This document shows, piece by piece, positions 1-47,659 of a stretch of 47,659 nucleotides of DNA (its first letter is position 1; each line of letters begins with the position of its first letter). The notes beneath the pieces were generated by a model that was given only the letters and a program-made list of their open reading frames with translations, made no database searches and was not told the origin of the DNA. A program made the translations under genes and the position numbers. This stretch comes from Jaapia argillacea MUCL 33604 (Eukaryota; Basidiomycota; Agaricomycetes; Jaapiales; Jaapiaceae), in assembly GCA_000697665.1 (NCBI GenBank), contig KL197745.1:174665-222323 (forward strand), written 5' to 3'.

Positions 1-620
1 CCTCCGCCCCGAATCACGTTCCTCGAGTGTCTCCCGAAAGCGGCGCTTGCCTTCAGTATCCTCAGCTCCTCCTCATACATACTGGCTGTCTCACCCTCAT
101 CCAAAGCCACCACTGTTGACCTCCCGGGTGACATCTCCCAATCCGACTCGTCTGGGACACTCCTTAGCCTCGATGCTATGCTTCGTATCGTTCGTTTGCA
201 ATTATGCCTTCTTTCTGTTGGTATCATTTTATTTGTCCAACTCAGAGTACAACGGATTAAGAGTCGTGGGGCGGATCGACGGATAAGAAGTCGGGGATTT
301 TTAGTGATCCCAAGCGCACAATGTGGTCGCCGGGCCTAGCTCAGTGCAAGTGCAATGGTGTTGAGACTTGCCGGCACTTCGACTCGAAGTTGCATGAGGT
401 ATGAGCCAGACGAGGACGCCAATGTGTGAGTCGTGGAACCATTACAGTTGTCAGATGAGAGCGAGAGGGAAGCATCACTTTCCCTAACGCCGCAACCATA
501 CACAAAATGGTTGACGATCTTTATGAAATCAGCTGCGTTCACCATGATACATCATAACTACATACAAGGTACGGAGGGTTCCTCTCGAAACAAGGCGACC
601 TCCTTAGTTCAATCGTTCTT
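1..620. other. left edge, no callable gene
   Basis: All three plus-strand frames are open at the left edge; frame 1 runs to about base 339, frame 2 to 286 and frame 3 to a TGA at 117-119. Any of them could be the last codons of a gene whose body lies to the left, but none shows a recognisable domain and codon use does not separate them. From about 340 to 620 the sequence is best read as 3' flanking DNA shared with the converging oxidoreductase gene. Confidence 0.25.
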
Positions 621-1418
621 TCACTTTGCCTGACAACCTCCATCCACTACAACCATCTGGCCCGTCATGAAATCAGACGCAGAAGACGCGAGGTAAATCG
701 CAGGTCCCCGAATCTCATGCGCCTCCGCTATCCTTCCCATAGGAGTGAAAGCCGTGATGGCATCCACGAACTCCTTCTTACCATACGCTCCTCCCGCCAA
801 ATTCGTCCTATAAAACCCAGGACATATAGCATTAACCTGGATATTCTCCTTCGCATACTGCAACCCCAACTCCCTCGTCAAGTTCACAACAGCTCCTTTC
901 GCAGCAGTATAAGCAGGTATAGGGAAGACGCTCGAAGATCCAGATAAACCCCACATGGAAGCGATGTTGATGATCTTTCCATACCCCTGTTTGAGCATGT
1001 GTGGTAGGATAGCTTTGGAAGTGTGGTAGGTACCGGTGAGTATTACGGAGATGACTTTGTGCCAGTTGGAGGTATCGTATTCGTGTAGGAGGGAAGGGAC
1101 GGGGTCGGCTATGCCTGCGTTGTTGAATAGAATGTCGATTGAACCGAAGTGGGCGACGGCGGTGGAAACGGCATTTTGGACGGATTGTTCGGATGTTACG
1201 TCGATCTGGACTGCGATGGATTGTGCGCCGAGAGATAGGATGCTCTCTGAGGCGTTTTGGGCGCCCGAGAGGTTGATGTCGGCAACGACGACATGTGCGC
1301 CGGCGAGAGCGAGTGCTTTGCTGATTTCGAGGCCTAAACCCGATGCACCGCCTGTGACGAAACCAACTTTGCCGGTTAGACCGAAGATGTCGGTGAGGGT
1401 GTTAGGTTCTGATGACAT
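621..1418 (-). CDS. short-chain dehydrogenase/reductase (classical SDR)
   Basis: Single-exon gene of 265 aa, the usual length of a classical SDR, predicted to be a cytosolic NAD(P)(H)-dependent oxidoreductase. Seen: the dinucleotide-binding TGGASGLG motif at residues 22-29, NNAG at 99-102, a serine-rich stretch from Ser154, and YTAAK at 170-174 carrying the catalytic Tyr170 and Lys174. The C-terminus VVVDGG is typical of the family. The frame stays open upstream to base 1727, but the Met at 1418 lies just before the domain and gives normal length, so I chose it. Oddity: the position that is normally Asn in the N-S-Y-K tetrad (vNlxG) is Ile126 (codon ATA). The substrate cannot be told from sequence. 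Asp47 at the end of the second beta strand suggests NAD(H) preference, which is inference. Confidence 0.88.
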   Translation of the reverse strand: MSSEPNTLTDIFGLTGKVGFVTGGASGLGLEISKALALAGAHVVVADINLSGAQNASESILSLGAQSIAVQIDVTSEQSVQNAVSTAVAHFGSIDILFNNAGIADPVPSLLHEYDTSNWHKVISVILTGTYHTSKAILPHMLKQGYGKIINIASMWGLSGSSSVFPIPAYTAAKGAVVNLTRELGLQYAKENIQVNAICPGFYRTNLAGGAYGKKEFVDAITAFTPMGRIAEAHEIRGPAIYLASSASDFMTGQMVVVDGGCQAK

Positions 1419-2208
1419 GATCTGTTGGAAGATCAAGGCTTTGAGATTTCGATGGGCAACAAAGTCAAAGGATGTAGGGGGTACCTCGGGGATTGGAACG
1501 ACTGGGGGGTTGGGAGAGTGGAGTTTAAGGGACCGGTGGCATGTTTGATTACCTTGACCTCGTGAACCGTTAGGAAGAAGTTGGTATCGGAAAGGGAAGG
1601 CGAGCGAGAAGTCGCTTGGAGTAAAAGTACATAAGAGATGTTCGGTGGATGTATCACACCACAAGAGAGCTTCGTGTAGCCCATTCTGGTAGGCAGCGGT
1701 ATGGGTTACCACCCCCATAACAATCATAAGAAATCGCTGGGAAATTACATCAAGACTGCGTCAATCGACAGATCCGTTACTGGCGCTCCGTGGTAGGCTG
1801 GGCCGAAGAGTCGAGGAATTGGGATCTCAGTAAATCCCAAGCGAAAGAGGTTCCGGTGGAGGGTATTATTTGGTATTATCCTGCGTGTGGGGGAAGAGGC
1901 TTCGTGGTCAGAGGTAGTCGGCAAATCCCGTATGGTTCTTGTCCTGGACTCCTTTACCGTTTCGCTACGTAGTGTCGTAAATAAATACTGTGGTTTCTAT
2001 TATGTGTCTCTCAGTTTCACCTGGCAGCTCCCTCAAGGTTTCCAGGCTTTTGTTATGGCGTAGAGAAGGCATTCTCCAAGTGAGCCCGTTCAACGTTCTG
2101 TCGTTGACCAGGGACCCACAATTGCAAAGGTAGCTCCAGGTCCACTGCTGCGAAAGTCTCAGGACTGAGACCAGCTGCACAGCTCCTGAGACATCAGCCT
2201 CACTGGCT
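1419..2208. other. divergent intergenic region
   Basis: Lies between the start of the SDR gene (reading left) and the start of the kinase-like gene (reading right), so it should hold both promoters. About 300 bases next to the SDR remain open in its frame (to 1727), so an N-terminal extension or 5' exon cannot be excluded. I see no further gene and no convincing TATA box. Confidence 0.4.
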
Positions 2209-5200
2209 ATGCATCGTAACGGAGGTGGGGTGACGCCGCCAGCGCTAACGGTTCTTTCTTTCACTCCTGCGCCTACGTCTGCGGCCACATCAAGAATTCA
2301 AGTCCAATGGCGCAGAGGTACGAGTTCAATTCACTATGACGGGAAGCGACCTTCACAGTTTCTTCCTAGCGCCGAAATACGAGGCTTCGGTGGGAATATT
2401 CTCGAAGGCCTACGCGCCCTCCTTCGAATTGACTGTGATTATCCGTTACCGCTGCTCACGGCTGAGCAGTTCTCGACATTCGCGGAGTCCTTGACCCTCG
2501 ACGTGAAATACTTGTCTTCACGCATGTTTGCCGACCCCACGGCACCTGAACAGCTCGTTCGGTGGACACTAAGCTCGTTCTGGTCATGCGCAGTGTGGAA
2601 TATACCAATGTCGATTGCCAGCCCTGTGCCTGAAGCCGACCTTCAGGACCTTATTGATTCCTTCGCAGATGCAATATTATCAAGCTGGGCTGAAGCAGAA
2701 TCGTGGAGATCTTACCCATCCGCTCAGGTTAACCTTGAGGGTCCCTCGCCCTCGCACATCGTTCCAGGGGATACCCTCTCGACCTTGCTCGTCTTTAAAC
2801 CAGATACCATCTCGGTTCGCCGGCGATTTATCCTCGCCTGCATGATATTCCTCGTGTATCAAATGAGGTCGCAGGGCCAACGTTGGGACGCTTCTCCATG
2901 GGTTGGAACTAGGTGTGGTTGGTCCTGTCTTTATGTGGGTCGGAAGCTTCTGACTGTAAGTCATATTTCGATGTTTCGCGTGCATTAGTCTAATGGGTCA
3001 ATGTTTAGATCCTTCCTCAGCTTCGATACTCCTCTGCGGAAATGCGATCGTTTCAGGTTGTGCTTGCTCGTCATGAGGAATCTAGCCGCGAGCTGATATC
3101 TCCACCCCAATTAAGCTGGGTACCCTCCCCACGTCTTTTGCTTCTGAATCGAGGGTTTGATTTAGCGTGTCACATGGTTGGTGATTTGTTTCTTTTAATG
3201 ACTTTGTCTCATTCACTGGCAACCTGGAAACCTGTTACTTCAGTTCGCACGCACCGAGTTTTGCCGTGGTCTAGGGGATGTCCCCATGCTCTGGTGTCGA
3301 AATGCCCTGTTGCATTGGCTTCAGACTGGGACATTACCCAACGGTGCTTATCCGTTCGATCCGACCCCTCATTCACCCTTTGGTGAGATTCTGCACTACC
3401 CTCGACGTCCGAGGGAATCTGTTCGGGGCATTCAGGAATTTATTGGTCGCTGGAACACCATGATTACTTCTCGGTTTTCACTTTTTCCCGACAATCATCC
3501 AGCTCCTATCGCTGTGAATGGAGATAGCACAGCATTTTCTGCCCTGAGAATCCTCCACACCCTTGCGAATATGGTGTGGATTATCGTCTTTTCCTTAGGG
3601 GATGATTCCAGATGTCTCGCTGACATTGAGGATACTACCTGTCTTGTGGCGCAGCTCTTGCTGAGATGGGAGGAGGAGCACACCTGCAATGCGGTATTTC
3701 AGGTAAATATTTTTCCCTATGCGAGTGACTTGACTTTACTGTGCCATCTCAGCTCATTCGAAGCTCGTTGGAGGCCATCTACCCCCACATTATTGATATA
3801 CAACTACCCGGGAAACCCTACCACTTGGTCGAAATGTTATTGCGCGCTCCCGCAGAGCAGGTCTTGGAAGCTGTCGACGAGCGTGAAGCCCAAATGCTTT
3901 TGAATATCTTGCAAGAAGTAAGTTGTCTCTATGTTTTTCTATTGCAAATGTCGGAGGTTAAGCCATGATCAGAGTTTAGATTGTGGTGCCTTTGCAAATC
4001 AGCCATTGTTGATCCACTCGGCGCGCTCACTCCTCCTCAACATATCACAGTCTACGGGCGCACTCCCTGACACCTTTAAGATCAGCGATATCCGTGTCGA
4101 GGGTGATAAAGTCAACCCAATAGCGCTCGGGGGATTTGCGGACATCTTCCGAGGAACTAGAGAACCCCCCCGGACCTGCAAAGTTGCACTGAAGCGGCTG
4201 CAATTCGCAATGTCCTCTACTTCTACCCTGAAGGTCGATTACTATTATCCGTGCTCCTCCTTTCGCATTTCCCCCCCACTTATCATTTTTTCAGGCATTT
4301 TACAAGGAAGCCATAGTCTGGCGGCAGTTAGATCACCCAAATGTCCTGCCATTCCTCGGTGTTGACTTGAAGACTTTCCCTGAGTGGCCAAGTCTGGTGA
4401 TGCCCTGGGTGGAAGCCGGAAGCCTTCTCGATTACATCTCGAATATTCATCCAACTGGTCACCGCCTGATGGAGTTGGTACGAGACTTCTAATTTTTCCT
4501 AAGAATTCTCACGAAGACCTCTGTCTCCTTGGGTTTCCGGAGTGCTGAAAGGCCTTTCGTACCTTCACTCCAATCATATTGTTCATGGTGACTTACGAGG
4601 GGTAAGGACGAATGTTTTTACACCTATATTTCCGTTGAACCTCACCAGTGTGCTCCCTAGGCGAATGTGTTAATTAATGATATGGGCCTGCCGTGTCTGG
4701 CCGACTTCGGCTTAGCGGTCTTTGTCGAGGAAGCCCATGGTGGTAGCAGCAACGAGCTCGCCGAAGGGAACTTTGATAATCATTCAGCGGCCCTATCAAC
4801 CTATCAAGGAACTCTGAGGTGGTTGGCTCCCGAAGTGCTCGACGCCAACACGCCACACCGTGAGTGGCGGAGAAAACCAAGTAGAGACGTCTATGCATTT
4901 GGAAGCCTTTGTCTGGAGGTAATGTCCCCTCACGATTGTTGGTTGCCGATTCGCTGAAGATGGATGTCAGATCATTTCTGGTCTCCATCCATACTCGGAT
5001 ATCACGTCAGACGTTGCTGTCCTGTTGTTCATTTTGGAACATAAACGGCCTCCCCGGCCAGTCTTACGCCAATCTTGGAAAGGTATCGTTGATACGTACC
5101 TTTGGGGTGTCATGGAGCGTTGTTGGGATGAAAACCCGGCCAACCGTCCCACGAGCGAAGCTTTGCTATTCCTCGTGGAGCCGTATTTCAAAGCACACGC

Positions 5201-5285
5201 TTTGTCCCTCGAGGCCTCACCGATCATCCAGGGATTTCCATATTTCTTCGAGGAGATGGACGAAGAGATGGACGAAGAGGAGTGA
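2209..5285 (+). CDS. TKL-like protein kinase with unknown N-terminal region; splice-phase conflict
   Basis: Large kinase-like gene of about 870 aa. Introns inferred at 2956-3008, 3177-3243, 3703-3752, 3918-3972, 4234-4294, 4478-4542, 4602-4660 and 4919-4970. The first roughly 510 aa match no domain I recognise. The kinase domain begins in exon 5: glycine loop ALGGFADIF near 564-572, VALK lysine near 587, then DHPNVLPFLG, catalytic loop VHGDLRGANVL (HGD in place of HRD, as often in mushroom TKL-like kinases), ADFGLA, APEV and DVYAFG. The tail is acidic (EEMDEEMDEEE). Problem: exon 6 ends RLMEL at 4477 in phase 0, but the next exon is in frame (VLKGLSYLH) only if it receives one extra base; canonical joining gives an immediate TGA. 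Either a base is missing, or an unusual donor (GTCACC at 4458) is used and skips GHRLMEL, or the gene is newly inactivated. The start at 2209 is the first ATG of the open frame. Confidence 0.7.
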
Positions 5286-5781
5286 TGGGCAGCGTCGTAC
5301 CCGGCCTTTCAAAGTGACCACTTTGTCCTTACCGATCCTTCCGCTGTTTCTGTTTCGTCTCTATCATTAGTCCCCGCTCCTGCCTTGTGTACTCCCTTCT
5401 TTGACCCGGGAATTGGATTGATTCGTGATGTTTAATCCCAAAAGTAATGTCTCCGTCGCGTCGTGGGTCCCTTCCGATCTTGCCGTCTGAAACCCTTTGC
5501 TCGGGTTCCTAATCACTACAATGCACAACACCTACTAACCAAACTGTCGTCAATTCTGTGGCGGTCTCAGCTTGGGAGTGTTCCTCCCAACTTATTGCAA
5601 ACTCGTTTGTTGCCAGAGGTATCGACCTCAGGGGCTGCTGTGGTCATTCCCGAACCCTGTTTTTAGGTAGGAAAATGATTGAAAAGTCGTCGCATTTATG
5701 GTCCATAAAATACATAGTAATAAACATAATACAGAACTGCATATCCCAAGGGCCCAACGAACAGTAAGAAAAATGTCCGAA
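5286..5781. other. convergent 3' flanks
   Basis: Sits between the 3' end of the kinase-like gene and the 3' end of the first C2H2 gene. It should contain both 3' UTRs. It has AT-rich patches such as around 5690-5730 and no recognisable gene. Confidence 0.4.
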
Positions 5782-7134
5782 TCACAGAGTGAATGGCGCT
5801 GGCATATCCATAAAGCTATTCATAGATCTAGGGAACTGAAGAGAGTCACGATGACCATCTAAACCGGAGTGTGTAGTGGGTGGTATCCATTGAGGGTAGC
5901 TTAACGTATACGAAGAGCGACGAGATGATGAGGTGGATGACGTAGGAGAGGGGATTGAGGGACTAGGACCGATGGATAGTAGTGAGTCGAGGATGAGGGT
6001 ATCGATGTCGGTATGTTGGTAATTCTCGTATGTCGAGGTAGTAGGGCCGGAGACGTGGTTGGAGGTTAGATACCAAGTGGGCTCGGGGTTGTAGAGAGTC
6101 GGTTGAGGAAGTGAGGGGTAGAATCGAGAGGTGGTGTTGATGGGATGGGGGTTGGATTTGTATGCGGTGCTGTCGAAGATGGAACCATAACCTTGTCCCA
6201 CACCTCCATTCGACCCAGCATATGAAGTGGGCATCGATATATCTGAACCGACTAGACCCTCCATACCCTGAAAGACCCTCCCATCAAGCGCCGTATCCAA
6301 CGCGACCTGCAGGTGTTTCGGCACCAGCGAATCGGAGGAAGAAGAGTCATAAGTTATCGAGGAGACCTTCGTTGATTCGTATGCACCGAAGTCGAGATCT
6401 AGTAGTGGTCCGGTCATCCAATCCTGCTCTGATTTGATCGTAGGTACGGACGATGGCGAATCGCCATGGTCGTGTGAGAGGAAGAGGGGCTCCGATGATA
6501 GGTATTGAAGGCTTCCTTCAGCAGCCTCAGTTTCGGAGGTTGTGTGATGTGAGGAAGAAGGGGAAGGTGATGGAGATTGAGGTGTGGTTGTAGGTGTAGG
6601 AACGGCGCGTTTGGTCTTGCGTTGTGCTTTGGGGTCATATGCGTGTAACCTCTTCCTGTGCCTCGTGAGTGATCCCGGGTCGCTCGTGGCGAAAGGACAA
6701 TCAGGACATTTCTTTGATCGGACTTTCGAACTGGGTAGACGAAGAGATAGGTTCGTCAGCTGATCGGGAAATTGTGGGAAGGAAGAAAGACGTACTGCAT
6801 AGCATCGATGTGTGTGTTCATGTTGGACTTCTGGAGGAAACCTCGCTCACAGATAGGACAATAATATTTACTATCGATGCAAGGTTAGTTGCGATTTCGA
6901 GACTTGTCATTGGGGAAAAGGTGCTTACAGATCGTCTACGTTTGTAGCGTGTATCTTCATGTGACGAGGCATGTCGGATGCTCGTCGGATGGTCTTCCCG
7001 CATACGTCACAATCAGCTGGTATGGATTTCCGGCCCTGGAATTTAATCAGTTCGAGTAAGATATGTCGATTCTGAGAAAGACTTACAGGAGCAGAAGTAA
7101 GTTTGGTAGTGGTGGATGTACGTTCGCAGGGCAT
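5782..7134 (-). CDS. three-finger C2H2 zinc finger protein, copy 1
   Basis: Probable nuclear transcription factor of 392 aa in four exons (7134-7087, 7035-6929, 6870-6796, 6730-5782). Exon 1 encodes MPCERTSTTTKLTSAP. Finger 1 is CDVCGKTIRRASDMPRHMKIH. Finger 2 starts YYCPICERGF, with its second ligand His formed across the exon 3/4 junction. Finger 3 is KKCPDCPFATSDPGSLTRH followed by RKRLH. The rest is Ser/Thr/Pro-rich and probably disordered, except for a block VPKHLQVALDTALDGRVFQG that is conserved in the paralog at 31934-33075. The gene has the same four-exon layout as that paralog, with exon 1 (48 nt) and exon 3 (75 nt) identical in length. Finger 3 here has a C-x2-C spacing, whereas copy 2 has C-x4-C. 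Its target genes are unknown. Confidence 0.85.
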
Positions 7135-8220
7135 CTTGATGGGTTCAAAGAGCCGGTAAAGCGAGAGATGGGTGGATGATTTGATAGAGAAGCGATGTTC
7201 GTCCTGAGGGATGCTCTATCCACCCGCAAAGCCCGTCCGTTTTATACACCCGCCCCCTCCCATCCATTTCGAGCGAAATCTGTCGGTGAAGCAATCAACG
7301 AGTGGCTCACACCAGCAAAATAGCCTTAATAGTGAGCAATCGCAAGTGGCTTTAGCATCGTGACCGCTCTAGGAGAGCAATTCGCGATGGCCAGAGCGAA
7401 AATGACTTTTTGAGCGAGGGCTTGAGCGTTTTGACCGGCTTGAGGGGGCAATCCGGCTTGTGGCTCTGGTGAGATTGCTGGGTTTGGAAGGTGTCGTGGG
7501 GTGCTTGGGACGAGACTGAGTTTGCTTTAGCCTTTGAGGAGGGATTTATGATGGCGAGGTTGACAAGTTGCCTGAGATGGGAATTTTTGGAAGGAGAAAA
7601 ATGATGGTTGCAAAAGAGAGACGTCGGGCCCGTGCTTTGGTAACACCATAGGTCTTGGAGGAAAGGGAACAGCCAGAAATTGGAACAATTACTGAGATCG
7701 GCAGGTGGCCAAAGCACATAGTCTGGGACCCAGGTCCTGGTGGATAATAAAGGCACGGGAGTCTAGAGACCATGGTGGTCCTACAAAGCTCTTGAGTGCT
7801 GACAGTCAAGTCCTCGGCTCGAGCAATCGAGAGAGACGGGGCAGATAGTCCAAGAACTCGAATCGACCGTCCGCTGTTGCAAGGAACGGTGACAAGAAAA
7901 TCGCCATAGATCATCGGATGAGAAGCAGCAGTAAAAACGCGCCCACGAGGCGCACGTTCACGCTAACTGACCTTCTCATCGTCAACGTCGATCTAACAGA
8001 AAAGCGTCCGTCACGACAAGGAAAACGAGGGAAAACGTAAGGCAAGATGATAGATAGAGTGCCCGATCCCGATGAGCCCCAAGCGGGATGCCCTGTTGTT
8101 TCTAGCCGCGTCCCTGGATGAGTTCTCTTGAGTTCTCCGCCCCGAGGACTTGCTGCCGTCAACGTCGTTGATTTTGATGTCGAGGACGAACACAACAAGC
8201 GCCCTCGCCAAATCCGGACG
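7135..8220 (-). promoter_or_regulatory. long upstream region of C2H2 copy 1, conserved with copy 2
   Basis: Read on the minus strand this aligns by eye with the DNA upstream of the second C2H2 gene (about 30598-31933). The TATA box TATAAA is at 7246-7241, about 110 bases before the ATG. Just upstream are two blocks identical in both copies: 24 bases at 7259-7282 and GAGCCACTCGTTGATTGCT at 7290-7308. The octamer GCTAAAGC occurs at 7349-7356 and 7524-7531 and recurs three times in the other copy. Weaker matches extend to about 8220. Short open frames exist but are not kept open between copies, so I read this as regulatory DNA or long 5' leader rather than a gene. The 300 bases from 8221 to 8529 should hold the promoter of the RING gene. 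Confidence 0.7.
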
Positions 8221-8529
8221 TCGATCCCGCTCCCGGGCTCGGCCATACAGATTTGTCAGTCACCGACTCCTGCAACTTCTCCACGTCCTCGTGTATCCTC
8301 TAGCTTTTCCTCCATCTCTCTAACTATTTTCATGAACAATCGTTCCTACAAAGGACTTTAGGACTGTACAATTTCAGCTTATCGTCTAGACTCGGTTCAG
8401 TTTCAAGCCACGGAGTCTGCGTTCATAGCAATATCGCTTGGGAAACTAGGCTCATCAACATTGTTTGCTGTTTGCTTTCATCTTCTTAATCTGCGCAGGT
8501 TCTGACGATTTAGTGGCTGTTTGATACGG

Positions 8530-11383
8530 ATGACTTCGAGGACCGCTAATCCACCCTCGAAACGCATAAAGCTCGAGTCATCACCCTCACCACCACCTCC
8601 TTCCCAAGACCACCATTCCACACCGATCCCTCCAGAAGACCCAGAAGAGGACAACTGCAGCATATGTCTACAACCCGTTGTAGACCGCACAATCATACCC
8701 ACTTGCTCTCATGAATTCTGCTTCGAATGTCTCCTCGTTTGGACGGAGCAATCTCGTCGCTGTCCTCTCTGTACTCAACCTATAGGCGAAGGAGGAGCGT
8801 ATTTGATTCACAAAATTCGCTCCAAGTATGATTATCAGAAACATTATTTGCCTCCGCTGCGTACATCTCCTGCTCCTTTGCAACCATTGGCAGCTGGGCG
8901 TGCCGATGGAAGGAGGCGAGCTCCGAGGAGGGAACGACAATGGGGTCGGAGAGAACGGAGAGAGAGAGAAGAAGCGGATGCGTTAGAAACGGCTATCAGG
9001 AAGAGGAGGTGGATATATGAGCATGATCTTTACGCCAAGGTGAGTTTGCTTGATCTGACTTAACTGTCCCAACCTCAATTTCTAATGCACTGCTCACAGC
9101 ATGTCGCTTCCAACCCATACACTCGCTATCGCCCATATCCCACTCCCGCCCAGTTTGCAGCATCGACCGATTTACAGAGTCGAACAACCACTTTTCTTCG
9201 TAGAGAACTACAAGTGTGGCCGAATATGGACGTAGAGGTCTGTTTCCTCTCCACTATTCCGCTAAGACCCTCACCCCAACTGATTATATTCCTTCTCTTT
9301 TGGTCCTCCTTCCTTCCCTGGATTCATCGGGTTAGTTTTTGACTACCTTTATCCTATCGTTGATGAAGTCTATCGATATTCGTTCAGAATCTGCAGTGAA
9401 ATTGTTATCCGAGTTCCTCGATATGGAAGATGGGCCTTATGTTCAGGGAGATAGACATAGGAATGCTGAGCACTTTGCTCATGGTGAGTTTCTTCGTTCT
9501 TGACTTTATGTCGTTTCTGCCCCCGCTACCACCCATACCATATCCTAATCTTCTTTTTTGTCCCATTCCCCATTGCAACACCCTCCCTAACATCATTTTA
9601 TTATCTAGAAGTCTACTCGTACTTGAGATCGCCCTATCGCGACCTGGTTCACTACGACGCCGCAGTTCAAGTGAGTAACACTTTTCAACTTACCCCTCAA
9701 TCATCGTTCCCTCCTCCCAATATATCTACTAATTCTTTGCTGCATTTTCCTCCCACTTTTGTGATCAAGTACGATACACCGCCAGATATCCCGCCCCCTC
9801 CAGAACGCGAAAGCGAAAGACATGGACGATGGAGGAGATCTTCAATCTCTCGTTCCCCTCGACGAGATGATGAACCCGAGGCGGGTCCTTCAAGGGTTAG
9901 GTCCCGTGAAGACACACCGTCGCCGCACTCGAGGAGATCTCGGTCCCGGACACGTACACCGGTACGCTCGAGGTCTCCATCTCGAGATATTGGTGGACGA
10001 TGGGATGGAGGAGGTAGACAGAGAGTTGATCGTCGACGAAGACAGTCATCTCGTTCGATCTCGCGGCCTCGTTCTCGACGAGATACTTCTCGCGTGAGGC
10101 CGTCAGGCAGGAATGGACGGACTCGTCGTCAGAGTTTCGATTCCACTCCCGAACGTCTTTCTGGCCAAAGAAGGACTGGAAACGATCGTGGAACGGTTTC
10201 ATCGACTCGCGATAAGGGAAAGGGAAAGGCGGATGGAGCGGGCCGAGATGGACGCCAATGTGATGGTACTCCTGATGAAGGGATGGATTTTGAGGATCAA
10301 GAGTTGCGGCACAAGAGTATCAATGATCGAAGCGAGACTCCTGAATATCGACGCCGGGTACAGCATATCGATCTCACCGAAGGCGACTTGGACAATCCCA
10401 TCCATATCGATGACGACCCCACCGAGCAACCTAATTCCATTCCTCCAAACCCAGTCTCTCAGCAACCTACGACGCATGAGACACAAACGACGCGACATCC
10501 CATTCCTCGCATTCCGCGAAGCCTTAATCTGCGAGACTCGGTCCAAGCTCATCTCAGCGGCTCTCTTTCCTTGCAGAGGAGGAATGTGATTCCGGCTCAG
10601 GGATCGCACAAGGAGCTCAAACCCTCTGATTTTGGTGGAAAGGAGAATGAGTCGCTGGACGAGGGTGCTCCTTCCGGTAAACCTTCTTTACGCCTGTCGG
10701 ACCAATCGCCACTCGATAAATCTTCACACTCTTCTGTGACCGAGGAGTCCGTACAGCCTGTCGTCTCTGGGCTATCTGCCCCTTCAATTATGGCTCGAAC
10801 CCGGTTGCGACTTGCCAAGATGAAGGGCGAACCTGTCGCAGGGTATCTACCGACTTCGACAACGCCCGACGGACAAGATTCGTCAGCCGTTGTCAACCCC
10901 TCGCTCGCCGGGGCGAGGGCAACAGCCGCTGCCACGAGCCCCGCTGTCATCGCACCTGATATTCGATCAAAATTACTGAGTAGGCTGGAGGAGGAGAAAC
11001 GGCAGACCGTCGTCGTCAATGGCGACCAATTGGAAAATGGCAATGGTGATTCCGGTCAGTGTCTCTCCGGAGATCTGCAGACACCTATCAAAGGCTATCC
11101 CGACGGCTTTGCAAATCGAACCGGCGGTGTGATCGCATCATGCCAAACGTGCGCTGATGAATTGCCAAAGGTGATCGACTGCGATCGATTGTCCTCGCGG
11201 GCGAAGGTCGAGTTGGGTGTCATTACAAAGTCGCCAACCGTCGGTTTGAAAGAGGGAGACCTGCACAAGGTCGCTGCAGAGGCTGGAGGTGGTGATGGTA
11301 GTGCGGAGCCGTCGAGAGAGACGATGTTAAAGGAGAGGCTGTTACGCCGAAGGATTGTCGGGGGCAAGCAACGAAGTATGTGA
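8530..11383 (+). CDS. TOPORS-like RING E3 ligase with RS-rich tail
   Basis: Predicted nuclear ubiquitin (possibly also SUMO) ligase of 823 aa in five exons, with introns at 9040-9099, 9238-9335, 9484-9608 and 9671-9769, all giving consistent phase. A canonical C3HC4 RING spans Cys43-Cys81 (C43, C46, C59, H61, C64, C67, C78, C81). It is followed by IHKIRSKYDYQKHYLPP and, across exons 2-4, by FLRRELQVWPNMDVE, AEHFAHEVYSYLRSPYRDL, the helical region that follows the RING in the TOPORS/ICP0-like family. The tail has many RS and SR repeats (about residues 300-370), as in metazoan TOPORS, and a candidate SUMO-interacting motif IDLTEGD at 486-492. The true ATG is at 8530, nine bases after an in-frame TTG. 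Substrates are unknown. A splicing-speckle or chromatin location is inference from the RS tail. Confidence 0.87.
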
Positions 11384-11827
11384 CTGTCTACCCATTTCCT
11401 TTCCTCTGTGGCATTATAGCGACTTTGGATGCGAGATGGTAATGCAATTGAACGAATGTGTAAGCGCTAAAATACAGCGTAATATGAAAGCAACAAAGCG
11501 ACTACAACGAGTGGGTCGTAGAAACGGTAACATATCTACTAATCTAGAGTTGGTAAATTAGCGGCGTCGTATATTGAACGCCTATTATTGAATAATCGAA
11601 GAGGTGATTATAACGTGTAGAAGGAGTATAAGTTAGGAATAAAAAGACAGCGAGTGAGAGGATCAGAGAGAGACTGAGGTCGAAAAGAACGAAGGCAGAA
11701 TTATCATGCGTATCAATAGTGTATTTTCGTGAGCTAGGCGTGGAAGTTGTTCATGGCGTGCGCGAAAGGAATAGGGTCGTCTGGGCTCGGCCTCGGATTA
11801 AAACGTAGGAAATAGGCGTAAAAAAAA
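11384..11827. other. convergent 3' flanks
   Basis: Lies between the stop codons of the converging RING and homeodomain genes. It is AT-richer than its neighbours (around 11440-11660) and holds no recognisable gene; it is expected to carry both 3' UTRs and polyadenylation signals. Confidence 0.4.
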
Positions 11828-13683
11828 TTATTCGTGGGAGGGATCGTCCTCAGTGTCTCTCCGAGGAGGTGGACGAGAAGGTTGTCGGGCGGGATGTTCG
11901 TGGGTCTCCGCAGAGGATCGGACTGGGTCGTACCGACGTGAACGTGTATGGGTGGGTGAACTTGATGTACCCGGCCGACTCGTTCTCATCTCAGGGACCC
12001 CTGTCCCTGGACGAGATGATAACCTTCCGTATATGTCGGACATTGATAATCTACCCGCAGACGACGATGATGTTGATGGGCGGGGAAAGGACGACGTGGA
12101 AGACGTACTAGGTCGAGAGAGAGGGGAGAAAGCAGTCGGATCCCACATTGGCTGGGGCTGAAGGGTAAAAGGTGGGGGGATGGTTGTCGAATAGCGGGAC
12201 GGTTGGTCGGGGAGTTGATGAGCGAATGGCGAATCAGAGTAGAGGGATGGTAGTAACTGCTGCGGATAATCGTATGTACTAGCGGGATGTGGCGCAGACC
12301 CCGGGGGCCTTCCGCCCCTAGACGATGAATAACGAGCACTGGTCCCAGGGAGGGAAGAGCTCCCGCTACTAGATGGTGGAGGTAGAATAAGCGGAGGGAG
12401 GGTCAGAGAGTGATCAAAGGACGATGGAGGAGGTCCCGCTGGACGTCTCCCTGGCGCCCGCGTCACTAACGGCGCCATAGCATGCATCTCTACGAAAGCA
12501 CCTGGTTGGTCCAAGTAGGGCGACATGTCGTGTAGAATACGCCCTTCCGCGGAGTGTTGCGAGTGAAAACCCAAAGGTCGAGTTCTCGGGGATGTCGGTG
12601 AAGGATATGCAGTGGATCCAGGCATACCGGGACCCGACAACTGACTGCTTGACCCAGCTGAAATGAAGGACTCGGAGCCAGAAGGACGAGACGGATCGTA
12701 ACGCTCAGCAAGCTGTCTCGATGAACTACTCGGTCCGGCTTCGATCGGGGAGAGACCTTCGTAACCAGGACCAACCTGGGACGAACTAGAATATTGACCC
12801 GCACTCGGGGGTGCATTGGGAAACGGGCCATATTGAGGTGGACGGGTAAGTGGAGCTCCACCTTGGCTGCGGGGCCGCTTGGCTTTTTGCCGTTGATTCT
12901 GTAGAATGGAAAGACACATAAACCATTAACGACGATTTTGACTCATTTGTAATTGTGACTTGCCTGGAACCAGATCTTTGGATTTTCACGATCAGCACGA
13001 GGAGAACATAGCACATGGAAAAGTCTAACTTACCTGCACTTTACGGGCACTCAACCCAATCTGCCGACCTACATCCTCACGCATGGCTGTAGTCGGAAAC
13101 CGAGACTGACACTCCGGTGAGCGGCATGATGACATGTAAGATTGTAAGTAAATACCTGAGCAAGAAGGGCATGTAACACAGCGGCTTGGTGGGGCGTAGT
13201 AAGCGTCCTCGTTCGCTTTTTCTTGGGAACAGGGGCTCTGGTAGTGGAAGTAGAGGGTTCCGCCTGTTCGCCGTGACCTCCCTCCATCTCCGTGTCCGCC
13301 ATATCTCCTTGCGAAGATGATCCCGACGAGCTCTCTTCTCGGATCTCCTCCGGGCTCTCTTCAGCCTCATTTCGTCTCATTCTTTTTGATCGTCTAGGAG
13401 ATGGTGATCCCCCCTCCAAAGGACGTGTACGTGTGGCACGCCTCCCAATCGAAGGGGAGGGTAAATTTTCGGGTAGTGTAGATTGACTAGTAGATTGTAA
13501 TGGTGGTGATGGGGGTCGTGTGCGCCCTGAAGGGGAATGTTCAAATGCAACAGTCTCGTGTATCTGATGTCGTGAAGGTGTGAGTGGCTCCAATGAAAGT
13601 GTTGGTGGTGCAGAAGTCGTGGGCGGCGGATTAGATGGGGAACGAGGATTAGGGATCGGAGTCGGTGGGTGCGAACCGGACAT
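11828..13683 (-). CDS. homeodomain transcription factor with a 12-nt microexon
   Basis: Probable nuclear DNA-binding regulator of 560 aa. Exons: 13683-13156, 13105-13034, 12975-12964 (12 nt), 12898-11828. The homeodomain spans about residues 153-212 and is split over all four exons: KKRTRTLTTPHQAAVLHAL, then SRFPTTAMREDVGRQIGL, then IWFQ on the microexon, then NQRQKAKRPR. Recognition helix residues Trp48, Phe49, Gln50, Asn51 and Arg53 are all present, so this is a Q50 type. Intron 3 (12963-12899) has a GC donor (GCAAGT) instead of GT. The N-terminus and the 340-residue tail are rich in Ser, Pro and Gly and probably disordered. Homeodomain proteins of this kind control mushroom development in some Agaricomycetes (Hom1/Hom2 type); assignment to one of them is not possible from sequence alone. 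Confidence 0.88.
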
Positions 13684-16335
13684 CCAGTCAAAGGTAAGTA
13701 TGAGCAGGAATTGAAGGAATACAGCAAAAGATTAGTCGTAAAGGCTGCCACAGAGCATTTAGTTTGCACACGCCGGTAAATGAAGAGAAAGAATGTGGGG
13801 GTAAACAACCAGGAAACACGAACTTGCTTTGTGCATCGAGCGAAGCGCAACCAGTTATCCGGGAGAAGTCGACCAGGCCTCGACAAAGGAATCACCACCG
13901 ACCGTCGCGAGTGGATTCTTTTGAGCTTAACGGCAGCCAGCGAACAGTTTCTGGGAAACCATATCGGATACCATCACCCCTTCGCTTAAATCACTTTACC
14001 GTTATTGTGGTCGTTGGGCGACCAAATTACCTGCGTATCCCCGAGCGACGTGACGCCAAAGTCTAGGTGTCGTTGCCATTAGAAGGTCCCCCACTCCGAG
14101 ATATCTCAAGGCGCTAAGCAACGGTTCGGACAGCTGTGGCGTATATCGCTAAATAGAGCTTCGCGTGGTAGCAACGAGATGTCACTCGACAATCAGGGGG
14201 CGCAACTGCCATGCGACGCCATCTAATTCCAACTCCGCTCTCCCAGCGCAGGCAGATATGTCTACTTTGGTAACACTCCTGTTGGGGGAGAACTGGACAA
14301 AAAAAAACCTGGACGTTCCATCAACTTTATTCGAGCTCAAAAAAGGATCGCACAGTCCCCTTGAAACGGAACGCATATCCGGGGCTTCAAGACCATCCGC
14401 GCGCCAGAATCCTGAACCCTCGATCTAGATTTCTGCGATCAATTTCTTCTTAACTTCTTGAGTTTTGACAGCGAAGCCAAGATTTAAATGGCCGATATGG
14501 TCAGACAGCATCGACAGGAACAATTGTCGGAAGCCTCGCCGATCCATCTCATCCAGTGAGAACTCTCGCTCAATTACTTTGCACAATGAAGCTTTAATGA
14601 ACCACAATTAACCCACCGCAGCTCAAGTAGGTTGCTCGGGAACGCACGACCTCTCGAGGGCAACGAACACACGTCTTGCCACCCAGATGACGTCGGCATC
14701 ATCAACCGTTGTCGAGGGACAGCATACGAACAGCAAAATTACGGTATCGTTGTAACTGATGGTGGATCCCACCGGGCACAATCCGAGGGAAATATCGGGG
14801 GCCGCCACCGCATCCTTACACTTCCGGGGGTGTGCATAGCCATCGAGTCCAATCATCGTGCCCCGGAACGATTTGGGTCCTCCCATGCGCAATTGCGTCC
14901 AAAGGGATGGCCGATCGGACGCCACACCATATGAATGAAGTGACACGACGTGAACCATAAATGAGATTGCGAAAGATAGGGAAAATCCGAGTAGCCTTGT
15001 GACTACTCTTGGTCGGCAATGAAAACTGGGGGGCACGCAAGATGATGGTCACCTAGCGTATCGTCAATGCGACCGGACGGAACCGTGACGTAGGGTACTG
15101 CGTCGTCCAATACCTCGAGGCAATATATTATGCAGTGGTGGATGTTGGAGGGGTCGTGCAGCGGATGATGATGCGGGAGCCAATGTCATGGTTCTGGGTA
15201 CAACGGGATCGGGGGAAGTTCCGGGGATAGTTAGTCGTGACGTTCGTAGGTGTTACAGATTGATTCGGTGACGGAATATCAAGGCACTGGGATCCATACG
15301 AGAAGGGTTGAGAGTACTAGGTTGGCTGCACAGTCGCACAAGGAAAACAACTTGGTTGGCAAAGAAGCGTCCTAACGTGAGGGTGAGCACTACTGCGGGA
15401 AAAGTAACTCCAGAAATGGGTGATGCTTCACGCGAGAACAGCGGAGATGATCATGCTTTCTCAGAAGGTTTGAACCCTCACTGCATTCTGTTAGCTTCCA
15501 AAACGCATCTCACGAGGTGGGAGGATGACATCAAAAGCCCATACACAGCTTGCACGGAAATGCAAATTCCAAGATGTTAGCGGCAGGTGGCGATTGGGGA
15601 CGTGGTCGACCGAGCTCCGGGCGAAAGTAAAGAAGAAGCCAGAGACAATAAGGCGGTAAAGAACTCACGGCTAGCCCACGATCGGTACGCATCATAATCC
15701 CGGAGACTTCTTAGGTACCTTTCTGGGGAGGGACAGAAGCCAGAAACCAAGTAGCTCCGTGTGTGCCTCCAACGATGTTGGTTGCTAAAGCAGTTACTCA
15801 CTCTCAATCAATTCCATGGTTGCGGATATAGACTAGGAGATTGTTGTCAACCAAGAGACGCCTTCAGGGCGGTGTTCCGGGATACCCGATAGATGCGCAG
15901 AGGAAGATATCGGAAAACAAACCAAAGAACCTGAACTGGCGTTTAGGCGCGTTTACTCCGCTGAAACGCGAGTCCTTGATTGGTTGACTGAGCCCCTTCG
16001 TCGGGAGCATGAGTACACCGGCGCCAATGTATGTTGAAACTTGAAAATCACTGCAGGGTTGGTGAACAAGAGAAGTCAATCCGAGCAAATTTGACAGAGC
16101 AGGATAACGGGTAGGACAGGAGCCGTCGGACTTCTCTCCCATCCCTGCCATCCCTAGAAAATCCTCGAGAAAGGGTAGAGACATGGACAAACATCGAGAA
16201 TCAGAAAGCAGCCGCCGACCAGGGACAGAAGAACGCGAAGTTGTTTGGTTGATCTAAAGTTGGCAAATGCCGTGTGACTTTGGGGTGACAACCGGTCACG
16301 GACTCTTTGCCGACCTTGACATCTATGATCTGAAG
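13684..16335. other. 2.65-kb divergent gap without a recognisable gene
   Basis: Lies between the homeodomain gene (reading left) and the bromodomain gene (reading right). Open frames here are short (137 codons at most), show no domain, and lack convincing exon chains. I saw no tRNA-like fold, transposase motif or tandem repeat. An in-frame ATG at 16267 could extend the bromodomain protein by 23 residues. A long shared promoter or a non-coding transcript remains possible. Confidence 0.45.
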
Positions 16336-19300
16336 ATGAGCTACAGCAGCTCCGACGCAATCTATCCTCATGACAACTCCTTCCAACAGTCTCAATCTTT
16401 ACCTGAAAACATTCCGTCTACCTCTGGCTCTGGTCTCAAGCTTGTTCTTCCCCCTCTAAAGTTTGTGAAGGGAAAGAAGGGAAAGAAGTCCAAAGGCCAG
16501 GCTTTCGCCCAGGATGAGGGTATCAGGAAGATTCCGAGGCCCCCCAAGTTGAAGCCGCTCAGAGAAGTCCTCTCTAAGCTCATTACTCAGATCAAAAAGT
16601 GAGTAGCAACGACTACCGATGGCTCTGTCACCACTACCCCAACCAACAAAATTAACACAGGAAGGATGACTACGCATTCTTCCTCAAACCAGTCGACGTA
16701 TCCCAAGTCTCTGGATACACGGAATTAATCAAACACCCTATGGACTTGGGCACCATGACTGAGAAAGTTGCCAAAGGGAGATATCGCTCTCTTGAAGAAT
16801 TCGCGGTATGTTGACTTGACCCTTGGCTATTCATGCTCTGTTTTCTTCAGGGAGCGTCACGCGACAAAACACATGTTCGTGTCTTCGACGCTCCGACTTC
16901 TCTATTCTGGGGCTGCATAGCCCTGGGCCGAACCATCGCATTGCCATTTCGTCCGGCTCGTGAAAGCCGCTTTCCCCCTCCGTTCTGAAAACGGGGGGGC
17001 CTTCATTCCTTTGACTATAACATTGCCGTCTGCTCAAAATATCCGACGGGAAAGGCGTGCCCCACCCCTCGTGTTCGGTGATCACATTTCCGAGGTCCAA
17101 TTGTTAGTTCCTATCAATGGCTCGTTATCACTTATACTTCCCTCTGGTCATTTGGTCGGTTGGCTTCTTTTACGCCACCATCGCTACCAAATCCAAACAT
17201 CATAGCGGTTCCGATATGATATCGATTCCTTCTCGCGGTCCGCATGGGAGGCGGTGCGGTCTCTCTTTTCTCCTAGTCTTTTCACCCTTTCACATTAGTC
17301 CGCTCATATTCGTTCTGTTGAAATTCGAAAGTTGGTTCTTGAACCTGCTTTATTAAAATTTCCCTTGCTGCAGCGGCGTGTCAGCTGATGCCTCATGATG
17401 CTCAGGGATGCGACGAGTGGCGTATCCTATTGGTGGAGCTTGATAGCTGTTCTCTCATCGTAACTCTTCCCTTACCACTTTCCTTTTTCTCTTCGCCGTA
17501 CAAAGTTTTCTTGAGGGCTCGAGTCTAACGGCCCCCTTTCGTCTTCACTAGTCCGATTTTCACCTCGTCACTTCCAATGCCAAGCTCTTCAACCCTCCCG
17601 GAACGATCTACTACACCGAAGCCGAGCGTATCCAAGCATGGGGTGACGAGCACATCCAAAAGGCAGCGGCTACTGTGATAGAATTCGAAACAGATTGGAA
17701 TATCGATATCGAGAGGGAAGACTCTGAACAGCCCGAGGATCAAGCACGAGGTCGAGATGGTACGCCATCCTTAGGGATCGACGGTGGATCTGCTAGGTCT
17801 CCCTCCGTTGTCTCCAATCAGGCTCTACCGTCGGGGTCAGGGAGAAGGCAAGGTCGAGCTCAAGCTACCACCAAGAAAGGAGCGGCTCCAACTGCACCTG
17901 GGACGATCTCGGAGAGTATCGACGCTGAAGGACACTTACCTGGATCTCACGATGGCTTGGGAGCCTTCCCGTACGGCTCTGACTTTGCTCGGCTCATGTT
18001 GGCGTTGAAATTGAAAGGTATTTGGATTTTGCCAACACCGTGTATTGCTCCCCGCTCAATTTTTTGATATGCGGTAGGGAAACGCAAGCGTACAAAGAAA
18101 GAACGGCTTAAACTAGAGAAGGGCGGTCCGCCGTACGCGACGGACGGCAGTCTCGATTACGCAGAACGTGAGTTGATGCTTTTAATGGAGCGACACCTAT
18201 TGATTGCGATTTTGTTCTCTATCTTTATTTGTCTGGTCTGGATGCCTTGCAGTCGACGAACCGTTCTCCGCTTTTTCTGTTTTGGTCCCTGAACCACTCG
18301 CACGCCCGCAACTGACACCTTTGACTCCCCTTCACGTACCGACCAATGCGTCGGAAACACCGCTACCGGCTCCCGTGAATGTCCCCGTCGATCATCCCCT
18401 TCCAGATTCTCCGAGCCACCTTGCTAAACCCGCGCCATCATCCAAGCGGAGACACTGGTCCATCATCCGTAATGCCCCATCTCGAGGGAAAGGCAAAGAG
18501 AAGGACGAGGATGTTGAACAGGAAGTCGACGCATGGAAAGCTCCTCGTGATGCGCACACACTTGATTTCGGCCCCTACGCCACTTTTATGGGTAAGTTGG
18601 CTGAAGAGATGCGGGAAAGGCATGGGAGAGATCCAGAACTCGGGACTGAAGAGGCCTTATTCACCGCTATTCGCGAGAGTGTCCAGATCACTCCTCCCCC
18701 CTCCGAACCCGATGGTGATCCTGAGTATTGGAGTGAGGAAAGAGCGACCGAGGCTGAAGAGTACATCCGAGACGTCGTCTACGGAGGCGTAGATGGATTT
18801 GCGTATGTTAGGAGCCTCGCAGAATTTGTGAGCCGTGAAGGATTGGAGGTGAGCACCATCGTCGCCATATCGCTACTCATTCCAACCTCAGTGGCTTTGC
18901 AGGAATTGCCAAGCGGAGACGGCTCATACTCTGGTCTTGGAATGCCGCTTTCTCAATACGTTGAACACGCTATCGTTGACCCGCTCACCGGTGGTCGCCA
19001 TCACATTCTCGTCGAGGCTGCGAGGCAACTCAAGCGAGGTGTCACTCCTTACAGCGATCCTGACGTTACGTCCCAGATCAACCTATCCCTACATACGTAC
19101 CCGACAGCCTCATACCTTCTCTCCATCGCTCGTTCTCCCATCGATATGGCCCCTCTCATCCACGCCCCTTCTGAGCTGTTTCAGGCTGAGAGTGAGTGGG
19201 TCGGTGGTGAATATATGGAGAAGCAGAGAGTCGAGGCTGAAGCCGAGAGGGAGAGAAAGCTCGTCGAGGAGAAGGACGGAGCTGCTGAATATCTGGCCTT

Positions 19301-19589
19301 TGCGATTCAGAGTCACAATCAAGCATTGGCAGCTGGGAAAGGTGAAGTTCAAGAAGGACCAGACGTCTTCGAACACTCGCTTGACTACTCCAAGAATACC
19401 TTACTGGACTTGGTGAACGGTGACCAGGTGATGAAAGCTGAAGGAGACGGAGAGGATGCGGTCACTAGGAAGTTGCGGTTTACTTTGTTGGCGTTGGCAA
19501 AGAGGGCCCCGTTGGATAAGATCGCGAGGTTACCAGCTGACTTAGTACCACCACACCTTCGAAACGTGGTTCCAACAATCGGTTATTAA
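16336..19589 (+). CDS. BRD7/BRD9-like bromodomain protein
   Basis: Predicted chromatin reader of 748 aa that binds acetyl-lysine, resembling BRD7/BRD9 of SWI/SNF-type remodellers. Introns: 16599-16660, 16806-17551 (746 nt, far longer than any other here), 18018-18077, 18168-18252 and 18849-18902. The bromodomain runs from about residue 76: LREVLSKLITQIKK, DDYAFFLKPVD (92-100), PMDLGTM (114-120), and NAKLFN (145-150) with the acetyl-lysine-contacting Asn150. Downstream are a basic GKRKRTKKERLK patch and a conserved-looking region containing DFGPYATFMGKLAEEM. The last intron is 54 nt, a multiple of three with no stop, so retention would add 18 hydrophobic residues. I chose the Met at 16336; 16267 is an in-frame alternative. 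The stop is only 21 bases from the converging F-box pseudogene. Confidence 0.85.
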
Positions 19590-19610
19590 CATGCGTACCC
19601 ACCATCTTAC

Positions 19611-21224
19611 CTACACTGTAGCTACCATCAGGTTCGTATCTCGACCGCTTATGAATACAGTAACCTCTGAAGGAGAACCCCCAGGACCGTATGGGAAGAG
19701 TCGATCGAGTATACTCTGCCACTCCTGCCCACGACTGAACTCGACAGCTGTTTCTTGCACCATCTGGCGAAAGGCGTTAGAGTCGAGTGTCTTCCGCTCG
19801 AAGCCCCTATCAAGAATTCTACCGCCCCCCATCGCAAGCTCGCCAAGGGATAAGGACGACAATGCCTGACAATGCACGGCAAATAACAACCAGTGTAGAA
19901 AGGAGAAGCGGATTCGAGGGAAAGTGAGCGCGAGAGTGTGGACATTTGGCCAGGCCGCAAACATCCTGGAAATTTGCTCGTTAGTGAAAACTGCGTCTGG
20001 TGACTCCTTTTGGCACTCCAGGCGGAATTCGAGTCTGCACAAGTTCCGAAGGAGGAGGAGGGGTTCGATGAGTGACTCGGCGAGCAGCTTCGGATCCACA
20101 ATCGTCCCCTCCAGATCACATTCCGCGATGACATCGAGGATCTGGAGGGAAGCGGCGAACTTTGGCAGAGCCGCTACGAAGGGCAACAGCCCTCTCCAAT
20201 CCCCACTGGTAGCTTCGATCCTACATTCTCGAAAAGAGGGACTAGATATCTTCTGGAGTACACCAGCGACTCCTTCACCGTTCCCACAGAAGATGAAGAG
20301 GTATCGAAGGGAAGGGAATCCGATAGGGATTTCGGCTGGGTTGTACCCATAGATGTCGACATAGCATAAGGCCAGAAACTCTAGAGTCTCCAGGGAAGCG
20401 ATAGCGATCAATGTGGTCGAATTCACGGCGAGGGTTGACCCGCGGTCTACTTGGAGAGACAAAGAGTGCAGATGCCTGTAATTCCCAAGGACGAGAAAGC
20501 GGCGTCTCTCATGGATTCGCCGAGGGCGAGTGTCTCAAGGGAAGGACATTTTGAGGGTAGAGCATCTAGAAATGTCTGGAGAATTTCGTCTTCCCGTGGA
20601 AGTTGGAGACTAAAAGGTGCGTGAGTGCTGAGGTCGATCTCACGAAGGGAACTTGTGATGAAGGGGAGGGTCTCCAAAACAAATTCGCCTTCGATACACA
20701 TAACCGGATGGCCAATGGCATGCATTTCGTGGCTCCATTCCAAGGAACGGAGTGCAGGGAGTAACGGGCCTGCCCTATATTTGGGAATTTCCTTGAAGAT
20801 GCTGCAGTCGACGGAACCGTCGTGGGCATAATTTAAGCGTCGTACACGGTGTGCATAGAAGTCGAATCGAGTCCAATCTTCATCTACGATTGGTCGTGAA
20901 ATGTCCCAAACATAGAAAGGATTCTCGAACATATGTCAAAGAAACAGAACGATTAATAATCGTACTCACGTATGATCACACTACCCATTTTTGCTCTCTT
21001 TCAATTCCTCGCTTTCTCAGCGCAGGGATCAGATCGAGGAGGCAGTCCATATCGAGGATCTCCTCCCAGAGGATATCGAAAGCTGGTTCGGACACGGCGA
21101 GGCATGTACGACCAAACGCTGCGAGGTCACGCCAGCATCCACCAGCCTTCAAAAGACAGATTTCGGAACATATTTCGCTAATAAACAGAGTTCGCGAGGA
21201 TATGTCCATAACTGAGCGGTCCAT
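19611..21224 (-). pseudogene. broken F-box/LRR-like gene (tandem copy A)
   Basis: A decayed copy of the intact gene at 21400-22987. Exon 1 starts at 21224 (MDRSVMDISSRTLF) and matches its neighbour closely, but a CGA codon of the intact copy is TGA here (20978-20976), two codons before the shared splice donor. In the second exon, around 20466-20490, one base is missing relative to the intact copy, shifting the frame into a TAG at 20449-20447. The remaining C-terminal part (20462-19611) then continues in another frame with clear similarity (IPIGFPSLRYLFIF, DVIAECDLEGTIVDPK, ILDRLF). A GTAGTG donor upstream of the TGA could rescue the first lesion but not the second. Two independent lesions in otherwise well-preserved sequence suggest recent loss. 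Confidence 0.8.
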
Positions 21225-21399
21225 AAAGTTGGAAAAAAAATTTGAACGCGGTCAAAGGGAGGCAAAAGACAGATACCATGCTAGTAGGACCTGCCGTTTT
21301 TGGTCTTTCGCAAATTCTTTCTTCGTGTATCAACGTGCTTCACCATTTTACTTAAACTCTGGTAAGTGATGCATCCAGTATGACTTTGCCACATCCCTA

Positions 21400-22987
21400 T
21401 TAGTCGTGACGGCGAATTAATACAGTAAACAGTGCTGGAGAAACCCCTTTGGTGAAGAGTCGATCTAGGATACCCTCGAACACCTGCCCATAGTTTAACT
21501 GGGCTGCAGTTGCTTGAATGAGCTGGCGCAAGGTACCAGAGGTAAATACCATCCGCTGGAAGCGTCCCTCCAGAGTTCGATTGCCTTCCATCGCGATTTC
21601 GCCAAGAAACAAGGATGACAACACCTCACAGCGCCGGGCAAATAACAACCAGTGCAGGAGGGAGAACCGGATTCGAGGAAAAGTGAGGTCGAGGGTATGG
21701 GCATCTGGCCAAGCCGTAGACATCCTGAAAATCTGCTCGTCGGTGAAAACCGAGGTGGGGAACTCCCCTTCTTCACTTTCCAGATTCCACACAAGGGTGT
21801 TCAAGTTCCGAAGGAGTAGCGGATCGATGAGTGACTCGGCAAGCTCCTTCGGGTCGACTATCGTCGCCTCCAGATCACATTTCGCCATGACGTCGAGGGT
21901 CTGGAACGAAGAGGCGAACTTCGGCAGCGCTGCTACGAACAGTAACAGTCCTCTACATTCGTCGCTCATAGCTTCAACCCTAAGTTCTCGAAAAGAGGGA
22001 CTGGATATCTTCTCGAGCACACCGACGACACCTTCACCAGTACCACCGAAAATGGAGAGGGAGCGAAGGGAAGGGAAGCCAATAGGTATTGAGCCTGGGT
22101 CGAATTCACTGATGTGGACATGCCATAACGACAGAGACTCTAGGGTCTCCAGCGAGGAGACCGCTATTAATGTGGTCGAATCCACGGCGGTGCCTGAACG
22201 GCGATCTACTTTAAGAGACAAAGTTTTCAGGTTCCTGAAACTGCCCAACGATGACAGGGGAGCCTCTGTCATGGATCCGAAGAGGGAGAGTGTCTCGAGG
22301 GAGGGACACTTTGAGGGCAAAGCATCGAGAAATGCTTGGAGAACTTCGTCTTCTCGTTGAAATTGAATTGTGTAATAGGCGTGGGTGCTGAGTTGAATTT
22401 CACGAAGTGAGCTTGTGATGAAGGGAAGGGTCTCCGAAACAAATTCGCCTCCGATGAACTGGTGCGGATGATCAATGCCACGCCCTATGTGGCTCCATTT
22501 CAAGGAACGGAGCGCAGGGAGCAACGGGCCTGCCCTATATTTGAGAAGTTCCTTGAAGACGCTGCAGTCGACGGAGCCGTTGTGGGGATAATTTAGGTGT
22601 CGTACGCGGCGTGCATAGAAGTCGAATCGAGTCCAATCTTCATCTACGATGGGCCGTGAAATATCCTGAACATAGAAAGGATTCTCCGACATATGTCAAA
22701 CGAACAGAACGATTGACAATCGCACTCACGTATGATCGCACTGCAAAGATTTCCTCTCTTGCAATAAATCGCCTTCTCAGTGCAGGGATCAAATCGAGGA
22801 GGCAGTCCATATCGAGGATCTCCAGCCAGAGGATGTCGAAAGCTGGTTCGGACACTGCGAGGCATGTCCGACCAAACGCTGCTAGGTCGCGCCAACACCC
22901 ACCAGCCTTCAAAAGAAGACAGATTTCGGAACATATTTCGCTAATAAACAGTGCTCGCGAGCAGACACCCATAACTGAGGGATCCAT
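21400..22987 (-). CDS. F-box/LRR-like protein (tandem copy B, intact)
   Basis: Two exons (22987-22730 and 22683-21400) with a 46-nt intron give 513 aa. The N-terminal exon is an F-box-like segment (FISEICSEICLLLKAGG, CWRDLAAFGRTCLAV, EPAFDILW) and the second exon carries leucine-rich repeat-like sequence (SLETLSLFGSM, FRNLKTLSLKV, SLETLESLSLWHV, FPSLRSLSIFGG). This is the layout of the large F-box families of mushroom-forming fungi, which are thought to be substrate adaptors of SCF ubiquitin ligases. The conserved DISRPIVDEDWTRFDFYA at the start of exon 2 is the usual linker in that family. The target is unknown. The gene lies head-to-tail behind its broken copy and divergent to the ankyrin gene. 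Confidence 0.8.
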
Positions 22988-23252
22988 GGAGTTGTAAAGA
23001 AAAGTTGAACGAGGCCAGAGGGAGAGACCGTTGGACCTACCATTTTTGGTTTTTGGCAAATTCTTTCTTCGTGGGTTCTGTTCTCCCAACATTACACATG
23101 CGTACACATCATCAAGTTCCAAACTTACATCTGCCTCCCTCTGGATGAGAGCTTTGGCAGCCAGTTTCAGAGTTCTCACATCGAGGGCGTATCGTAACGG
23201 AGGAATCCCAGTCAGACTACCCACCCGATATCTTGGAGGCAGGCAAATCAGT
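22988..23252. promoter_or_regulatory. compact divergent promoter, F-box and ankyrin genes
   Basis: Only 265 bases separate the start codons of the minus-strand F-box gene and the plus-strand ankyrin gene, so both promoters must lie here or overlap the first exons. No clear TATA box was seen. Confidence 0.4.
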
Positions 23253-23834
23253 ATGGTAAGCTCTCGGACCAAGTTTCTTTGAAAGTGAGCTGATGGATAG
23301 AGCCGTTCCATAGGCAGCAGAACCGACCTCGTCTCTTCCTCCAGAGACCATCGAGTTTGCTAACAGGATGTTTGACGCTGCTCGAGAAGGCAACTCCGAG
23401 CTTCTTGTGGCAGCCGTTAACGCAGGGCTACCTGTAAACCTCACAAACGACAAGGGTGAGCATCGTCAACCATCGCTGCAGATCATCGCTGCTAAGATAT
23501 CGATCCACTAGGGAACTCTCTTCTTATGCTCGCCGCCTACTCTGGGCATGATGGACTCGTTACATCGCTTCTCAACTCCGGGGCGGATCCAAACAGGCTC
23601 AACGACCGTCAACAATCACCTATTGCAGGTGCCGTTTTCAAAGGACATGACGCAGTCGTCAAGGCTTTACTGAGTAAGGGTGCCGACCCGAGATTAGGAA
23701 CACCAAGCGCTATCGAGAGTGCTTTCATGTTCGGCAAGCAGGATCTACTTGGGTTGATGGGAGCTAAAGAGGGTGACATAGGAGAGGAGGTGCCGAAACC
23801 AATCCCAAGGAGTGATGGTCCTAGCGGGTTGTAG
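23253..23834 (+). CDS. small ankyrin repeat protein; intron directly after the ATG
   Basis: Predicted 155-aa protein made almost entirely of ankyrin repeats, presumably a soluble protein-binding adaptor. Exons: the ATG alone at 23253-23255, then 23314-23455, then 23512-23834. Introns are 58 nt (GTAAGC...TAG) and 56 nt (GTGAGC...TAG). Repeats: RMFDAAREGNSELLVAAVNA, then SLLMLAAYSGHDGLVTSLLN with GADPN, then SPIAGAVFKGHDAVVKALLS with GADPR, and a degenerate cap (GKQDLLGLMGAKEGD). The one-codon first exon is inferred because ATG|AAEPTSSLPPETIEFA gives a natural start and the phase matches exactly; upstream frames give no better start. Similar short ankyrin proteins with the PPETIEFA start are common in fungi, but none has a defined role that I can cite with confidence. 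Confidence 0.8.
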
Positions 23835-23937
23835 AAACAAGCTGTTTGTGGTTTGTCCATTCATGTCTATGTGCGTTATGTATTACAAAATGTATTAAAT
23901 ATAGTATGTACCGAACAAGGAGGATGAGTCTTCGATC

Positions 23938-26900
23938 TCATCTTCCAACGCCCATCTCCCGTCCAATCTCCTTCAAACAATCCTTCGCCAATGACCTAGC
24001 ATCAAGCTCTCTCACCTCTTCTACATCTTCATCGCCACTCGAACGACCCGACCTATCCTTTTGCTTGATAGCTACCCAAGCCTTGGGCACTGGACGCGGG
24101 GCAGCAGCAATCTCACAAAGAACGTCGTAGAAATGGAATAGGTGTGCTTTGGGTGAACGTCTGACAGCATCTGCAATGAGGGCTGATGGTGGTAGGGAAG
24201 AATCGATAGCTACAACCAGTACGCAGTTAGAGAGTGGGATCAAACGCCAATCAAGAACAGAGAACTCACGAGACTGTTCAACACAGAAATTCGATGGGGA
24301 ATCCGACAATGCTGCCCACAGCGAACCCGGCCACAATGTCAACTCGTGGAGTTTCCTCAAAATGTACAACAGCTCTTCTTCTCTCGTTCTGCGGGCATCA
24401 CCTCAGCGAAACGTCAGGACACAAATCATGAACGACTGACCTCGGGAACGGCATCCCACCTCGGAGACCTTCATCGGCCACATAACTCAGAAGCGACATC
24501 CGACACCTACTCAAAAGCGAAGAAAGACTTAGAGCCGCTACCCTCCTGCGTGAGGCTTCACCATCTGAGAATTCAGAACGTCGGTCCTGTCAGACGTGGG
24601 CAGTTAATAGAACCAAGGAAATAAACGAACCTTTGGCAGTATCCGAGCAGATCAGGAAGAGAAGATCAAGACACCAATAAGAAAACCTCTCTCGTGGGAC
24701 AGTACTACTTTGCTCCGTCGTGCCCAGCGCATAATTTCTATCCTCATCCAAAACACCATTACCCTGCACCGACTTCTTTCCTTTGGCTTGTTTCGGGGCA
24801 ACTTTAACGTCGCCAGTACTATCGGCGCCACTACCGCCCGAGAAACCGATCGGGAGACGATACTCTACTATCTTGCTCCCTTGTGCAACCACTTTGGCCA
24901 ACTGAATGACCAAGTAGTCAGGTACGCGAGGATCTCCAAGGTGTGGGATGACGTCGATTTCGAGTGATGCAACAAGGGAAAGGTCGAAGTTCTCTTCAGC
25001 TTCTTGAGCCTCGAGAGATAGTGACTCAATGGAGGAGCTAGAAAAGATTGTGGGGGTTCAACGGATCAGATGGGAGGCTATCGAAGAGATGAGGGTAGCG
25101 TACCAATCAGCCAAGATACCTCCCCGAAAGACGTCAAGGACATGTCGCCAAATACCTTCGACTCTTTCATCCGGAATATCTTTCAGATGATGGCGTTCAA
25201 TAAGGGCATCAAAGGGAGGAACTTCCACCTACTGTTCTTGAAACTCTTGATCTGCTCGCCGCAACCCTTTACGATCTTGAGGAATGAGGTGGTGGCAGTC
25301 TTCCATAGTGGTGGATCTTTCCCAAACTTCGAAGGCGCAGGACACTCATACTTGAGCTTGATCGGTATTGAGTATCCCTGATAACAAGGTCTTTGTTGAG
25401 GTGGATAAGAGAGATAACGACCATATGAATTCTTACAGAGATGACTACTTCCAAAGTTCCATCAGCGTAGATCTCCTGATTATCTTGGAATTTCGTGTAA
25501 AGATCGACAAGCATAGGCATACACTTCTTGGCGAGTGCAATATACGTGATTCGTTTCTGAATTTGTGAACTCGTCGACCGTTTGATGGAATCGGATACGA
25601 GCGAAGAGCTGGAAGGAACCATGGGCACTGGAGCTTGGACGTCGAAGGCAGCGACAAACGGGAGAGTGACGTATTCGGAGAGATCCCGAAGGACGAGGGA
25701 AGGGACACCAGATCCTGATAACGAGATGGTGGAGACAGTTTCGATGACGACGGCCTGTGTAACGAGGTGTGAAAACTGGCAACAATCTTATATTGGAGAT
25801 ACACTTACCTGAACTGGTGTCAGCCCGTCGATATCTGGTCTATAGTCGGGCGAGTTTTGGTATGTGAGGACGCCTGGATAACATCAGGAAAGGAAGCGTA
25901 AATACAAGAAAAGTGTTCACCTTTCAAGATCGCCATTAGACGTCCCAGACGTTCGAGTGGCCATTCTTGGCCTTCGAGGCTCAGTCTAACAGTCCTTGTA
26001 CTTCTGATAACATCCACGAAAGCCACAAGGCTTTCCTGAGTGAAAGGTTTCAGACCACTCTGCGCGTAATGTGGTCCTCCTCTCTTCAACACTGCACCCC
26101 CAATCTCATCGCACGCTTGCCAAACTCTCTCCCACGACTCAAGCACTCGTTCCTTCTGCTCTGGTACAACCCCAGCGGACGCGGCAATAGCCTTTTCCAA
26201 ACAGCGTAGAGCTGGCGCGTTCGTGGTCCGGCTATCGAATAAAACGGAATCTTGGATGTGCATGACGAAAACGTCCCAGGCCTTCGAAAACGAATCCAGA
26301 TATATGATCTTCAACGCGAGGAAATCATGGAAGATGTTCCCAATGGATTGTAGAGCAAGGACTTTCGACTCGTCCCATTCTTGATCAGAAGGCGGTGACA
26401 TTTCTGTCGTTCCTCCAAGGGATGGAGAACCCAGATTTCGGCGCATGGCGGCTGTGATGGAATCTAGCAAAGGAAAGGTGACTTTCCAAATACATTCGTC
26501 CCAAGTCTCGAGACTCAACGTGGCGCCGTAGAGTTGGATAGATCGGAAAAGCGTCTGGATGGCTCCCACACGCACCTCCGGCCGAGCGTCGGTACACAAA
26601 CCCAAAACTTCGAGTAGGAGGGACATCCAAAGCGCACTATATTCCGGCTCCTTCTCGCTATCCTTCCTTTTCGACTGGATGGAGTCCGATACACCCCAAA
26701 GTAAACTTTCAGCAGCAGTCAGAGCGATATTGGTATCAGCCTGCCGTCCGAACTGGCCCAAAGTCGTGATACAGAGACGCAAATGCTCAGGAGAGAGCAA
26801 AGATAACATCTCGCACACCAAAGTCAAGGACTGGAAAGCCACCTTGATATTGGCCGTGTAGTTCTTCTCTGTAGTATATCCCAAAGGAGGAGGTTTAGGT

Positions 26901-29900
26901 CGGGTCGTCGTCAAAGAAGCCGAACTATTCGCGGGCGACGAAGGGAAAGCAGGCTTGCAGACGCTTCCCAACATTTGGAAAATAGTCTCCCATCCAACGA
27001 CCAACGTATGACCAGAAGCCAACAAGATCTGATGGAGAGTCTCAAGACCCATCCTCTTGATCTCCGAATTGATATTGGATCCAGGGATACCAACAGCATG
27101 ATCGGACATGACTTGTTGAGCCAATACATCCAACACACGACGTTGAACCTTCCCTTGTAACTCTCCCGGAGAAGACAAGTTCCGAGGGATGACGATCAGG
27201 ATATCATCCAACGTCCGAGCAGCTTGAATTCGGATGGATTGAGGGGCGAGGGGTAGGAGGATAACTGATAGGAGGTGGACGGTGATCGTGTCCCAAGCCA
27301 CATCGGGCGAACGATAAACGAGACGATGGATATTCGATAGGGCGACACCTCCAAGCTTGTTGATGCCAAAATCACCAGATCTCTACAAACAAAAAGGCCG
27401 GAGTATCAGCAACCTACCACATACACAAACAACAACCAAAAAAAAACACCTACCAAAGTCCGACTAGGAGGCAAATGAATCCCACTAACCCTCCTCCTAT
27501 GAGCAGCGTCCACAGGAGCCAACAACGAACCCCCAGGACTACTAACATCCTCACTAGACTCTTTCGCATCTCCTCCTCCAACCACACTCGGTACCTGAGT
27601 CTGCATCCCTACCATCTCTCCACTAAGTTTACAAAGCGCCTCAACGAAATTCTTGAAAGCTCCATCATCCAGATTCTTCGACGCGTCAAACAACCTCTGG
27701 ATCGCACTCAACACACTCTCCGCGTCCAAATCCGACAATAACGGGTGCCTCGGCGCAGTTTGCTGCAGCTGCTGAGGACCACCGGAAGCACTGGGTGCAG
27801 GTAACCCAGTAGAAACCGACCTCAATCCAGGCCCAACACTCCCACCCCTCCCAACCTTAGTCCCCTTAAACGTCAACACATAATCCGCATTCTGCAACGC
27901 TTCCAAAACCCCAAACCACCCCTCCCCAAGACTGCCCGCCAAAAACAACGCACTCGAAACCAACACTTTCAAACACGCCAAATTCCTCTCCGATAACCCA
28001 GGTGGTTGAACCGGTCCGCTCAATCCCAAGTTCTCCGAGAAGGCTGTAGTGGCTGTGCGTGGTGTCGACGGTTCCATGTATGATTGGTCCAAACTTGACA
28101 CTACACGTGAAGGGATGGCGAATTTTGATAGGGAGGTTACGAATGCGTCTCGGGGGGTGGTAAGACCTAACATCCCAGAAACGTTTGTCATCGCTTGATA
28201 ACTAGCCAATACGTCCACGAATAACTCGTCTGAGAGGTTGGTGGAGATTATGAACGATAATGCAGCTAGTAAGGCTGGCCAACCGTCTTCGACCATCGCA
28301 TAAACGGTTTTGAGTTGTTTCGTTATAGGTTCGTCTGAGGGTAGAGTTGATATTTCTAGAGAGGGGGGTGCGCGAACTGCTGCGTCTCCTGCTGCTCTAG
28401 GTCTTTGAACCATGATGGAGTTATAAACGGGACCGGCGAAGGAAGCGAAACCTTCGCAGATGGATGCTATGCATTGCATACCCAAGAGATAGATGTATGA
28501 TTCGGGTATGGGAGGCGCGTCTGCCTTGTCGAGCTGATCGATACTGTCAAACGCAAAAAGCATCAACTCCAACCCCATCACAACAAGAGTGCATAATGGG
28601 AGATAACTGACCACTGCAACTTCATAGCCGACCTCCCCAAACTCAACCCCACTTCCGACCCCATCATACCCACAACCCCCGAAACAGCAGCATTAGCCAC
28701 AATCCCCGCCATCCCCACCACCCCTCCCCCAACACTCTCAAACCCACTCGTACTAGTCGCTTCACTCATCTGCGCCCCCACCACTCCCACTCCACCCATC
28801 TGAGCAGACGATCCCAAGAGGTGTGGTTTTTCTGTTAGGAGACGTTTGAGGGATGTTATTAGGGAGGAGAAGATTGGGGAGGAGGGGTGGGATGTGTCGT
28901 AGAGGGTGTGGATGGAACGCATTAGGTCTGCGTCGTTACATAACCTGTTGTCAACACCAAATAAAAGAACGCGTATTGTTGCGTCAGTGGGATGGATGGA
29001 TGGATGGATGGATGGAGTGGGAAGGGGGGTGGATACGTACCCTCTCATAATCTCCATAGCTAGAACCCTCATCCATTGAGGTCTCGGTGTAACGTGGTCA
29101 CCACTATGCCCGTCACTCTCGCCTCCGATTATTTTGATTAACAACATCAAGAAAACCTCTGCTTCCGTCCCCAATTCCGCCAAGAACTGTTTCACTAGTA
29201 AGAACACTACTCGGGTGGAGCGTAGTGTGAGGGGGAAGACTGGATGTTCGGAGAGAGATTTGAGGAGGAGTGGACAGAGGTGGTGGCGGAGTAAAAGGAG
29301 GAGTTCTGATCTCTTTTTGATCGAGGTCGTAATATCGCATGAGCTAAGGGAGAGAAAGAGGAGAAGGAAGGACGAACCTTTCTAAACAACTCATGATAAT
29401 TCGTCATCACACTCTCAATCAACTCCAACGCAAAAGTCTTATGCAACCAATCCAACTTCAAGAACCCCGGGTTCTCACCATTAGCCAACAAACACAAATC
29501 TTCAAAAACAGCGAAAGCATCGCATGCTGAAGGTCCCAATAATTTTTGTGTGCCGTCTGGGAGGGTGGTGGGTGTTAATTGATTTGGTTGGGGTTCGTTG
29601 GCTTGTCGGTCTTCGTCTACTACTTTGTCTACTACGAACATGACTAGTTGGCGGAGTGTTGCTGCTGCTGTTGAAGATACCACCGCGATCCTCGATTCTT
29701 GTAATTTGAAGCAGAGGAGTAAGGCCTACACACCACCACCACACAATCAATCAACATTCCTCTTCCCCCAAGATCAAGAAAAGGAACAGACGTACATCAC
29801 CCAACAACTCCCCATGTATCGCCGGAAAGTTCGTTATGAGCGAAAGCAATGTTTGTAGGATACGTAATTGGATATCGACGCCTTGACTCATACAATCGCC

Positions 29901-30421
29901 CATCGTAGTAACGATAAGTGGTACAGCTGACATTGGGACGGCTTTGAGAGAGATGAGGCGGGTTAAGGAGCCTAGGGATATAGCGACTACTTTGGCGTTC
30001 TTGGTTGCGCATCCCATGAATACGGGTCGGAGGAGGTCGTCTGATTGAGGTCCATCTAACCCCGGGGTTTTAAGATACGAGGTGGGTGGTGAGGGGAGGG
30101 GGGAGGGAGGGGCGTACCTGCGGAGAGGCTGAGAGTGGCTTGCTCGGGAGAAGCTCGAAGGATGGCCAATGACTTTTCAGCTGCCTTTACTCATCCCAAC
30201 CCAACACACATAAAGATTAGTTCAATACCACCTATCCAGGAAAGAATAGGTAGGAATCGACAAACACCTCGCGGACTTCTGGATGTTTCCTTCTAGTCTC
30301 GCTGGCTAGGGACTTGAGAAGTGGATCAAATCAGGTGGTTAGAGTCAGATTCGAGACTTCACTAAGGGGAGTAAGATGAGCTTACTTGTAGCTCTGTTAC
30401 CAGAAATGCGAGTGAACTCAT
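23938..30421 (-). CDS. MON2: MON2-family Golgi/endosome trafficking protein
   Basis: Seventeen exons add up to 5,436 coding bases and 1,811 aa, the size expected for Mon2, a large Arf-GEF-related scaffold without a Sec7 domain that acts at the trans-Golgi/endosome with Dopey and flippase partners. All 16 introns (46-96 nt) keep phase. Exons: 30421-30386, 30312-30268, 30184-30118, 30055-29796, 29725-29378, 29312-29041, 28944-28615, 28543-27454, 27382-25921, 25873-25809, 25754-25437, 25377-25233, 25179-25104, 25037-24631, 24564-24441, 24388-24270, 24209-23938. The start MSSLAFLVTELQ, the DCB-like SLASETRRKHPEVRE, the HUS-like FALELIESVMTNYHELF and the C-terminal IPIKLKYECPAPSKFGKDPP are recognisable landmarks of the family. 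Two introns use GTTCGT donors. The 3' end lies about 100 bases from the ankyrin gene's stop. Confidence 0.9.
28990..29016. repeat. (GGAT)n microsatellite in a MON2 intron
   Basis: Six perfect GGAT units plus GGA lie inside the 96-nt MON2 intron at 28945-29040, close to its donor. It is probably length-variable and without coding effect. Confidence 0.9.
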
Positions 30422-31933
30422 TGCGTTAACCGCTTTGTTGAAGTTGAATCTTCTGCTGAGGCAATTGGATGATTATTATACACGGCCAGGTTTAGTTGGA
30501 CAGCAGGTTGAAATGGAAGCAAAGAGATTAGCGGGTTGACATTGTTCCTGTCGCTGGCTGAGGTGTTCGCAGTTAGGCGCAGGCGTGGCACGTGGGCCGC
30601 AGTCCGTATTTGGTAACCGGCGCTTGGCGCAGATCGATCACGACGGCGATGACGACGACTACGAATGCAACAACGGCGGTCATGGACATGCTCATCATCC
30701 TCTTTGTCTCGAAAGGTTGGGTGAACTATCGAGTTGGAACGCCCCTGTCGAAGCACCGACACTTATACAAGTACTAGTCCCCCTCCTTCCATCACTTCGT
30801 CGGCGTGGCTGGAGCTCATGCATTTTACAAATCTCTGCCTCGAAAAGAGGGAAGACTAACCAACCTATCCACGCACCTCGCTCTGCTGCTATCATCGCCG
30901 CTTTTTCACCACCGTTTTCTGCACCATCGCAGGCGACATCAACGCACCAACCTAACTTTCATCTCATCCCCTCCTCTCCTGCTGGTCTACTGGAATGTCC
31001 ACAACTAACCTACCCGTCGCACGAACCCTCCCTCTATAATCCACTCTTCTATTGTCTACCTCTTTCTGGATCCCTTCAATTCGCTTTGACCTCATCCCAG
31101 CAATTGTTCGAAACTACCAATATCGTCTCTCTGCAAGAGCATACAGTCACTCCCAGCACCCGGGGTTTCCACCTTCCCTCACTAGGCTTTTGGGCTTGGG
31201 TACTCGGTTGTCGTCACTCAAGAGTTCAGCTCTCCCGGATTCTGGCGGTCCATCGATACCTGTCCTGCTATTGTCCACTCGGACCTGAATCGCAGCTTTC
31301 ATGCTTTGACCACTTACCAATCCCAGCAATTGTTCCAAAAACCTCACTGCTTCCTCACTCCATGACCTTCCGGAGTAACCAAAGCGCAAGCCCGAACATC
31401 TCCTTACCAACGACAACTCTCCAACCTTTCATCACCTCCAGGCTAAAGCACACACACGACTCTGCCCCAAGCGTCCCACGACCTCTTCCAAACCAAGCAC
31501 GTCTCCACTTTCAACACGGATCTAAAATTCCAAGCTCCATTCGACAATTCCCATCCAAAGCAACTCTCCAACCCGTCCATCACGATTTCTCTCCTTTCAG
31601 GCTAAAGCAACCACGACCGCCCTATGACCCACTCCCAAACCAAGCAAACCCATACCTCCAACGCTTGGATCAAATATCCAAGCTTCCTCCCATACCAACC
31701 ACATCCGCACTGACCCCCGCCCTCATCGAAGCTAAAGCCACCTCGATTGCTTACCATGTAAGGCTATTCTACACTCTGAGCCACTCGTTGATTGCTCTAC
31801 CAACAGATTTCGCTCGAAATGGATGGGCGGAGGGCGCAGGTATATAAATGGAGGGGTTTGGAGGTGGGGAGAGAGCATTCCTCAGACGACCTTCACTTGC
31901 CCTTTACGCCGTTCTTACCTTTGACCCCTCGAG
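30422..31933 (+). promoter_or_regulatory. long upstream region of C2H2 copy 2, conserved with copy 1
   Basis: From about 30598 to the ATG at 31934 this matches the region upstream of the first C2H2 gene. TATATAAA is at 31841-31848, 93 bases before the ATG. Identical blocks lie at 31778-31796 (GAGCCACTCGTTGATTGCT) and 31804-31827 (24 bases). GCTAAAGC occurs at 31442, 31601 and 31731. A second conserved cluster around 31258-31340 shares CAGCAATTGTTC-type sequence, a motif also present near 31098. A long open frame (30585-31847) with a GTG start covers the region, but the matching frame is broken in the other copy, so I do not call it a gene. The 177 bases next to MON2 must hold the MON2 promoter. 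Confidence 0.7.
31414..31707 (+). repeat. 147-bp tandem duplication in the C2H2 copy 2 promoter
   Basis: Two diverged units start with CAACTCTCCAACC at 31414 and 31561. Each contains GCTAAAGC (31442, 31601) and CCAAACCAAGCA and ends near TCCAAGCT. The first C2H2 gene's promoter appears to carry only one unit (near 7460-7580), so the duplication probably arose in this copy. Confidence 0.65.
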
Positions 31934-33075
31934 ATGCCTTGCGAACGTACACCAACCACCACCGAACCCACCCCCACTCCCGTACGTACTCCCCTCTCCC
32001 CCCCATCGAATTCTCTTGGATCCAGCTGATTTGAAGACAGGAAAGAAATCTGTACCTGCCGATTGTGAAGTATGTGGAAAGACGATCAGGCGAGCGGCGG
32101 ATATGCCTAGGCATATGAAGATACACGCTACGAACCAAGATGAGCTGTACGTCCCCCTCCTCCTCCCCTTCCCCTTCCCTCTCGACACCTAACACTGAAC
32201 TAACCAACCAAACCTCCGATAGGAAACTCTATTGCCCAGAGTGTAACAAAGGCTTCCTACAAAAATCCAATCTGAACACTCACATAGACGCGAAGCAGTA
32301 CGTTCCCCCTCCCCTCCTTCCCAATAAGTAACCCCCGGATTAACGCCCCACCCCCATTGTGTGTAGTTCGAAAATCCGATCAAAGAAATGCCCTGAATCA
32401 GGATGTCCTTTCGCCACTAGTGATCCTGGGTCTTTGACGAGGCATAGGAAGAGAATGCATGGATACGAACCTAAAGCCCGACGCAAGGCCACCAACTCGT
32501 CTTCCACATCTACGCTTATCACTACTCGCCCACCTCCATCTTCGACGTCCTCCCCGGCTGAGTCGAATTCCGATATGGAGAGTAGCGAGGAGGAATTACG
32601 GTACCCGTCCCCCTCACCCGAACATCAGGCTCTGTTCCTCTCACACGACTACATCCATTCCCGATTCACCATCCCCACCAACCAACCAGTCCAACACCAC
32701 CACTCTTCGTCTGATTCGCCAGTCCCGAGGCATCTTGAGGTTGCGGGTGGTACGGCTTTTGATGGGAGGGTGTTTCAGGGCATGCAGGGATTCGGCGGTT
32801 CGCGAGGTTATGAAGGGATTCGATCGTCCAGGTTCTCTTATCCCCCCGTCGACACTCCAACCCACTTGATTTACTCTCCCAACTACCCGACACACCAGGT
32901 ATACAGACATGTCGATGGGAACGCGACGAACTTCGAGTTACCACTACCTATGAGTCCAACCTCATCCATACACTCTCCTACTTCTTCAACCTCGTCGCGT
33001 TCTTCCCGATCGTCGGTGGATGGGTATCCGTCTGGGCAAGCAATCACACCCCGCACTTTGAATTGGGCTTTGTGA
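31934..33075 (+). CDS. three-finger C2H2 zinc finger protein, copy 2
   Basis: Probable nuclear transcription factor of 313 aa in four exons (31934-31981, 32037-32146, 32223-32297, 32367-33075). Exon 1 encodes MPCERTPTTTEPTPTP. Finger 1 is CEVCGKTIRRAADMPRHMKIH, finger 2 LYCPECNKGFLQKSNLNTHI with its last His made across the exon 3/4 junction, and finger 3 KKCPESGCPFATSDPGSLTRH followed by RKRMH, with four residues between its cysteines. Downstream are an acidic patch (SDMESSEEE) and the block VPRHLEVAGGTAFDGRVFQG shared with copy 1 at 5782-7134, followed by a Ser-rich end. It is shorter than copy 1 mainly in the disordered tail. The copies are inverted relative to each other. Function and targets are unknown. 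Confidence 0.86.
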
Positions 33076-34028
33076 TGGGACGATGATACGTTTTCTTTTT
33101 CGTTGGGTTTTGGGGTATGTGTTGTATCTATCTATGTGTTATCATCTCCATGTATAGGACATGCCCTCCTTCGTATACAATTGAATCGAATTTCTACTTC
33201 AATACGGACGCCGAGTTGCCCATACCGCATTGCCCCTCATGCGCAGCTCTCGGTCGGCCTCCTCTTCGACACTTGATCCCCCACGACGGTATCTCCATCC
33301 ATAAGTAGAGCCGCAGCATCATTTCGACCTTCCCTGTCGCCATGGACACTTTCGCCAAGGGCGGTAACGGCGATGTTCTCCCTATCGCTTCCCACTCTTG
33401 GCTAATTAACCCTTGGAAGTATATGAGACGTGGCGCTGGCTGCGTATCCCCAACCTATAGTTGTCTCACTGCAGTACAGTGTTGTGAAAGTACCACCGAG
33501 GAACGTTCCTCGCCGTTCAGTCTGCAGACTCCTCTGTGCAAAAGCCATGGATGATTTCATTTTTATTTCCCGGGATCTGTGATCTAAAATTGAAAATACA
33601 AAGGTTGTCCGGCAAGTCAAAAGCTGTGCGATCGGCAGTTGTGGCGGGGGTTACCTCACACCAACCATGCATCAACGGAGAGACCGCAGCAACCCTCCAC
33701 AACCACCACCCGGCGTCTCCAATTTTCCTTTCTTTCTTTCCTTCTTTCTTCTCCTTTAATTCCACTTCGCTATCGTCGTTTGCCAATTCATCATCACAAG
33801 ACGCACAGCGATTTTTCCGACCTGCGAGTTTGGGCCGTCTTTATCGCCCACGCTTTTAACTTGTTGGTACCGATATATCCACAACGTTCATCCGACTCTT
33901 CACTCGGAGCCGTAGCTTTTCGAATTTTTGGCTCCCAAAAGCCAAAGCTCTTTTGTTATCTCGCCACGACATATCATCGACCCCACTTCCCTGGACTCTA
34001 CACGAAGTAGGGAATCGGGATACTTAGG
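33076..34028. other. intergenic, no recognisable gene
   Basis: Holds the 3' flank of the second C2H2 gene and the promoter of the mannosyltransferase gene. Open frames are short and carry no domain. A pyrimidine-rich stretch with repeated TTTC lies around 33725-33760. Confidence 0.4.
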
Positions 34029-35877
34029 ATGATGAACGTGTCGCCTGTTGGGCGCTACATTATATTGGTCTTGGTCATACTCGTGCGTCCCCACTTTCCT
34101 TTGAAAATACCAATACTCACAATCACGGAACCCCCTTCTTGCTTTGTTCTCTCTCCAGATCGGCCTCCACTCACTGCTCTCATTCACCCACGAAGGCTAC
34201 AACTCCGCCACCTCAATCTCATCCCTAACATCCCAATGGCGCGGATCCACCCCATCCAACCCCAACGCCATCCCAGAGGATTACTACCCCCCACCCCCAC
34301 CATCCAACTCTAGTCAAACCGACACAGGTTTAGGCGCAGGAACGGATTTGGGGATACATCAAAGAAAGGCTAATGCGACGTTTGTGATGCTGGCTAGGAA
34401 TAGTGATATTGACGGTGCGGTGAGGAGTATGAGGGAAGCGGAGGATAGGTTTAATAAGAAGTTTGGGTATCCTTGGGTGTTTTTGAATGAGGAACCATTC
34501 ACGGATGAGTTCAAAAAGTGAGCCCTCTTCTTGTTGGTATTGAAGTTCCTTGACTCGTTTTGACCTTTCATCGATATAGACGTATCTCGGTTCTAACGGA
34601 TGCTCCAGTCCATTTTGGTCAAATACCGGCTTCGCATTGGTATCAACCAAGCTGGATAGATGAGGATAGAGCTGCTGCGTCTAGGAACGCGATGGTTTCG
34701 GAGAACGTGATTTATGGAGGGAGTGTATCATATAGGAATATGTGTCGCTTTAATTCAGGTGTGAGTGTCATTCCATTCCCACCCGCCCTTTCATTACCCC
34801 AATTCACACAATCCTCACTAATCTCTCTCCCATTTCTATTCACCCACCAGTTCTTCTTCAAACACGACCTATTGCAACCCTTCCGCTATTACTGGCGTGT
34901 TGAGCCTGACGTACACTTCCACTGCGATGTCGATTTCGATCCGTTTTTGTTCATGCAGGATCAACAAAAGATTTATGGTAATTCCCATAACCAGGACCAA
35001 GGAATCTTTACTGACTTGCTTTGATGTGAAGGGTTCACTATTACGATGTATGAATATGAGAGGACGATCACTACGTTATGGGACGCTGTTAAGGGTCTGT
35101 TTCTCTTGTCTCTTACTTCCTTCAACATCTTCGCCCCTCCACCCCTCCCCCTTATATCCCACTACCCTCTCTCCAATCCCCTCTCTCCTCTCTCCATCAA
35201 ACTGAACGAACATCCCACAGATTTCATGAAAGACTACCCACAATACGTCTCACCGGGTAACGCCATGAATTTCCTATCCGATAACGGAGGCTCAAGATAT
35301 AACCTATGTCATTGTACGTTTCCTCCCTCTCCCTTCCTCCGATCACATCTTGATTTCTCTCAAGTCTGGAGTAATTTCGAGATCGCCGATATGGATTTCT
35401 GGAGGGGAGAAGCTTACTCCGCCTTTTTTGATTATCTGGACAAGAGGGGTGGGTTCTATTACGAGGTTCGTCCCCACATATCCCTTTTCATTCCCATTAA
35501 GCCATCCTAACTCGTATATCCGCTAGCGCTGGGGAGACGCCCCAGTACACAGTATAGCGGCGGCACTCTTTGCCCGTTCAGACCAAATCCATTTCTTCAA
35601 TGAGATTGGGTACGAACATAACCCGTATACGCATTGTCCGCAGGGAGATGAGACCTGGAAGAGGGGGAAATGTAGTTGTGATCAAGGAAGGAGTTTTGGT
35701 GAGTTTTTCTCTTCCTTCGTCCTTGGATTTAAATGGGTTTTAGACGAGTTGGGGCGTGGATGACTTTCGTCTTGGGTGTCTCGTCGTCGTGTTCGTTGTT
35801 GAACTCGGTTGATTTTTCTAGATTATGATGGATACTCGTGCATGTGGCGTTGGGATCGGTTGTTGAACAATCGATGA
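34029..35877 (+). CDS. GT15 alpha-1,2-mannosyltransferase (KRE2/MNT1/KTR family)
   Basis: Golgi type II membrane enzyme of 401 aa that adds alpha-1,2-linked mannose from GDP-mannose to O- and N-linked glycans. Nine exons: 34029-34082, 34159-34517, 34580-34760, 34851-34977, 35032-35094, 35221-35313, 35365-35465, 35527-35698, 35822-35877. Residues 9-24 (RYIILVLVILIGLHSL) form the signal anchor, made across the first intron. Family landmarks in order: ATFVMLARN, FNKKFGYPWVFLNEEPF, IPASHWYQPSWIDE, YGGSVSYRNMCRFNSG, YYWRVEPDVHFHCDVDFDPF (211 on), YGFTITMYEYERTITTLW, SRYNLCHFWSNFEIADMDFW with the proposed catalytic Glu298, and RWGDAPVHSIAAALF. The length is normal for the family. An alternative start two codons apart (second Met) changes nothing important. 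Confidence 0.92.
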
Positions 35878-36566
35878 AATGCTTCCGGCTTTGGTCGTCT
35901 TACTGTGTGTAGACTTTGGCCCAAGGGCCGAGCGAACTTAGAATGGGAGGGTAGTGATATCTTGTAAGATGCCATAGACTTTTCTTGGTAAATTTTTGTA
36001 GCCATATCGCCCATCCTCCGCTCCCTCAGGGAGCTATAAAACCCTAACCCCATTCCTTCAACAACGGAAACACCGCCCAACGCGAGGTGGTCCGGCGGGC
36101 GAACACCAGCTGTTATCGAGCAAACTGGATGTAAGGAGAAGGGAGTATATTATGACTCGTGGTCGTGGAGACTCGTTCAAATCCCGCATGGAACCTGGAA
36201 ACGACCACCTTGCAACGAGGAGCGACAAACGGACAAAACATAACGTCACTTTCCGACAATGTGTTTCATGTGGTCAACAAACTCCAGAGCGGTGCCTTAC
36301 GGATCGGTCATGACAACCGGAAACCACCGTTAGTATCGCGGTAGAAGGGGAGATATCCACAAATGCCGCGAGTTTGTGTTATTAGGTGGTCCACGACGGA
36401 TGGAGATTGACGTCAAATTTAGAGGGATGGGGTATAGATAACCCTTGAATTGTTATCTCCACCGTTTGATGGTACCATAGATGCTCCGCCTTGACATGGA
36501 GGGCATAGAGACGGCTGAACCAAGTGGAGAAAACATGAGGGTCGGCACGGAAAACGGAATAAGATG

Positions 36567-36885
36567 CCTCGGATTGATGTAAATTTCGTACCATAGGAAG
36601 AGTGTAATGGACCACATGAAAGATTATAGAATCGAGAACAATCAGCGGCCATCATCGCTAATCTTCTCATCTCACAGTTCACCCATGATAGAGAATGATT
36701 CAACACGAGGAGGAGTCCCCACAGCAGAACCTCGGATTGATATAAACCGCGTACAGTAGGAAGAGTGTAATGGACCGCATGAAAGATTCCATAATGGAGA
36801 AAAATCAGCGACGGCCATCATTGCTAAATCTTCTCGTCTCAAAGTTAACCCATCGTAGAGAATCATTCAGCACGAGGAGTCCCCA
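36567..36885. repeat. tandem duplication, unit about 163 bp
   Basis: Two diverged copies start with CCTCGGATTGAT at 36567 and 36730 and share GGAAGAGTGTAATGGACC, ATGAAAGATT, AATCAGCG and GAGAATSATTCA in the same order, ending near GAGTCCCCA. No flanking target duplication or coding content was seen. Confidence 0.75.
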
Positions 36886-39009
36886 GGATGAATGATATGC
36901 ATGAATGAAGGTCGCACATGTCGCGAGCGGAAGCGAAATGAGGGACCCAAAGGGATCAGCTAGCGCAAGGCGTACCAACGCAAAAGCGCTGATCGCGGTC
37001 AGATGTTCGAAGAACTTTCTCCATCGTGGTAGGCAGGAGGACGGCCCTGCAGAGCGCGACTCGTTGGCGTGTAAACGCTTGTCGGGAAGGAAGGGAACTG
37101 AGGAGTGTGGAGCATCGATGACCAATGGTAGACGAAAGGCAAAGGGCAAGAGGATGGCGCTAGGGAAAGTTGTCCTCCGAGTCGTCTTCTGCGACATGAG
37201 CGAGCGAAGCAGTGGAGCTGCGAGAAGGAGCGGGGACGGCGGAGGGGAGCCAGACGTAAACGGAGAGCAAGTTTATGAGGGAGGGAGAGGTGGTCGAATT
37301 TGCAATGATTAGGCGACGATTAGCAAAACAGCCTCGAGTTCATCATAGTGAAAAATGTGTTTGTCACATTTCATCCATTGACGTTGTGCCGAAATGAATC
37401 CAACACACTGAACTGAGCCATTCTTGAACTATGTCCTCCATCACCGCATAAGCCGAGTCAGGCTGTGTGGATGATGATGGATCGTGGAAGACGGCAACAG
37501 GGATGGGTGGTTGAATTTGAAATCAAATCATCATCGTCATGTGCATGCGTGGGCGATGTATTGTATCGAAAAGGCCTACATTTAGATTTTGTTGACGTGA
37601 ATCGGCCTGACGAATGAGACGATGCGGTGATTGGGCGGTGGGCCATGACGAAGAGTACTACACGGCCTGGAAAGGCTGCCACTCCCCCATCGTGGTGTAA
37701 AGGCCAAGTTGATTGAGTACCCATCCGCTCAAGCACAAACTCGAACCCTCCCGCGGGACGGGTGTTAGATCAACGCGACCGCCAGAATGATTAGTTCGCA
37801 TCCTAAAGCTTGTTAGGGACCGATAGCAATTAGGGATACCACATTGTCGGAAGGAGGTTGGCACAAGTCAGAGTGACGGCAGATAGCAGTGCATGTGGGT
37901 CGAAACTATTGATCTATGAGATAGTAAGCCTCGAGGTGAGGAACGCGGTAGAACTGTGTGACGTACACTTGCATTCCGGTCGCTAATTGGGGCCCAGAAT
38001 GGTGTCCCTTGTGAATACTTAGGCAGGAACTATGTTTACAACCAAGTCGGTAAGTCGACAACCCTTGACGTTGAGCGGTTGAATTGCCGACTGTCGGGCT
38101 GAAGATGACAGAGCTGGCACTGAAGCACCTAGCTAGGATTCCCATGTTGTCAGACCTGGTATATCGATCAGAGTGGGATGGAGATATCACTTGTCGTATC
38201 TTGTCCTCTTGTTCTCAAGGGGGTAATTCGGAGTCGTTCCACGCTGACATGATACAGTACCAGTGATTGAATCCTTGTCTGACTCGCACGCCCAAATTGG
38301 AGGAGACTACAAGCTGAGCAGTGTCGACGGAAGTCAGTGTTGAAAGTACTGAAAATTCCACTACATCCAGACCTCTGCTGGTCTTCAATGAGGACTTACA
38401 ACAGGTCGGCTTCTCTCCAGCATCTTCTGGGGCTTCTAACACGCTGATTCGTGATTTCGTGGAGCTGGATGTTTTCTGGTGGATTCTTGATGGATGACAG
38501 CAACAAATCGTGGGACTACGCTTCGAACAGGCTTCCGCCTTCTGTCTCCGGGTGGTCCAATTCCTGAACTTACCGTGCTCCTTCTGCTCAGTCTGCCATG
38601 TATGCATTTATGTTCTCAGGTCCCTTGGCTATTCATGGTTGGAATCAGTCCTCGTTCCGGCATCCAACCCCAACCTGTTCTTGGTTCCGCGAAATCCAAA
38701 TGCTTTTCTTGAGATACCGGCAACTTGCCGACCCCTTCTAGGTGACCCTTTGAGCGGCATCCTCGCAAACCTGATCATTCTGGCAGTCTGAGAATCCTAT
38801 GACGTTGAAGGCCTTCCTAACTGAATCCACGGTTCCGAGAAGTTTCATCTAAACCGCCTCGGCGTTGCAGTCGCGAACCCACTTGCTCCACTCCTTCCCA
38901 TTAACAGCTCTCAGCTATTCATTCGAATGGCACGATGGACAGGACAAGGCTCTGTTATGTCGTCTTCATCTATGATGTAGCTTGATGGCCCAATATCTCC
39001 CGAAACCGA

Positions 39010-39015
39010 TATAAG
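39010..39015 (+). promoter_or_regulatory. putative TATA box of the hydrophobin gene
   Basis: TATAAG lies 104 bases before the hydrophobin ATG, a normal spacing for a highly expressed fungal gene. Confidence 0.5.
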
Positions 39016-39113
39016 GACCCCCTTTTAAGCCTTAGAGCCTCAGCATTTCGAGCTCACCCATCCACACTCGCAATCCAACCCGCCCAACCTTCGTCTCTCT
39101 CATCTTCTTCACG

Positions 39114-39582
39114 ATGATTCTTCGGGCGTCAAAATCGCTCGCAGTCTCCACTGCTTTATTCTTCCTTGCGGCCGCCATCCCACTCCCAACTGAACCCGCT
39201 AGCGGGTGCAACACTGGTCCCATCCAGTGCTGCCAGTCCGTCGAGAGCGCCAGCTCACCATCAGCGGCTGCGATTCTCGGCCCTCTGGGCGTCGTACTCC
39301 AAGATGTAAACGTCCTCGTGGGCCTTACATGCAGTCCTATCACCGTTGTTGGTGTTGGAAGTGGTAGCGAATGGTAAGCATCTCATATCCTCAAAATTCA
39401 ATGCATGATCTTGGAGCTGACCGTATAATCAAAGTTCGGCGAGCCCTGTGTGCTGTCAAGATAACTCGTATGGTACGATTTAACATCTCATCCGTCGATT
39501 CAGCGTCCCTCGTGAAACCTGACCGCTCACTGTGCCTCCAGGTGGCCTCATTTCGATTGGATGTGTTCCAGTCACGCTCTGA
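39114..39582 (+). CDS. class I hydrophobin
   Basis: Secreted cell-wall protein of 112 aa that self-assembles into amphipathic layers on aerial hyphae or fruiting bodies. Exons: 39114-39373, 39435-39472, 39542-39582. A hydrophobic signal peptide covers about residues 1-22 (cleavage near AAAIP). All eight family cysteines are present: Cys32, 39, 40, 73, 87, 93, 94 and 107, giving C-x6-CC-x32-C-x13-C-x5-CC-x12-C, which fits class I spacing. Landmarks are [35 protein letters not shown] and [10 protein letters not shown]. Cys87 is created across the first splice junction (TG|T), and the two-Cys exon 2 encodes only 12 full codons. The upstream gap of 3.2 kb and a TATA box fit strong, developmentally controlled expression, which is inference. 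Confidence 0.95.
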
Positions 39583-39997
39583 GGGAATCGTCTTCCCTCT
39601 TACACATGCTTTGTACCTTCTTTCTGTGGACAGGACTACGTTACTGGCGAAGTTACGGACAAGGACCATGATAGTAGTTGTGTCGTCTACGGTGTCTGCT
39701 GCTTCGTTGATGGGACGTTTTCTATGAAATGGTTTCGTGACACGGTGATATATAGTTTACAGTTTAACCATCAGACGTGCCCTGTGGAACTGTGGAATAC
39801 CCGTGGTGTGACAACTCACTTGCCAGCCCCCTAGTCGTATAGACGGATCTGACCTGTACCCATTCCCATCCCTCCGTGCGCTCCGGACTCCTATTAGTAG
39901 TGACCCATGATCACAGCTCCAGCCGAACATGGGCGAAATGGGAGGATCCAATCTCAACTGAGATAACCACAGGAAGCTGTGGAACATCGGATGCATA
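39583..39997. other. convergent 3' flanks
   Basis: Lies between the hydrophobin stop and the 3' end of the converging uncharacterised gene. No gene is recognisable; both 3' UTRs are expected here. Confidence 0.4.
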
Positions 39998-41051
39998 TCA
40001 TATCGAACGCCGAAAGCGTTCAAATGTTCCCTGGTCCGTCCAGGACAAATTTGACAGCCCTGCGTCCTTCAGATATTTCAGGCTGTGAGTACCGTGAATG
40101 ACCTCTTGACGTTACAACTGGTACAAGAAAATCAGCAAATGACAACATTTTCGAATCGAATAATGGCCACATACGTTGATCTGGAAGGAGATTTGGAGTT
40201 GACCCAAGGCTCTCGATTGACCTCAGGGGCTTTTGGTACGTGCGTTGGATCAGAACCGAGATGCTTTCCACTTCTCCTCGACTCTGCGAATCCCCAAATG
40301 TGCGTTTCAAGGCAGAGAGGTGAACGAATTGCTGGATCTTGGCGAATTTCCGAGCGTCCCAAATAATCGGATCGACCTCCCCGTTCAAATCCTGGCAGAA
40401 TGCAGTCATCTCTTGACTCATCTCCTTCTCCACCTCGAACATCGGCTCCAACCTAGCGGCTTCGACAAGATTTGACCAGATACATCCAGCAAACCACCAA
40501 CAGTTTAACGTCCAGAGGTTGTACGCGTCGGCCGAATCGGTGATAGCCTCCAGGAGGCAGACAAGTTTCGATATGTCGAGATCGGAGCCGGCGGAGACAA
40601 CTTTGGAAACGAGGGCGTCATCTCCCCATATACTGCGACGAGAATTGGAAAGTGTAACGGTGTCTTTGCAATTCGACTTCGACGTGGGACGCCATAGGGT
40701 AGACCACGAGTCGGTATCTCGTTCGATGCGGAGAAAGGTGACAGGAGATGGCACATCATTGATCTCAGACACCACCAAGATCAGATATTCGTGGGCTGGG
40801 AAGCCAGCCTGCTTCATCCAATGGATTTCTTTAATCCGCAGACCACTGATATCATCTCGGCGTGCCTCCTCGGACTTGGCCCATTGAATAAAGCTGCGTA
40901 CGCTGGCACGATTGGGCAACCGATGTTCGCGTGCGGATGGGAGATCGAGGATAGAGAAATGAGGGTATCTGTAGTCGTAAGTGCCCTTACTGTATCCCTG
41001 CCTAGCTGTCATCATGGACATCCTTATATCCGACCACTTGAAAGAGCTCAT
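39998..41051 (-). CDS. uncharacterised protein with an NCWWFAGCIW motif
   Basis: I do not recognise a named family. The main exon (41051-40147) encodes 301 aa with a conserved look: YRYPHFSILDLPSAREHRLP, FIQWAKSEE, IKEIHWMKQAGFPAHEYLIL, and NCWWFAGCIW. The Asn-Cys-aromatic motif after a Leu-rich helix resembles the catalytic Cys context of some papain-like/LRAT-type folds, but this is weak. The frame reads on to a stop at 40020. However, an intron at 40146-40083 (donor GTTGTC, 64 nt) would switch to a much more protein-like end, LKYLKDAGLSNLSWTDQGTF then ERFRRSI, with a stop at 39998. I prefer this model (329 aa) but the donor is weak. No signal peptide or membrane segment is seen. It is divergent to MDP1. 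Confidence 0.6.
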
Positions 41052-41532
41052 GGCTATCTTGTCACTGCAAACTTGGAGTCAACTAATAGGAAGGGACAGG
41101 ATGCAAGATGATGTGAGCTCACAAGGTGTGGTTTCAACGCAAGCTGTTTGACGAATGGCTGAAGTTGGACAATGGACCCGAACCGAGAGGGTCATCAAGG
41201 AGATTGGTGGATGGAGGCAGTGGTCCGTGAGATCGCCCTGAGCCAGCCCTAACTCGAGCGTTAAAAGCGGAATCTACCCCAGATACACCATATCGGAGTA
41301 TCCCAGCTCTCCATACGGTATGCAGTAATCTTATTTCAAACAAGCAGCTAGCGATGGCGGAGGTCTGGTAGAGGGATCGGAGGCTGAGTTTGGCATAGGC
41401 AGCCAGCGCTGGAGTTCCCACGGGGTATCTTTCCATCTGGACATTGGACACAGTGCACCTCTAAGCTTTCTGCGGCTCTGTGCTTCCTTTAGACTAGCAA
41501 TCTGGATTTGCCGACAGATTGAGACATTTATC
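41052..41532. promoter_or_regulatory. divergent promoter region, uncharacterised gene and MDP1
   Basis: The 481 bases between the two start codons must carry both promoters. No gene or clear TATA box is seen. Confidence 0.4.
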
Positions 41533-42584
41533 ATGACAAGTCGCCTTCCGAAGCTCATAGCTTTCGACTTAGAGTATGTCCCCCCGTCCCCTCCGCCATG
41601 ACAAAGCAATTGCCCATCCACTGATGAACGTTAGCTATACACTATGGGATCTCTGGGTCGATACACATGTCACTCGTACGTCCCATTCGGTGATTCTAAC
41701 CTTACTCCGCTGAATGGAAGTATTTCAAAAGCTCCCTTACGACGAGAGGGAGACACCCCCAATAAGGTGTTGGACAAGTCCGTTCCTACCCACCCATCAG
41801 CCCCGGCTGTGACCTATAGGCCCCCAATTGACGCATTCACAGATACGGCGAATCAATTTCTTTCTACCGCGACGTCCCCCAGATTCTGTACCGACTTCGA
41901 GCAGCAGGCGTCATTATCGCCGCAGCATCGAGAACTGCTGCGCCAAAGGTTGCTCGCCAAGCCTTAGATCTCCTTCTCCTTCCTCATAAACCGGGAGAAA
42001 GACACCACAACCTCCCTCAAACTGGGCATCTGAAAGCCATAGAATTCTTCGATCAGCTAGAGATTTATCCTAGTTCGTGTCTCCTCTACGATGTTGGAAG
42101 GGTTTGTGAAGGAGGTGTCTTTCACAGTGTCGAAAATCGCTCATTTCAAAGAACTGCATAAGAAGACTGGATTACCGTACTCCGAGATGGTATCGTCTGG
42201 TTTCGCGCTGCGCTTGTCATATTACCGGGGTCGTCCTGAACTTCTATATTTCCCTTTAGTTGTTTTTCGATGATGAACACCGTAATCGCGAGGTTGCGAC
42301 TTTAGGTAAGTTCTCTTTTCTCACTCCCGACCTCATCAAACCGCCCACTGATCCGACTCTCCCCAACAGGGGTAACTTTCAAACTTGTGCCGGACGGCCT
42401 TAACCTCCGTGCTTTCGAGGAAGGTTTAACAGAGTGGAGGAATGCTCACCCAGATCTAGTCGCTGACGGCCATGAGCAAGGTCAGCAAGACGAGGAGTCT
42501 GAAGCGGTCAACGGGTCAGAGCATGTGGGGGATGACGAGGATGAGCACGGAGATGGGATCGTATTTACCAATGATGCATCATAA
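41533..42584 (+). CDS. MDP1: magnesium-dependent phosphatase 1 (HAD superfamily)
   Basis: Small cytosolic HAD phosphatase of 226 aa, proposed in mammals to act on protein phosphotyrosine or on glycated/phosphorylated metabolites. Seven exons: 41533-41573, 41635-41675, 41732-41777, 41843-42072, 42128-42189, 42260-42305, 42370-42584, all phase-consistent. Motif I is FDLDYTLW with nucleophile Asp12 and acid/base Asp14; Asp14 is made across the first splice junction. Motif II is AAASRTA, motif III lies in KIAHFKELHKKTGLPYSEM, and motif IV is FFDDEHRN with Asp144/Asp145 for Mg2+. The WVDTHV segment is typical of MDP1. A C-terminal acidic extension of about 55 residues (EESEAVNGSEHVGDDEDEHG) is absent from the human protein. 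The fourth intron uses a GTTCGT donor. Confidence 0.92.
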
Positions 42585-42858
42585 CCCAAGTATCTGTAAT
42601 ACTAAATAGACTGGAGTGAGATTCTTGTGGCATCCCTCGCGGCGTTCAGTAGAGATGATCGTGATTTCTCAAAGCAGAAGATCGGCGACCGATCAACGTG
42701 AAGTTGTATCCCGATCACCGCACACAGATGGTCGGCCCACCCTCACGAAGCTCCAACTCAGAACCCTCCACGTCCCTCTGGTCACATCTTCAAACAAGAT
42801 GATCTATCTACACATCTAGACTATCCGATTGACCGTAGATGTCGTCCCTACAGATAGA

Positions 42859-44600
42859 TTACTTCGATCGCGAAGCCACGTCTAGTATGTTCATGTACTC
42901 GTTCACAAACTGCAGACTGATTGCATCTCCCTTGCGACCCTCCTCCAAAGCTATTTCTTGATCCTGAGGCGATCCCATGACACCCTCTGGGAAAGTGAAT
43001 GCCATCATTAACTCCCCCTCCCACGTGAAAGCGTGCAAAGCAAGACAGCCTCCCCCGAGGACATCGTAAAAACGTGGGCTAAGGCGAGGGGAACTAACAA
43101 CGAGTTGTCCCCCAGTCGCAACAGGATGTGACCGGGCTAGGTATTCGTCCATCACTCCAATAGATGATAGAATTGGATACCCTTTTGAAGGAGTTCTGAT
43201 TGCATGAGTGCCAGTTAGTTTCATGTCCGAAACTAACAGCAGATAGAAAGCGAACGACGTACGCAGGTTCATCTCCCAGTACTCCCATTAAACCTTCGGA
43301 TAGAGCAGCCAACATACCATCTATCCACACAGCCATTCTCTCCGTATACTTCTTTTGTTCCTCGACTTGTGCCCGCAACTCTTTGGCCAGGACCCATACG
43401 TCCTGGTTCAAATCGCCCCCACCGTCATTTGAAGGGCCGACGAATCGTCCCAGATCGCGTGCGACATACGTGTTGAAGCCGAGAGAAAGTCGGACTTTCC
43501 ATTGAGATTTATCGAGGCGATCGCCACACGCAAGAGATCGAATATCGACGGGAGAGTAGAGAGATGGTAATGTAACATTTGTCGTATCATCCGGAGGCCA
43601 GAGACGGATGGAAGTTAAAGCCATAGAGGCCAATAGGACGGTATAAATGGTACATCCGTGTGCGCGAGCAGCAGTGCGCAGTTTCGTCAGAAGGTCGGGG
43701 GATGCTATACGCGTTAAAAGACCAGTCGCCGTGGAAGACGCTTGCGGGTGAGATATGGGTATTTTATGAATATTCTATGGGAGCTCACGATATTAGTTCA
43801 CGTTCTGAGCCACAGGAAGCGACTAAACTACTTACCGGGAACGACTGCAATGCTTCCTTGACCTTCTGTATCATGAATTCGTCCTCAGGCACTTTGTCTG
43901 CCGTGTAAGGAATCCTGGCAGATTCGACCAGTGCAGGCGGCAGCCGTGAAGTCTCCTCTCCCCAAGCCAAAGGTGTCCTTCTTCCGCCTGTCGCCAATGA
44001 ATCTGCAATCCTCGATACGCACAAGTCCATAATTTGGAAACAACCCACAGCATCGAATACGGCATGGCTGAACAGAAAAACGAGTCCGTAGTGACCATTG
44101 GGCGAAGCTGCCGGAATGTAATTTAGGAGGAAAAGAGGTTCCACAGACGAGCCTGGCTTTCCGAGGTCATACGTTATTGTTTCGACGGCTTTCTCGACGT
44201 CTCCATCCGATGCCAACAGGACATCCGTTCGGTCGAGGACGACTTCAGACAGCCATGTGTCGATGGCGCTTTCGGTACCTGGGACTTCGTAGGCGAAGAC
44301 GGCATGCTCAGGCATGTGAGGCTGAGTGGACCACCCATGCTTACTTGCGATGGCAGGGTGGTCGAAACGTAGCTGTCGTACAGCAGCTTTGAGGGTATAA
44401 AGGGTCAATTCATGAGAAGTGGACCTCGGAGGCGAAAGTCGAATGGATGTTATGATGGGGACTGAGCTACCGGATTCGAGGGCAGTTTGGCGCCGGAACC
44501 AGATGGAACGATCGATGGCAGAGGGGTCGCAACCAGGTATATCGATGGACCCGGGCTGTGCCTTCGCCCAAGAGAAACTGTTACTCGGCGTGGGCTCCAT
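42859..44600 (-). CDS. HXXXD acyltransferase-like protein
   Basis: Predicted 537-aa protein of the CoA-dependent/condensation-like acyltransferase superfamily. Exons: 44600-43836, 43774-43263, 43195-42859, with introns of 61 and 67 nt. The signature is SHAVFDAVG, with His179 and Asp183 in the H-x3-D motif, in the position expected for the central active-site channel. The N-terminal half has the family pattern (TLYTLKAAVRQLRFDHPAI); the C-terminal half has GLLTRIASPDLLTKLRTAA and VASCGS-free splicing into NIHKIPISHPQ. A BAHD-type DFGWG motif is not evident. Substrates cannot be predicted; fungal relatives are often in specialised metabolism, but no other biosynthetic gene is nearby, so a cluster is not supported. 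Confidence 0.8.
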
Positions 44601-46599
44601 GTTCTGAATGTCGATTGACCGGTGTGTAGGAATCCTACAGTGAATTCGATTGGTACTACAGCATTATATGTCGTCTTGCCGAGTCAGTCCTACGGCAGAG
44701 ATCGGCATTGCCTGCCTCGGGACCGGCACAATAACCTAAAGAAAGCCCAAAATGAATGTCAAGTTCCAAAAATTGGACGAGAAGTCAGCCTACTGCTGAC
44801 TGCATTGACCGATACGAAGCTTGATTTGCTGCAAATATATGTAGCTTTGATGATAGTGGGTTTGCATGGAGGAAAGGTGGGTCAAGTCCCTAACCAACCT
44901 GGTGTAGCGGAAGCGTCTGCTGTATGGAATGGCCTCAACTGTTCGTAATCCTTTCATACAAACCAGCGTAGACATTAGCAACGATAATTCAATCTCGCTC
45001 ATAACGAAAAAACATGTAGGTTCGCCCAAAGCAGAATGGAAAGCTAGAGGGAGTTGGGTGAGAGGGTCAAATCGTGCTATTATGTACTATCGTGTGGGAT
45101 GACGTAGGCATTGGGAAAGAGGACGTACACCAGGTGGATCCTATCAAGATGAAGGGCGATGGGTAAGTGGCGGGAGGAAAATGAGGGTTTGGATAGGGAC
45201 ATACGCCTATCGTTCGATGCTCGCTACCGCATGGCGCATCGTAACGCTTCTCTCTTGAGGGAGAGCTCCACTATAATTCTTCCCAATCGTCTTCCCATCT
45301 CCCCTCCTTTTCACCCTCGCCACTCGGCGTATATCCTCACTAGCCTTACTGAGCTTCACCTGTCCAAACTCAACGACATTCTTTGTGACTTACGTCGATG
45401 TGGCGTAGTTGGGTAAGTTCGCCGCCTATTGCTCAATGGAGGAGAGTTGGGCAACACGGAAGAGGTGGACTGGGTGACATGTTCGGGCCACCTGAGAGTC
45501 GATGCATCAGCACCAGGAAAGAAGAAAGATGGCGATTGACGAAGTGTGCGAGGTAAAAATCTGGAGTGCATACTTTGAGAGAAGGACCGGTGTGTGGGAT
45601 CAGAACTGCCCACTAGGTCAATGTCTCGCGATCGGGCGGGTTCTCCAAGGCGAATATGGGTTCGCCCTCATCCCGTCTAGTATGGGTCGTCGTACTTTGA
45701 AAAGTAGAAACGGCTGAGTTGGGGGTGGGTGGGGTCAGCAAACTCTGACAATGGAGTAGGATTGAATAAAACCATTTGTAATCCATTATAAATGATGGAA
45801 GGGCGCGACGGACCTTCCAACAGTTATCAACTCCACAAACCCTCGCCCACTCGGCGTCTCGACATAAACTGTATCTCCTCCGGCGCTTGAGCGAACTGGT
45901 ACCGTGTAAGTGCATGTTCATGGATGCGGTGTAACAGTAGGCGTCAACGTTGCGGTTGTCCGTTGAAGGTCGGAATTGAAACAGAATCAAGGATATTTTG
46001 TTGGGCTTGACGACCAGGTACCAAGGAAGTGTGTAGGGGTAGGAGGAATTGTGAATAGCATGGCTTTTTATGGGCTATTGGTATCAAGTGACTGATTGCC
46101 ACCTTCGAGACCGAGGACTGAGCACGCTCGATGAAATCCATTGCGAGAGAGAAAAGGCGAGGAGGAACGACGAAATCAGAAATTTCACGAAAGTCAAACT
46201 CAGCTTCGACTCCTGAGGCCTCGAAATCGAACAGTTGGTGCCTCGGTAAAACGGAAGCGCCCTTCTGACACTTCGACTTTTCTTACTTTAGTGTGCAACG
46301 ACGATATGCCCGCCTATACAAACTAAGATTTGTTGGTCTCGCTAGGCGCTCTCAAAGCAGTCATTTTCAACCGTAATGACAACAGTCCGGTATTAACTCG
46401 ACGAGGGCGATATCGTCGACCATGAGTCCATATTGGCGAACTAGATGATGAATCGATAGGTAGGTAATTCACGTTCGAGTCCCAGTCCTTTCAGCAGATA
46501 CTCTATCATCGTTCCACATTTCGTCCGCCGTTGAACCCTGAAGGTGCAGTCGAGCTGACCGTGAATTGGGCATGCCAGTCACCTCTACCCGACATAGTA
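44601..46599. other. 2-kb gap without a recognisable gene
   Basis: Holds the promoter of the acyltransferase-like gene at its left side and the 3' flank of the carboxypeptidase gene at its right. Open frames are 125 codons or shorter, without domain or splice chain. No RNA gene or repeat was found. Confidence 0.45.
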
Positions 46600-47659
46600 T
46601 CACGGAGAAGGTGTCGACGTCGCGGTGGCGGTGGCCAAGAAGCTAGCCCACGAAGCGATGGTTGCACTCGGGGCCGAGGTAGACGATACCGTCGTGCCCG
46701 ATCCATAGAAGATGACCGTCGTACCCGGGATAATACCTTGCCCAAGGAGAGAAGACTCTCCGCCAACCACAGTGGTGCCTTCCACCAGCCCAGTCGTATT
46801 GTGTCCGAGGATGAATTCCCTGAGGAAAACATAGGCCTGCAGAACGAAAACTTAGATACTCATACATAATCGTAAGGATAGTGTATCACTCACGGCTTGC
46901 GGTTGCCACTCTGGCACTAAGTGTCCGGCCCCGATGAAGAGAGCGTATGTCAAGTTCCGTTCTTGGTGAATGATACCTGCCAATGTCCCATCATCTTTAT
47001 ACCAAGGAGTCGATGGTTTTCTGGTGAAACCTTGGATGCCGCCGAATGTGGTGTTCTACAATGACAGTCAGTAGGAGTTCACCTCACAAGAGGAGGGGCC
47101 TTCACCTGTATGACGACTAAATGCCTCACAGATTCAGAAATTGTTGGCGGATGTTATAACGAAATCGGGCTCACCCTCTGTTCCGCGATGGGCCGCAAGA
47201 TCATCGTCATTTCCGGAGTAGAAAACCATCGAAACGTTATGCAAACTTGCGTTGGTCGCCAATTCCGTCAAGAACGCCATCGGCCTAAGGTGAAGATCTT
47301 AAATCGGGACAATCAAAAATAATCTTGCAGACCTACTCGACGCCTGGCAGCGAAGGTTGAAGTTACATCGGCGAGACGAAGCAAACTAAAGGTGAACTTA
47401 CTCGGGTCTCCAAACTTGTTAGAACCTGTACCGATATCCGACCATCAGATGGGAACATGTCACAATCATGGACAGGTGGACGAACTGAGATTATAAGTAG
47501 ACCCAAAGGGATAACTAAAGCTTCCCGTCCAATTCTTGCTAGTAGGTGTATGCAAAGCGGCACGAGTGCGATTGTCTGTGTACTTATTGAGCCCAAAGAC
47601 AATATTGATATCGCCACGGAAGGCACCGAACCATTCAAGAATACACTCGGGTGAAGTGA
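46600..47659 (-). CDS. serine carboxypeptidase (peptidase S10), 3' part, micro-exon rich
   Basis: The 3' part of a secreted or vacuolar S10 carboxypeptidase; the 5' part, including the catalytic Ser, lies beyond the right edge. Exons from the edge: (>47659)-47486, 47425-47402 (24 nt), 47343-47337 (7 nt), 47284-47175, 47116-47106 (11 nt), 47055-46894, 46835-46600. Introns are 50-60 nt with GT...AG ends and every join keeps phase. The product reads LNKYTDNRTRAALHTPTSKN, SNKFGDPSVEPMAFLTELAT, VSMVFYSGNDD (catalytic Asp region), HRGTEVVIQNTTFGGIQGFT, and AGHLVPEWQPQ (catalytic His). The tail of about 60 residues is Ser/Thr-rich and could be O-mannosylated. The donor at 47485 (GTTCGT) is my choice; a GTCCAT twelve bases downstream on the minus strand is the alternative and gives the same phase. 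Confidence 0.82.

Follow-up and report, generated by a model that had tools for sequence, protein, structure and literature searches.

What keeps the DNA in front of two diverged zinc-finger genes alike, and how much of it is kept? The question was raised by the window, the whole stretch of 47,659 nucleotides of the Jaapia argillacea genome that was analysed (C37:174665-222323, in a genome of 43.7 Mb and 95 contigs). Its short introns and C2H2 genes, together with a divergent KN-homeobox pair on another contig, are suggestive of a basidiomycete. An earlier note had described a match of 1.1-1.3 kb upstream of two C2H2 genes, here called A and B, and had read it as a sign of cis-regulatory control.

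Two zinc-finger genes and the reach of their upstream likeness

Genes A and B, modelled by eye from splice signals (Table 1), have four exons apiece, with short introns whose places match or nearly match. Both proteins exceed the PF00096 cut-off of 25.2 bits (48.3 bits for A and 44.3 for B), and their finger domains above this curated cut-off identify them as C2H2 zinc-finger transcription factors with predicted DNA binding; a search of solved structures returned general C2H2 relatives only (95 sequences, the best being zinc finger protein 568). The two proteins are 58% identical overall (176/302), with 77% in the fingers (92/119) and 46% in the tail (84/183), and the corresponding coding nucleotide identities are 75% for the finger part (267/357) and 58% for the tail (316/549). 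The genes are copies in opposite orientation, separated by 24.8 kb of the same contig, and in a DNA self-comparison of the window (E up to 1e-3) their neighbourhoods were alike only in these genes and in the upstream patches. A RING-finger gene sits opposite A. On the side of B, the closest frame to match Pfam is Mon2-like (25820-27109); a frame at 27406-28578 has no such match.

Likeness was tested against 200 dinucleotide shuffles under a stricter and a looser scoring. Segments A 7135-7370, 7371-7620 and 7621-7760 scored above every shuffle under both. Farther from the genes, the observed score was reached by 75/200 (stricter) and 11/200 (looser) shuffles for A 7761-8140, by 57/200 and 1/200 for A 8141-8529, by 62/200 and 0/200 for B 30334-31260, and by 17/200 and 4/200 for B 30900-31260. 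Conservation on a kilobase scale was rejected on this basis: the stricter test is null beyond A 7760 and B 31260, with a faint residue under the looser scoring. The match itself is real, but it is clear only as far as A 7749 and B 31269, where the farthest patch pair ends (A 7749-7624 with B 31269-31395, 71%), so that its safe extent is about 0.62-0.67 kb upstream of the ATG, and any signal beyond this is faint at most. The patch at B 31535-31610 is out of order relative to the others because of an internal repeat in B.

The strongest stretch in a BLAST comparison was A 7190-7360 (171-172 bp, 81% identity), compared with 58% in the coding tails, which bears out the claim that non-coding sequence is kept better than the tails. 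The core alone (A 7267-7352, B 31735-31819) agrees at 65/86 positions in a plain alignment (76%), below the 81% of the surrounding 171 bp; the elements and their distances are thus kept better than the spacers. The identical blocks near the TATA boxes that had been given as 24 and 19 bases in fact measure 25 bases (7259-7283 and 31803-31827) and 20 bases (7290-7309 and 31777-31796). The octamer GCTAAAGC was found at 7349, 7524, 31442, 31601 and 31731, as noted before, and once more at 15784; these six matches in the window compare with 0.81 expected, and none of 100 shuffles had six.

Several other repeats were observed in and around the window. A block of about 75 bp, outside the module described below, is 89% identical between window positions 8141-8214 and C37:160383-160454, the two places shown by a genome search in which the best candidates were scored; it stands some 0.3 kb ahead of the RING gene and, at the other place, shortly before a G-alpha-like gene (by eye). 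A tandem duplication spans 19643-21327 and 21408-23073 (78% over 1.7 kb), with one frame in the second copy giving a weak leucine-rich-repeat match, and a tandem repeat of about 155 bp (83%) lies at 36567-36721 and 36730-36885. The hexamer YAAAGC is dense upstream of A (6 in 626 bp, 7135-7760) and B (6 in 674 bp, 31260-31933) relative to the window (1.28 per kb), the hexamer having been chosen post hoc and the two genes not being independent cases; in 650 bp upstream of each of the two further paralogs introduced below, it occurs 0 times at C3 and 4 times at C7.

Table 1. Features of genes A and B and of their upstream DNA, with the corresponding copies at the C3 paralog (window positions)
Feature	Position	Strand	Basis or remark
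Gene A, three-finger C2H2 protein, 392 aa	5782..7134, ATG 7134	-	model by eye from splice signals
Gene A exons	7134-7087, 7035-6929, 6870-6796, 6730-5782	-	splice signals, by eye
A TATA box TATAAAAC	7239..7246	-	start 112 bp before ATG
A palindrome TTTCGCTCGAAA	7267..7278	-	11 bp past proximal copy
A proximal copy GAGCCACTCGTTGATTGCT	7290..7308	-	
A GGCTATT	7319..7325	-	between the two copies
A distal copy AAGCCACTTGCGATTGCT	7335..7352	-	hand-set pattern
A upstream patches matching B	7476..7749	-	7624-7749, 71%; 7522-7596, 72%; 7476-7533, 82%
B upstream patches matching A	31269..31499	+	31269-31395 and 31440-31499
B patch around a GCTAAAGC	31535..31610	+	aligns to A 7522-7596
B distal copy AAGCCACCTCGATTGCT	31735..31751	+	hand-set pattern
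B GGCTATT	31762..31768	+	between the copies
B proximal copy GAGCCACTCGTTGATTGCT	31778..31796	+	19/19 same as A
B palindrome TTTCGCTCGAAA	31808..31819	+	11 bp past proximal copy
B TATA box TATATAAA	31841..31848	+	start 93 bp before ATG
Gene B, three-finger C2H2 paralog, 313 aa	31934..33075, ATG 31934	+	model by eye from splice signals
Gene B exons	31934-31985, 32041-32146, 32223-32297, 32367-33075	+	splice signals, by eye
C3 distal copy GAGCCACTCCTCGATTGCC and proximal copy GAGCCACTCCTTGATTGCT			C3 promoter
C3 extra inverted copy GAGCCACTCCTGGATTGCT			farther upstream than the other C3 copies

A compact array beside the TATA box in three paralogs

A protein search of the genome, in which the best candidates were scored, identified two additional paralogs, on contigs C3 and C7 and named here after them; a second genome search with the C3 protein as query returned the same four genes and none besides at E up to 0.01. 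The upstream DNA of C3 contains the conserved block, which matches B at 77% over 100 bp and A at 84% over 49 bp. Farther upstream of C3 (-1200 to -400), shuffle tests gave 70/200 and 8/200 against B and 35/200 and 100/200 against A, and the B patches 31269-31395 and 31440-31499 had no C3 match at E up to 1. Upstream of C7, with the start codon picked by eye, six tests gave nothing beyond the shuffle level (lowest 36/200), and the module present in A, B and C3 is absent from this fourth paralog.

What the three promoters share is a module of about 86 bp: the element RAGCCACTCsTnGATTGCY in two copies separated by 25-26 bp and, after a further 11 bp, the palindrome TTTCGCTCGAAA, followed by the TATA box. 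The copies were defined by a hand-set pattern, [AG]AGCCAC-N2..5-GATTGC[CT], and each can be read by eye as an imperfect dyad, AGCnA...TnGCT. The spacing was seen directly to be nearly fixed: in A, B and C3, respectively, the gap from distal to proximal copy is 26, 26 and 25 bp, that from proximal copy to TTTCGCTCGAAA is 11 bp in all, and that from TTTCGCTCGAAA to TATA is 20, 21 and 30 bp, with the TATA box starting 112, 93 and 120 bp before the ATG. Each promoter has GGCTATT between its distal and proximal copies, the proximal copy is identical in A and B and matches at 18/19 positions in C3, and TTTCGCTCGAAA is the same in all three. Start-to-start distances of successive elements (44/43/44, 30/30/30 and 32/33/42 bp in A/B/C3) would put the element starts near whole helix turns, a suggestion drawn from three promoters only.

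At the match stringency applied, the array is nearly absent elsewhere in the genome. In 149,634 bases scanned, the hand-set pattern had 7 matches, all 7 in the A, B and C3 promoters. The strict split pattern GCCACTN{2,4}GATTGCT, which does not capture the B and C3 distal copies, occurs at 6 places in 43.7 Mb (reversed control, 2), and 5 of these are in the same promoters; the sixth (C3:1175108) falls in an open frame read as an MCM1-type MADS-box gene and was taken as chance. Allowing up to 3 mismatches, GAGCCACTCGTTGATTGCT has 13 places against 4 for the reversed control, 5 of them in these promoters. All four places with 2 mismatches or fewer belong to A, B and C3, and all 8 outside places, including sites on C9, C18 and C21, have 3. 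A fuzzy scan that returned the best matches recovered the proximal copies and the inverted C3 copy only, and no distal copies. The palindrome is less telling: when up to 3 mismatches are allowed, its long string ACAGATTTCGCTCGAAATGG is found at 6 places, 3 of them here, against 3 for the control, and is not distinctive; TTTCGNNCGAAA by itself shows no enrichment (28 places against 25 in the control); and TTTCGCTCGAAA stands at 5 of the 28 palindrome places, namely A, B, C3, C4:1662380 and C19:422651. The last of these, which has an adjoining TTGATTGCTT, was read as the coding end of an MFS-like transporter and taken as a putative coincidence.

A dispersed repeat, which the earlier note had named as what would overturn its reading, was thus looked for genome-wide, in DNA searches that score the best candidates only, and no multiple copies outside the gene family were found. 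At the stringency used, the module appears confined to this paralog family in this genome, and looser, degenerate sites may exist elsewhere. The literature searches linked the module to no known site or factor; none of the texts searched contained 15 bases of the 19-mer in either orientation or 14 bases over the palindrome, and among the matches listed, all those to module strings were by the octamer.

Retention of the module against silent-site divergence

Gene conversion or recent duplication would give likeness without constraint. A and B do lie inverted on one contig at a distance of 24.8 kb, and at fourfold sites of identical residues they agree at 40/96, above the chance level of 0.25-0.26, so that with 42% agreement they fall short of full saturation. 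The remaining comparisons, A-C3 with 17/63 and B-C3 with 8/54, are at or near chance; all these counts are small. Non-coding identity exceeds silent-site identity in every pair: 81% for A-B, 84% for A-C3 and 77% for B-C3, over the stretches given above. The neighbouring introns have diverged along with most silent sites, the three A-B introns falling within the shuffle range (131, 23 and 18 of 200 under the stricter scoring; 16, 77 and 51 of 200 under the looser); for the 3' flank the stricter score was also within range (49/200), the looser one being reached by 1/200. With silent coding sites at or near chance, the module looks as if it has been kept by selection.

The third copy, on C3, is the strongest evidence for the module; it lies beyond the window, to which the earlier note was confined. 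When module columns were compared with the distal copy omitted, the ends trimmed and the alignment anchored by hand on GGCTATT, A and B agreed in 52/66 columns; C3 concurred in 44 of these 52 and equalled A or B in 7 of the 14 others. Such agreement is expected under constraint, but not if A and B had merely been copied or converted recently. A-B conversion could keep the two promoters alike, yet it does not explain a copy on another contig with the same order, the same spacing and most of the same columns, and we regard conversion or recent duplication as quite unlikely to account for the likeness. The idea that the likeness reflects a conserved transcribed leader, as a non-coding RNA or an upstream peptide, is very improbable. 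Two open reading frames do overlap the region, of 161 aa (31362-31847) and 122 aa (7546-7914), but single-base gaps in the alignments break the frame, and the core lies upstream of TATA boxes at -112, -93 and -120; a scan of the window against Rfam gave 0 families at the gathering score. The long non-coding leader that the earlier note had offered is therefore unlikely, while its proposal of cis-regulatory control is well supported by what the comparisons indicate: a module of near-fixed spacing in three paralogs, beside the TATA box, with silent sites near saturation.

On sequence grounds, then, the proximal promoter module is real and constrained, and it belongs to a small paralog family in which three genes, not two, carry it. 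We consider it likely that an ancestral C2H2 promoter module has been kept by selection in A, B and C3 as a platform of fixed grammar for regulators. The ancestral gene would have borne a compact array of two imperfect dyads, a palindrome 11 bp on and a TATA box 20-30 bp after it. Through at least two duplications, A, B and C3 would have retained this array under purifying selection, and meanwhile the silent coding sites, the introns and the more distant upstream DNA would have drifted. Transcription-factor sites usually turn over fast between old duplicates, and the retention of promoter elements between duplicated genes is a known phenomenon. The present case is like such retained elements in that non-coding blocks in the proximal promoter outlive silent sites; it differs in being an array of near-fixed spacing in three members, with no comparable match found elsewhere in the genome.

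Candidate regulators and what the module may mean

The site next to TATA, the repeated dyads, the near-fixed spacing and the inverted C3 copy together point to protein binding, and the module is probably the binding platform of a putative regulator. A dimeric or cooperating regulator may occupy the two dyads and a second regulator the palindrome; sitting on the same face of the helix next to TATA, such proteins, whatever their identity, would keep the paralogs co-regulated.

One possibility extends the autoregulation raised by the earlier note: the zinc-finger proteins may bind the module themselves, in auto- and cross-regulation that would tie A, B and C3 into a closed loop. Transcription factors commonly self-regulate, and since genes of this C2H2 family are the only ones at which the module was found, self-binding through the fingers is an attractive idea. 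Zinc fingers contact DNA through positions -1, 3 and 6. By an eye reading of the alignment, the residues there are the same in fingers 1 and 2 of all four proteins and in finger 3 of A, B and C3, and this holds despite finger regions that are just 80, 56 and 39% identical to A. Against it, C7 has similar contacts yet lacks the module. A crude recognition code gives the site GNCNAAGCG; with gaps of 0 to 3 bases permitted between fingers 2 and 1, none of the four promoters contains it in full. Matches at 6 of 7 positions in A, B and C3 numbered 9, 9, 7 and 4 for the four gaps, compared with shuffle means of 5.6, 5.3, 5.2 and 5.2 (counts reached by 15, 13, 49 and 159 of 200 shuffles), and none of the ungapped ones falls inside the dyad-palindrome core. 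Auto- and cross-regulation of this kind is conceivable, but we hold it only tentatively. A more specific form, in which the three paralogs, as dimers or with a private partner, bind an array existing only in their own promoters and so close a circuit, seems doubtful.

Another candidate is the mating-type homeodomain heterodimer, of which the module would be a direct target in the manner of Ustilago maydis rbf1 under bE/bW. The smut b-site is GATG-N9-ACA, and the proximal copies of A and B contain TGATTG-N8-ACA, that is, GATT-N9-ACA, with the same spacing. This likeness was spotted after the fact and is a partial match in only 2 of the 7 module copies; by an eye reading, the distal and inverted copies lack ACA and the C3 proximal copy has ACG. 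A divergent KN-homeobox pair was observed on C2 (C2:1172500-1179500), perhaps a homeodomain mating-type locus, and one TGATTG-N8-ACA lies in the estimated 200 bp or so that separate the two start codons; this string has 419 occurrences in the genome, against 150 for a reversed control whose different word make-up makes it a poor yardstick. The available part of the U. maydis report describes binding and induction of the C2H2 gene rbf1 by bE/bW. The rbf1 promoter resembles ours in belonging to a C2H2 regulator gene and in carrying several similar sites; its required site lies at -1377, in contrast to a module beside the TATA box (PMC2916880). In Cryptococcus, the accessible portion of a further report gives CLP1, CPR2 and VAD1 as direct targets of the Sxi complex and ZNF2, the RBF1 homolog, as not a direct one (PMC13059729). 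Control by the mating-type heterodimer is accordingly unlikely, and a platform of fixed grammar for regulators is the reading that we prefer. The paralogous stress transcription factors of Candida glabrata, as described in the part of that report at hand, are comparable only in that paralogous factors are treated as a network (PMC4860858).

With nearly exact spacing kept in three paralogs despite silent sites at or near saturation, and with no comparable match found elsewhere in the genome, the array of about 86 bp would give a clean natural example of rigid promoter grammar. The module also offers a short DNA bait for finding its regulator. If the closed circuit were true, the family would regulate itself via a fixed-grammar switch that has outlived its own silent coding sites.
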